From: Cytophagales bacterium
Lineage (GTDB): Bacteria > Bacteroidota > Bacteroidia > Cytophagales > Cyclobacteriaceae
Reading direction: 5' to 3'
Length of the DNA: 44,491 nt
Assembly (NCBI GenBank): GCA_016124425.1
Contig: WGNT01000171.1
Coordinates: forward strand, 1-44,491
In this document: positions 1 to 44,491 of the stretch, piece after piece
Numbering within the stretch: position 1 is the stretch's first letter
Layout of the letters: every line of letters starts with the position of its first letter
Made by a program: the position numbers and the translations under genes
The notes under the pieces: generated by a model
The model's database searches: none
What the model saw: the letters and a program-made list of their open reading frames with translations, nothing else
Told to the model about the DNA's origin: nothing

Positions 1-114
1 AAATTTGCCCAAAATCAAAATGTACCGCTAGTCACGCCTATTATTGGCGAGAAGGTCTTGCTTGACGAGGAAACCCTATTCAACGTATGGTGGAACGACG
101 AAGATGGTAGTTAA
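1..114 (+). CDS. C-terminal end of a gene cut by the window edge
   Basis: Reading frame 1 is open from the first base to a TAA at 112-114, giving the last 37 residues of a protein that starts outside the window. It contains a hydrophobic PLVTPIIGE stretch and ends in an acidic tail with a Trp-Trp pair (VWWNDEDGS). The GE-V-x-L and WW ending recalls the C-terminus of metallo-beta-lactamase-fold hydrolases of the UlaG type, but this fragment is too short to assign. The next gene lies on the opposite strand, so the two genes converge. Confidence 0.5.
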   Translation, partial: KFAQNQNVPLVTPIIGEKVLLDEETLFNVWWNDEDGS

Positions 115-207
115 TTAGTCGAAAAAACTTCACTAGATAGTTAAAAACGAACTTAAGCAAACGGGGAAAATTATAGATACGAGCAGGGTCTTCATGTCTT
201 CGAAGGT

Positions 208-783
208 TTAGAACCTGTTTTTAATATTTCTACTACAGTAGTTTATGATTTCCTCAATCCGCTTTTTTCTGGTTTCGGATCTTTTCGCCTGACTTAGCCA
301 ATAGAGGTAATTTTTGCGGTAGGAGGGAGAAAAATGCTGATAGTTTTGAAAGGCCTCGGGATGACAAGTAAATGCCGCCTCCAAATCCTCCGGAATAACG
401 CCGTTTTCAACCTCATCAAGGCTATTCCAGCTGCCATTTTCCTTTGCAATGGCTATACTCTTTAAGCCACTTTCATGCATCAAATCCGCTGTAAGTAGCT
501 CATCAATATACTTTTTGTTAATTGCGCTCCACACACTTTTGGGCTTACGGCGGGTAAAGTACTGCTTTCGCTTTCCATCGCCTAGGCTGTAGGAGGTAGA
601 GTCAATCCAACCAAAACACAAGGCGACTTTCACGGCTTCTTCCCATCGCATAGATGGCATCTCGTGACCAACCTTGAACATGATTAGATAGACTCCGGAT
701 GATGTGTCGTGGTTCATTTCTAACCAAGATCTCCAGGATATGGTGTCGCCACAATAGACCTCTTGAATGGGGTTCTGTTTCAT
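208..783 (-). CDS. YdeI/OmpD-associated family protein
   Basis: A 191-residue soluble protein without signal peptide. The N-terminal half has the family pattern: a Trp-rich start (SWRSWLEMNH), then RWEEAVKVALCFGWIDS, then a conserved basic stretch (KQYFTRRKPKSVWS). The C-terminal half has the OmdA-like helical region with FQNYQHFSPSYRKNYLYW and a basic helix. Members are annotated as YdeI/OmpD-associated or bacteriocin-protection proteins; the biochemical role is not established. It is a single-gene unit on the minus strand, convergent with the partial gene at the left edge and divergent from the VOC gene at 912. Length is normal for the family. Confidence 0.85.
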   Translation of the reverse strand: MKQNPIQEVYCGDTISWRSWLEMNHDTSSGVYLIMFKVGHEMPSMRWEEAVKVALCFGWIDSTSYSLGDGKRKQYFTRRKPKSVWSAINKKYIDELLTADLMHESGLKSIAIAKENGSWNSLDEVENGVIPEDLEAAFTCHPEAFQNYQHFSPSYRKNYLYWLSQAKRSETRKKRIEEIINYCSRNIKNRF

Positions 784-911
784 AAAGAACTAATTATCTC
801 CATATGTTAAAAGCTTTTGCGATTTATGTTCTCCCAGTACATCTTTTTCCAGCCCAATGATTATTGAAGTTACAATTATACCTAATTTGTATTCAAATTC
901 AACCGAATGCT

Positions 912-1280
912 ATGCTGACAGACGCGCACCCCAAATTGCCCATGCGGGACAAAAAAACGACCCGCGCCTACTACCAAAGACTTGGATTTTCCCTGGTGGG
1001 AAATACCGACTATGAGGGGTACCTCATGCTGCAAAAGGACCGGATTCAACTCCACTTTTTTGAGTTTTCAAACTTGGACCCAGCTGAAAATTACGGACAG
1101 GTATATATCCGTACAGATAGTATTGATTCGCTCTATGCATCCTTCCTAGCAGAGAAAATCCCCATACACCCAAACGGCCCGCTCCAAACCAAGCCTTGGG
1201 GACAGCGAGAGTTTTCGTTGCTGGATCCGGATAATAATTTGCTGACGTTTGGGCAAAGCATTGTGTCGCTAATCAACTGA
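912..1280 (+). CDS. VOC superfamily protein (glyoxalase/bleomycin-resistance type)
   Basis: A 122-residue protein of the vicinal oxygen chelate fold. It shows the two beta-alpha-beta-beta-beta modules: a LPMRDKKTTRAYYQRLGF start, the central LMLQKDRIQLHFFEF strand pair, and the end EFSLLDPDNNLLTFGQS, which is typical of bleomycin-resistance and glyoxalase relatives. Metal-ligand candidates are H and E in QLHFFEF and the E in REFSLLDPDNN. The frame is open further upstream to a TTG at 864, but the family fold starts at the ATG at 912, so that start is chosen. Substrate unknown; drug binding or a small dioxygenase/isomerase reaction is possible. Monocistronic, with a hairpin about 50 bases after the stop. 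Confidence 0.8.
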   Translation: MLTDAHPKLPMRDKKTTRAYYQRLGFSLVGNTDYEGYLMLQKDRIQLHFFEFSNLDPAENYGQVYIRTDSIDSLYASFLAEKIPIHPNGPLQTKPWGQREFSLLDPDNNLLTFGQSIVSLIN

Positions 1281-1695
1281 AAAAACAACATCGTACGAAA
1301 GAAATGTCGGAATTTGGCGCCTTTGGTAGGGTGTGAGGGTACTCCTACACCACGCGTAAATATTTTGTTTTTTTCTTGTCGGAGAATCCAACCGCATATA
1401 TAATAGCTGTACTTTTAGTTTCAGAAAAATGAATCGAGTAGGTTTGGGGAATAAGGCTGTTTGCATTTAATCCGCTAATCATGGAACAACCCAGTACCTT
1501 TAATCAGACTTTCTGTCAAAATAGCTTATGAGATAACTGTCGCATATAACGAGATTCTTCGTCCGCAGACGAACAGCGCTGTCCGGTTTGGCGGGACTTT
1601 TAGTACATAAAATGGGCTAGGGGCTGATTTGGCGGTGTTTGTGTTTGGCATCAATGTAGCAGCCAGCAGTAAACAGCCATCTTATTCAACGAGTA
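1281..1695. other. 415-bp gap without a supported gene; two hairpins
   Basis: No convincing gene. A hairpin at 1330-1351 (GGTGT stem pairing with ACACC, GC-rich inside) is followed ten bases later by a T-rich run around 1361-1373, so it may terminate the VOC transcript. A second perfect 6-bp inverted repeat, TTCGTC-CGCA-GACGAA, lies at 1558-1573 and has no T-run. A 65-residue minus-strand frame at 1269-1466 has no recognisable features. The promoter of the ABC permease should lie in the last 150 bases, but I see no clear TAnnTTTG box. Confidence 0.5.
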
Positions 1696-4065
1696 ATGTT
1701 ATCCAACTACATCAAAATTGCCCTACGCGGCTTTCTCAAACATAAGCTTACCTTTTTCATCAACCTGTTCGGACTCGCGTTAGGCCTATGGGCGGCAATC
1801 CTGATCGGTCTTTGGGTGAAAAGTGAGCTTCGTATGGACCGGGACTTTGCGGAAATTGATCAGGTTTACCGTATTATGGAACATCAGCGATACGGTACGG
1901 AGATTTTCACGACGACTTCCACTCCCGGAGTATTGGCAGAGGAGCTAAAAAATGTTTACCCGATAGTGGAAAGGGCAGCATCTGTATCTTGGAACCAAGA
2001 CCACCTTTTCGTAAATGGGGATGTAAAAATTAACTTGAACGGCCTTTATGTTGGTGCAGACTATTTACATATCCTGCAACATGACATCCTTCATGGAGAC
2101 CGTCAGTCCGCCCTATCTCAAAAGAACCATATCGTGCTTACCCAGGATGCGGCAATCAAACTATTTGGAAGAACGGATATTCTCGGAGAAACAGTCATTT
2201 TGAAAGAATCTGATGAATCGTCATTGTTTGTGGTCCAGGGAGTACTCAAGCCCTTATCCGACAGCCATAGCAGCGGCTTCGACTACTTACTTCCTTTTGA
2301 TCATTTACTTGGCAAGGAGTATCATTCATGGCTGAAGGAATGGGGGAGCAATGGACCCAACACACTCGTGAAGTTGCAGGCCTCGGCTGACTGGCGTGCC
2401 TTCTCTTCCCAAATCGAAAATTTTATCGCTGAGCGAAATGAAGGCAGTAATGTACGTCTTTTTGCCTATCCCCAGCAGGATCTCTATCTGCATGGCAGGT
2501 TTAAAGACGGGATGCAGTATGGAGGAAGAATCGATTACGTACACTTATTTTCAGTGATCGGATTGTTCGTGCTGTTGATAGCCTGTATCAACTTCATGAA
2601 TCTGTCAACGGCAAAATCTCAAACACGGGCCAAAGAAGTCGGCGTACGAACAGTAGTCGGTGCAGATAAAGGAAACCTCGTATTCCAATTTCTGAGTGAG
2701 TCGATGATCATCACGGTCTTTGCGGGAGTGTTTGCTTTGGTATTGGTACAGTTGACGCTTCCGCTTTTCGATACCCTAACGGGAAAAACGACTCAACTTC
2801 CGTATTCAGATCTGAATTTTTGGCTTCAATATACGGGCATACTTGTTTTTACAGGGTTGGTTGCAGGGAGTTATCCGGCTTTTTATCTATCGGCAACAAA
2901 GGTTGTTTCGGTATTTCGGAGGTATACCAAGTCAGGCAGTGGGGTAGCGGTAGCACGAAAGGGACTCGTCCTGTTCCAATTTATTATGGCTACAGTACTT
3001 ATCGTTTCCACCGTGGTGGTTTATCAACAGATCAATTATGCACTCAAACAGAATATCGGATACGAAAAGGAACAGCTGATGATTGTGCGGCTTGAAGGCA
3101 ATCTTGCGGAGGACTTCGACGTATTCAAAAACAGGTTGTCCACTGATCCAAATGTATTAGCCGTTTCCCGGTCTTCCCATGCCTTGCTGGGCAGAAATTC
3201 AAACACAGGTAATGTCAGTTGGGAAGGTAAAGATCCGGATTTTACAGCCTTATTTGAGATTATTCAGATAGACTACGATTTTTTGGAAACTACCGGTATG
3301 AAGCTTATCAAAGGAGATGACTTCCATCCGGCAAAAGGGGCGGATTCGTTGCAGGGCGCAATTTTGAATCGCCGGGCCTATGAACTTATGACACAGGACC
3401 AACCTGCAGCTGAATCATTTAAACTCGGTGATGAAGAACGTGTTATCACAGGGGTGGTGGAAAACTTTCATTTTCAAAGTTTTCACCAAAGCATGGAACC
3501 AGTAATCATGTTACTAGACGGAAGTTTTGCCGCTGTAGGCTTTATTCGGATACAGGCCGGGTCAATACCGCAGGCTTTTGCTTCTATAAAGGCATTTGCT
3601 GAAGAATTAAATCCCGATTTTCCCTTTCAACATACCTTTATGGATGAAAATTATGCGAGCATGTACAAGGATGACGTAAAGTTGCGTGACTTAGCCAACT
3701 ATTTCAGCATCTTCACTATCCTGATTTCATGTTTGGGCTTGTTTGGATTATCCGCTCATATTGCCGAACAAAAAACAAAAGAAATCGGTATCCGGAAGGT
3801 CCTTGGCGCATCTACCTTTTCGATCTTACATGTGATCAACAGGGAATTTGTGCGCATTGTTGCAGTTTCCATTGTCCTAGGGTCAGCCATTGGCTATTGG
3901 ATAATGAGCGATTGGTTGTCGGACTATGCGTATAGAATTGATTTTGAATGGTGGATTATTCCCATGGTAGCCGGCGTCATTCTAGCTACTGCCTACCTTA
4001 CGGTTACGTTTCAGGCAATCAAAGCTACTCAAATCAATCCTGCTACGACACTTAAAAGCGACTAG
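1696..4065 (+). CDS. FtsX/MacB-type ABC transporter permease
   Basis: A 789-residue inner-membrane protein of the large FtsX-like permease family common in Bacteroidota. The start is diagnostic: a short amphipathic segment (NYIKIALRGFLKHK) and a first membrane helix at about residues 19-42, then a MacB-type periplasmic domain. A first FtsX core follows (from about 280, with STAKSQTRAKEVGVRTVVGA), then a second periplasmic domain, then a second FtsX core near 680-780 (AEQKTKEIGIRKVLGAS) with the last three helices. Members act with a separate ATPase as lipid, lipoprotein or peptide extruders or as mechanotransmission devices. No ATPase gene is adjacent, so the partner must be elsewhere. The length matches the family. 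Confidence 0.88.
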   Translation: MLSNYIKIALRGFLKHKLTFFINLFGLALGLWAAILIGLWVKSELRMDRDFAEIDQVYRIMEHQRYGTEIFTTTSTPGVLAEELKNVYPIVERAASVSWNQDHLFVNGDVKINLNGLYVGADYLHILQHDILHGDRQSALSQKNHIVLTQDAAIKLFGRTDILGETVILKESDESSLFVVQGVLKPLSDSHSSGFDYLLPFDHLLGKEYHSWLKEWGSNGPNTLVKLQASADWRAFSSQIENFIAERNEGSNVRLFAYPQQDLYLHGRFKDGMQYGGRIDYVHLFSVIGLFVLLIACINFMNLSTAKSQTRAKEVGVRTVVGADKGNLVFQFLSESMIITVFAGVFALVLVQLTLPLFDTLTGKTTQLPYSDLNFWLQYTGILVFTGLVAGSYPAFYLSATKVVSVFRRYTKSGSGVAVARKGLVLFQFIMATVLIVSTVVVYQQINYALKQNIGYEKEQLMIVRLEGNLAEDFDVFKNRLSTDPNVLAVSRSSHALLGRNSNTGNVSWEGKDPDFTALFEIIQIDYDFLETTGMKLIKGDDFHPAKGADSLQGAILNRRAYELMTQDQPAAESFKLGDEERVITGVVENFHFQSFHQSMEPVIMLLDGSFAAVGFIRIQAGSIPQAFASIKAFAEELNPDFPFQHTFMDENYASMYKDDVKLRDLANYFSIFTILISCLGLFGLSAHIAEQKTKEIGIRKVLGASTFSILHVINREFVRIVAVSIVLGSAIGYWIMSDWLSDYAYRIDFEWWIIPMVAGVILATAYLTVTFQAIKATQINPATTLKSD

Positions 4066-4196
4066 GAATAGGACAAAGGAAATCGATATAAGAAAATGTT
4101 GGGTGCGGGACGCTTTTAGTAGTGTTGCTTTTGCCACTTTTTTGCTTATATTCACAAGAAAGCTATTATAGTGTCAAATCTTAATCCCTGAATCTG

Positions 4197-4934
4197 ATGA
4201 AACCTTTTATCTGGCTAATGATTGCGGCATTTAGCACAATCGCGTGTTACGAAAAAAATGCAGCCAAAGGGTCTGAATCCAGGCCTACGGAAATCCCTGT
4301 TCAAAAAGTTTTTGAAGACACAGTGATTTTAGGAATAGACGTGTCCCACTTTCAGGGTGACATAGACTGGGGAAAAATAAAGTCCGCGAATATCAAATTT
4401 GCCTATGACAAAGCCACACAGGGTAGCAGATACAAAGATCCAAAGTATGTGCAAAATAAACAGGGGGCTCAAAACGTAGGTTTAGTCCACGGTTCTTACC
4501 ATTTCTTTACCTCAAATGATTCGGGGTTGGCTCAGGCCGAACATTTCTGTCAAGTAGTTGATTATAAAGAAGGAGATATGATTCCCGTTTTGGATCTGGA
4601 GCAAGGGAGTATTGTCGGTGAGGTTACCGTTCAAAACTTTCAAAAGGAAGTGTTTGATTGGCTAAATGAAGTTGAGCGAATTCTAGGCGTGAAACCCATC
4701 ATTTACACCAACCACCCTTTCGGTGATCAATACCTAGACCATCCGGATTTTTCAGCTTACGAACTATGGATTGCGGAATACGGCGTTAGCACCCCAAAAA
4801 TCCCCAAACAGTGGAAAGAAAAAGGCTGGCTAATCTGGCAAAGAAGTGAACGTGGCAAAATAGAGGGTGCAATAGGCGATGTTGATCACGATCTTTTTAA
4901 TCCGGCTAAACCATTCGGCTTTTCCAGCAACTAA
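4197..4934 (+). CDS. GH25 family lysozyme, predicted lipoprotein
   Basis: A 245-residue muramidase that would cleave the MurNAc-beta-1,4-GlcNAc bond of peptidoglycan. The N-terminus has a signal sequence ending in a lipobox (STIAC, Cys17), so the mature protein is probably membrane-anchored. The GH25 barrel starts at about residue 44 with ILGIDVSHFQGDIDW (Asp48, Asp55, Asp57) and carries the catalytic Asp133-Glu135 pair in PVLDLEQG. Later come IIYTN and LWIAEYG, and the end has WLIWQRS. The usual KATEG is here KATQG. It stands alone between two non-coding gaps. Likely roles are cell-wall turnover or attack on other bacteria. Confidence 0.9.
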   Translation: MKPFIWLMIAAFSTIACYEKNAAKGSESRPTEIPVQKVFEDTVILGIDVSHFQGDIDWGKIKSANIKFAYDKATQGSRYKDPKYVQNKQGAQNVGLVHGSYHFFTSNDSGLAQAEHFCQVVDYKEGDMIPVLDLEQGSIVGEVTVQNFQKEVFDWLNEVERILGVKPIIYTNHPFGDQYLDHPDFSAYELWIAEYGVSTPKIPKQWKEKGWLIWQRSERGKIEGAIGDVDHDLFNPAKPFGFSSN

Positions 4935-5280
4935 ATTGTTTTTTCGGAGATGAATTAACAATCTTATAGGTATCTATTGGGGATTTCCATTTCCGAGATC
5001 ATTTGAATGGTCACCATAAAAGGACAATTGAATCAAATTGAGGAGATTATATGCTTCTGAGCTAGTTGATTAACAAGGTTTAGGGATTTTTCACAACTTC
5101 TTGATCACTGCCGAGGTCAACTATTATTGGAAGCTAAGTTTTTTTTAGTAAAGGGACTTCAATCCCATACAATAAGCACTTTCTTCCCCTAAATTATTTA
5201 ACGATTTGATAAAATCGGATAATCCTTATTGATCGAAATGTAAGCTAGCTTAATCCCGTATTTCAATCACTCCTAACCTT
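4935..5280. other. 346-bp gap, nothing recognised
   Basis: AT-rich sequence with no open frame of note on either strand, no clear terminator hairpin and no repeated unit. It presumably holds the promoter of the GT83 gene at 5281. I see no gene remnant in any frame that I can name. Confidence 0.4.
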
Positions 5281-6861
5281 ATGAGAATTTCATACGCGAA
5301 CCTGCTATGGCTATTAGTCCCTGCCTCACTTTTTATCCATTTTGCCAACTTGGGAGGCTTGAGCATTTATGCGTTGGACGAAGCCAAGAATGCCACTGCC
5401 GCCATAGAGATGTGGGAGAAGGGCGAATGGCTATTGCCTACATTCAACCACCAACCCCGGTATGAAAAGCCACCGCTACATTATTATGCGTTTATACTTG
5501 CCTATAAGTGGTTCGGAATCAATCCCTGGGCGGCAAGGTTTTTTCCCGCCCTCCTCGGATTTGCTACTGTATGGATGATTTACGGTTTCGTCAGGCATCA
5601 TTTAGATAAGAAAACTGCCTTTTGGACAGCCTTTATCCTTACCTGTTCTCCCCATTGGATTATACAGTTTCATATGGCAGTTCCTGATGCGTTTTTGATT
5701 TTCTTTCTCACCTGTGCACTTTTTGCATTTTATAGCTATATCACCCAATCTTTTATTTCCAAAGCAACTGTAAGAACAGCTTATTGCTGCCTAGCCCTTG
5801 CCGTATTGAGTAAGGGTCCTGTTGCTTTGGTGCTTAGCGGCGCAATTATATTCCTGTTCTTCCTTCTGGATAAAAAGGTAAAGATTCGCGACCTTTTTAA
5901 AGTACTTGATCCAATTGGAATAGTTCTTTTCCTGGCGATTACCCTTCCATGGTACGTAGCAATCGCTGTAAAGACGGATGGCCAATGGCTGTCAGAATTT
6001 ATCTTTAAACACAACCTGGGAAGATTTTCGGCTCCGATGGAAGGCCATGGAGGAGGGGCGTGGAAAACACTGCTTTTTGTGGTGGCTGGTCTTCTCCCAT
6101 TTTCGCCTTTAGTGCTGATACAGTTGGGGAAACTTCGGAGTGCGTTAACCACTCAAAATAGGCTCTTGCACTTTAGTCTGATAAGTGCTGCGGTGATTGT
6201 TGGTTTTTTTATGGTATCCGGAACCAAGCTGCCCAATTATACCGTGCCTGCGTACCCTTTTATTGCAGTGATTTTGGGTTACCATATCAAACACCTGTTG
6301 CAACGCGGCGCTGTCAAAAGCATCCGCGTGTTTGGAGGTATTGGGCTTCTTCTCTTTTTGGCAGTGTGTATAACTCCCTATTTTGTGTTTCGTACCGACC
6401 CCATACTTATGCCCATGATTGAAGGGACATTCCCGCTCTTACTACTAGCGGGCTTGGCACTACCCGCTTACATGTATTTTCTGTTTCGGAAGGAGGCATT
6501 TGAGCTGTTACTTTATGTGGGTATGTGCTTTTTCGGAATTTCCGTTACCTTCTTCTATTTCTCGATGCCCATCATTGATCGCTTCGGACCGGTGATTTCT
6601 GCCGACCTGGGGAAGTTGAAATCAGCAGATTTGTACTACTATAAGAACTTCAATTCCGCATTTTCATTTTACCTGCAAAAGCCGATCAAAGATATCGAAT
6701 CGGCAGATGGGTTGATTGGGGAATCTTATGTGATAAGCAGGGAGGAATACCTTCCGGCGTTTGATTTGCTGCAACTACCATATGAGGTGGTACATCGCAA
6801 AAAGGATCTATTTGAAAATCCGGTTTCTGTGGTTCTCAAACTTTCGTCTCCCCAGCCCTAA
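5281..6861 (+). CDS. GT83-type lipid-linked glycosyltransferase (ArnT/PMT_2 family)
   Basis: A 526-residue polytopic membrane protein of the ArnT/dolichyl-phosphate-mannose mannosyltransferase fold. The family signature is at the N-terminus: Asp33-Glu34 in ALDEAKNA, which forms the catalytic acidic loop after the first helix, then the YEKPPLHYY motif around residues 61-69. About ten further membrane helices follow, and a small soluble domain lies in the last 90 residues. Such enzymes take a sugar from an undecaprenyl-phosphate carrier and place it on lipid A, a glycan or a protein; the acceptor here is unknown. The stop is three bases from the end of the convergent PAP2 gene, a lipid-phosphatase family that can recycle such carriers. 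A functional link is therefore possible, but they are not an operon. Confidence 0.85.
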   Translation: MRISYANLLWLLVPASLFIHFANLGGLSIYALDEAKNATAAIEMWEKGEWLLPTFNHQPRYEKPPLHYYAFILAYKWFGINPWAARFFPALLGFATVWMIYGFVRHHLDKKTAFWTAFILTCSPHWIIQFHMAVPDAFLIFFLTCALFAFYSYITQSFISKATVRTAYCCLALAVLSKGPVALVLSGAIIFLFFLLDKKVKIRDLFKVLDPIGIVLFLAITLPWYVAIAVKTDGQWLSEFIFKHNLGRFSAPMEGHGGGAWKTLLFVVAGLLPFSPLVLIQLGKLRSALTTQNRLLHFSLISAAVIVGFFMVSGTKLPNYTVPAYPFIAVILGYHIKHLLQRGAVKSIRVFGGIGLLLFLAVCITPYFVFRTDPILMPMIEGTFPLLLLAGLALPAYMYFLFRKEAFELLLYVGMCFFGISVTFFYFSMPIIDRFGPVISADLGKLKSADLYYYKNFNSAFSFYLQKPIKDIESADGLIGESYVISREEYLPAFDLLQLPYEVVHRKKDLFENPVSVVLKLSSPQP

Positions 6862-6864
6862 ACG

Positions 6865-7596
6865 TTACACTTTTTTCCAGTCAGAAAGTGGCCGAAGTTT
6901 AATAGATGGTAACGAAATTTTGAGCCGGTTTTGCATCCAACCAGTAGATGGGAAAAAGCCCATGATATAATAGGCTGCCAATGCGGAGAACACACCGACT
7001 AATGAACCTGCATATACATCCCAAAAAAAATGCTGAAGCAGGTATACGCGACTTAATCCAACAATTGAAGCGATTATCAGCAGGCTAAATTGCCAAGCCT
7101 TATTCAAACGCTGAGTTAGCAAAATAGTCGTCACAAATAGGAATATGCTTGCGGTATGTCCAGATGGAAAGGTATTGAACAACGCGGTTTTCACGCCCAC
7201 TACCCGATGTAAATCATCAGCCTGAAAATAAGCTAGGGGCCTAAGGCTTCCCTTAAAAAAGACCTGTTTTCCTAAGTGAACCAATACTGCATGGATGATG
7301 AATCCTATCGTCAGCAAGATGCCCGCGGAATAGCTTCGGAAGATTAGGAAAATAAGGAGGAAAACAGCCATTAATCCATCCCCTAAGTTTGTAATTACCT
7401 TAAAGAAATCATCCAACAGCGGCTGATGTTGTCGGTTAATCCATAATTCCCAATATCCCTTTTCCTGAAATGCCAATCCGACAAGTAGCAAAAACAGCAA
7501 ACCGAAGTATAAAGTGAGAAAGAAATCAGGCCATGTTTTGGGCCTTTTAAAAACGTGTGTTAAGCGCATACCAAAATAAAATGCTAGGATTGGCAA
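6865..7596 (-). CDS. PAP2-family membrane phosphatase
   Basis: A 243-residue membrane protein with about six helices and all three PAP2 motifs: C1, Lys110 to Arg119-Pro120 (KQVFFKGSLRP); C2, PSGH at 144-147; C3, SRVYLLQHFFWD with Ser182, Arg183, His189 and Asp193. The catalytic His nucleophile and phosphate-binding residues are therefore all present. Substrates of this family are undecaprenyl pyrophosphate, phosphatidic acid or lipid A phosphates, cleaved at the periplasmic face. An in-frame Met at residue 10 is an alternative start. It converges with the GT83 gene; the 141-bp spacer to the next minus-strand gene suggests its own promoter. Confidence 0.88.
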   Translation of the reverse strand: MPILAFYFGMRLTHVFKRPKTWPDFFLTLYFGLLFLLLVGLAFQEKGYWELWINRQHQPLLDDFFKVITNLGDGLMAVFLLIFLIFRSYSAGILLTIGFIIHAVLVHLGKQVFFKGSLRPLAYFQADDLHRVVGVKTALFNTFPSGHTASIFLFVTTILLTQRLNKAWQFSLLIIASIVGLSRVYLLQHFFWDVYAGSLVGVFSALAAYYIMGFFPSTGWMQNRLKISLPSIKLRPLSDWKKV

Positions 7597-7737
7597 TTGA
7601 ACCGCTTAAAACTACGTCAAACCCACTAACAATCAGCCGTCTTACACATCAAGAAATGGTTACAATTAAGTTTATTATTTAACACAAAATTGACATCGAA
7701 TCGAGGTACCACTATACAAAATGCCTTATCTTTCATT

Positions 7738-9408
7738 CTAGCAACAGTCCTTCACTTCCTCAATAATCACTACTGAATCCTGATATTGCCAAGGGCTAAT
7801 TAGCTCCATCCAACTGGACCAGCCGCGGGCTTCTTTTTCCAGGTATTCCCCTGTAAATATATCGAACCACGTGATTTTCATTTTCTTGCTGGAAGGTTGT
7901 GGAAGTACCGCATTCACACGCTCGCTGTCCTTGGGGATAAACATAAGGTATATCCCTTCCCCGTTACTAAGTGCATAGCCGTTTGTGGCTAGGTTGTCTG
8001 CCCCGATCCTGCTGTTGGTAGTTATTTTGGGGACACTTGGCTTAAAAGAATTGTAGTCATACTTTTTAAAAAAGTTTGCCAGATGCTTGTAGTAGTCAAA
8101 TCTAGGGGGATCAAAGTCGTGCCCCTCAGCTAGTGGATCATAAATTACGATATTCCAAGACGTATTTTGCCAGTAGTAAGACCCATATACGCCTGCAAAC
8201 ACACACTCGTACGTTCTTGCGAGGCAGGTTTCCGGACTGGTGTAATTTCCCACAAAGGTCTTGTAGGGGCCCTTTTCATATCCTCCATGCTCGATATTCA
8301 CCACAGGTTTATCTGAATGAAATGCCCTGCCTTGAAGCATCAGGGAATGGAGATTCGATCTCCAGCTTTGTATGGATATAAAGTCTACCAACTCTCCGTG
8401 ACGGGAGTTGAACTCGTAGTCGTGTACCGTCAGCAGTCTGTCGAAACTGTCAAGCTGCCGTATCCTTTTGATTCGTTCTATAATATAAGGTGGATCAGCA
8501 CGGTCATAATCAAGGGCTTCTTTGGATACGTCCCAGATTACATTGGAAAAGGCTTGGTATCGGTGGATTATATAATCAAAATACAGGTCATCTCCCTGAG
8601 TATGCATTTTTGGCCAGTTGACTAGTTTATTCCAGACGTAAATCATCAGGTGCGCATCAAGCCCCTCGGCTTGCATGTAGGCCAAAATCCGGTCCCAATG
8701 GTTAAAAAGCCTAAGGTTTAGTGTGCTAAAATCAGGATTATCATTGGTGCCGCCCCAAGCCGTGTAGGTTGGCCTGCCGTAGAAATATTTTCCGGGTACA
8801 TCTTTGGCAATTCCCCATGCCACGTCAAAGGCGTAGATATTGGCGACTACATGGTTAAACCCGTTCGCTTTCACTTGGGAAAGCAACTGCTTTGTCCTCG
8901 GGATACCTGATGTATTGTCATAGTCTAAAGCAAAGAGCCAGTCAAGTTCAAAGGCCAGCATAAAATGTGAATCACCATCCTCATAAACGAATGCCTGTGG
9001 ATTTTGGGAGTCTATGCCTACTGCACCTTTTTGGTTCTCCCTGGTATTAGGCAAGATGGTGAGATTCCCTGTGAGGCCACTGAGTTCAGGTTTGGACGAG
9101 TAGGTCTCAAACGTCCAAGTACCTTCCGCAGAAGCGGAAAAGCGACTTACCCATTCCTCATTTCCATTGTAAAACCCGGGGACTTTTTGTGTTTGTCCAT
9201 CCGGTCCGGTGTAAATAGCTCCAAATATGACATGAAACGGATTATTCGTCCGGTCTTTCTTTCCCTTGAAGGTAATGTCGTGAACCTGCCATGTTTCAAC
9301 TTCACTGGAAAAAGCGGACCTAAAAGCAGCTTCTTGTATCTGGGCAAAGCTGTTGGCAGGAAAGGCCAAAGCCCAAAGTATTAAGATGGTGTAGATTCTG
9401 GTAAACAT
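7738..9408 (-). CDS. Secreted DUF5060/DUF4038 glycoside hydrolase-like protein
   Basis: A 556-residue exported protein. I chose the ATG at 9408 because a signal peptide follows directly (hydrophobic core, cleavage after SFA-Q); the frame extends 25 codons upstream without adding one. Domains in order: a beta-sandwich DUF5060 (about 25-110, with the VIFGAIYTGPDG and GTWTFETYS type pattern), a TIM barrel of the DUF4038/apiosidase-like group (about 140-420, with DGDSHFMLAFELDW, NVIWDVSKE and VVNIEHGGYE, whose Glu is an acid/nucleophile candidate), and a C-terminal beta domain of the putative collagen-binding type (YLMFIPKDS to the end). Relatives include pectin side-chain glycosidases. No SusC/SusD pair is near, so the substrate is unknown. 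Confidence 0.83.
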   Translation of the reverse strand: MFTRIYTILILWALAFPANSFAQIQEAAFRSAFSSEVETWQVHDITFKGKKDRTNNPFHVIFGAIYTGPDGQTQKVPGFYNGNEEWVSRFSASAEGTWTFETYSSKPELSGLTGNLTILPNTRENQKGAVGIDSQNPQAFVYEDGDSHFMLAFELDWLFALDYDNTSGIPRTKQLLSQVKANGFNHVVANIYAFDVAWGIAKDVPGKYFYGRPTYTAWGGTNDNPDFSTLNLRLFNHWDRILAYMQAEGLDAHLMIYVWNKLVNWPKMHTQGDDLYFDYIIHRYQAFSNVIWDVSKEALDYDRADPPYIIERIKRIRQLDSFDRLLTVHDYEFNSRHGELVDFISIQSWRSNLHSLMLQGRAFHSDKPVVNIEHGGYEKGPYKTFVGNYTSPETCLARTYECVFAGVYGSYYWQNTSWNIVIYDPLAEGHDFDPPRFDYYKHLANFFKKYDYNSFKPSVPKITTNSRIGADNLATNGYALSNGEGIYLMFIPKDSERVNAVLPQPSSKKMKITWFDIFTGEYLEKEARGWSSWMELISPWQYQDSVVIIEEVKDCC

Positions 9409-9680
9409 GATTGCTAAGCGATGGTTGGGTTTGTTGCATTTACTCAAAGGTATCAAAATACTCGAAAAAAAGCTTGCTTTCAAAACAGCTTGAGTAGAAC
9501 GTCTAGGCTGGGAAGGGTTTGATTATTATTTTGAATAATTAATAGATAATTTAAATAACTAAATGTTGTTGTATAATTTTTTTTGAGCTTTGTTGTTTCA
9601 AATAATTGCTAATTGACCTGCTTGATACGCGATAGGAACGGGATGAAAAGGGTATCAATTCGGGTTTGATTAGTTTGAAA

Positions 9681-9723
9681 ATATCTGATAATTAATGATT
9701 ATAAATGGTTTATTTTCAGATAT
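9681..9723. repeat. 8-bp inverted repeat, arms 35 bp apart
   Basis: ATATCTGA at 9681-9688 is mirrored exactly by TCAGATAT at 9716-9723, with 27 AT-rich bases between. The spacing is too wide for a terminator but fits a two-site protein-binding arrangement. Chance occurrence in AT-rich DNA is possible. Confidence 0.35.
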
Positions 9724-9918
9724 AAACTGTAAATGGTACAGCAGAAGGGTTTTTGTAAGCGAGTGATCCACCAGCTAGCTATATCGTAAGAATGATATTT
9801 TACGCTTCTCTCAATTAGAACCGATCGGATTCTTGTATAGGTTTTTTCATTATTACACGATAAAGTTTTTTTATTATTTATTGTCAGGAAATACTACGCA
9901 CTCCGACTAGTGAAACAT

Positions 9919-9943
9919 CACAAGCATAAATAATATGCTTGTG
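9919..9943. promoter_or_regulatory. Perfect 10-bp inverted repeat, operator or RNA hairpin
   Basis: CACAAGCATA (9919-9928), five bases AATAA, then TATGCTTGTG (9934-9943). Both arms match over all ten positions, and the flanking T and G would extend an RNA stem by a wobble pair. No T-run follows, so it is not a standard terminator. It lies 170 bp before the first gene of the envelope operon, which ends with an AraC regulator, and could be a dimeric repressor site or a 5' leader hairpin. Confidence 0.5.
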
Positions 9944-10112
9944 GCTGTACCATTCAACGGAGGATATAGTTCATTCACTAGAAAGAGACATGTTGACGCA
10001 ATGTAACCTAATAAGAAAGGGCTATGAATATACGATTACAAAAACAGGGCTTCGGCTCAAGACATAGCTCAAGCATTAACTAAATTCTAACCTAAATCAA
10101 ATATACCTTATC

Positions 10113-10820
10113 ATGAAAAATCTATTAAAATTCTATTTGTTCTTTAGTGCGTTCTTTCTAGCCATTACCTGTGCCCAAGCCCAGGAAATTACGCTTCCTA
10201 AAAAGGAATCAAACATCGACCTCGCGCTGGGGGTTGGGGAAAGCAGTACCTTTTCGTATGCCTTATCTTGGAATACCACCCATGGGCTGTTTTCTTCCAA
10301 CAAATTCCGGTTGGGCTACGGGGTGCGGTTTTCGGGATTTTCCGGTAGTGACCTGAATTACATCACCGCACCTGCCGACCTCACGGGTGATGATGCCACA
10401 ATCGATACCCTTTTGGTGAACAGTGCCAGTACCATGTCGTTGAATGCGTTGATAAACCTACAGTACCAGTTTAGTCCAAAATTTAAAGTCGGGTTTAATA
10501 TTGATGCTATTGGTTTAGGATTTGGTGGAACCACAGACGCAGCGTTCATTTCTTCTGCTAACACCGGACAATTTCCAGAGAACGTAGAAGCAAGCCCAAC
10601 GTCTTTTAACCTGCTCCTTGTTGGCGATAATGATTTGGGACAACTGAAATCAGAATTCTATCTAGCCTACGCCTTGTCAGAAAAAACATGGCTGCGAGCG
10701 GGTATGGACATGACCTTTTCGGAATACACGACAAGCAGAGAACTGACTAACGCCAATGACCGGTTTAGGGCCAAGCCCGTACTTTTTTTCCTTGCCGTTT
10801 CATACAATCCGTTTAAATAA
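10113..10820 (+). CDS. Outer-membrane beta-barrel protein, function unknown
   Basis: A 235-residue exported protein with a signal peptide (cleavage near AQAQ-E, residues 21-24). After it come amphipathic strands of alternating aromatic and polar residues (IDLALGVGESSTFSYALSW, FRLGYGVRFSGF, LNALINLQYQFSPKFKVGFNIDAIGLGFGG), and the chain ends in a barrel-closing strand (FFLAVSYNPFK). No specific family recognised. It is the first gene of the co-directional series and is followed after 20 bases by the YceI gene, so the two are almost certainly co-transcribed. It could be a pore or a structural barrel for the same envelope module. Confidence 0.75.
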   Translation: MKNLLKFYLFFSAFFLAITCAQAQEITLPKKESNIDLALGVGESSTFSYALSWNTTHGLFSSNKFRLGYGVRFSGFSGSDLNYITAPADLTGDDATIDTLLVNSASTMSLNALINLQYQFSPKFKVGFNIDAIGLGFGGTTDAAFISSANTGQFPENVEASPTSFNLLLVGDNDLGQLKSEFYLAYALSEKTWLRAGMDMTFSEYTTSRELTNANDRFRAKPVLFFLAVSYNPFK

Positions 10821-10840
10821 CTTACTCTAACTATACTACC

Positions 10841-11380
10841 ATGAAATTTTCACTTTTATTGCTTCTTTGGTTTTCAGTTGCAGCTTCTCCCTCGACGGAA
10901 ACCGCTATAAAAGAGGAAGGAACCCAAGAGGCGTCCTTTATCAAATTCACTATCAAAAACATGGGGTTGACAGTGGAAGGGATGTTTGAATCGTTTACAA
11001 CAACAGTTGATTACAACAAAAGCCAACCTTCAAGCAGTCGCTTCTCGGCAACGATACAAGTTGCTTCGATTTATACGGGAATTGGCAAACGAGACAGTCA
11101 TCTGAAGAAGGAGGAGTATTTTCATGTGGATAAGTACCCCACGATTACGTTTCAGTCCACAAGTGTAAGTACCAAGGGAGCAGGTCAACTTTTAGTAAAG
11201 GGGAATATCACCATCAAAGGAAAGACGCAGCCCATTGAATTACAGGTGGGGGTAAAGGAAGCGGGAGGGAAGAAACAATTCTCCATAAAAGGACAACTGG
11301 ACCGCTTGAATTTTGGTGTGGGAGGAGACAGCTGGGTCATGGCAGATGATGTCTATTTAAACCTGTATGTTGAAAATTGA
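10841..11380 (+). CDS. YceI-family lipid-binding protein
   Basis: A 179-residue exported protein with a short signal peptide. The YceI lipocalin-like barrel is clear: KFTIKNMGLTVEGMFESF near the start, VASIYTGIGKRDSHLKKEEYFHVDKYPTITFQS in the middle (the family has D-x-H-L-x-x-x-x-F-D-x-x-x-x-P), then GNITIKGKTQPIELQV and DRLNFGVGG near the end. Characterised members bind isoprenoid or other long-chain lipids in the barrel. It sits between a beta-barrel gene and a BamA/TamA-like barrel gene. A role in carrying a lipid or quinone-type compound across the periplasm is a reasonable inference. Confidence 0.88.
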   Translation: MKFSLLLLLWFSVAASPSTETAIKEEGTQEASFIKFTIKNMGLTVEGMFESFTTTVDYNKSQPSSSRFSATIQVASIYTGIGKRDSHLKKEEYFHVDKYPTITFQSTSVSTKGAGQLLVKGNITIKGKTQPIELQVGVKEAGGKKQFSIKGQLDRLNFGVGGDSWVMADDVYLNLYVEN

Positions 11381-11463
11381 AATATATAACTTCATTAGGC
11401 ACGACATGGGTTGGAAACGGTATCATCCGAACAACCTTAAGTAATATAAACGAACGTATTTGA

Positions 11464-12585
11464 ATGTCTTTATTGCGAAAAAAACGCTCACTAGCGCCCA
11501 TAGCTTTTGGGATGAAAACCGGTGCTATGGCGCTTTTCTTTATAATAGCCGTTAGCCGCATGGCCTATGGGCAAGGAAATGAAAACGACAGCACGATTTT
11601 CAAGGCATTGCCGCTGGCGTATTATACGCCTGAAACCCGTATTGCTTTTGAGGCCTTTGCTTTTTATAGCTATTATTCAGAAGGAAGTCAGAGAAAATCA
11701 AATGTCAGGCTATTTGCCACGTATACACAGAACCGGCAGTACCTTCTCACAATACCGTGGCAAATTTATACGGCATCAGATAAGTTTTTTTTGAATGGAA
11801 GTCTGGACTACCGCAAATTTCCGGAGTATTATTATGGGTTGGGTAATAATACCCAAGAGACCAACCGGGCGCTGTATGAGTTTTCCGCGCTGACACTTAC
11901 CACGAGAAGCTACAGGAAATTGACGGGTGATAGTTATGTAGGGATCGCACTACAAGGGCAATGGTTAGCTCCGGAATTTCCGGAGAATGAGCCGATTTTT
12001 AATGATATTTCATTAGCAAGCGGAGAGATGGGCTATTCTTACTTGGCAGCGGGCCCAGCTTTCATGCGGGACAAAAGGGACCACATACTCTCGCCTTCTA
12101 GTGGCAGTTATATTGAATTCACCCCCTTATTTGGTATCGGAAATGCCGGACAAAACCCGATCCAGTTTGGATTGGCAACGGTTGATCTTCGGAACTACTG
12201 GAAAGTAGGAGATAATGCCACTTGGGCTAATCAGTTTGTGGGGCAGTTCTCTTTAGGCAGTGTTCCCTACCGGGTATTGCCTATGCTTGGAGGTCCATTG
12301 TTGCACAGGGGATATTATCAGGGTAGATTTCGTGACAAACACCTGATGTTGGTACAGTCAGAGTTGCGTCAACATCTTGTCGGCAGACTTGGCATGGTGG
12401 TTTTTGGTTCCGTAGGTAGGGTTTATGCGGACCTGCAATCGGATTTATTCAGGGAATTTCATGTCGCAGCCGGAGGAGGGCTTAGAGTCAGGGTTAGTAA
12501 AAACGACCGTACAAACGTGCGGTTCGACTATAGTATTACCCCGGATTCTTCCGGCTTCTATATTTATTTTGCCGAATCTTTCTGA
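11464..12585 (+). CDS. BamA/TamA-like outer-membrane barrel (surface antigen D15 type)
   Basis: A 373-residue exported protein. A signal sequence with a long charged start (to about residue 36, YGQG) is followed directly by barrel strands; there is no room for POTRA domains, so this is a short barrel-only member of the Omp85 superfamily. The typical features are the YYYGLGNNTQE loop, GPAFMRDKRDHILSPSSGSY with the conserved D-x-R pattern, and the LHRGYYQGRFRDKH loop 6 motif (RGYYxGR), then a final strand ending in F. Such short members are frequent in Bacteroidota but mostly uncharacterised. The next gene starts seven bases after the stop, so translation is probably coupled. Confidence 0.82.
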   Translation: MSLLRKKRSLAPIAFGMKTGAMALFFIIAVSRMAYGQGNENDSTIFKALPLAYYTPETRIAFEAFAFYSYYSEGSQRKSNVRLFATYTQNRQYLLTIPWQIYTASDKFFLNGSLDYRKFPEYYYGLGNNTQETNRALYEFSALTLTTRSYRKLTGDSYVGIALQGQWLAPEFPENEPIFNDISLASGEMGYSYLAAGPAFMRDKRDHILSPSSGSYIEFTPLFGIGNAGQNPIQFGLATVDLRNYWKVGDNATWANQFVGQFSLGSVPYRVLPMLGGPLLHRGYYQGRFRDKHLMLVQSELRQHLVGRLGMVVFGSVGRVYADLQSDLFREFHVAAGGGLRVRVSKNDRTNVRFDYSITPDSSGFYIYFAESF

Positions 12586-12592
12586 TCTTTCG

Positions 12593-13618
12593 ATGATGAC
12601 ATTCAACAACGCTAACTTCCGGACAAAACTGCTTCATTGGGAACACTGGCCTACTTGGGTCATCTATTTTCCTGTAGTTTTTTACTACCTTTTTCTTTTA
12701 GTAAAAGCAAGAAACTTTTTTTTCTTCTCTCTGGCAAATCCGGACATGGAGATGGGCGGTTTATACAATTGCAGTAAATACAGACAACTGGCATACATTC
12801 CTGATAACTTCAAGCCGAAAACGATCTACGTAAATGCCAGCGAACCTTTTCTTCAGGTCATAGATCGGCTAGCTGATATAGGGTTTCCCCTAATCGCAAA
12901 GCCGGACAGGGGAGAACGTGGTGTAGGGGTGGCGTTGATAAAGAGTCAAGAGGCGCTACTCGCTTACCATAACGAAAATAATGCCGACTACCTTATTCAA
13001 GAATTTATAGAGGGTCCTTTTGAGGCTGGCGTTTTTTATTACCGGCTTCCGGGACAGTCCTTGGGGGTGCTTCCCTCTTTGGTCGTTAAATCTTTCCTTA
13101 CAGTGACAGGTGATGGAACCTCGTCACTCAAAGAACTCATCTTTCAGATGCCACGCGCGCGGCTAGTGGCTTCTAAGTTGCTTCAACGAGGCGACCTTGA
13201 TCCGACAGAAATTTTACCCGGTGGTGTCAGAAAAGTGTTGGAACCTATTGGAAATCATAACCGTGGCACAAAATTTCTAGACGGTAATCACTTAGTTACT
13301 AGGGATTTATTGCTTTTTTTTGATACCTTAACCCTTAAAATGCCAGGATTTCACTACGGACGGTTTGATTTAAGGGCTCCCTCGGAGGAGGCATTTAGAA
13401 AAGCTTCCGGAATAAAGATTCTAGAGGTAAACGGCGTCAACGCGGAGCCCGCCCATATCTATGACCCAGACGCATCCTACTGGAAAGGTATCGCAACGTT
13501 ACTGAAACACTGGAAAATTATATATACCATTAGTATGCAAAACAGAAAGCAGGGATTTGTTCCTGCTTCATTTGAAACGGCCTTGGGCCATTATCGTGCT
13601 TGGAGGAACCAGAAATAA
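12593..13618 (+). CDS. ATP-grasp ligase with N-terminal membrane segment (D-Ala-D-Ala ligase-like)
   Basis: A 341-residue protein. The ATG at 12593 is chosen because it is seven bases after the preceding stop; the frame continues upstream only inside the other gene. A hydrophobic segment at about residues 20-40 (VIYFPVVFYYLFLL) suggests membrane attachment. The ATP-grasp core has the FPLIAKPDRGERGVGV lysine and glycine-rich loop, the DYLIQEFIEG segment that contacts adenine, and KILEVNGVNAEP with the metal-binding Glu and Asn. The family joins a carboxylate to an amine through an acyl phosphate. Automated names such as D-Ala-D-Ala ligase are too precise here. Neighbours suggest modification of an envelope or lipid compound. 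Confidence 0.8.
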   Translation: MMTFNNANFRTKLLHWEHWPTWVIYFPVVFYYLFLLVKARNFFFFSLANPDMEMGGLYNCSKYRQLAYIPDNFKPKTIYVNASEPFLQVIDRLADIGFPLIAKPDRGERGVGVALIKSQEALLAYHNENNADYLIQEFIEGPFEAGVFYYRLPGQSLGVLPSLVVKSFLTVTGDGTSSLKELIFQMPRARLVASKLLQRGDLDPTEILPGGVRKVLEPIGNHNRGTKFLDGNHLVTRDLLLFFDTLTLKMPGFHYGRFDLRAPSEEAFRKASGIKILEVNGVNAEPAHIYDPDASYWKGIATLLKHWKIIYTISMQNRKQGFVPASFETALGHYRAWRNQK

Positions 13619-13668
13619 TTTTTTCTGGACGCTTCTGTCAGGATGTAGGGCTAAATGCGACTCTTTGA

Positions 13669-14214
13669 ATGAAAATAGTAACATTAATTGTCATGAACGG
13701 CTTTGGTAGCGTCTTTTTATTAGTTGGATGTTTATGCCTCGCAAATGTACCGGCGTCCGGGCAGGAAGTACTGTTTTCGATAGAGCGCAGCCTGAACAAA
13801 GATCAGATTGTTTACTTTCTTCATTTGGATGAAAAGGGGTGTCCCAAGAGGGAAGATCCAATAAGTTTGCTTTGGCTAGATAACGAACATACCGGGGAGT
13901 TGGTGCCGGTGAATTGGCTGAAGAAGAAGTTTGGCTATGGGATACAAATCCTTTCACAAACTTCGGATGAGGTGAGGTTTAAGTTCGTCTCCTACGAGCA
14001 AAAACTCTTTACCCTGAAAAAGGACGTTTTGGGAAATTACGGCGTTTTCGCGACTATAAATAATCGGATGATGAAAATCAGTCATGTTTTTTTGAAAATA
14101 GAGGGCGGTACGTTCTGGAAACCCAACATCACCGAAGTTACTGTCACCGGCTTTACCGAAAGTGCCAATACACGCATCCTTGAAACCTTTAAACCTTATT
14201 TCCATGCAGATTGA
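13669..14214 (+). CDS. DUF4833 protein, exported
   Basis: A 181-residue protein with an N-terminal signal sequence (hydrophobic core about 10-27, cleavage near ASGQ). The mature part has the DUF4833 pattern: VLFSIERSLNKDQIVYFLHLDEKGCP, then DPISLLWL, LKKKFGYGIQIL, and a beta-rich C-terminus ending in PNITEVTVTGF. Function unknown; the predicted all-beta fold suggests a periplasmic binding or structural protein. It overlaps the next gene by 11 bases (14204-14214), which implies translational coupling with the DinB-like protein. Confidence 0.8.
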   Translation: MKIVTLIVMNGFGSVFLLVGCLCLANVPASGQEVLFSIERSLNKDQIVYFLHLDEKGCPKREDPISLLWLDNEHTGELVPVNWLKKKFGYGIQILSQTSDEVRFKFVSYEQKLFTLKKDVLGNYGVFATINNRMMKISHVFLKIEGGTFWKPNITEVTVTGFTESANTRILETFKPYFHAD

Positions 14215-14719
14215 ATGTAAAGAAAACCTTGAAAGCATTGCTTCTCTACTTCACAAACTAACGCCGGCGCAATACCAGCATCCCTCCCGATACTTGTCCG
14301 GCGCGACTATCGGACAACATATTCGGCATATCCTGGAGTTTTACACCTGCTTAGCCCAGGCCTTTAGTACAAGGGATATTGTAAATTACGATCAGCGTAA
14401 GCGATCGATGTGTCTGGAAAACGACCCGAGGGAGGCCATTGGTGTCCTAAGTAACCACATTACCTGGCTACAATCCGAACGTATTGTCGGGGAAATACAC
14501 CTGGCTGCTGCCTATGCGACATCAAGTGAGAAGATTTGCAGCATGCCTTCCTCCTATCAACGCGAACTAGCTTATTGCCTCGAGCATAGCATCCATCATC
14601 AAGCGCTGATAAAAATCGGATTACTCGAGCAGGGCTTAGAAGACCTTATAGAACCGGAATTTGGGGTGGCACCTTCTACGATCAAATTCAGACAACAAAA
14701 GGACCTCGAATCGGCATAA
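14204..14719 (+). CDS. DinB-family four-helix protein
   Basis: A 171-residue cytoplasmic protein. The internal ATG at 14204 is chosen over the upstream ATG at 14162 because family similarity starts there. DinB/YfiT-like proteins are four-helix bundles with three metal-binding His; here the candidates are in GATIGQHIRHILEF and EHSIHHQALIKIGL. Members include thiol S-transferases (bacillithiol, mycothiol), but most are uncharacterised. It is embedded in the envelope operon, overlapping DUF4833 and 16 bases before a barrel gene. A second DinB protein with signal peptide lies at 18216. Confidence 0.82.
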   Translation: MQIECKENLESIASLLHKLTPAQYQHPSRYLSGATIGQHIRHILEFYTCLAQAFSTRDIVNYDQRKRSMCLENDPREAIGVLSNHITWLQSERIVGEIHLAAAYATSSEKICSMPSSYQRELAYCLEHSIHHQALIKIGLLEQGLEDLIEPEFGVAPSTIKFRQQKDLESA

Positions 14720-14735
14720 GTGTCTGAACCTACAT

Positions 14736-15287
14736 ATGAACTACTCCCTACCAATGCTTATCGTGTTGCAGTGTACTTTTTTTCCCGCTTTTTCGCAGGA
14801 GTCTTCCTTGATTAGAAACAGGGTAGAAGTCAACCTAATGGCGATACTGGCTGAAAATTTAGTAGTCGGCTATGAATACAGCTTTAGTAAAAACGGGCTT
14901 TGGCTAGGACTGGAACATCATCTAAACGGGTTATCAGAAACTAGGAATCGGCAGCTTAACTCGTTAGCAGCAGAGTACAGGTATTACCCGTTCGTCATGG
15001 CAAAACCCGCTTCTGGTTTTTTTGCCGGAGCGTATATGAAGTACCGTTGGGGAGAAGAACGAAGCACATCCGGGAACGCTTTACAACATGACTACCAAGC
15101 AGTATTTTCGGGAGTAAGCACAGGATATAGATTTACGTATAGTCGCTTGGCTCTTTCCGCCTTTTTAGGCTATGGTCTAGCGCTAGGAGTAAGGGAATCG
15201 ACTGATCCTCCTGTGACCGAACACACGCTAAACGATAATTACCGCAGGGATCCAAGGTTGGGTATTACCGTTGGATTAGGTTTTTAG
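14736..15287 (+). CDS. DUF3575-like outer-membrane barrel protein
   Basis: A 183-residue exported protein. The ATG at 14736 gives a proper signal peptide (LPMLIVLQCTFFPAFSQ); the open frame before it overlaps the DinB gene and is not used. The mature part has barrel strands of the DUF3575 kind: VEVNLMAILAENLVVGYEY, LAAEYRYYPFVM, GFFAGAYMKYRWG, and a last strand RLGITVGLGF with terminal Phe. Probable outer-membrane barrel of eight strands; function unknown. It is the last structural gene before the regulator, nine bases upstream of it. Confidence 0.73.
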   Translation: MNYSLPMLIVLQCTFFPAFSQESSLIRNRVEVNLMAILAENLVVGYEYSFSKNGLWLGLEHHLNGLSETRNRQLNSLAAEYRYYPFVMAKPASGFFAGAYMKYRWGEERSTSGNALQHDYQAVFSGVSTGYRFTYSRLALSAFLGYGLALGVRESTDPPVTEHTLNDNYRRDPRLGITVGLGF

Positions 15288-15296
15288 ATATAAGGT

Positions 15297-16187
15297 ATGC
15301 ACAGCATCTTCGAAATTGCATCCGTTGAAGGGAGTTTTCATCTAGCTGATGGAAATGATGTTGCAAGAACGCTCAAAGCGACAGGTCACCATCTCAAGTT
15401 TCTCTGGAATTACGGAGGAATTCCGCTTAGTATCCTTGTGGATCAACAGGAAGTGATCCTCGAGCCAAACCACTTGTTGAGCTGCACTTACCTTCAGAAA
15501 ATCATCATACCCCAAGAACAGATTTTCCCCGAAGTGCTTCTACTTGCATTTGACCGGGGCTTTTATTGCATACATACGCATGATACAGAAGTTTCCTGTA
15601 ATGGTCTTCTATTCTTTGGATCGAATTTCACGCCGATTGTAGCTCTTGACAAGTCCGAAAGCGGTAGGCTTCGGACGCTTGTTTGTGTCCTCAAGGAAGA
15701 ATTTGATACCTATGATCAAAATCAGGAGGAGATGCTTCGGCTGCTGTTGAAGCGATTTATCATACGTGTGACCCGTATGGCACGAAAACAACTTACCAAG
15801 AGAAAATTACCTGAGAAAGAGCTTGAGTTGGTGAGACAATTCAATGTTCTAGTCGAAGAACATTTCAAAAAATACAGACAAGTAGCCGATTATGCTGATT
15901 TGATGCACCGGTCGCCAAAGACGATTGCCAATATTTTTGCGCAGCAGGGAGAGAAGAGCCCGCTTGAGATTATTCACAATCGTGTGACTCTTGAAGCCAA
16001 ACGCCTGCTGTTATATACTGATAAGTCTTCCAAGGAAGTAGGCTGGGAACTGGGATTTGAAGATCCCTCCCAGTTTAACCGGTTTTTTAAAAAGCAAACC
16101 GGCCTTCCTCCTAAAGAATTCCGTGAAAGCCACCTGTTCCGTCAGTCTTTTGATCAAAATAAAGCCTTTTCGGAATCTTTGGCATAA
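15297..16187 (+). CDS. AraC-family transcriptional regulator
   Basis: A 296-residue regulator. The N-terminal half (1-150) is a cupin-like effector domain with beta-rich segments such as YGGIPLSILVDQQEVILEPNHLLSC. The C-terminal 100 residues form the AraC/XylS double helix-turn-helix: first HTH around YADLMHRSPKTIANIF, second HTH around SSKEVGWELGFEDPSQFNRFFKKQTGLPPKEFR, the family signature. Nine bases separate it from the barrel gene upstream, so it is probably made from the same mRNA and controls its own operon. The inverted repeat at 9919-9943 is a candidate target, although AraC proteins usually prefer direct repeats. Confidence 0.9.
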   Translation: MHSIFEIASVEGSFHLADGNDVARTLKATGHHLKFLWNYGGIPLSILVDQQEVILEPNHLLSCTYLQKIIIPQEQIFPEVLLLAFDRGFYCIHTHDTEVSCNGLLFFGSNFTPIVALDKSESGRLRTLVCVLKEEFDTYDQNQEEMLRLLLKRFIIRVTRMARKQLTKRKLPEKELELVRQFNVLVEEHFKKYRQVADYADLMHRSPKTIANIFAQQGEKSPLEIIHNRVTLEAKRLLLYTDKSSKEVGWELGFEDPSQFNRFFKKQTGLPPKEFRESHLFRQSFDQNKAFSESLA

Positions 16188-16248
16188 TTTTCCCGCGTCG
16201 AGAGGATATACGCCCACAAAACAACGGCGAGCACCTAACTTAACGACA

Positions 16249-17616
16249 ATGCAATTTGATGCAATCATTATAGGTTCCGGACAAGCAGGTAACCCTTTAG
16301 CGTTTAAACTAGCTGCAAAAGGTAAGCGGGTGGCCTTAATTGAAAAGGAACACGTAGGTGGAACCTGTGTAAACGACGGCTGCACACCAACAAAGGCATA
16401 TGTGGCTAGCGCCAGGCGCATGTTTGATGCACAACACGGAGCCGCCTTAGGGGTACATATTCCCCAAGGATCCAAGGTGAATTTACATGAGGTAAAGAGG
16501 CGAAAGGACGAAATGGTGAACAAATCGGTTGAAGGGATCCGAGGCGAGCTTGAGAAAAATCAGCACATCACCTTTATAGACGGTACAGCCAGATTTTTGG
16601 ATGCGCATACCGTGGACGTAAATGGTACAGCAATCTCTGCCGATCAGATTTTTATTAATGTAGGTGCAAGGCCCTTTATTCCCGCAGCGCTGAAAGGAAT
16701 AAATTACCTAACGAATACGAGTATACTATCTCTCGAAAATCTTCCGGAACATTTGATTATTATTGGAGGAAGCTATATTGGATTGGAATTTGGCCAGATG
16801 TTCCGACGCTTTGGCAGTAAGGTGACCATCATCGAAAAAGCGGGACGGATCATTAGTCGCGAAGATGACGATGTCTCCAATGAAATACAACAAATTTTGG
16901 AGAGGGAAGGTGTCTTGTTTCGGTTAAATGCAACCTGTATAGGTGCTAAGGAGGAAGATGACGGACAGGTGCTTGTTGCTGTAGACTGTGAAGAGGGAGC
17001 CCCAGAAATACGTGGGTCACACGTACTGGTAGCTGTAGGGCGTCCGCCAAATACCGAAGATTTGCAGCTGGACGCAGCAGGTATTGTAATGGATGAGCGG
17101 GGCTATATTCAGGTTGATGATCGGTTAGAAACGAATATCCCGGAGGTGTACGCCTTGGGAGATTGCAATGGAAAAGGAGCTTTTACACATACTTCTTATA
17201 ATGATTTTGAAATCGTATACGCCAACCTCTTCGGACAAGGCAACCGAAAGGTATCTGACAGGATCCTTACCTATGGCTTATTTGTGGACCCACCGCTAGG
17301 TCGGGCGGGAATGACGCTTCGGGAAGCCAAGGATAAAAATCTGGACATCTTGGTAGGATTCCTCCCAATGAATAAGATCGCAAGGGCTAAAGAAAAAGGC
17401 GAAACTGACGGATTTATCCGGCTAATCATTGACAAAAAGACTGACAAGATCTTGGGTGCTACTGTACTCGGCGTCGGGGGAGATGAGATCATAAGCAGTA
17501 TTTTGATCGCCATGTATGGCGGGATACCCTATACGTCAATCAGAGACGGCGTTTTTCCACATCCCACTGTTGCGGAGTTAATTCCAACGATACTAGAAAG
17601 CCTTGAGGCTGGATAA
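16249..17616 (+). CDS. FAD-dependent disulfide reductase, mercuric-reductase-like
   Basis: A 455-residue class I pyridine nucleotide-disulfide oxidoreductase. The ATG at 16249 is chosen because the FAD-binding loop follows at once (IIIGSGQAGNPLA). The redox-active pair is Cys40-Cys45 in GGTCVNDGCTPTK. A NAD(P)H Rossmann motif follows (IIGGSYIGLEFGQMFRRFG), then the second FAD motif (VYALGDCNGKGAF). The dimer domain has HPTVAE, with the His-Glu pair of the active site. Often named mercuric reductase, but it lacks the N-terminal HMA domain and the C-terminal Cys pair that bind mercury in MerA, and no mer genes are near. A thiol/disulfide or quinone-type substrate is more likely. It lies 61 bases after the AraC gene. 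Confidence 0.87.
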   Translation: MQFDAIIIGSGQAGNPLAFKLAAKGKRVALIEKEHVGGTCVNDGCTPTKAYVASARRMFDAQHGAALGVHIPQGSKVNLHEVKRRKDEMVNKSVEGIRGELEKNQHITFIDGTARFLDAHTVDVNGTAISADQIFINVGARPFIPAALKGINYLTNTSILSLENLPEHLIIIGGSYIGLEFGQMFRRFGSKVTIIEKAGRIISREDDDVSNEIQQILEREGVLFRLNATCIGAKEEDDGQVLVAVDCEEGAPEIRGSHVLVAVGRPPNTEDLQLDAAGIVMDERGYIQVDDRLETNIPEVYALGDCNGKGAFTHTSYNDFEIVYANLFGQGNRKVSDRILTYGLFVDPPLGRAGMTLREAKDKNLDILVGFLPMNKIARAKEKGETDGFIRLIIDKKTDKILGATVLGVGGDEIISSILIAMYGGIPYTSIRDGVFPHPTVAELIPTILESLEAG

Positions 17617-17634
17617 CGTGCCTTATTGCCGTGT

Positions 17635-18135
17635 TCAGTAGACCTTTTCACCTCTTTTCAGCCACATGCCCCATACCCTATTGTAGGTATGCACCTTTAT
17701 GGTCTCGTTATCATCTGGGGTAAAGACGGGGTGATGTTCATTTACCCAGTGAAAAATGCCTCCGTAGAGATTGTAGACATGCTGAAAGCCAGCGTCTTTT
17801 AGCTTTTTGCCAATATCCTGGCTTCTAGCGCCAATGGAACAATAAACGATTACGGTATCTTCTTTAGCTATGTCGGCGACTGACGCCATGGAAAATGTAT
17901 CGTATCCCACCCAGCGGGATCCTTTCAGGTTGCTTACAGCATATTCTTCTTTCTCCCGGGTGTCGAGAACCACAGCTTTTTCAAACAATTCACGCTGTTC
18001 GGGATAAACAAGCGGAAAATCGCTGTCATAGGTCTTGTTCAAAAGAGCCCTAAACGCCAGACTTTGAGAAAAGGCAGGCTGGATGACGAAGGCGTAAAGA
18101 GTCAGGATAATTGGTATACCATGAAATTGTCTCAT
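17635..18135 (-). CDS. Exported single-domain rhodanese
   Basis: A 166-residue protein with a signal peptide (cleavage near AFSQ, residue 24) and one rhodanese domain. The key elements are VVLDTREKEEYAVSNLKGSRWVG, the active-site loop VYCSIGARS with Cys99, and FQHVYNLYGGIFHW. The loop CSIGARS has six residues after Cys, typical of sulfurtransferases rather than Cdc25-like phosphatases. Likely role: periplasmic transfer of sulfane sulfur or redox handling. It converges with the disulfide reductase gene, with 18 bases between the two stops. Confidence 0.88.
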   Translation of the reverse strand: MRQFHGIPIILTLYAFVIQPAFSQSLAFRALLNKTYDSDFPLVYPEQRELFEKAVVLDTREKEEYAVSNLKGSRWVGYDTFSMASVADIAKEDTVIVYCSIGARSQDIGKKLKDAGFQHVYNLYGGIFHWVNEHHPVFTPDDNETIKVHTYNRVWGMWLKRGEKVY

Positions 18136-18215
18136 AATGTGGAAACAAAGAAAACCCGCCGATAAATCCCACTACTACCGAAATATAAAGAAATAAGGTG
18201 GTACAAAGGCATACA

Positions 18216-18731
18216 TTACCAACCTACATATCCTGGAGCCGGGATACCTTTTATCCGCAGATAAACCAAACACTGGGCGCGGTGATGGGCTTGATGATCA
18301 CGTAACAGGTAGAATAAATTTTCCTTGGTCATGCGCACATCTCTGAACAAGATATCCTCATTGAGTAGGGAATGTGAGGAGGTATGGATCAGGTCAAGCA
18401 CGTACCTGTTTGCCGCGTCAAGTAGATCGATTACCTCCAGTTTTGTAAAGTTACCCATATCCTCCTTCCGGTAAAAATCTTTTCGAGTGCCGGTAATAAG
18501 TGCGGTCAGGTAGCTGATATTGTCGACAATATGAAGAAATTGCCCCCGAAAGGACATGGCTTCCCCTGTAGGTCCATAATCGTAGTATTCCTCCGGCATT
18601 GCTTCTGCAACAGCTTTTGAATAGGCCATGTTCCGTTGCCAAACATCCGCATAGGCGCGGCTAAAGTATTCCTGTGCGTGCAAATCTGTTCCAGCCATAA
18701 GAAGTAGTAGTACAATACACCGAACGATCAT
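18216..18731 (-). CDS. DinB-family protein with signal peptide
   Basis: A 171-residue protein. The ATG at 18731 is preferred over an upstream one at 18767 because it starts a clean signal peptide (VRCIVLLLLMAGTDLHAQ). The mature part is a DinB-like four-helix bundle with His in SFRGQFLHIVDNISYL and RDHQAHHRAQCLVYLRIKGI, matching the three-His metal site. DinB proteins are usually cytoplasmic, so export is notable. Function unknown. It lies 80 bases upstream of the rhodanese gene on the same strand and may be co-transcribed with it. Only the fold is shared with the DinB protein at 14204. Confidence 0.8.
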   Translation of the reverse strand: MIVRCIVLLLLMAGTDLHAQEYFSRAYADVWQRNMAYSKAVAEAMPEEYYDYGPTGEAMSFRGQFLHIVDNISYLTALITGTRKDFYRKEDMGNFTKLEVIDLLDAANRYVLDLIHTSSHSLLNEDILFRDVRMTKENLFYLLRDHQAHHRAQCLVYLRIKGIPAPGYVGW

Positions 18732-19027
18732 AGATTCTGTATTTAGTACCTGCAATAAACCAAACATTTTAAAGAAATGCTATTCAGGGTGTCAGGAAAT
18801 GGGGAAGATACCGACTACTTCTTGCGGAAACTCCGATTGTTCTCTATCTAGAAACTTACCAAGCCGGAATAGGGAACAACAGGCCGCACACCTAGCTGCC
18901 TAATGGTGATGTAGGAAACAATAGGGCGGTTTGCAGGAGCTTGGCGCATTTGACTGAATTTAGCACTAGAATAAAAAATATAAAGTGCTCCTAAACAGCT
19001 AGCGCCAACTAGTTGTTATTGAAACCA

Positions 19028-19888
19028 ATGAACTACATGATCAGAACGGATTATTCCTCGCTTGTATCCTGCTTATTTTTGATTTTTGGAATCTGTTCGG
19101 GTTGTCTCTCATTTAGGCAAACTGACCGTAATCTTAGTCGTGAGATGAAAAAAGATGGGCTACATTATGACATTTGTTATGATTCTTCAGCAAACCTGAG
19201 GTGGCTTAGTTTTGTCAATGCTGATTCTACTGCTCCCCTTTTGTTATTTATTCACGGAGCCCCCGGTTCCTCCTCAGCATTTTTACCCTACTTGAAAGAT
19301 AAGCGGCTTAGAGAGGCGTATTCCATGCTTTTAGTAGACCGGCCAGGGTATGGGTTTTCAAATTACGGCAAGTACCAGCCCATTCCGAAACAATACGAAG
19401 CGATTCAGCATATTTTGCAACAGGCTAAAAGAGAGGCAAAGGTAGTCGCCATCGGACACTCCTTTGGTGGGACTATTGCTGGGTACATAGCGATTAAAAA
19501 CCCAACTTGGCTGAATGGAACGATCATGATTGCACCGGCAATAGACCCTGACCAGGAAAAATACTTATGGTTTGGGAAGCTGGCGCTATATAAGGCAACC
19601 CGCTGGCTTGCACCCCGTTCGCTTCGGGTAGCAGCTGATGAGAAATACAGCCATGAGGAGGAGTTACACACGTTTATTACTGACTGGTCTCAGATCAAAA
19701 AACCCATACTCCATATCCACGGAGATGCGGATGGATTGGTTCCCTATGGGAATGTGGATTTCTCGAAAAATAATATTCCTTCGGAATTGCTGCAAATTAA
19801 AACCCTCCAAAATAAAGGACACCTGATCCCTTTTACCGAACGGGAGACGATTATCGATGAAATCCTCCGCTTTGTCAACGGCTTGTAA
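19028..19888 (+). CDS. Alpha/beta hydrolase, likely lipoprotein
   Basis: A 286-residue hydrolase. The ATG at 19028 is preferred to a TTG at 19013. The N-terminus is hydrophobic and ends in CSGC, a loose lipobox, so anchoring at a membrane is possible. The fold shows the HGAPGSSS oxyanion loop, the nucleophile elbow GHSFGG with Ser145, the acid Asp233 in HGDADGLVP, and His265 in KGHLIPF, so the triad is complete. Substrate unknown (ester, epoxide or peptide). Monocistronic. It lies 143 bases before the AhpD-like gene. Confidence 0.85.
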   Translation: MNYMIRTDYSSLVSCLFLIFGICSGCLSFRQTDRNLSREMKKDGLHYDICYDSSANLRWLSFVNADSTAPLLLFIHGAPGSSSAFLPYLKDKRLREAYSMLLVDRPGYGFSNYGKYQPIPKQYEAIQHILQQAKREAKVVAIGHSFGGTIAGYIAIKNPTWLNGTIMIAPAIDPDQEKYLWFGKLALYKATRWLAPRSLRVAADEKYSHEEELHTFITDWSQIKKPILHIHGDADGLVPYGNVDFSKNNIPSELLQIKTLQNKGHLIPFTERETIIDEILRFVNGL

Positions 19889-20031
19889 GCTACAGCTTAC
19901 CCATTTCCGTCGTTTCGGTTCCAGTTTCATTGCTCGGGAATAATTGCCCATAGATAGGGGTATATTGTAATTTTTTGACGCATGCTTGTAGTCGACCTTT
20001 GTTTTATCAATTTTAAACAAAACAAAAAGCA

Positions 20032-20601
20032 ATGCGAAACATTAAGTTTGAAGTACCAACTAAATCAACGGTAAGCGAAGAAAACAAAGCTATCCTGGAG
20101 AAAATTGAAGGAAGTGTTGGGTTCATCCCAAACATTTATGCTACCTATGCCTACTCCAAAAATGCGCTCGGCCGGTATACTGCCTTTGCAAATGGTAAGT
20201 CCAGCCTGACAAACAAAGAGAAAGAAGTGGTCAACCTCGTAGTTAGCCAACTAAATGGATGCACCTACTGTCTGGCAGCGCACACCGCTATCGGCAAAAT
20301 GAACGGGTTTTCAGAGGAAGAAATTCTGGAAATACGTGGAGGTAAAGCCGAATTCAATGCCAAATTTGACGCCTTGGCAAGACTGACAGGTTCCATTGTG
20401 AAGCAGGCAGGAAAAATAGAAGATTCAGACATAGAAGCATATTTCGAAGCGGGGTATAGCAAGGAGAATTTGGTAGATACTATTTTAGCGATCGGTGAAA
20501 AATCAATCACAAATATACTTCATAATGTAACCAAGATTCCGGTGGATTTCCCTGAAGCGCCGTCTTTAGTTGGGGACGAAATTTCGATTTCTAATCCATA
20601 A
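20032..20601 (+). CDS. AhpD-like carboxymuconolactone decarboxylase-family protein
   Basis: A 189-residue all-helical protein of the AhpD/CMD fold. The active-site motif Cys77-x-x-Cys80-x-x-x-His84 is intact (NGCTYCLAAH), as in alkylhydroperoxidases that reduce peroxides with a thiol donor. The N-terminal segment GFIPNIYATYAYSKNALGRY and the GKSSLTNKEKEVVNLVVSQ stretch are typical of the peroxidase-related subgroup. A strong terminator follows at 20626-20668, so it is a single-gene unit. The neighbour downstream is an OsmC fusion, another peroxide-related family. Confidence 0.88.
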   Translation: MRNIKFEVPTKSTVSEENKAILEKIEGSVGFIPNIYATYAYSKNALGRYTAFANGKSSLTNKEKEVVNLVVSQLNGCTYCLAAHTAIGKMNGFSEEEILEIRGGKAEFNAKFDALARLTGSIVKQAGKIEDSDIEAYFEAGYSKENLVDTILAIGEKSITNILHNVTKIPVDFPEAPSLVGDEISISNP

Positions 20602-20919
20602 GTAGGCAACTAATAGTGTTAATTTCGGTAGGGAGAGCCAGGATTTTGGCGATCCCTATCGGCTTTTTAATGACCAACATGCGTTTCCCGAACTGTGAAA
20701 GTAGGAAGGTTGTTATCTAGGAATTACTAGAATTGAGAGGTCTAAAAAGTGTAACTTGTGCCAGGGATCATTTTTTATTTAATGGCAAGGGCCAAAAGAC
20801 CTATATGGTATGAAAACGAGAAGGACGTACAGGTTACACAATTGGATGACTATTACTGTGAGATTCTGCCGGTTCTATTTGGGGCATGTTAAGGCCTTTA
20901 ACTATTAAACCATAAAAAC
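20602..20919. other. 318-bp gap with terminator and a doubtful 36-codon frame
   Basis: Apart from the terminator at 20626-20668, the stretch has a short open frame at 20782-20892 (starts MARAKRP, ends LFGAC) without ribosome-binding site or recognisable similarity, so I do not call it a gene. The promoter of the hydrolase-OsmC gene should lie in the last 100 bases. Confidence 0.4.
20626..20668 (+). terminator. Rho-independent terminator after the AhpD-like gene
   Basis: CGGTAGGGA (20626-20634) pairs with TCCCTATCG (20653-20661) over nine positions including one G-T wobble; an inner GCC/GGC pair shortens the loop. A run of five T follows at 20664-20668. It lies 25 bases after the stop codon. 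Confidence 0.75.
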
Positions 20920-22128
20920 ATGAAAAAAGAACGCGTAAATTTTAAAAATCGCAGCGGTACAACGCTTTCAGCATTTATTTACCATCCCCTCGACAGGCAA
21001 CCGCGGTTTTACGCGTTGTTTGCCCATTGTTTTACCTGTAACAAGAACTTGAACGCAATTCAAAACATTTGTAATACACTTTCGCAAACGGGAGTTGCCG
21101 TAATGAGTTTTGACTTCACGGGATTGGGAAGTAGTGAAGGGGATTTCGAAGACACCAACTTTTCCTCAAATGTCAGCGATCTGCTCGATGCGTCGCAATT
21201 TCTAGCCGATCATTACCAAGCCCCATCCCTTCTTGTAGGACATTCCTTTGGCGGAGCGGCTGCTATCTTTGCGGCACACTCCCTTTCAGCTGTCAAAGCC
21301 TTGGTCACCATCGGGAGTCCCTCAGAACTCAACCACATTTCCCATTTGTTTGAGGGTCATTTAGAAGCCATAGAAGAAAAGGGATCCTCCCAAGTTAAGA
21401 TTGGGGGTAGACCGTTTAATATTAATCATTCATTTTTACAGGATTTGCGGGAAAATAATTTGGCATCCACGCTAAACAAGCTGAGAAAACCCATCTTGAT
21501 ATTGCATTCGCCTCAGGATCGAATCGTGGACATAAGCCATGCCGCACAACTTTACGGACAGGCTTTCCATCCAAAGAGTTTTGTTTCCCTAGATGGTGCA
21601 GACCACTTATTGTCTGATTCAAAAGACAGCGAATATGCGGGAGAGATGATAAGTTCTTGGTCAAAGAAATATATCCCTACTAGCATGGTACCAAACGATA
21701 CCAAGGGGCATGAAGTAACAACTCGCCTGGCCGGAGAAGGGTATACAACAGAAATTAAAACCCCTTTTCATCACCTTTTGGCCGATGAACCGGAAGCGTT
21801 GGGTGGTAAGAATCTAGGCCCTAATCCTTATGATTTGCTGATGGCTGCTTTAGGTGCCTGTACCACAATGACATTAAAGATGTATGCCGACCGAAAAAAA
21901 TGGGACTTAAAAGAAATCATTGTCTACCTAGACCATGATAAAGTCCATAGAACTGACGGTGAAAACTTTGAAAAAAAGGAGGCCAAAGTGAGCCGGTTTA
22001 CGAGGCGCCTTGAAATTCTCGGAGAAACGGATGAGGCAAAGATCCAAAAACTACTGGAGATTGCGGATAAATGTCCTGTACATCGAACACTAAAAGAAAC
22101 TATAGTTATTGAAACGTACATGAAATAA
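20920..22128 (+). CDS. Bifunctional alpha/beta hydrolase - OsmC fusion
   Basis: A 402-residue two-domain protein. Residues 1-250 are an alpha/beta hydrolase with the nucleophile Ser109 in GHSFGG, an Asp in HSPQDRIVD and a His in DGADHLL. Residues 265-402 form an OsmC domain with the peroxidatic Cys314 (LGACTTMTLK) and resolving Cys385 (KCPVHRTL). This fusion is a known architecture in several phyla. The OsmC part reduces organic hydroperoxides; the hydrolase may cleave a lipid ester beforehand, which is inference. Located between an AhpD-like gene and an ECF sigma pair, it supports a peroxide-defence neighbourhood. The gap to the sigma gene is 118 bases. Confidence 0.92.
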   Translation: MKKERVNFKNRSGTTLSAFIYHPLDRQPRFYALFAHCFTCNKNLNAIQNICNTLSQTGVAVMSFDFTGLGSSEGDFEDTNFSSNVSDLLDASQFLADHYQAPSLLVGHSFGGAAAIFAAHSLSAVKALVTIGSPSELNHISHLFEGHLEAIEEKGSSQVKIGGRPFNINHSFLQDLRENNLASTLNKLRKPILILHSPQDRIVDISHAAQLYGQAFHPKSFVSLDGADHLLSDSKDSEYAGEMISSWSKKYIPTSMVPNDTKGHEVTTRLAGEGYTTEIKTPFHHLLADEPEALGGKNLGPNPYDLLMAALGACTTMTLKMYADRKKWDLKEIIVYLDHDKVHRTDGENFEKKEAKVSRFTRRLEILGETDEAKIQKLLEIADKCPVHRTLKETIVIETYMK

Positions 22129-22246
22129 AGACGGTAATTCATAGGTTTGAGTGGAAAATGGAATTGATTTATGGTGAAGTTTTTTTTTATAAAACTTTCT
22201 AGCTATTTTTTCTGCATAATTAGTTATCTATAATGCATTTCTATCC

Positions 22247-22828
22247 ATGAGTGAATTTCCTGACGCAACGAAACAAGGCACCTTAAAGGATTGGGTTCGC
22301 CTCCATGGTGATTATCTTTATTCATGGGCCTACCATAAAACCGGAAACCGTGAAGCATCAGAGGATTTGGTTCAGGAGGTTTTCCTCGCAGCTGTAAAGA
22401 ATTTTGATGGATTCAAACATGAAAGCAGTCCTAAAACCTGGTTGCTACGCATTTTGAATAATAAGATCATTGATTATTATCGAAAATCCGCAAAGAAAAC
22501 GCTGCCTTTGGATGATCAAGTGCTTCAATTTACGGAGAGCTTTTTTAACGAAAATGGAAACTGGAAGGCTAATGGACTAGAGGAGGCTTGGTCGCACGAG
22601 GCGAATTTGTTGGATGACCCCTCCTTCAATGATGTTATGAATGTATGTATAGAAGATCTGCCGCCAAGATGGAGATTAGCTGTAATCTCCAAATATATTT
22701 TTGACAAAGAAACGCTTGAAATATGTCAGGAACTTGAGATCAGTAAGACTAATTATTGGCAAGTTTTACATAGGGCCAAACTCCTGCTAAAAAAATGCCT
22801 TGAAGTAAACTGGTTTGGCGCTAACTGA
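22247..22828 (+). CDS. ECF-type sigma-70 factor
   Basis: A 193-residue sigma factor with regions 2 and 4 only. Region 2 covers about 20-90 (YLYSWAYHKTGNREASEDLVQEVFLA, with the DLVQEVF core-binding motif, then TWLLRILNNKIIDYYRK for -10 recognition). A linker of about 40 residues precedes region 4 (about 125-185, LPPRWRLAVISKYIFDKETLEICQELEIS), which binds the -35 element. The gene directly downstream, ten bases away, encodes a small HxxxCxxC protein and is almost certainly its anti-sigma. The target regulon is unknown. Confidence 0.9.
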   Translation: MSEFPDATKQGTLKDWVRLHGDYLYSWAYHKTGNREASEDLVQEVFLAAVKNFDGFKHESSPKTWLLRILNNKIIDYYRKSAKKTLPLDDQVLQFTESFFNENGNWKANGLEEAWSHEANLLDDPSFNDVMNVCIEDLPPRWRLAVISKYIFDKETLEICQELEISKTNYWQVLHRAKLLLKKCLEVNWFGAN

Positions 22829-22838
22829 CCTCATTGAA

Positions 22839-23111
22839 ATGAATGTAGAAAAAGTGTTGACCAAAATGCTTCTTTCCTGTAAAGAGGCTACCTTTCTAAT
22901 AGAAAAACGAGCGGTATATCCACTTACGTTTATCGAACGTTTCAGGCTTAATTTTCATCTAAAATTATGCTTGGTGTGTAAGCTATACCAGCATCAGAGC
23001 AAAACCATAGAAAAAGCAGTTGACAAGTGGGTAAATACAGCAGGAGATCCGAAAGACGTCCTGCCAACAGAAACGAAGGACCAAATCGTTGAAAAAATCT
23101 CCGAAAAGTAA
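22839..23111 (+). CDS. Small zinc-type anti-sigma factor (ZAS/zf-HC2)
   Basis: A 90-residue protein; the ATG at 22839 is chosen over a TTG at 22815 that overlaps the sigma gene. It has His40-x3-Cys44-x2-Cys47 (HLKLCLVC), the hallmark of zinc-binding anti-sigma domains, plus Cys14 (LLSCKEATFLIEK) as a possible fourth ligand. No membrane helix is visible, so it resembles soluble redox-responsive types such as RsrA and ChrR rather than membrane anti-sigmas. Oxidation of the Cys ligands would release the sigma factor; this is known for relatives and inferred here. Spacing to the sigma gene supports one transcript. Confidence 0.8.
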   Translation: MNVEKVLTKMLLSCKEATFLIEKRAVYPLTFIERFRLNFHLKLCLVCKLYQHQSKTIEKAVDKWVNTAGDPKDVLPTETKDQIVEKISEK

Positions 23112-23306
23112 TGTGGTAGCAAACAGCGGATGCACGTCATTTCCCGACGGCAAATCCATTATTGGATGGAAGTGATCTTTTCCGGCACTGCATTCTCCGT
23201 CATCTATCACATTGGCAGAAATTCCCTGAATGACCTATCATCCGATTTTAACCAACGGAACCTTAATAGTATACGTCATCAAACCGATAAGTTACCTGTT
23301 TAGTAT

Positions 23307-24425
23307 TTACCAATTAGGTACAGGTGCATGTGCTGCTATCAGCTTCTCCTGCTTTAGCTCAGCCCAAAAGGCCTCAGGTATTTTGGTGGAAAAGGAAGCC
23401 ACGTTTTCTTCCACCTGTTGCTCGGTATGGGCGCCGGGGATAACCCACGATACTACATCCGGTGCCGCTACAAACTGAAGCGCCGCCGTCCGTAGATCTA
23501 CTTGGTGATTTTTGGCCACCTGACGTAACGCTTCCCTTTTTTCCAAGACACCGTCAGGGAAGTTCCCACGATACAAGTACCGATCCTTACCTGCCAAAAA
23601 GCCGGCGTCAAGAGGAGCTCCCATTACTAGTGATATATCCCTTTCCGCAACTTTGGGAAAGAGTTTCTCCAGGGCGTCCTCATGCTTGATGAGCGAGTAC
23701 TGGCAGGCAGACAGAAAAATGTCCGGATCAGCCACATCTATGGCTTTTAAAATTGGCTCTAGGGTGTTTACACCAAATCCCCATCCTTTAATCAGTCCTT
23801 CTTCCCGCATTTTGCTCAGCTCTGGCATGGCTCCTTTGGCGGCTTTATCAAAATAAGTAACCCAATCCTCCTTCATATCGCCATTGTCTGGCGATAGATC
23901 ATGTATAAAAACAAAATCCATCGAAGATAATCCCAAGCGCTGCAAGCTGTCTTCTATGCTTTTTCGTGCGCCAGCGGCGGAATAGTCATAGATATAATCG
24001 AAATTGAACTTCCCCTTCCATATCCCCTTACCCATTTCTTGGCCTTTGTTGGGATGGAAAATCCGCCCAATTTTTGATGAAATAAAAAACTCCTCCGGGT
24101 CCTTATCTTTTAATGTGAGTCCCATCCGCCTTTCACTTATGCCTGCACCGTAAAAAGGGGAAGTGTCAAAATACCTTATCCCCAAATTCCAAGCAGCTTC
24201 CATTGCCCGTATACATTCTATATCGGGATTTACATCAAATCCATTGCCGATGGCTACACCTCCCAGTCCTAGTTTGCTGCTTGCGAGTGAGCCTTTATTT
24301 TGTTGTTCGGTTTTTTGCATATCTTTAAAGGTAGTTGATGAAATGTTTGTAGATGAAAATGTTGCTGGGGCAAAAATGCCTAGTGAGGCAGCCGTCGTTT
24401 TGGACATAAATGACCTTCTATCCAT
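23307..24425 (-). CDS. Tat-exported aldo/keto reductase
   Basis: A 372-residue (alpha/beta)8 oxidoreductase. The N-terminus MDRRSFMSKTTAASLG has the twin-arginine pattern, so it is probably folded in the cytoplasm and exported with cofactor. The catalytic tetrad is complete: Asp87, Tyr92 (FDTSPFYGAG), Lys118 (ISSKIG) and His175 (FIHDLSPD). The YFDTSPFYG, SERRMG and MREEGLIKGWGFG patterns are near the sugar-dehydrogenase branch (D-threo-aldose/L-fucose dehydrogenase type). The substrate is likely a free aldose. It converges with the anti-sigma gene and diverges from the sialidase-like gene, which also has a Tat signal, so both may act in the periplasm. Confidence 0.88.
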   Translation of the reverse strand: MDRRSFMSKTTAASLGIFAPATFSSTNISSTTFKDMQKTEQQNKGSLASSKLGLGGVAIGNGFDVNPDIECIRAMEAAWNLGIRYFDTSPFYGAGISERRMGLTLKDKDPEEFFISSKIGRIFHPNKGQEMGKGIWKGKFNFDYIYDYSAAGARKSIEDSLQRLGLSSMDFVFIHDLSPDNGDMKEDWVTYFDKAAKGAMPELSKMREEGLIKGWGFGVNTLEPILKAIDVADPDIFLSACQYSLIKHEDALEKLFPKVAERDISLVMGAPLDAGFLAGKDRYLYRGNFPDGVLEKREALRQVAKNHQVDLRTAALQFVAAPDVVSWVIPGAHTEQQVEENVASFSTKIPEAFWAELKQEKLIAAHAPVPNW

Positions 24426-24856
24426 AATTTGTTTAATTTATGAGATTAAGGGGCAGGTTGCAGCCGATTTAATCATAGGAGTAGCAATGGATTGTTGAAG
24501 ACACACTTTTGGGCAGTTCCTACAGATTTCGGACGCTCCCGTTATGCATACGAAGATACAAGGAATATCCCCTTTTTTCAACCACCTGGAATGATTGCTT
24601 GGACGCGTTGGGAAAAGGGACCCCGCTGAATGGTAGTTTCAAATTAACAAATGTGACAATAAATAAAAAGGAGATAAACCTAAAACACAATCATTTCTGC
24701 GTTCGATTTTATGTTTAAAAGCACTTCTACAAAACTCGTCACCCTTGCACTGAAAAACCTCGCCCTTTTAATTCCACCTTTGAATGGAAGGCATTTTTCA
24801 TATTCCTTCGAATTTTCTACCTTGGAATTGAAATAACCCTTTATTTTCCAAAATTA
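24426..24856. other. 431-bp divergent intergenic region
   Basis: Lies between the two Tat-exported genes on opposite strands and must contain both promoters. A 69-residue open frame at 24509-24718 looks spurious. A short inverted repeat TTCCA / TGGAA lies around 24772-24789. No clear TAnnTTTG box on either strand; TACCTTGG near 24820 is the closest match for the plus-strand gene. Confidence 0.4.
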
Positions 24857-26134
24857 ATGGCCAAAACCCCACTTTCCTCCCGTCGGTCGTTCATCAAAAA
24901 CTCGTTGATAGGTAGTATTACGTTGCTGACCGCTTCGCCCATGGTTTTTTCATCCTGCAAATCATCGGGGATGTTATCGGAAGAAAAACTTGATTTCGGC
25001 ATCGAGCTGAATGTCCCAACTAGGCTCTTTGATGGAGAAAAATGTTGGGTGCATCCAAGGGTAGGGATCATTCCCAAAGCTGGAAAAAAAGGCCTTCCAA
25101 AAGCGGTGATGACGCTCAGTACCCTCGAACTCTCTGGGAGCGATGTCTTTAAAGGAATGTATAGCATGCAAACCGAAAATCTGGGAAAAGCTTGGACCGA
25201 ACCGTCGATCTCGCCACCATTGGCGCCTCGCACAGAATCAATAGATGGGGTAATTCGTCCGGTGGCCGCAAGCGATTTCTGGCCTACATGGCACCGAAAA
25301 TCCAAAACACTGCTTGGTATAGGCCACACCATCGTCTATACACCTGATTGGAAAGTAACCTCTCCCCGACCACGACATACAGCCTATTCCGTCTTTGACT
25401 CAAATACCAACACTTGGTCGGTATGGGATAAGCTGCAAATGCCTGATGATCCAAAATTTCACAATGCTGGTGCCGGATGTGTACAGCGCTATGATGAGGC
25501 ATCGGGTACTATCCTCCTTCCAATTTATTTTTCACCGCCTGGCCAAAATTCCCAAGTTACCGTTACCAGGTGTGCTTTTGACGGCAAAACGTTGTCCTAC
25601 ATGGAACACGGAACCGAACTGGCAGTTGAGAATGATAGCAGAGGGCTGCATGAACCTTCCCTGACCTATTTCAAAGGCACCTATTTTTTGACGATTCGAA
25701 ATGACTTGCAGGGATATGTAACCAAAAGTAGGGACGGTTTGAATTTCGAGCCGATTCAATCCTGGAAGTTTGACGATGGTAGCGATCTGGGGAATTACAA
25801 TACCCAGCAGCACTGGGTTACCCTTAGCGATGCATTGTTTCTGGTATATACGCGAAGGGGCGCCAATAACGACCATGTCTTTAGACATCGGGCTCCGCTT
25901 TTTATTGGTCAAGTAGATCCGGAGAAGATGGTGGTAATCCGAGATACTGAGCGCATACTCGTACCGGAAAGGGGGGCTAGACTTGGAAATTTTGGAGTGA
26001 CCTTGATAAGCCCAACCGAAACTTGGGTGACTGTCTCTGAATGGATGCAGCCGGAGGGTGTGGAGAAATACGGCAGCGACGGGAGCGTATATGTGGCAAG
26101 GATACTGTGGAATCAGCCAAATCGACTCTTTTAG
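24857..26134 (+). CDS. Tat-exported sialidase-like beta-propeller protein
   Basis: A 425-residue protein. SRRSFIKN at residues 8-15 is a twin-arginine motif, followed by a hydrophobic stretch and a Cys (SSCKS, about 33), so it may be a Tat-dependent lipoprotein. The mature part looks like a six-bladed beta-propeller of the exo-alpha-sialidase superfamily, with an Asp-box-like segment (KSRDGLNFEP) and repeated W/Y-rich strands, and His- and Arg-containing loops (RPRHTAY, GLHEPSLTYF). I cannot identify the full sialidase triad (Arg triad, Tyr, Glu), so a different glycoside is possible. It stands 105 bases before the catabolic operon in the same direction and probably provides its substrate. 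Confidence 0.7.
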   Translation: MAKTPLSSRRSFIKNSLIGSITLLTASPMVFSSCKSSGMLSEEKLDFGIELNVPTRLFDGEKCWVHPRVGIIPKAGKKGLPKAVMTLSTLELSGSDVFKGMYSMQTENLGKAWTEPSISPPLAPRTESIDGVIRPVAASDFWPTWHRKSKTLLGIGHTIVYTPDWKVTSPRPRHTAYSVFDSNTNTWSVWDKLQMPDDPKFHNAGAGCVQRYDEASGTILLPIYFSPPGQNSQVTVTRCAFDGKTLSYMEHGTELAVENDSRGLHEPSLTYFKGTYFLTIRNDLQGYVTKSRDGLNFEPIQSWKFDDGSDLGNYNTQQHWVTLSDALFLVYTRRGANNDHVFRHRAPLFIGQVDPEKMVVIRDTERILVPERGARLGNFGVTLISPTETWVTVSEWMQPEGVEKYGSDGSVYVARILWNQPNRLF

Positions 26135-26183
26135 GTATAAGGTTGCGTGAAAGATAGTATTAGTATTTCATCATAAAGTAATA

Positions 26184-26212
26184 GTAAAACCTTTTACGAT
26201 CTAGTAACTTTG
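26184..26212 (+). promoter_or_regulatory. Promoter with operator-like inverted repeat before the catabolic operon
   Basis: A TAACTTTG box at 26205-26212 fits the Bacteroidota -7 consensus TAnnTTTG and would start transcription near 26219, some 20 bases before the aldolase ATG. Just upstream, GTAAAA-CC-TTTTAC (26184-26197) is a perfect 6-bp inverted repeat with two central bases. It occupies the place where the -33 element is expected, which suits a repressor or activator site. Confidence 0.55.
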
Positions 26213-26239
26213 GTTTGTTTGACATAAACTAATCGCGGA

Positions 26240-27055
26240 ATGAAAATGCAGGAAAGCCTGGTGCTGCAAAAGCTCCGAAACGGGGAGAAAGTGACTTGCT
26301 TCAAGATCAACTTGGCGGATGCCCGTGCGGTGGAAATTGCGGCATTAGCCGGCTTTGATTGCCTATGGGTAGACCAAGAACATATTGGGCAAGATTGGTC
26401 AATTTTGGCTTCACAGATATGGGCCGCCAAGGCATTCCAAAAGGATGTCGTCGTGCGGGTACCCCGAGGAAGTTACAGCGACTATGTCAAGCCCTTGGAA
26501 TTAAATGCTGCGGGAATCATGGTTCCCCATATCATGAGCGTGGAAGATGCCAAAAAGGTGATTCATCAGGTCAGGTTCCATCCCATAGGAATGCGCCCCA
26601 TTGACGGGGGCAATGCAGATGGAGCCTATACGGCTATGGACTTTAAGGCCTACCTGCAGGATGCTAATACAAAGCGTTTCGTGATTTTTCAAATTGAAGA
26701 TCCGGAAGCATTGGACGTATTGGAAGAGATTGCCGCACTGGATGGATTTGACATGCTCTTTTTCGGACCGGGGGATTTTAGCCAGGGCATCGGCGCTCCT
26801 GGAGAATGGAACCATCCCAAAATCAGGGAAGCCCGGAAGCGAGTAGCCGAAGTTGCCGCCAAATACGGTAAATTTGCAGGTACTACCGGAGGCGTGGCGC
26901 AACTGGCTGAATTTTATGCCATGGGATATCAGTTCATCAGCATAGGTGCCGATGTAGTGGGCCTTACCCAGTATTGCGAACAATTAATTTCCGCAGTTCC
27001 CACTAAGTCATCCTCAGAAGCCGGAAACACCTATTATACTCCAACAGCTACGTAA
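26240..27055 (+). CDS. HpcH/HpaI-family aldolase (2-keto-3-deoxy sugar acid aldolase type)
   Basis: A 271-residue TIM-barrel class II aldolase that splits 2-keto-3-deoxy acids into pyruvate and an aldehyde. Catalytic and metal-binding residues are visible: His48 in LWVDQEHIGQD, Arg76 in VRVPRG, Glu153 in FQIEDPEA and Asp179 in FFGPGDFSQ. These match HpaI and KDR aldolase (RhmA) positions. It is the first gene of the operon and overlaps the next start codon by one base (TAATG at 27053-27057). In this pathway it probably cleaves the keto-deoxy acid made by the dehydrogenases downstream. Which acid is not visible from the sequence. Confidence 0.88.
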   Translation: MKMQESLVLQKLRNGEKVTCFKINLADARAVEIAALAGFDCLWVDQEHIGQDWSILASQIWAAKAFQKDVVVRVPRGSYSDYVKPLELNAAGIMVPHIMSVEDAKKVIHQVRFHPIGMRPIDGGNADGAYTAMDFKAYLQDANTKRFVIFQIEDPEALDVLEEIAALDGFDMLFFGPGDFSQGIGAPGEWNHPKIREARKRVAEVAAKYGKFAGTTGGVAQLAEFYAMGYQFISIGADVVGLTQYCEQLISAVPTKSSSEAGNTYYTPTAT

Positions 27056-28011
27056 TGAAAAAGCGTGCATTAGGAAAAACGGGGTTAGAAGTATCTGAGA
27101 TCGCCTTTGGCGGAGTGGAAATTGGCATGCCCTATGGCTTTGGTATTCATTCGGAAGCTGAAATGCTTCAGGAAAAGGATGCCATCAGGTTATTATGCCT
27201 TGCGCTGGACAGGGGCATAACTTTTTACGATACCGCCCGCATGTACGGCCAATCCGAAAGCCTTATCGGGAAGGCTTTTAAAGACAAGAGAGATCAGGTT
27301 ATAATAAGTTCTAAATGCCGCCATCTCCGGCGTTCAGATGGGTCATTGCCCAATGATTCCGAGCTTCCAGAGATAATTTCGACTTCGCTGGAAGAAAGCT
27401 TACGTGAGCTACAGACGGATTACTTGGACCTATTTATGTTGCATCAGGCCGATGTGGCGATTCTCGAAAATGAGGCAATTAGAGAGGCTTTTTTAAGGCT
27501 AAAAGCTTCTGGAAAGGTCCGAGCTATCGGTGCGTCGACTTACTCGGTGGAAGAAACCACTCTAGCGATCGAAGACCCCGCCTGGGAGGTGGTGCAGCTA
27601 CCCTTCAACCTTCTGGATCAAAGACAGGGAAGCTTGTTCCGACAAGCTGAAATCCATGGTGTTGGGATCGTTATTCGCTCTGTACTTCTTCGGGGTCTTT
27701 TGAGTGACCGTGGCAAAAATTTGCCCCAGCCCTTGTTAGCTATAGAGCAGCACATTCAATCCTATAGCCAATTGGCTGAAAATGGCGATATGGACTTACC
27801 AACCTTGGCGATCAAGTTTGCATTGGCTTTTCCGGAGGTATCTTCTGTGCTGGTAGGTATCGATAAGGAAAGCTATCTGCTGCATGCCTTGGCTGCCGGT
27901 AAAGGCACCATGTTGAATAAAAGGCAAATTGATGAGGCGAAAGCGCTCGCCTATCCCGATCCGGAATTCATAAATCTTCCAGTCTGGGATAGGAATGGTT
28001 GGTTAACATAA
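27055..28011 (+). CDS. Cytoplasmic aldo/keto reductase
   Basis: A 318-residue (alpha/beta)8 reductase without signal peptide. The catalytic tetrad is Asp59, Tyr64 (FYDTARMYG), Lys87 (IISSKCRH) and His130 (LFMLHQAD). The start RALGKTGLEVSEIAFGG is typical for the family's first strand. Related proteins oxidise or reduce sugars and sugar lactones with NAD(P)H. The ATG shares one base with the aldolase stop, and the next gene starts seven bases after its stop, so it is firmly part of the operon. It is a different branch from the Tat-exported reductase at 23307. Confidence 0.88.
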   Translation: MKKRALGKTGLEVSEIAFGGVEIGMPYGFGIHSEAEMLQEKDAIRLLCLALDRGITFYDTARMYGQSESLIGKAFKDKRDQVIISSKCRHLRRSDGSLPNDSELPEIISTSLEESLRELQTDYLDLFMLHQADVAILENEAIREAFLRLKASGKVRAIGASTYSVEETTLAIEDPAWEVVQLPFNLLDQRQGSLFRQAEIHGVGIVIRSVLLRGLLSDRGKNLPQPLLAIEQHIQSYSQLAENGDMDLPTLAIKFALAFPEVSSVLVGIDKESYLLHALAAGKGTMLNKRQIDEAKALAYPDPEFINLPVWDRNGWLT

Positions 28012-28018
28012 TGAAGCT

Positions 28019-28939
28019 ATGATCAGAATTGGAATACTTGGTATGAGTCCGGGAAACGCACATCCTTATTCATGGTCTTCCATCATTAACGGAAACTTTG
28101 ACGGGGATGAAATCTCCGCCATTGGGTATCCGGCTGTCGCGGACTACTTACGTGCAAATAGGGATACATTGGGCATTTCAGGTGCCAAAGTAACTCATGT
28201 CTGGACTCAGGAAGCCGATATCAGCGAGAGCATTGCGAAATCTTCCAAGATCCCCCATGTGGTACAAAACATGGAAGAGATGATAGGAGAAGTGGATGCT
28301 GTAATCGTAGGCCGGGACGATCCCGAAAACCACGTGGCCATGTCTAAGCCGTTTCTAGATGCGGGCATTCCACTGTTTGTAGATAAGCCACTTGCCTTTT
28401 CCCAAGCCGATCTGGACTTCTTTGCCAGTGAGGTTAAGGCTGGAAAATGGCTGATGTCGTGCTCATCGATGCGGTATGCACAGGAATGCCGGACAGTAAA
28501 GCAAGAATTAAAATCCTTGGGCGACCTTCACCTCGTAACGGCCGTAGGCAAAAAGGACTGGAAGAAATACGGGGTACATCTTCTTGAAGCCCTGTTCAGT
28601 ACCTTGGATGATCCAAAGCCGCTCTGGGTACAGCACGTAGGGGAAAAGGATACGGATATTGTAGTCGTCGGTTTCGAAAACGGGATCAAAGCAACCGTAC
28701 ACCTTTTTGCCGATATTTGTGGCACGTTTCAGTTGTCTTTTTTTGGCTCCAATGGCTGGCGGATCGCGGATATCCGCAACTCCTACAGCATGTTTCGGGA
28801 CAATATGATTGAATTCGTCAAGTCCGTTGCGGAAGGAGGCAGCCGATTGGATTTTGGGAAAACCCATCGCATCATTCAGACGCTTATAGCTGCGCAGGAA
28901 AGTTTTGAGAAGGACGGGATTGTTATCCCTTTGAAATAG
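28019..28939 (+). CDS. Gfo/Idh/MocA-family oxidoreductase, atypical
   Basis: A 306-residue protein. The family features are VDAVIVGRDDPENHVAMSKPFLDAGIPLFVDKPLA, containing the cofactor-side Lys in DKP, and a later His in WKKYGVHLLEAL. The first nucleotide-binding loop is unusual: GILGMSPGNAHPYSW instead of the GxGxxG turn, as seen in a sub-branch of this family. NAD(P) may be bound in a modified manner. Probable role: oxidation of a sugar or sugar-acid hydroxyl. The length is slightly short for the family, which usually has 330-380 residues. Separated from the following SDR by five bases. Confidence 0.8.
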   Translation: MIRIGILGMSPGNAHPYSWSSIINGNFDGDEISAIGYPAVADYLRANRDTLGISGAKVTHVWTQEADISESIAKSSKIPHVVQNMEEMIGEVDAVIVGRDDPENHVAMSKPFLDAGIPLFVDKPLAFSQADLDFFASEVKAGKWLMSCSSMRYAQECRTVKQELKSLGDLHLVTAVGKKDWKKYGVHLLEALFSTLDDPKPLWVQHVGEKDTDIVVVGFENGIKATVHLFADICGTFQLSFFGSNGWRIADIRNSYSMFRDNMIEFVKSVAEGGSRLDFGKTHRIIQTLIAAQESFEKDGIVIPLK

Positions 28940-28944
28940 AAAAC

Positions 28945-29721
28945 ATGCATGTACTTGATTTATTAAATTTAAAGGAAAAAGTAATCGTTGTCACCGGTGG
29001 TTCCGGGCAATACGGAAAGTGTTTAGTTGAGGGGTTAGCCGAGGCTGGGGGGACGGTCATTACCACGTCAAGGGACTTAATGTCCGCTGAAACAACAGCT
29101 GCATTTTTCCAAAAGAAGGGGCTGGATGTGCATCCCATGCAATTGGATCAGGGGCTTACGGATTCAGTGGCTTCGTTTCGTGAAAAATTGATCGCTGACT
29201 TCGGAAAGCTACATGTATTTGTAAACAATGCCGTGTCGCGACCAATGAAAGGGTACAATGGGCCTATTGCCCAATTCGAAGAATCCATGCGGGTAAATGC
29301 CACGGGCATGATGAACCTGTTACGCCAACTTACCGAGTTGATCATCCAATCCGGCGGGGGATCCGTAATTAACATCGCTTCGATGATGGGCATGAAAGGT
29401 CCTGACTTGTCCAATTACGAAGGTACCAACATGGGGGATCTTCCCTCAGACTACTTTTTCCACAATGCCGGCCTGATCAACCTCACGCGGTTTATGGCCA
29501 AAATGCATGCAGGGAAAAACATCCGGTTTAACTGCATCAGCCCCGGGGGGCTCTTCAATAATCAGCCTCAGGCCTTCTTGGATAACTATTGCAAAAAGGT
29601 ACCGCTGCGCAGAATGGCCAATACCGATGATATCAAGGGGCTGGCTGTTTTGCTGGCATCGGACGCGGGAGCATACATCAATGGCGAGAATATCCTAATG
29701 GATGGAGGCCTAAATGCATAA
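28945..29721 (+). CDS. SDR oxidoreductase with Lys-to-Asn change in the active site
   Basis: A 258-residue short-chain dehydrogenase/reductase. Intact elements are TGGSGQYGKCL for the dinucleotide, VNNAVSRP, Ser146 (INIASMMG), Tyr170 and the ISPGG stretch. In the YxxxK motif the fifth position is Asn174 (YFFHNAG, AAT at 29464-29466); relatives have Lys there, which holds the cofactor ribose and lowers the Tyr pKa. Activity should therefore be low, or it may serve as a partner for the intact SDR, whose gene overlaps it by eight bases. I recall similar proteins with YFFHK, so the change looks recent or specific; that is memory, not a search. Confidence 0.86.
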   Translation: MHVLDLLNLKEKVIVVTGGSGQYGKCLVEGLAEAGGTVITTSRDLMSAETTAAFFQKKGLDVHPMQLDQGLTDSVASFREKLIADFGKLHVFVNNAVSRPMKGYNGPIAQFEESMRVNATGMMNLLRQLTELIIQSGGGSVINIASMMGMKGPDLSNYEGTNMGDLPSDYFFHNAGLINLTRFMAKMHAGKNIRFNCISPGGLFNNQPQAFLDNYCKKVPLRRMANTDDIKGLAVLLASDAGAYINGENILMDGGLNA

Positions 29722-30517
29722 CGCAGGCGATACTTCATTTGAAAAGCTCTTCGGACTGGCAGGAAAAGTCATTTGGGTGGTCGGAGGAGCTGGCTATTTG
29801 GGGTCAGCAGTGGTAAAGGTGCTTGTAGCTGCGGGAGCTAGAGTTATTTGTGCAGATTTGGGTGAGAAGAGTAAGTCCTTTGTGAAGGAAAACGGACTCT
29901 CGCCTCAAGTCGTCCCCGTATCTCTTGACCTCACAAAAGAAGATCAGGTGGAGGATTTTGTTTCGGTGCTGACTAATGCGCTTGGAATACCTTCTGGGGT
30001 GGTAAACCTTTCGTTTGCCTCCACGGCAAAAACCTTTGCTGAGCTAACAGCTGCCGATTTTGACCACGTCAATCAAGGTGGACTTACGGCAAGTTTTCTA
30101 TTTGGCAGGTTGGCCTGTGACTTGATGGCTCAGCAAGCTGAAGGAAGTATGGTGATGTTTTCCAGCATGTATGGCCTGACGGCGCCGGATCCAAGCATTT
30201 ACGAGGAACCAATGAATCCAAATCCCATTGAATACGGTGTAGGAAAAGCCGGGATTATACAAATGACCAAATACTTTGCCATGCATTATGGTCTTAAGGG
30301 CGTGCGTTGCAATTGTGTTTCTCCCGGCCCTTTTCCGAACAAAACAGTCCAAGATAGTCATCCGGACTTTGTAGATCGCCTCGCAAAAAAAACGATGCTG
30401 GGTAGGGTAGGGGACGCGAATGAAGTCGCTGGAGTGGTTAGCTTTCTCCTTTCTCCTGCGGCTTCGTATATTACCGGACACAACTTGGTCGTAGATGGAG
30501 GTTGGACATCTTGGTAA
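29714..30517 (+). CDS. SDR oxidoreductase with intact active site
   Basis: A 267-residue short-chain dehydrogenase/reductase. The glycine-rich loop is GGAGYLGSAV, and the catalytic residues are Ser in MFSSMYG, Tyr174 and Lys178 (EYGVGKAG). The end has AASYITGHNLVVDGGW, the family C-terminal signature. An extra segment of about 20 residues between Ser and Tyr (TAPDPSIYEEPMNPNPI) is shared in position with the preceding SDR, so the two probably arose by duplication. The start codon overlaps the previous gene by eight bases, implying coupled synthesis and possibly a heteromer. The NNA motif is replaced by VNLSFAS. Confidence 0.87.
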   Translation: MHNAGDTSFEKLFGLAGKVIWVVGGAGYLGSAVVKVLVAAGARVICADLGEKSKSFVKENGLSPQVVPVSLDLTKEDQVEDFVSVLTNALGIPSGVVNLSFASTAKTFAELTAADFDHVNQGGLTASFLFGRLACDLMAQQAEGSMVMFSSMYGLTAPDPSIYEEPMNPNPIEYGVGKAGIIQMTKYFAMHYGLKGVRCNCVSPGPFPNKTVQDSHPDFVDRLAKKTMLGRVGDANEVAGVVSFLLSPAASYITGHNLVVDGGWTSW

Positions 30518-30551
30518 ACGATATCGGTTAACTTATAAAACGCAACGCATT

Positions 30552-30932
30552 ATGAAAAAAATTATCCATCCAAAAAGAGACGCCAACTTTGTCACTGGAG
30601 CCTATTCCGATGCCGTACTGGTAGACGGTTTTCTGTTTGTTTCGGGTCAGGCAGCAGTAGATTTTGAGACTTCCCGCTTTGTACTCGGCACAATAGAGGA
30701 AGAGACGCGCCGAACCCTCGATAACATCAAAGCCATCGTGGAGGAAGCCGGAGCTACTATGGATCACGTTGTGAAATGTACCGTTCACCTGGCAGATATT
30801 GCTGAATTTGATCGCTATAATCAGGTCTATGCTACCTATTTCACCCAGATAAAGCCAGCACGTACCACCGTGCAGTCCGTTTTGGCGGAGGGGATAAAGG
30901 TAGAAATAGATTGCATCGTCAAAATGCCGTAA
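30552..30932 (+). CDS. RidA-family enamine/imine deaminase
   Basis: A 126-residue trimeric-type RidA/YjgF protein. The ATG at 30552 is chosen since the fold starts there (KKIIHPKRDANFVTGAYSDAVLVDGFLFVSGQ). The active-site Arg is present in KPARTTVQS, and the EIDCIVKMP end is typical. RidA proteins hydrolyse reactive 2-aminoacrylate-like enamines released by PLP enzymes, or act as specific deaminases in catabolic operons. Its presence suggests that an amino group is removed in this pathway. It lies 34 bases after the SDR and nine before the dipeptidase gene. Confidence 0.9.
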   Translation: MKKIIHPKRDANFVTGAYSDAVLVDGFLFVSGQAAVDFETSRFVLGTIEEETRRTLDNIKAIVEEAGATMDHVVKCTVHLADIAEFDRYNQVYATYFTQIKPARTTVQSVLAEGIKVEIDCIVKMP

Positions 30933-30941
30933 ATTGATCCT

Positions 30942-32027
30942 ATGAAAAAGCGACTGATCATCGACGCCCATTTGGATCTGGCCATGAACGCCATTGAATG
31001 GAACAGGGATTTGCGGCTTCCTCTTTCCCAAGTGCGGCAGGCCGAAATGCATATGAAAGACAAACCTGACAGGGGCCTTGGCACAGTGACACTTCCGGAA
31101 CTTCGAAAAGGAAAAATTGGGATCGTTGTAGCCACCCAACTGGCCCGTTATTCTCCTCCTGATTCTGCTTTACCCGGGTGGAACTCTCCACAGCAGGCAT
31201 GGGCGATGACGCAGGCCCAGCTTGCTTGGTATCGGGAAATGGAAGCCTTGGGGGAAATGAAACAAATAGTCAATCGAACCGGACTTGATCAGCTCGTTTC
31301 GCTATGGGAAAATGAAAGCATACCGGATGAAGAAAAGCCAGTCGGGTATATCTTAAGCTTGGAGGGGGCGGATTCTCTCGTGGATGTTTCTTACTTGTCC
31401 AAAGCTTATGCCTATGGGGTAAGGGCATTGGGATTGTCCCACTTTGGGCCCGGACGCTATGCGCCTGGAACGAAGATGGAAGGTCCCATCACAGAACTGG
31501 GCAAAGAATTGCTCGAAACGATGGGCTGTCTAAACATGATTCTTGATGTCACCCATCTGACAGACCAAGGATTTGATCAGGCAATGGACCTTTACAGTGG
31601 ACCCATCTGGGCGAGCCATCACAATGTCCGCAAGATAGTACCTAATCAGCGGCAATTAACAGACGATCAGATCACTCGTCTGATACAGCGGGGAGCTGTT
31701 ATTGGAGGCATGCTGGATTGTTGGGCGATGGATATTCGCTTTATCGATACCATCTCCGATCCCTGGCAACTAGACATTAGACTGGAACAACTCATCGACC
31801 ATTGGGATCATATCTGTCAGTTGGCAGGAAATACCGACCATATCGCCATAGGCAGTGATTTGGACGGAATATTTGGCACAGAGCAATCTCCTTGGGACAT
31901 GAACTCGATCGCTGACCTGCAAAAATTCGAATCCCTTTTGGCTGCCCGGGGCTATCTTGAGGCTGATATTGATAAAATATTTCACGGCAACTGGCTGCGT
32001 TTTCTGCGCAAGGCCCTTCCTGTTTAG
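30942..32027 (+). CDS. M19 family dipeptidase (renal dipeptidase type)
   Basis: A 361-residue zinc amidohydrolase. The metal ligands are all visible: His10 and Asp12 (DAHLD), the bridging Glu141 (LSLEGAD), His205 (DVTHLT) and His226 or His227 (ASHHN); Asp306 (IGSDLDG) is the catalytic acid/base. M19 enzymes cleave L-X-D-X dipeptides or related amides, including peptidoglycan or N-acyl amino acid pieces. No signal peptide, so it should be cytoplasmic. In the operon it would release an amino acid from an amide-linked intermediate, or act on a cyclic amide; this is inference. Confidence 0.9.
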   Translation: MKKRLIIDAHLDLAMNAIEWNRDLRLPLSQVRQAEMHMKDKPDRGLGTVTLPELRKGKIGIVVATQLARYSPPDSALPGWNSPQQAWAMTQAQLAWYREMEALGEMKQIVNRTGLDQLVSLWENESIPDEEKPVGYILSLEGADSLVDVSYLSKAYAYGVRALGLSHFGPGRYAPGTKMEGPITELGKELLETMGCLNMILDVTHLTDQGFDQAMDLYSGPIWASHHNVRKIVPNQRQLTDDQITRLIQRGAVIGGMLDCWAMDIRFIDTISDPWQLDIRLEQLIDHWDHICQLAGNTDHIAIGSDLDGIFGTEQSPWDMNSIADLQKFESLLAARGYLEADIDKIFHGNWLRFLRKALPV

Positions 32028-32052
32028 ACGTTTTAACACCTTGCTTCCTTCT

Positions 32053-33417
32053 ATGACTGATTCCGCTACAACCTGCTGGGCGGGTGCTGCCCAAGTTGAC
32101 ACCACTCCGCCACTCGGTACCGTGATCAATGGCGACTTTGTTACGCACTATGCTACATTTGTCCATGATCCGCTGCACGCAAAGGCATTGGTACTGCGCA
32201 AGGGACAAACGACCATAGCCCTTGTCGTTGTGGATATTTGTGTGATGGGCCAAGAGCTGCTCGACTATACGAAGGGCTTAATCACCATGGAGCATGGGAT
32301 TCCAGCTAGCCACCAGATGATTAGCAGCACCCATACCCATGCGGCAGGGGCTGTGGAGGAGGTGCATATGGTTCAGGCGGATTTATCCTATCGGAACATA
32401 CTTCCCGGGCTGATACTACAGGCTGTGGGCGAAGCTTTGGATAGGCTAAAGCCCGCACAAATTGCTTTTGGAAAAACTGCTGCGGCAGACCATGTACTTT
32501 GCAGAAGGTACTACATGGATGGTTCTTACGTGCCTATTAACCCCGTTTCCGGAAAGCCGGATAAGATAAAGACAAACCCCTTCGGAGGCGAAGCGAGTAT
32601 CTTGCGCGCCGTTGCTTCTCCCGACCCGGAACTTTGCTTTCTGGCGGTAAGGGGATTGGACGGAGATTGGATCAGCGTGTTAGGCAATTATTCGTTGCAT
32701 TATGTAGGGGATTGGGAAAATGGCACCCTCTCTGCCGACTATTTTGGTGTTTTTTCTGATGCGCTGAAGGAAAAGCTAAATACCCCAATGAATTTCGTTG
32801 GGATAATGAGCAATGGCACAAGTGGGGATATCAATATTTGGGATTTTCTTGATCAGGACAGGTACCCAAAGACGCTGTTTGAAAAAAGCAAGCTTATCGG
32901 CGAAGACCTCGCGGCAAGGGTAGTTGCCACGCTTCCACACTTGGAGTGGGAAGATAATCCGGATTTGGGAGTTGTTTATGGGGAGCTGAGTGTACCCCGC
33001 AGAATGCCAAGCCTTGAAGAATTGGATGAGGCGGCGGGTATATTAAAAAAAGGTAATCTCGAGAATCTGATCCCGAATGTAGAAGGGTGGAAGAAATTGT
33101 ATGCCCGTGAGCAACTTTTGCTGGCGGCATTCCCGCCAACAGCCTGCGTTCCCGTGCAGGTGCTGCGCATCGGTTCCGGGAGCATTGGTGCGTTACCCGG
33201 GGAATTTTTTGCCTCTACCGGGATCACAATTAAAGAAAGCTTTTCCGGCCCGTATTTTACGATCACATTGGCGAATGGAAATGTGGGATACGTTCCTCCT
33301 GCTGAGGAGCTGGATTTGGGCGGATATGAAACATGGCGCTGCCGAATCAGTAACCTATGTGCAGAAGCAGAGGAAAAAATCCGAACGGCATTGATAGCAA
33401 TGCTGCATTCTCACTAG
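32053..33417 (+). CDS. Neutral/alkaline ceramidase-like amidohydrolase, cytoplasmic
   Basis: A 454-residue protein; the ATG at 32053 lies 25 bases after the dipeptidase stop and is the natural start. It has the N-terminal domain of non-lysosomal ceramidases: WAGAAQVDTTPPLG, the SSTHTHAAGAV zinc motif with two His, NYSLHYVGD, SNGTSGDINIWDF, and ALPGEFFASTG near the end. True ceramidases are larger (about 650 or more residues) and have an extra C-terminal domain, absent here. No signal peptide, so the substrate is intracellular. Related short forms are frequent in sugar-degradation clusters; an N-deacylase role is inferred. It is the last gene of the operon. Confidence 0.83.
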   Translation: MTDSATTCWAGAAQVDTTPPLGTVINGDFVTHYATFVHDPLHAKALVLRKGQTTIALVVVDICVMGQELLDYTKGLITMEHGIPASHQMISSTHTHAAGAVEEVHMVQADLSYRNILPGLILQAVGEALDRLKPAQIAFGKTAAADHVLCRRYYMDGSYVPINPVSGKPDKIKTNPFGGEASILRAVASPDPELCFLAVRGLDGDWISVLGNYSLHYVGDWENGTLSADYFGVFSDALKEKLNTPMNFVGIMSNGTSGDINIWDFLDQDRYPKTLFEKSKLIGEDLAARVVATLPHLEWEDNPDLGVVYGELSVPRRMPSLEELDEAAGILKKGNLENLIPNVEGWKKLYAREQLLLAAFPPTACVPVQVLRIGSGSIGALPGEFFASTGITIKESFSGPYFTITLANGNVGYVPPAEELDLGGYETWRCRISNLCAEAEEKIRTALIAMLHSH

Positions 33418-33587
33418 CAAGAAGCTCGGCTTTGTAGTAAATTGCTGTATATTTGAATCACGCAGCCACCCGGAAACAGTACAGGCTGGTATGATTAGTA
33501 GGAAGAGATTCTCCAGATTCTTATTGGTACAGGCTACCCCGATCTATTGGGAAAAGTTGTGGCCGATTAAGAAGAAAAAATATACAT

Positions 33588-34208
33588 ATGAAGAAAGAGG
33601 AATGGATCCGGCATATTCAGGGACGGGTTCCGGATGCGGCCTTAACGTATTGCTTTTCCCTTTGGGAGGCAAAGCCTTTTCACTTTGTCATTTCCCGTTC
33701 ACGCAGTTCCAAATTGGGGGATTTCCGCTTTCGTCGCGATCAGCCGATTCAAAAAATCACCATCAACCATGACCTCAATCCCTATCAGTTTCTGATTACG
33801 TATATTCATGAAGTCGCCCATCATCGCGTGTATGCAGCACATTCCCAGCGTTGTTTGCCCCATGGAGTCGAATGGAAGCGGACCTTCCAAGAGCTTATGC
33901 TTCCCATGATAGCCGATAGGAGCGTATTTCCACTGGATATCTTGATTCCGCTACGCAGACACATGTTAAATCCAAAGGCTAGCTCTGGTGCGGATTTGTT
34001 TTTGATGAAGGAGTTGCGGAAATACGATCCCCAAGATCCGGAAATGCAGAAAACGCTGTTGAGCGATGTAAAGCTCGGGGAGAAATTTGAGTTAAAGAAC
34101 CGGGTCTTTCAGAAACTGGAGAGTCGGCGAACTAGGGCATTATGTCTGGAGGTGGCAACCGGCAAAAAATACCTGATCTCCGGGCATGCTGCAGTGATAA
34201 ATAAGTAA
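33588..34208 (+). CDS. SprT-like zinc metallopeptidase-fold protein
   Basis: A 206-residue protein with the SprT-like domain: NPYQFLITYIHEVAHHRVYA contains HEVAH, the gluzincin-type zinc motif, and a third ligand may be in HGVEWKRTFQELM. The C-terminal part has KLGEKFELKNRVFQKLESRRTRALCLEV, replacing the zinc ribbon seen in longer members. Bacteroidota encode this form commonly, often near DNA-repair or housekeeping genes; eukaryotic SprT-fold proteins cut DNA-protein crosslinks. Function here is unproven. It has a 170-bp spacer to the operon before it and probably its own promoter. Confidence 0.85.
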   Translation: MKKEEWIRHIQGRVPDAALTYCFSLWEAKPFHFVISRSRSSKLGDFRFRRDQPIQKITINHDLNPYQFLITYIHEVAHHRVYAAHSQRCLPHGVEWKRTFQELMLPMIADRSVFPLDILIPLRRHMLNPKASSGADLFLMKELRKYDPQDPEMQKTLLSDVKLGEKFELKNRVFQKLESRRTRALCLEVATGKKYLISGHAAVINK

Positions 34209-34628
34209 TAACTACCTATCATGAAGAATTTAGTCGATGCGGCTTTTATTTTACCGCAATATCAGGCAGGATAAGGGAGGAAGAGTGAAAAGTGAAAAGG
34301 GAATTTCGCACCTTCGGTGCTCGTGAATTGTGGGGTGCGCCATTTCCTAGCCCTTACAGGCTAGGCTATTGATCATCGCGCCGTTGGCGCTACTTCAAAG
34401 ATCAGCGGCAACGGCGCGAAATCATTAACCTAGGGTGCAGCCCTAGGATTAGATGATAGCGTCATTCTAAGCGCCAACGGTGCGAGATCAAAGGCGCTTC
34501 AACCTGACAAAGCCGAAGTTCGGAACATCAGCCTTCGGGTTAAACGGACAACCTTCGAGTTCAGAGGTGCAATGTTTGACCAAAAATAGGCACATTTTCA
34601 TCTACGAATCCAGACGTTTTGATTTTCC
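34209..34628. other. 420-bp convergent gap filled with hairpins
   Basis: Between the ends of the SprT gene (plus) and murQ (minus). The first 80 bases hold a stem TGCGG / CCGCA (34238-34258) and a 17-codon frame (34221-34274) of no clear value. The rest is the hairpin cluster at 34308-34538. No gene. Confidence 0.6.
34308..34538. repeat. Cluster of REP-like short palindromes
   Basis: Five short inverted repeats follow one another: GCACC-TTC-GGTGC (34308-34320), CCTAGCC-CTTACA-GGCTAGG (34346-34365), GCGCC-GTT-GGCGC (34378-34390), CCTAGGG-TGCAG-CCCTAGG (34429-34447) and the imperfect GCGCC-AAC-GGTGC (34471-34483). A longer CCGAAG / CTTCGG pair spans 34513-34538. The arms fall into two sequence types, GCGCC/GCACC and CCTAG, that alternate. 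This suggests a repeated mobile or structural unit rather than chance. It sits between convergent genes, the usual place for REP elements. Confidence 0.65.
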
Positions 34629-35435
34629 CTATCTCTTTTCAAATGCGTTCACCGCAGCCCTGACCGAGCCATATTGCAACAGCATGTCATACGCCTCAGT
34701 ATGTCCAACACCGGTAGCTTCCATAATCATATAGATGCCCCGCTTGACCAATTTTTTGTTTGAGAGCTGCATATCTACCATCTTGTTTCCCTTTACCCGG
34801 CCTAGCTTAATCATCACACTGGTAGAAATCATGTTTAGGACCAACTTTTGGGCTGTGCCGGATTTCATCCGGGTACTGCCGGTTACGAATTCAGGACCTA
34901 CTACTGCTTCTACCGGAAGTTGGGCCATGGCTGCAAGTGGCGTGTGCGCATTGCAGGTAATGCATCCGGTAAGGAGTCCGGCTTCATTGGCGGCTTTCAC
35001 GCCCCCTAGCACATAAGGGGTTGTTCCTGAGGCGGCGATTCCTATGATGGTATCGAATTCATTATACCCAAAAGCCTGAATATCCTGCCAGGCTTGGTTT
35101 GGGTCATCCTCGGCATTCTCTACTGCCCGGCGGATAGCGGTGTCGCCTCCGGCAATAATGCCTATTACCAAATCAAAGGGCACCCCATATGTTGGCGGAC
35201 ACTCAGAGGCATCCAATATGCCGAGGCGCCCACTGGTGCCCGCACCAATATAAAAAAGCCGCCCTCCCATTTCCATACGGGGAATGATAGCGGCTACAAG
35301 TTTTTCGATTTGGGGAATGGCTTTGTTTACCGCAAAGGGAACCGTATGGTCTTCCTTGTTCATATTTGCCAGCAAATCGGCAATATCCATTTGCTCCAGA
35401 TTATCGTAAAAGGAGCTGCTTTCGGTAGTACTCAT
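34629..35435 (-). CDS. murQ: N-acetylmuramic acid 6-phosphate etherase
   Basis: A 268-residue SIS-fold lyase that cleaves the D-lactyl ether of MurNAc-6-phosphate to give GlcNAc-6-phosphate and D-lactate. The signature GAGTSGRLGILDASECPPTYG is complete and holds the catalytic Glu78; the second acid is Glu109 (AVENAEDD). GSTRMKSGTAQKL is the conserved phosphate-binding end. It is about 30 residues shorter than E. coli MurQ (298) but has all core parts. The start overlaps the upstream kinase stop by four bases (ATGA type). With that kinase it forms a MurNAc salvage pair as in peptidoglycan recycling. Confidence 0.95.
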   Translation of the reverse strand: MSTTESSSFYDNLEQMDIADLLANMNKEDHTVPFAVNKAIPQIEKLVAAIIPRMEMGGRLFYIGAGTSGRLGILDASECPPTYGVPFDLVIGIIAGGDTAIRRAVENAEDDPNQAWQDIQAFGYNEFDTIIGIAASGTTPYVLGGVKAANEAGLLTGCITCNAHTPLAAMAQLPVEAVVGPEFVTGSTRMKSGTAQKLVLNMISTSVMIKLGRVKGNKMVDMQLSNKKLVKRGIYMIMEATGVGHTEAYDMLLQYGSVRAAVNAFEKR

Positions 35436-36274
35436 ATTTTTTCCTGATGGTAAAGGGTAAGTCCCGCTATGGGAGCTTCCAAAATAATTTGAATTGAAAC
35501 CTGAAGATCGCTTCCTACTTTACGCAGTACATCGCTGTTATAATACGCAATGGATCCGACAAAGTTAACAGGCTTGTCTTTGTAGTTTTCATAACGCATT
35601 ACGTGCCGTCTGAAGAAATCCATAAATCCTTGGTAAAAAAGGTTAAAGCAGTAGGGGTGGTCTTTCCGTTCTCCTATAAACTTACAGAAGGAAGCCATGT
35701 ATCTGTTTGGATAGGGCTTCTGGTAGACATTTTCCTGAATGTCCAAGGTAGCCAATCCAAGTTCCTTAATTGCCAGTTCACGAATTTCGGGAGGCATGTC
35801 ATCGTAGATAAAATCCTGAAGAAAATGCCTTCCTATATAGGAACCGCCACCTTCATCACCAAGCAAATAGCCCGGGGATGGACGGCTTGTTGTTATCTTG
35901 TCCCCATCATAATCCCCGCTGTTTGAGCCGGTACCTAAGATACAGGCAATTCCGGGACGATGTCCACAGGTCGCTTTCGCGGCCGCTGTAAGGTCGTGGT
36001 CAACTTCTACGGTTGCTTCTCCTATCACCGCATTAATGACTCTACGTACGCTGGCTTTGTTTTTCTCTGCCGTACAACCGGCTCCATAAAAATACACCTC
36101 CTTAATAAGCCCCTTTAAAGCCATCATATCCTGTGTATACAGGTCTTTGAGCATGTCCTCCTCCTTCTGGTAATAGGGATTGAATCCAACTGTGCGGAAC
36201 TGCCCTATACTTCCATCTTCACGGATGACTCTCCAATCCGTTTTGCTGGAGCCACTATCTGCAATTAAAATCAT
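35432..36274 (-). CDS. BadF/BadG-type N-acetylglucosamine or N-acetylmuramic acid kinase
   Basis: A 280-residue ASKHA-fold sugar kinase. The phosphate-1 motif is at the very start (DSGSSKTDWRV), the second in CILGTGSNSGDYDG, and LLGDEGGGSYIGR contains the family loop. Such kinases phosphorylate GlcNAc, glucosamine or, in the MurK branch, MurNAc. The four-base overlaps with both murQ and the cytochrome b5-like gene make it the central gene of a three-gene operon. MurNAc as substrate is the natural inference, because MurQ needs MurNAc-6-phosphate and no other kinase is near. Confidence 0.88.
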   Translation of the reverse strand: MILIADSGSSKTDWRVIREDGSIGQFRTVGFNPYYQKEEDMLKDLYTQDMMALKGLIKEVYFYGAGCTAEKNKASVRRVINAVIGEATVEVDHDLTAAAKATCGHRPGIACILGTGSNSGDYDGDKITTSRPSPGYLLGDEGGGSYIGRHFLQDFIYDDMPPEIRELAIKELGLATLDIQENVYQKPYPNRYMASFCKFIGERKDHPYCFNLFYQGFMDFFRRHVMRYENYKDKPVNFVGSIAYYNSDVLRKVGSDLQVSIQIILEAPIAGLTLYHQEKI

Positions 36275-36498
36275 ATCAGGTAGGCAACGGGTTCAAATTT
36301 ATCAAAAACATTTGCGTTATGCGGTGCATCAGAAAGTTCCTTTGTAAGGTCCTGCCCTGCCCAGTGTTCGTAATGGCGGCCATTTTTCCAAAGGCGGGAA
36401 GAACTTACATCATAAACCATGCCTTTGAACGCAATGTATATCTCAGGCTTGTCCTGTCCATTATACAATGCGAGTTGGTTTTTCGTGAGTTTCTTCAT
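36271..36498 (-). CDS. Small cytochrome b5-like heme-binding protein
   Basis: A 75-residue single-domain protein of the cytochrome b5-like heme/steroid-binding family. Conserved parts are the start LTKNQLALYNGQDKPEIYIAFKGMVYDVS, the first axial His region RHYEHWAGQD (His45 in the place of HPGG), and the second, DAPHNANVF (His60). No membrane helix or signal is visible, so it is a soluble redox or ligand-binding protein. It is the first gene of the kinase-murQ operon and overlaps the kinase start by four bases. The pairing with amino-sugar enzymes is unexplained. Confidence 0.82.
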   Translation of the reverse strand: MKKLTKNQLALYNGQDKPEIYIAFKGMVYDVSSSRLWKNGRHYEHWAGQDLTKELSDAPHNANVFDKFEPVAYLI

Positions 36499-36506
36499 TC
36501 CTAGTT

Positions 36507-36514
36507 CAAATATA
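36507..36514 (-). promoter_or_regulatory. Putative -7 box of the cytochrome b5-kinase-murQ operon
   Basis: The minus strand reads TATATTTG here, an exact TAnnTTTG match. Transcription would start near 36500, only about two bases before the ATG at 36498. If real, the mRNA is leaderless or nearly so; otherwise the operon is read through from the arginase-like gene 56 bases upstream. Confidence 0.4.
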
Positions 36515-36554
36515 AAAATTTTAAAAAGGAAACGGCTACCTTCTGTGAAAGCGC

Positions 36555-37706
36555 TTAATACAATTTGAGCTGTGCGTTAACCCAGCGTTCGGGAATCTCA
36601 CCCTTTTGGGCGGTAAGATAATCTTCGTAACTACAGGGGATGATGCTGTCTCTGCCATATTTCCCTTTATCGGAAGTAGGGACTTCCATCCACCATTTAC
36701 CACTCAGGTTGCTTTTGAAAAAGTGAAGTATGGAAGGTTTGGAATCAAGAGAAACAGTGTATTTGGTGTAGTCACTACTTTTGAAGGATAGACTGTCTTT
36801 ACGGTGATAAAATCCCTCAATAAAATACCAGATCATCGTTGCTATGACGGCTCCGGTACTCTGTCGGGTATCATCAAGATCGGAGTGGTATCCATATATT
36901 CCAAAGGAGCTCAGTTTTTCGTTCATTCCCGCAAACCAGCAAATCTGACACGCCTCTTCCGCAGTCATTCCAAAGGGTTGCGGATCAATTGCACCCGGTG
37001 CGTCGGCAGACTTTATGGCACATACATCGAAGCTAAGCAAGTCAGCATTACGTATCAGGGGTTCGATTTCTTTGAAGTTGTCGCGGAGTTTGCCCAGGCG
37101 TACATGATCAAAATAGAGTTTTTCAAGTGTGGTAACCAAGTCAATGTCTGCCAAAAAACTTTGATAGGCGAGATGGCAATAGTTGAACAAAAAGTTAGGT
37201 TCGTGCAAAATGATAGACTGTGAATGGGATTCGTCCGCCCGGCCTTCGGCTTCCATGTCCAACTTCGCATCTACGGTCAACAAGCTAACCATTTTCTTCA
37301 TCTTTTCATAAGATAGGTATTGTCCGATGTCCAAGTCATGGGAGCCGCCGATAAAGATGGGAAGGATTTGCATTTTAATGAGTAGTTCGCCGATTGAACG
37401 GATCAACTGACAGGTTTCCTTGGGTGTGTCTCCGCTTTTAAGGTTACCCAGGTCTGCCACCTTATAGGAACCTTGTCCCTTTTTGAGCGCGTAAAGTTTT
37501 TTCCGGATGGTGTGGGAAGAAAGGGAACCGTTAGTCAAATCAATAGATCCCCTGTATTCTTCCAGACCGATGATAGCCAGTTGCATACCGGACAATTCGG
37601 GAAATCTTTCTCCATGAAAATGTACCCCAGTAAAAAACGAGTGCAACGAATGGTTGTTGTGATAGAATGATTCTGGAAGTGGGTCAAAGAATAGTTGTAA
37701 ATCCAT
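36555..37706 (-). CDS. Arginase-family protein with changed metal-site residues
   Basis: A 383-residue protein; the ATG at 37706 is chosen over a TTG at 37727. It belongs to the ureohydrolase fold and is often annotated as formimidoylglutamase. GGSHD (His123) is present, but the usual DAHxD is DAKLD (Lys148), and SxDxDxxDP reads SFDVCAIKSAD, with Cys229 and Lys232 in place of two Asp ligands. A two-manganese site as in arginase therefore looks unlikely. Bacteroidota carry such divergent paralogs widely; function is unknown. No hut genes are near. A TAnnTTTG box lies 20 bases upstream. Confidence 0.8.
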   Translation of the reverse strand: MDLQLFFDPLPESFYHNNHSLHSFFTGVHFHGERFPELSGMQLAIIGLEEYRGSIDLTNGSLSSHTIRKKLYALKKGQGSYKVADLGNLKSGDTPKETCQLIRSIGELLIKMQILPIFIGGSHDLDIGQYLSYEKMKKMVSLLTVDAKLDMEAEGRADESHSQSIILHEPNFLFNYCHLAYQSFLADIDLVTTLEKLYFDHVRLGKLRDNFKEIEPLIRNADLLSFDVCAIKSADAPGAIDPQPFGMTAEEACQICWFAGMNEKLSSFGIYGYHSDLDDTRQSTGAVIATMIWYFIEGFYHRKDSLSFKSSDYTKYTVSLDSKPSILHFFKSNLSGKWWMEVPTSDKGKYGRDSIIPCSYEDYLTAQKGEIPERWVNAQLKLY

Positions 37707-37724
37707 GGATCGGCTGTTTTTTGT

Positions 37725-37732
37725 CAAAAATA
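37725..37732 (-). promoter_or_regulatory. Putative -7 box of the arginase-like gene
   Basis: Minus strand TATTTTTG matches TAnnTTTG, with start of transcription expected about 12 bases before the ATG at 37706. It lies inside AT-rich sequence, so chance is possible. It is located just after the nqrF terminator, which fits a new transcription unit. Confidence 0.4.
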
Positions 37733-37753
37733 CAAAAAATAAATCCTAGGCAT

Positions 37754-37780
37754 AAAAAAAGTCCCGCACAAAGGCGGGAC
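37754..37780 (-). terminator. Rho-independent terminator of nqrF
   Basis: GTCCCGC (37761-37767) and GCGGGAC (37774-37780) form a perfect seven-pair stem with a six-base loop. On the minus strand seven T follow (the A-run at 37754-37760). It begins eight bases after the nqrF stop. Confidence 0.9.
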
Positions 37781-37788
37781 CTATTAAC

Positions 37789-39093
37789 TTAACCTCCAAA
37801 ATCATCAAACCTCACGTTCTCATTTGGAACACCCATATCCTCCAACATTTTAAGCACAGCGGCGTTCATTAATGGTGGCCCGCACAGGTAGTATTCAATT
37901 TCATCCGGCTCGTCCACATGCTTCAGGTAATTATCATAAAGGACCTGGTGAATAAACCCGACATATCCATCAGCTTCTCTGTCCTCAAGTGATTTTTTCA
38001 CTTTCCAGTTATCCTCAGGAAGAGGTTCCGATAAACCTACATGAAAATTGAAGTTTGGAAAATCCTTTTCTATATCTCTGAAATGCTCTGTGTAGAACAA
38101 CTCTTTCTTGGATCTACCACCGTACCAGTAGGATACTTTTCTGTCCGATTTTTCTGTGTGAAATAAATGGAAAAGATGTGAACGTAGTGGCGCCATACCT
38201 GCTCCCCCACCGATATAAATCATTTCCCGTTGTGTCGGATTGATATGGAATTCTCCGTACGGTCCAGAAATCATTACCTTGTCGCCAGGTTTTCTTCCAA
38301 ATACATACGAAGAACAGACACCTGGATTTACATCCATCCATTTGTTATTGGCTCTATCCCAAGGCGGCGTGGCTACCCGGATAGTCAACATCACAATGTT
38401 TCCTTCTGCTGGGTGGTTAGCCATGGAATATGCCCGGAAAAGTTCCTCGTCATTCTTCATCACCAAATCCCATAGCCCAAATTTATCCCAATCACTCTTA
38501 TACACATCTTGTGGGTGACCCAACTCCGGATGTGGTGTGATGTCGATATCTTTGAAATTTACCGTGATTTTCGGAACATCAATCTGTATATATCCTCCCG
38601 GTTCGAAGTCAAGGGTTTCGCCTTCTGGTAATTTTACTTTGAATTCTTTAATAAAGGTCGATACGTTGTAGTTTGAAATGACTTCACATTCCCACTTTTT
38701 GATACCAAAAATTTCTTCCGGTATCCTTATTTTCATATCACTTTTTACTTTGACTTGGCAGGAAAGACGAACGTTACCCTGCTGCTCCGCCCTGCTGAGG
38801 TGACCGACCTCCGTAGGAAGTACTTCTCCTCCGCCTTCGTCAATGGTACACTTGCACATGGCACAAGTTCCACCGCCTCCGCAAGCTGAGGGCAAAAATA
38901 TCTTTTTCCCGCTCAAGGTGGATAGCAAAGTAGACCCGGCCGAAGCGACAAGCGGATTTTTTTCATCGCCATTGATGATGATTTTCACATCCCCTGAGGC
39001 TACAAGCTTGGACTGCGCATAGAGAAGAATGAATACTAGTAGCAGAATGATTAAGGTAAATGCTACAATCGAGGTAATAATTACTGAACCCAT
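37789..39093 (-). CDS. nqrF: Na+-translocating NADH:quinone reductase subunit F
   Basis: A 434-residue membrane-anchored flavoprotein that accepts electrons from NADH and passes them through FAD and a [2Fe-2S] centre into the Nqr complex. Order: membrane helix (about 5-27), ferredoxin-like domain with Cys71, Cys77, Cys80 and Cys112 (ACGGGGTCAMCKC), FAD-binding barrel with RAYSMAN, and NADH domain with GGGAGMAPLRSH and the end YYLCGPPLMN. An insertion of about 40 residues in the FAD domain is usual for NqrF. The other subunits (nqrA-E) are not adjacent: accD lies upstream and a terminator follows directly. Confidence 0.95.
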   Translation of the reverse strand: MGSVIITSIVAFTLIILLLVFILLYAQSKLVASGDVKIIINGDEKNPLVASAGSTLLSTLSGKKIFLPSACGGGGTCAMCKCTIDEGGGEVLPTEVGHLSRAEQQGNVRLSCQVKVKSDMKIRIPEEIFGIKKWECEVISNYNVSTFIKEFKVKLPEGETLDFEPGGYIQIDVPKITVNFKDIDITPHPELGHPQDVYKSDWDKFGLWDLVMKNDEELFRAYSMANHPAEGNIVMLTIRVATPPWDRANNKWMDVNPGVCSSYVFGRKPGDKVMISGPYGEFHINPTQREMIYIGGGAGMAPLRSHLFHLFHTEKSDRKVSYWYGGRSKKELFYTEHFRDIEKDFPNFNFHVGLSEPLPEDNWKVKKSLEDREADGYVGFIHQVLYDNYLKHVDEPDEIEYYLCGPPLMNAAVLKMLEDMGVPNENVRFDDFGG

Positions 39094-39134
39094 TTAATGA
39101 TATCTTTTTTTCTTTTCAGTACGATAATCACGGT

Positions 39135-39176
39135 TTAAACACGTGCAAATATATTCAATAATCGCTTAAACATGTG
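39135..39176 (-). promoter_or_regulatory. nqrF promoter flanked by a direct repeat
   Basis: A minus-strand TATATTTG box (39146-39153) matches the -7 consensus and lies about 55 bases before the nqrF start. On the plus strand, TTAAACACGTG (39135-39145) and TTAAACATGTG (39166-39176) are near-identical 11-mers 31 bp apart, three helical turns, and they embrace the box. This is the layout expected for a dimer or looping regulator of nqrF. Confidence 0.5.
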
Positions 39177-39223
39177 AATAAATTCCAATTTTTATAAGCG
39201 CGTTACTACAGTATTAAAACCAC

Positions 39224-40066
39224 TTAATGCTGCAATAAGTTTAGCAGTGTATATAATCTGTTCTTCAACTGTCTGCGATCGATGATGAAATCCAAAAATC
39301 CATGGTCCAATACAAATTCCGCACTCTGAAAGCTTTTTGGAAGGTCTTTTCCTATTGTTTCCCGGATCACCCGCGGGCCTGCAAATCCAATTAATGCACC
39401 AGGCTCTGCGATATTGAAATCCCCGAGCATTGCGTAGGAGGCGGTGACACCACCCGTAGTGGGATCTGTGAGTAGGGAAATATAGGGAATCTTTGCTTCG
39501 TCCAAGAGGGCGAGCTTTGCCGAAGTTTTGGCCATTTGCATAAGGCTGAAGCCAGCCTCCATCATGCGGGCACCCCCTGATTTGGATATCATCAGGAATG
39601 GGATTTTGTGTGCAAGCGCATAGTCAATGGCACGAGCGATTTTTTCTCCGACTACAGACCCCATAGATCCACCGATAAAGTTGAAATCCATACAAGTTAT
39701 TACAATATCGAGTCCGTTGAGTTTTCCTACCCCTGTACGTGCCGCGTCGGTAAGATCTGTTTTGGCTATGGTTTCCTTTATACGGGAAGGGTAAGACTTG
39801 CTGTCGACGAAATGCAGGGGATCGCCGGACTTCATGCCTGCGTCTAATTCTGTAAAATTGTTGTCGTCAAAAAGTATTTCGAAATATTCTTTAGAACCTA
39901 TTTTTACGTGGTATTCATCATCTGGGCATACATATGAATTATTTTTCAACTCCCGGGTATGGATAATGTTCCCTTTTGGAGTTTTGTACCAAAGCCCGTC
40001 CGGGGTGTCCTTTTTTTCTTCCGTGGAGGTCTTAATTCCAGCATCTTTTCTTTTGAACCAAGCCAT
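39224..40066 (-). CDS. accD: Acetyl-CoA carboxylase carboxyltransferase subunit beta
   Basis: A 280-residue subunit that transfers the carboxyl group from carboxybiotin to acetyl-CoA, the first step of fatty acid synthesis, together with AccA. The core is well kept: [57 protein letters not shown] and [15 protein letters not shown]. The N-terminal four-Cys zinc ribbon of E. coli AccD is degraded: positions equal to the four Cys are Thr29, Gly32, Cys47 and Asp50. As I recall, other Bacteroidota AccD proteins share this loss. It has its own promoter signals upstream. Confidence 0.94.
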
Positions 40067-40082
40067 ATATCTTACGTTTAGG

Positions 40083-40113
40083 CCGAAAGTTTCTTTTCGG
40101 GACTACAAATTTA
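40083..40113 (-). promoter_or_regulatory. accD promoter and 5'-end hairpin
   Basis: Minus strand TAAATTTG (40106-40113) fits the -7 consensus. Starting about six bases later, the mRNA would begin almost at the stem CCGAAA / TTTCGG (40083-40088 with 40095-40100), putting a hairpin at the 5' end, 17 bases before the accD start codon. Confidence 0.45.
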
Positions 40114-40156
40114 TGGGTATTATCGATTAAATAAAATCTTAATGCACAATCGATGG

Positions 40157-41062
40157 TCAGGGCTGTGCAAAAGGACCTTTTTCCGGGTTCGTCTCTGCTT
40201 CCAGCAATAACCTGGTTTTCGGGAGGCATTGCGGGTAATTCGTTTGTATATATTCCAGCATTTTTTCTCGTACAAAACAGCGTAAATCAAAAGCCGTCGG
40301 GCTGTCCACGGCGCTCATTAAGCAGCGCAACTCCACCGTTTGTTCCCGGATATCAGTCACCTGCAGGACCTGTACTTTTCCGTCCCAGAGTGGAGTAGAG
40401 TCTAATAGGGTCTTGAGATACCCTTTCAGTGGCGTTACAGGGATGGTATGATCCACGTAAAGAAATACGGTGCCCCAAATATCGGCAGTGGTTCTGGTCC
40501 AGTTCTGAAAGGAATTTTCCAAAAAGTAAGTTATCGGCAGGACAAGCCTCCGCTGATCCCAGATCCGAACGACAACATACGTTAAGTTTATTTCCTCGAT
40601 CTTTCCCCATTCCCCTTCTACCACCACCACGTCATCGATCCTAATGGGTTGAGTAAAAGCAATCTGGAAACCAGCAAGTAGGTTAGCGATGGACTTTTGG
40701 GCTGCAAGACCAATAATTATACCCACAATACCGGCGGAGGTAAGCAGGCCGGTTCCGATTTGGCGTGCGGATTCAAAGTGCATCAGGATACTGGCCGTGG
40801 CAAGGGTGATGACTACGAGTATAAATATTTTGCGGATAAAACCTAGCTGGGTGATGATTCTACGTTCTCTAAGATTGTCCAGTTTGTCGTAGGCAAAGGC
40901 ATCCAGGGTGTAGTAACGAAAAACGTTGAACCCTTCAATGACTATCCAGCTGATATTGATGATAAATAGTACGGCAAACCACGGTTGGTTTCGGATATAG
41001 TCCATGTCTTCCGGGGAAAATAGGGCTCTGCAAGTGGAAAGATAACAAAAAACAAGCCCCAC
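40157..41062 (-). CDS. MscS-family mechanosensitive channel, surviving open frame
   Basis: A 301-codon frame opening with a GTG at 41062 inside what should be the middle of the gene. It contains two or three membrane helices (WFAVLFIINISWIVI, FILVVITLATASILM), the MscS pore helix with small residues (GTGLLTSAGIVGIIIGLAAQKSIANLLAGFQIAF), and the beta domain (IRIDDVVVVEGEWGKIEEINLTYVVVRIWD). The first 45 residues up to about SPEDMDY read naturally only from 41016 on; before that the protein continues in another frame (see next entry). The channel would release solutes under hypo-osmotic shock if made intact. As it stands, the gene is broken or misread. Confidence 0.75.
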   Translation of the reverse strand: MGLVFCYLSTCRALFSPEDMDYIRNQPWFAVLFIINISWIVIEGFNVFRYYTLDAFAYDKLDNLRERRIITQLGFIRKIFILVVITLATASILMHFESARQIGTGLLTSAGIVGIIIGLAAQKSIANLLAGFQIAFTQPIRIDDVVVVEGEWGKIEEINLTYVVVRIWDQRRLVLPITYFLENSFQNWTRTTADIWGTVFLYVDHTIPVTPLKGYLKTLLDSTPLWDGKVQVLQVTDIREQTVELRCLMSAVDSPTAFDLRCFVREKMLEYIQTNYPQCLPKTRLLLEAETNPEKGPFAQP

Positions 41063-41223
41063 TTTAACGATCTGGAGAACCGTTGAAGCGCAATCGCCCC
41101 TTTTCTGCTTTTTGGTTTGTAGAAAATTCTGCTTAGCCTTCGAAATCCGAGGTATAATAACAAGTGACTTAACGCTATTGAGCCAACAACGATCAATATT
41201 AAAAGCAATCTTTCATGAGTCAT
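41014..41223 (-). pseudogene. Displaced N-terminal part of the same MscS gene (frameshift)
   Basis: This frame begins with ATG at 41223 and encodes a membrane helix (LLLILIVVGSIALSHLLLYLGF) and a basic stretch with RSLKWGLFFVIFPLAEPYF, the normal beginning of MscS-type proteins in this phylum. At the run TTTTCCCC (minus strand, 41013-41020) one base is missing: with an extra T the reading goes on as F-SPEDMDYIRN in the frame of the 40157-41062 ORF. The repaired gene would have 355 residues. Either a sequencing error, a fresh mutation, or translational slippage at U-UUU. Confidence 0.7.
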
Positions 41224-41363
41224 GCGAAGAATGATTTAGTTATAGGAAATCCGGAAATTATATTTTAGAACGTTCAGAGAAAAGAAATTTTCTAATTACA
41301 TTTAAAACTAGATCTCGTCTTGACAGGCTAACTCAGGTTTAATATAAAACAATCTACGACGTA

Positions 41364-43001
41364 ATGCAATTAGTGTACCTATTTCTGTTTTCTGCCATTA
41401 TCCTTCTTTTGGCGTATTTTACCTACGGAAAATTTGTCTTTAAGAAGTTCAAAATTAGCAACGACAACCTAACGCCCTCTCATCGGTTCAAAGATGGTGT
41501 GGATTATGTGCCTAGTAAACCAATTGTGGTATTGGGGCATCATTTTGCATCCATTGCCGGAGCCGGGCCAATTGTCGGTCCCATTATAGCCATTACATTC
41601 GGTTGGGTTCCCGCTGTCATTTGGATTTTGATAGGTGGGATATTCTTTGGTGCAGTACATGATCTGGGCAGTATGGTAGCCTCCTTACGAAACGACGGCA
41701 AATCAATCGGTGTCATTATACAAAACAACATCGGCAAGAAAGGAAAACAACTCTTCATCCTTTTTAGCTTCTCGACCCTCATTTTGATTATTGCTGTGTT
41801 TGCCGACATCATTGCCAAGACGTTTGTAAGCAACCCGGGCGTAGCCTCTGCTTCCATTCTCTTTATCTTTCTTGCGGTTGTGTTTGGGTATGTAAATAAA
41901 TTTGTAGCCCACAAAAAATCTTCCTTCGCTATTGCTACTGTGGTGGGTGTATTGGTAATGTACTTCTTTGTATACGTGGGAATGGAGATTCCCTTTTTAT
42001 TAGATTACCGAATGTGGATTTACCTATTGCTAGCCTACGCGTTTCTAGCTTCTGTTACCCCAGTGGAGATGCTATTGCAGCCACGTGATTACTTAAACAG
42101 TTTTCTGTTGTACGGTTTGATCATTGCTGCCGTGGTCGGCGTAGTTGTCGCGAATCCCACGATTGTTATGGATACGGAAGTACATATTTCCAGCGAAAAT
42201 CTCGGGTATATTTTCCCTGTCTTGTTTGTTACCATCGCCTGCGGGGCCATCTCGGGATTTCATTCGCTGGTCGCATCAGGCACCACCTCCAAGCAATTGG
42301 ACAGGGAAGAGGATGCCAAGGTAGTTGGGTACGGCGGAATGCTGATTGAATCTTTTTTGGCCATTATTGCCGTCGGTGCGGTGGTGGTACTGACGCGAAC
42401 CGATTACATCGCGCGGTTGGCAGAACAGGGGCCTGTTCCGCTTTTTGCTGACGGCCTTGGGGCGATTATTTCGGCAATGGGAGTAAATGAGACTTTTGCG
42501 GTTGGATTTGTTGCGTTGACAGTTTCCGCATTTGCACTTACTACCTTAGATACCTGTACTCGACTGGCCCGATTTACGCTTCAGGAGTACTTTGAAGATG
42601 TACAGCAACCGGTGGGTAGAAAAATCTCCCAGAACCGGTACATTTCCACTTCTGTTGTAGTTGTACTATCTATCTTGCTGTTACAAAGTGGCGGGTTTGC
42701 AACCCTTTGGCCGATATTTGGTTCGGCGAATCAGCTCTTGGCGGCGTTGGCCCTATTGACGGTGTCGGTTTGGTTGATCCGCAGAAAAGTAAACCCGACA
42801 TTCGTCACCATCCCCATGTTTTTTATGTTTTCGGTTACGCTCAGCTCGCTTGGATTATTTGCCTGGAATAATTTCAAGCAGGAGTCGTATGTGCTTTCCG
42901 TTATTGCGGCGATACTATTCGTACTTGCCTTCGCCTTGATTTTCCTTGCCAAAAAAAGCCTGACAAAAGCGCCAGAGATCAAGGAGCTAGTGAGAAACTG
43001 A
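41364..43001 (+). CDS. cstA: Carbon starvation protein CstA family transporter
   Basis: A 545-residue membrane protein with about 14-16 helices. The CstA core is clear: DGVDYVPSKPIVVLGHHFASIAGAGPIVGPI near residues 45-75, AVHDLGSMVASLRNDGKSIG, ACGAISGFHSLVASGTTSKQL, and FALTTLDTCTRLARFTLQEYF. CstA proteins import peptides or pyruvate under carbon limitation. It is shorter than E. coli CstA (701) because the long C-terminal extension is missing, as in many anaerobes and Bacteroidota. It diverges from the MscS gene and ends in a strong two-way terminator. Confidence 0.92.
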   Translation: MQLVYLFLFSAIILLLAYFTYGKFVFKKFKISNDNLTPSHRFKDGVDYVPSKPIVVLGHHFASIAGAGPIVGPIIAITFGWVPAVIWILIGGIFFGAVHDLGSMVASLRNDGKSIGVIIQNNIGKKGKQLFILFSFSTLILIIAVFADIIAKTFVSNPGVASASILFIFLAVVFGYVNKFVAHKKSSFAIATVVGVLVMYFFVYVGMEIPFLLDYRMWIYLLLAYAFLASVTPVEMLLQPRDYLNSFLLYGLIIAAVVGVVVANPTIVMDTEVHISSENLGYIFPVLFVTIACGAISGFHSLVASGTTSKQLDREEDAKVVGYGGMLIESFLAIIAVGAVVVLTRTDYIARLAEQGPVPLFADGLGAIISAMGVNETFAVGFVALTVSAFALTTLDTCTRLARFTLQEYFEDVQQPVGRKISQNRYISTSVVVVLSILLLQSGGFATLWPIFGSANQLLAALALLTVSVWLIRRKVNPTFVTIPMFFMFSVTLSSLGLFAWNNFKQESYVLSVIAAILFVLAFALIFLAKKSLTKAPEIKELVRN

Positions 43002-43062
43002 CGAACGTGTAAATGTGGCGTGAATATCTTCCATTAGCCATTGTAAATGCAAAAAATATAAA

Positions 43063-43091
43063 ATCCCTACCGCCGAGGTAGGGATTTTTTT
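43063..43091. terminator. Bidirectional rho-independent terminator
   Basis: ATCCCTACC (43063-43071) and GGTAGGGAT (43077-43085) pair perfectly over nine bases with loop GCCGA, followed by seven T (43085-43091). A-rich sequence on the left (43050-43062) supplies the U-run for the opposite strand. It serves both cstA and the convergent PorT-type gene. Confidence 0.92.
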
Positions 43092-43096
43092 GGTTC

Positions 43097-43693
43097 TTAA
43101 AATAGCTCAAAACCCATGGAAAGGATAAGTTGGTTTTGCCGTTGGTCTGTTGCTACTGAGGGATGTCCATTGATCGAATTGCTCAAGGCCCCTTCATATT
43201 TCAAGCCCAACAGAAAATTCCCAATATCAAGAGCCAGTCCTGCTTGATACCCAAAGGTGAAGTCTTCTTTTGGGGGCACTAAATTGGACCTTGTGTTGCC
43301 GTCGGTTGAGGAAAGCTCTCCGTTTAACAAATACGTGGCCACCGGGCCCACCTGCAGGCTAAATAGGGGACCTAACTTTAGACCGATAAGCATGGGAACA
43401 TCCAGCCTGTTAAATTTTACGTCATAGTCAAAGGTGTTGTTACTAAACGAACCTCCCGTGTTGGTATAAAGCAACTCGGGCTGAAGGTAAATTATCGGTA
43501 GATTGATCCGGGCGAAGGCCCCTACATGGTAGCCGATCTTTGAGTCCTCACCTTTGAAGCCGTTCGTAACACGAACATCACCTTGGGAAACACCAAACTT
43601 AGGCCCTAACGTAAATAGCTGTGCATGGGCCTGAAGGCTTATAAAAGCCAAAAAAACAAGTAGAATTGATCCTTTTTTAATTTTTGCTAACAT
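43097..43693 (-). CDS. PorT-type outer-membrane beta-barrel protein
   Basis: A 198-residue exported protein: signal peptide (LLVFLAFISLQAHAQ), then LFTLGPKFGVSQGDVRV and strands of an eight-stranded OMP_b-brl_2 barrel (IGYHVGAFARINLPIIYLQPELLYTNTGGSF, LDVPMLIGLKLGPLFSLQVGPVATYLL, FGYQAGLALDIGNFLLGLKYEGAL), ending in LILSMGFELF with terminal Phe. The PorT name comes from the fold; this does not prove a role in type IX secretion. Single gene with the terminator just behind. Confidence 0.85.
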   Translation of the reverse strand: MLAKIKKGSILLVFLAFISLQAHAQLFTLGPKFGVSQGDVRVTNGFKGEDSKIGYHVGAFARINLPIIYLQPELLYTNTGGSFSNNTFDYDVKFNRLDVPMLIGLKLGPLFSLQVGPVATYLLNGELSSTDGNTRSNLVPPKEDFTFGYQAGLALDIGNFLLGLKYEGALSNSINGHPSVATDQRQNQLILSMGFELF

Positions 43694-43921
43694 AGTGGAG
43701 TAAATTGGGTCCTAAAATTAATAAGATGTTTATAGGTGAAACGACTGCTGCCCCAAATACTTGTATATAGTGGCGAAATGATCCATTCACTTTTGAAGAA
43801 ATATAGGCATTATTTGGAAACCTCTATTTTTAACGAGCAAAAAAATATCATAAAGTGGCACAAATAGGATTTAAAACGCGTAATTAGGTCTAATAATAGG
43901 CGCTCTAAAATACTGATTAAA

Positions 43922-44491
43922 ATGAGGAATGCGTTTCGTAGTGCTATCGGCGGAGTTTGGTTGATTTTCGCCCTTTCCTGTGTGAATGACAGGGAAATGG
44001 AAGATCCTTTTCTTGGAGAAACGGCGGCGCGGCTCGGAGTGGGGCAACTTGCCAATCAGCTGCTGGCAGGAGACAGGTTTTCCAGGTTGGAAATAGAATT
44101 GGTATATATGTCGGGGTACAGACCTACCAATTTCATGCTTGGAGAAACGGTTGCTTTTTTAGAAGATTATGTCAATAAGCCCGATGGAATCATTTTCCGC
44201 CAACGGGAGATTCCAGCCATGGGACAGAACAATTACACCATTTCAGATATCCGGGAGCTGGAAGCGACCCACCGGGAACGGTATAATGAGCGGGCCATTT
44301 TCACGATATTCTTACTGATAGTTGACGGCTATTTTTCACAGGACGATGAGGAATCTTTTGCATTAGGCGCGGCCTACAACAGTTCGAGCATGGTCTTGTT
44401 TGGTCCGCGGATCGTGGAAAATTCGGGCGGGTTCAGAAGGCCACCGCTTACGGTGTTGGAGACAACGGTCGTGCTGCATGAGCTGGGGCAC
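43922..44491 (+). CDS. Lipoprotein metalloprotease, cut by the right window edge
   Basis: The frame from ATG 43922 runs open to the last base (190 codons). A signal sequence ends in a lipobox-like FALSC (Cys20). The body has mixed polar segments without known motif until the very end, where LETTVVLHELGH shows an HExxH zinc-protease motif at 187-190. Related Bacteroidota proteins are annotated as membrane metalloproteases. The part after the motif lies outside the window, so the third zinc ligand cannot be checked. No long frame overlaps it except an 81-residue minus-strand shadow. Confidence 0.8.
   Translation, partial: MRNAFRSAIGGVWLIFALSCVNDREMEDPFLGETAARLGVGQLANQLLAGDRFSRLEIELVYMSGYRPTNFMLGETVAFLEDYVNKPDGIIFRQREIPAMGQNNYTISDIRELEATHRERYNERAIFTIFLLIVDGYFSQDDEESFALGAAYNSSSMVLFGPRIVENSGGFRRPPLTVLETTVVLHELGH

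Follow-up and report, generated by a model that had tools for sequence, protein, structure and literature searches.

A conserved operon of Bacteroidota with a possible role in the degradation of N-acylated nonulosonic acids

We analyzed an operon of a Cytophagales bacterium. With a probability of roughly one half, it serves to break down a nonulosonic acid (NulO) that is N-acylated and of the pseudaminic/legionaminic kind, or a close analogue, and not Neu5Ac by the known route. Sequence comparison points to a link that is new: the closest outside relatives of its Gfo/Idh/MocA oxidoreductase (GFO) and of both of its short-chain dehydrogenases (SDR1 and SDR2) are located in NulO (pseudaminic/legionaminic acid) biosynthesis clusters. 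A narrower version is tentative, namely that the operon is dedicated to the catabolism of di-amino NulOs (pseudaminic acid, legionaminic acid or epimers) by AKR-Gfo-SDR homologues and a class II aldolase replacing NanA. In many bacteria, NulOs coat flagella, capsules and the LPS. The open-access literature searched covers only the making of these sugars and nothing on their recycling; no route for the catabolism of pseudaminic or legionaminic acid was found there, which is weak evidence of absence, and by title and abstract the matches for "pseudaminidase" looked unrelated to catabolism. The preliminary description of this DNA had proposed an undescribed pathway, and the same search yielded no published match.

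The window, meaning the whole stretch of 44,491 nt (contig WGNT01000171.1) of which the operon is a part, carries nine plus-strand ORFs at the positions described before, eight of them in a tight run from 26240 (Table 1). The previously reported spacers of -8 to +34 bases were reproduced as well: from 26240 onward they are -1, +7, +5, -8, +34, +9 and about +25, the last with ATG 32053 as the start of CER. The SIA gene is set apart by 105 bases and lies outside the tight run. A TAnnTTTG box, suggested earlier to precede the run, is present at 26205-26212 but was rejected as promoter evidence, since the window contains 44 instances of the pattern compared with 38 expected by chance, and the box thus carries no weight. 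Sigma-70-like sites were found only at chance level.

Table 1. Genes of the operon and the adjoining SIA gene, with predicted products
Gene	Position	Strand	Product and proposed role
SIA	24857..26134	+	Tat-exported (possibly lipoprotein) six-bladed propeller, sialidase fold predicted from a model; putative glycosidase freeing an acidic sugar
ALD	26240..27055	+	HpcH/HpaI-family class II pyruvate aldolase; proposed C3-C4 cleavage of a 4-hydroxy-2-keto acid
AKR	27055..28011	+	Core gene; aldo/keto reductase
GFO	28019..28939	+	Core gene; atypical Gfo/Idh/MocA oxidoreductase; N-terminus GMSxGNxHPYSW
SDR1	28945..29721	+	Core gene; short-chain dehydrogenase near PRK09186/PtmA
SDR2	29714..30517	+	Second short-chain dehydrogenase; 8-base overlap with SDR1
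RID	30552..30932	+	Imine/enamine hydrolase, RidA-type
M19	30942..32027	+	Metallo-hydrolase of the membrane-dipeptidase family; no export signal seen
CER	32053..33417	+	Neutral-ceramidase-fold amidase (predicted); no signal peptide seen; proposed N-deacylase

Many Bacteroidota share this cluster, which is old and has been conserved as a unit. Among the matches listed there were 39 related loci, obtained by a scan that reaches close relatives only, from Cyclobacterium, Lunatimonas, Sphingobacterium, Dyadobacter, Runella, Spirosoma and others. The genes ALD-AKR-GFO-SDR1 were contiguous in 36 of them, which exceeds chance, and AKR was found in 38. In these loci the genes were conserved together, in support of the preliminary description. 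The earlier view of the gene set as one unit holds for this four-gene core; outside it, RidA, M19 and the ceramidase-like gene form a block of accessory genes that co-occur in 22 loci (RID in 23). SDR2, RID, M19 and CER were all missing from 12 of the 39 loci, so the nitrogen chemistry is either non-obligatory or done by other genes. Two neighbouring candidates were rejected as parts of the operon: an exported AKR-like gene (23307-24425, minus strand) is absent from all related loci, and synteny of the downstream MurQ/kinase genes is preserved only in Lunatimonas.

The reported lack of a transporter and of SusC/SusD is true of the window cluster, which therefore holds no SusC/SusD pair of the kind that defines a polysaccharide-utilisation locus, but it is local. 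An MFS or SSF transporter is present in 29 of the related loci, an AraC regulator in 20 and a NanU-like SusD in eight; the closest family of the SusD proteins is NanU, the sialic-acid SusD (265 bits, under the cut-off of 425). A sialidase-like propeller is encoded in 33 loci, and a SIA homologue adjoins the core in nine. Additionally, some loci carry class-III aminotransferase and 3HCDH genes. In the genome under study no orthologue was found of the MFS transporter F2 of the relatives (best match 25%), of the fusion F9 (37%, aminotransferase part only) or of the propeller F1 (30%, over one third).

Pfam confirmed the families named in the preliminary description for ALD, AKR, GFO, the SDRs, RidA and M19, with scores of 154 bits for AKR, 41.5 for GFO and 115 and 146 for the two SDRs. 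In the GFO tree the protein groups with homologues from NulO clusters, apart from generic Gfo proteins (96/90). Its relatives outside the catabolic loci matched at E values of about 1e-47 to 1e-57, compared with about 1e-14 for generic Gfo, and all four that were inspected sit in NulO biosynthesis clusters. Three of these loci (L040, L091 and L092) encode PseI, PseB/PseC, PseF, PseG or PseH over or near the curated cut-offs; the cluster with the Halorussus relative encodes an acylneuraminate cytidylyltransferase, NeuB and NeuC. No GFO relative was found in viral contigs or phages.

For both SDRs the best family was PRK09186 (168.5 bits for SDR1 and 155 for SDR2; cut-off 255), and the curated cut-offs of PtmA and PRK09186 were not reached (SDR1 scored 114 against 350 bits for PtmA). 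Ten of 12 distinct top plasmid matches were located in NulO clusters, compared with none of six lower-ranking controls (Fisher p 0.0015); the rows used were the highest in two ranked tables, with near-duplicates and unannotated records skipped and a few further rows left out. The other two top matches belong to sugar-acid catabolism instead and count against the NulO reading. The nearest outside relatives of SDR1 are mostly within NulO clusters, and SDR2 groups with SDRs from the NulO clusters of Priestia, Maritalea, Marinovum and Halorussus. For the best cyanophage SDR match, the neighbouring genes encode a cytidylyltransferase, a DegT aminotransferase and NeuB.

AKR alone was discarded as a pointer to NulOs, its nearest plasmid relatives being generic. 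Members of the AKR family do adjoin Gfo or SDR genes in five NulO clusters (L040, L091, L092, L127 and L128). The pseudaminic/legionaminic clusters share with the operon homologous Gfo and SDR proteins, AKR family members and their adjacent order, as in PseC-AKR-Gfo-SDR-PseF-PseG-PseH-PseI (L091) and pseC-SpsF-AKR-SDR-pseG-pseH-pseI (Priestia). In contrast to them, the operon has no PseB, no NeuB/PseI synthase and no CMP-NulO cytidylyltransferase, which would mark a NulO biosynthesis cluster; instead it has an aldolase, amidases and an exported propeller, to which its relatives add SusC/D and transporters. In published work, a Pse-type cluster that includes genes for an AKR and dehydrogenases produces a non-standard di-N-acetyl NulO (PMC7371886), and the SDRs EpaB/AciE are involved in the formation of C8 epimers of NulOs (PMC12053666). 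Against the NulO reading, sugar nucleotides instead of a NulO could be the substrates of the GFO and SDR homologues, and the NanU-like SusD is confined to eight of the 39 loci.

We infer the catabolic direction, the substrate, each reaction and the order of steps as follows. SIA would free a terminal sugar from a glycan after Tat export, and a transporter encoded elsewhere in the genome would import it; in the relatives the same locus encodes a symporter for this step, either an MFS anion symporter or one of the SSF type. AKR, GFO, SDR1 and SDR2 may then oxidise or epimerise hydroxyls on the sugar or its side chain, N-acyl or aminoacyl groups would be taken off by CER and M19, and RidA would hydrolyse the imine or enamine formed on nitrogen loss. 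Finally, ALD would split the 4-hydroxy-2-keto acid into pyruvate and an aldehyde by a retro-aldol reaction. A prior oxidation of the sugar to a keto-deoxy acid had been proposed; this step is unneeded for a NulO, because a nonulosonic acid is already a 3-deoxy-2-keto acid.

If the narrower reading with di-amino NulOs is true, soil, plant-associated and marine Bacteroidota would use glycans from the surfaces of other bacteria as food. The operon is a concrete candidate gene set for NulO breakdown in culturable Cyclobacterium, Dyadobacter, Sphingobacterium, Lunatimonas and Runella, and it would supply enzymes recognising NulOs. It also flags the AKR-Gfo-SDR set of the biosynthesis clusters as a putative functional module.

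The aldolase matched the HpcH/HpaI family clearly (PF03328, 92 bits over a cut-off of 25), and its best PDB relatives are the aldolases HpaI, YfaU and GarL. His48, Arg73, Glu153 and Asp179 were preserved in 40 of 40 sequences. Profile and catalytic residues together identify ALD as a predicted HpcH/HpaI class II pyruvate aldolase. It shares family and catalytic His, Arg, Glu and Asp with the 2-keto-3-deoxy acid aldolases HpaI, GarL and RhmA, yet scored far under every equivalog cut-off (134 against 369, 126 against 407 and 91.5 against 441 bits). Its relatives GarL, RhmA/YfaU and HpaI fit a non-phosphorylative sugar-acid route, in which the propeller frees a uronic acid or (6-deoxy) sugar that is converted to a 2-keto-3-deoxy aldonate and split into pyruvate and an aldehyde. 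The MFS transporters of the related loci, nearest to the D-galactonate family, fit this route too, as does a Sinorhizobium plasmid with an HpcH/HpaI-type aldolase and an SDR1-like SDR next to RraA, an FGGY kinase and fucose isomerase. However, the Sinorhizobium aldolase is just 26% identical, the dehydratase or lactonase that the route requires is absent from the window cluster, and the GFO/SDR link to NulO clusters, RidA, M19 and CER are left unexplained. We consider this route the best of the alternatives, though a doubtful one.

A nitrogen-containing substrate, amidases and a pyruvate-type aldolase, as suggested in the first description, were supported. RID scored 108 bits with Pfam RidA and 118 with TIGR00004 (cut-off 106); M19 scored 164 bits in Pfam and carries the HxD, E, H, H and D motifs. 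CER reached 25.6 bits with PF04734, under the gathering cut-off of 32.1, and its earlier assignment was borne out by the fold: the predicted structure matched three neutral ceramidase entries at Z 29-31 (next match 7.2), indicating a neutral-ceramidase amidase fold. CER carries NGTSGD and shares the metal-site HTH motif with neutral ceramidase, but is only about 16-19% identical, has no visible signal peptide and is encoded in a sugar operon. In Nitratireductor the neighbours of CER-like genes are SIS, amidohydrolase and 6-phosphogluconolactonase genes; in Proteiniphilum they are genes for FGGY kinase, SIS and amidohydrolase proteins.

These two contexts, with SIS and amidohydrolase in both, would suit a substrate other than a NulO, namely a different N-acylated acidic amino sugar or a sugar that bears an amino acid, freed by a sialidase-fold enzyme whose specificity has changed. 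The same holds for the two amidases and RidA, for the aminotransferase and 3HCDH genes of the relatives and for the propellers, which lack the RIP motif. We regard such a substrate as unlikely: an HpaI-type aldolase requires a 4-hydroxy-2-keto acid, which a NulO supplies directly, and the GFO and SDR homology argues against it as well.

A twin-arginine motif (SRRSFIK) at the N-terminus of SIA, together with a possible lipobox cysteine, supports the exported glycosidase-type protein recognised before. SIA had no Pfam match and its sequence no useful match in the PDB; the propeller assignment came from an AlphaFold model (pLDDT 79, pTM 0.82). Fold comparison gave VIA Z 28-31 with about 320 residues aligned at an rmsd of about 3.2, and the top 50 rows were sialidases plus 5hx0, indicating the six-bladed sialidase propeller fold of GH33. 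Of the arginine triad of sialidases, the first residue lies in the RIP motif. In a motif search, [FYW]R[IVLM]P was absent from 13 of 13 SIA homologues and from 22 of 22 members of F1, the propeller family seen most often in the related loci. A carboxylated 2-keto sugar is therefore only a putative substrate of the glycosidase. Glu266, Arg281, Arg343 and Arg345 of SIA are invariant among homologues and are plausible counterparts of the remaining sialidase arginines or of the catalytic Glu/Tyr and Asp. The top fold match, 5hx0 (Dfer_1899, Dyadobacter fermentans), belongs to F1 (570 bits), yet is only 13% identical to SIA. It is a solved structure without assigned function, to which the NulO reading would give a likely role.

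The sialidase fold, the NanU-like SusD and the GH20 of some Sphingobacterium loci would also be expected of an ordinary Neu5Ac or Kdn route in place of NanA/NanE/NanK. Like the classical pathway, the operon has an exported sialidase-fold protein and, as proposed, a pyruvate-releasing aldolase, and its relatives have a sugar-acid transporter. As stated in the preliminary description, no NanA (DHDPS-family lyase), NanE or NanK-type gene was found among the Pfam/NCBIfam matches of the cluster; ALD is of the HpcH/HpaI class II type instead, epimerase and kinase are replaced by four oxidoreductases and two amidases, and the propeller lacks RIP. The Bacteroidetes variant of sialic acid catabolism uses a different ManNAc epimerase. 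A NanA-type route may exist separately in this genome, where other contigs carry DHDPS-family aldolases next to further sialidase-like genes. Since, furthermore, Kdn is nitrogen-free and most relatives of GFO and the SDRs come from clusters of the pseudaminic/legionaminic type, such a route is very improbable.

A role in remodelling or salvaging NulO on the cell's own surface, conceivable given NeuB homologues in two polysaccharide-type clusters of the same genome (contigs C50 and C68), is the least probable reading of all in view of the aldolase and two amidases of the operon, the SusC/D, glycosidases and AraC regulator of related loci and the lack of a cytidylyltransferase or glycosyltransferase in or beside the core. 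A third, weak NeuB homologue was located on contig C142.

All nine plus-strand ORFs placed in the window by the preliminary description were found there, and the gene families assigned to them were confirmed with Pfam and NCBIfam. The eight genes from the aldolase onward are almost contiguous, and a gap of 105 bases separates the propeller gene from this run. The source genome comprises 5.5 Mb in 195 contigs and is 88.6% complete; the window contig measures 44.5 kb. The upstream neighbour, divergent to the propeller gene, adjoins the cluster in 0 related loci. The order of the downstream genes is retained in Lunatimonas only, and these are probably neighbours by chance.

Features of the window and of two further loci in the source genome
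Feature	Contig	Positions	Strand	Content
Gene cluster	WGNT01000171.1	24857-33417	+	exported propeller (SIA), HpcH/HpaI-type aldolase (ALD), AKR, GFO, SDR1, SDR2, RidA, M19, ceramidase-like (CER)
Eight-gene run	WGNT01000171.1	from 26240	+	ALD to CER
Upstream neighbour	WGNT01000171.1	23307-24425	-	Tat-exported aldo/keto-reductase-like protein
Downstream neighbours	WGNT01000171.1	34629-37727	-	MurQ, BadF-type sugar kinase, arginase/formiminoglutamase-like gene
L110	C148	1-18008		second operon
L112	C50			NulO-type biosynthesis cluster

The GFO protein served as query in a single scan of 84,980 species genomes; the matches listed gave 39 loci, in which every ORF was mapped with flanks of up to 10 kb. 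Independent occurrence of the genes, which the preliminary description had named as speaking against a common pathway, was not observed: ALD-AKR-GFO-SDR1 was contiguous in 36/39 loci and is a conserved unit. Of the remaining three, L057 has a single inserted gene, L071 is rearranged and L069, which lies on a short contig, lacks two of the genes. RidA, M19 and the ceramidase-like gene, found together in 22 loci, are an accessory block; SDR2 was present in 24 and sialidase-like propellers of differing families in 33.

The related loci are of degradation type. Recurrent genes encode MFS (nearest the galactonate family) and SSF transporters, an AraC regulator, a SusD nearest NanU, a class-III aminotransferase, a 3-hydroxyacyl-CoA-dehydrogenase-like protein, PhyH, an SGNH esterase, GH20, GH43, a NeuD-like hexapeptide protein and an amidohydrolase-aminotransferase fusion. 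The Proteiniphilum locus (L057) continues beyond the core with an amidohydrolase, a ceramidase-like gene of a second type and genes for an FGGY kinase, a SIS protein and a TIM-barrel isomerase. A small exported HEAT-repeat-like protein (families F8, F12) recurs beside propellers in Dyadobacter and Sphingobacterium loci (L070, L062, L060 and others). A Natronococcus plasmid (L120) likewise encodes a HEAT protein, accompanied by BNR, GH20, Rid and ceramidase-like genes.

As the function of the operon we propose degradation of an N-acylated nonulosonic acid (NulO) other than Neu5Ac. NulOs are 3-deoxy-2-ulosonic acids bearing a 4-hydroxyl, the arrangement which a HpaI-type aldolase requires, and those of the pseudaminic (Pse) and legionaminic (Leg) type carry two amide nitrogens each, which would account for the presence of amidases and RidA and, in the related loci, of aminotransferases. 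The four HpaI catalytic residues were kept in 40/40 ALD sequences and the metal motifs are retained in M19. CER shares its amidase fold with neutral ceramidase (Z 29-31 vs 7.2 for the next match), and no signal peptide was visible. SIA would release the NulO, which would be imported; AKR, GFO and both SDRs would carry out redox steps, CER and M19 remove acyl groups, RidA hydrolyse an imine and ALD yield pyruvate by retro-aldol cleavage. The only reason for placing redox before cleavage is that conservation of the redox genes equals that of the aldolase. One survey defines sialic acid catabolism in microbes by NanA, NanK and NanE (PMC10570557), and the open-access literature searched yielded no pathway for the catabolism of Pse or Leg.

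A survey of whole genomes of relatives and 395 genomes drawn from the phylum found the narrow GFO family in two settings only, degradation loci and NulO biosynthesis clusters. The latter comprised L040 (PseB-PseC-AKR-GFO-Gfo2-cytidylyltransferase...PseI), L091 (PseC-AKR-GFO-SDR-PseF-PseG-PseH-PseI), L092 (PseB...PseC-AKR-GFO-Gfo2-cytidylyltransferase-PseG/H-PseI) and a Halorussus plasmid (cytidylyltransferase-SDR-Gfo, NeuB, NeuC). In a maximum-likelihood tree the GFOs of both settings grouped together, with generic Gfo proteins apart (96/90). AKR similarity says little on this link. The SDRs have relatives in the thousands; in a small sample of 12 distinct plasmid matches from the top of the ranked tables, ten lay in NulO loci (Sulfitobacter, Azospirillum, Rhodobacteraceae SC52, Halorussus, Rhizobium WL3, Haladaptatus, Priestia, Marinovum, Pseudohalocynthiibacter, Maritalea) and two in sugar-acid catabolism (Devosia, Sinorhizobium), versus 0/6 lower-ranking controls (Fisher p 0.0015). 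SDR2 groups with SDRs of Priestia, Maritalea, Marinovum and Halorussus (86/85 and 89/93). The top-scoring SDR among the phage matches listed, a PtmA-like protein of the cyanophage Marine virus AG-345-L05 (L121), adjoins genes named from sequence as cytidylyltransferase, DegT aminotransferase and NeuB. Together the four form a putative phage-borne NulO synthesis set.

The GFO and SDR homologues could act on precursors instead. In Vibrio, a Pse-type cluster that includes AKR and dehydrogenase genes leads to a di-N-acetyl NulO differing from standard Pse5Ac7Ac (PMC7371886). Epimerisation of Pse and acinetaminic acid at C8 involves the SDRs EpaB and AciE (PMC12053666).

The chief objection to the released sugar being a NulO concerns the propeller. 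No sequence family was found for SIA; its predicted model (pLDDT 79, pTM 0.82) matches sialidases at Z 28-31 across ~320 residues. In sialidases the RIP motif, [FYW]R[IVLM]P, supplies the first residue of the arginine triad. A motif search found it in none of 13 SIA homologues and 22 propellers of F1, the commonest propeller family of the related loci, so this arginine appears to be missing; the fold is evident and sialidase activity putative. F1 includes 5hx0 (Dfer_1899 of Dyadobacter fermentans), a solved structure of unassigned function.

Two further loci lie elsewhere in the source genome. L110, an operon without an assigned pathway, encodes SusC, a NanU-like SusD, three sialidase-like propellers and a NanM-SSF fusion transporter, together with an AstE/AspA-type deacylase, SDR, PALP enzyme, DHDPS-family aldolase, RraA-like protein, RidA, M81/MlrC, SMP-30-like protein and Gfo; this gene set suggests a parallel pathway acting on a different sialic-like compound. 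L112 carries NeuB and a fusion of SpsF-like cytidylyltransferase and class-III aminotransferase, the latter part sharing 35-37% identity with that of the amidohydrolase-aminotransferase fusion in related degradation loci.
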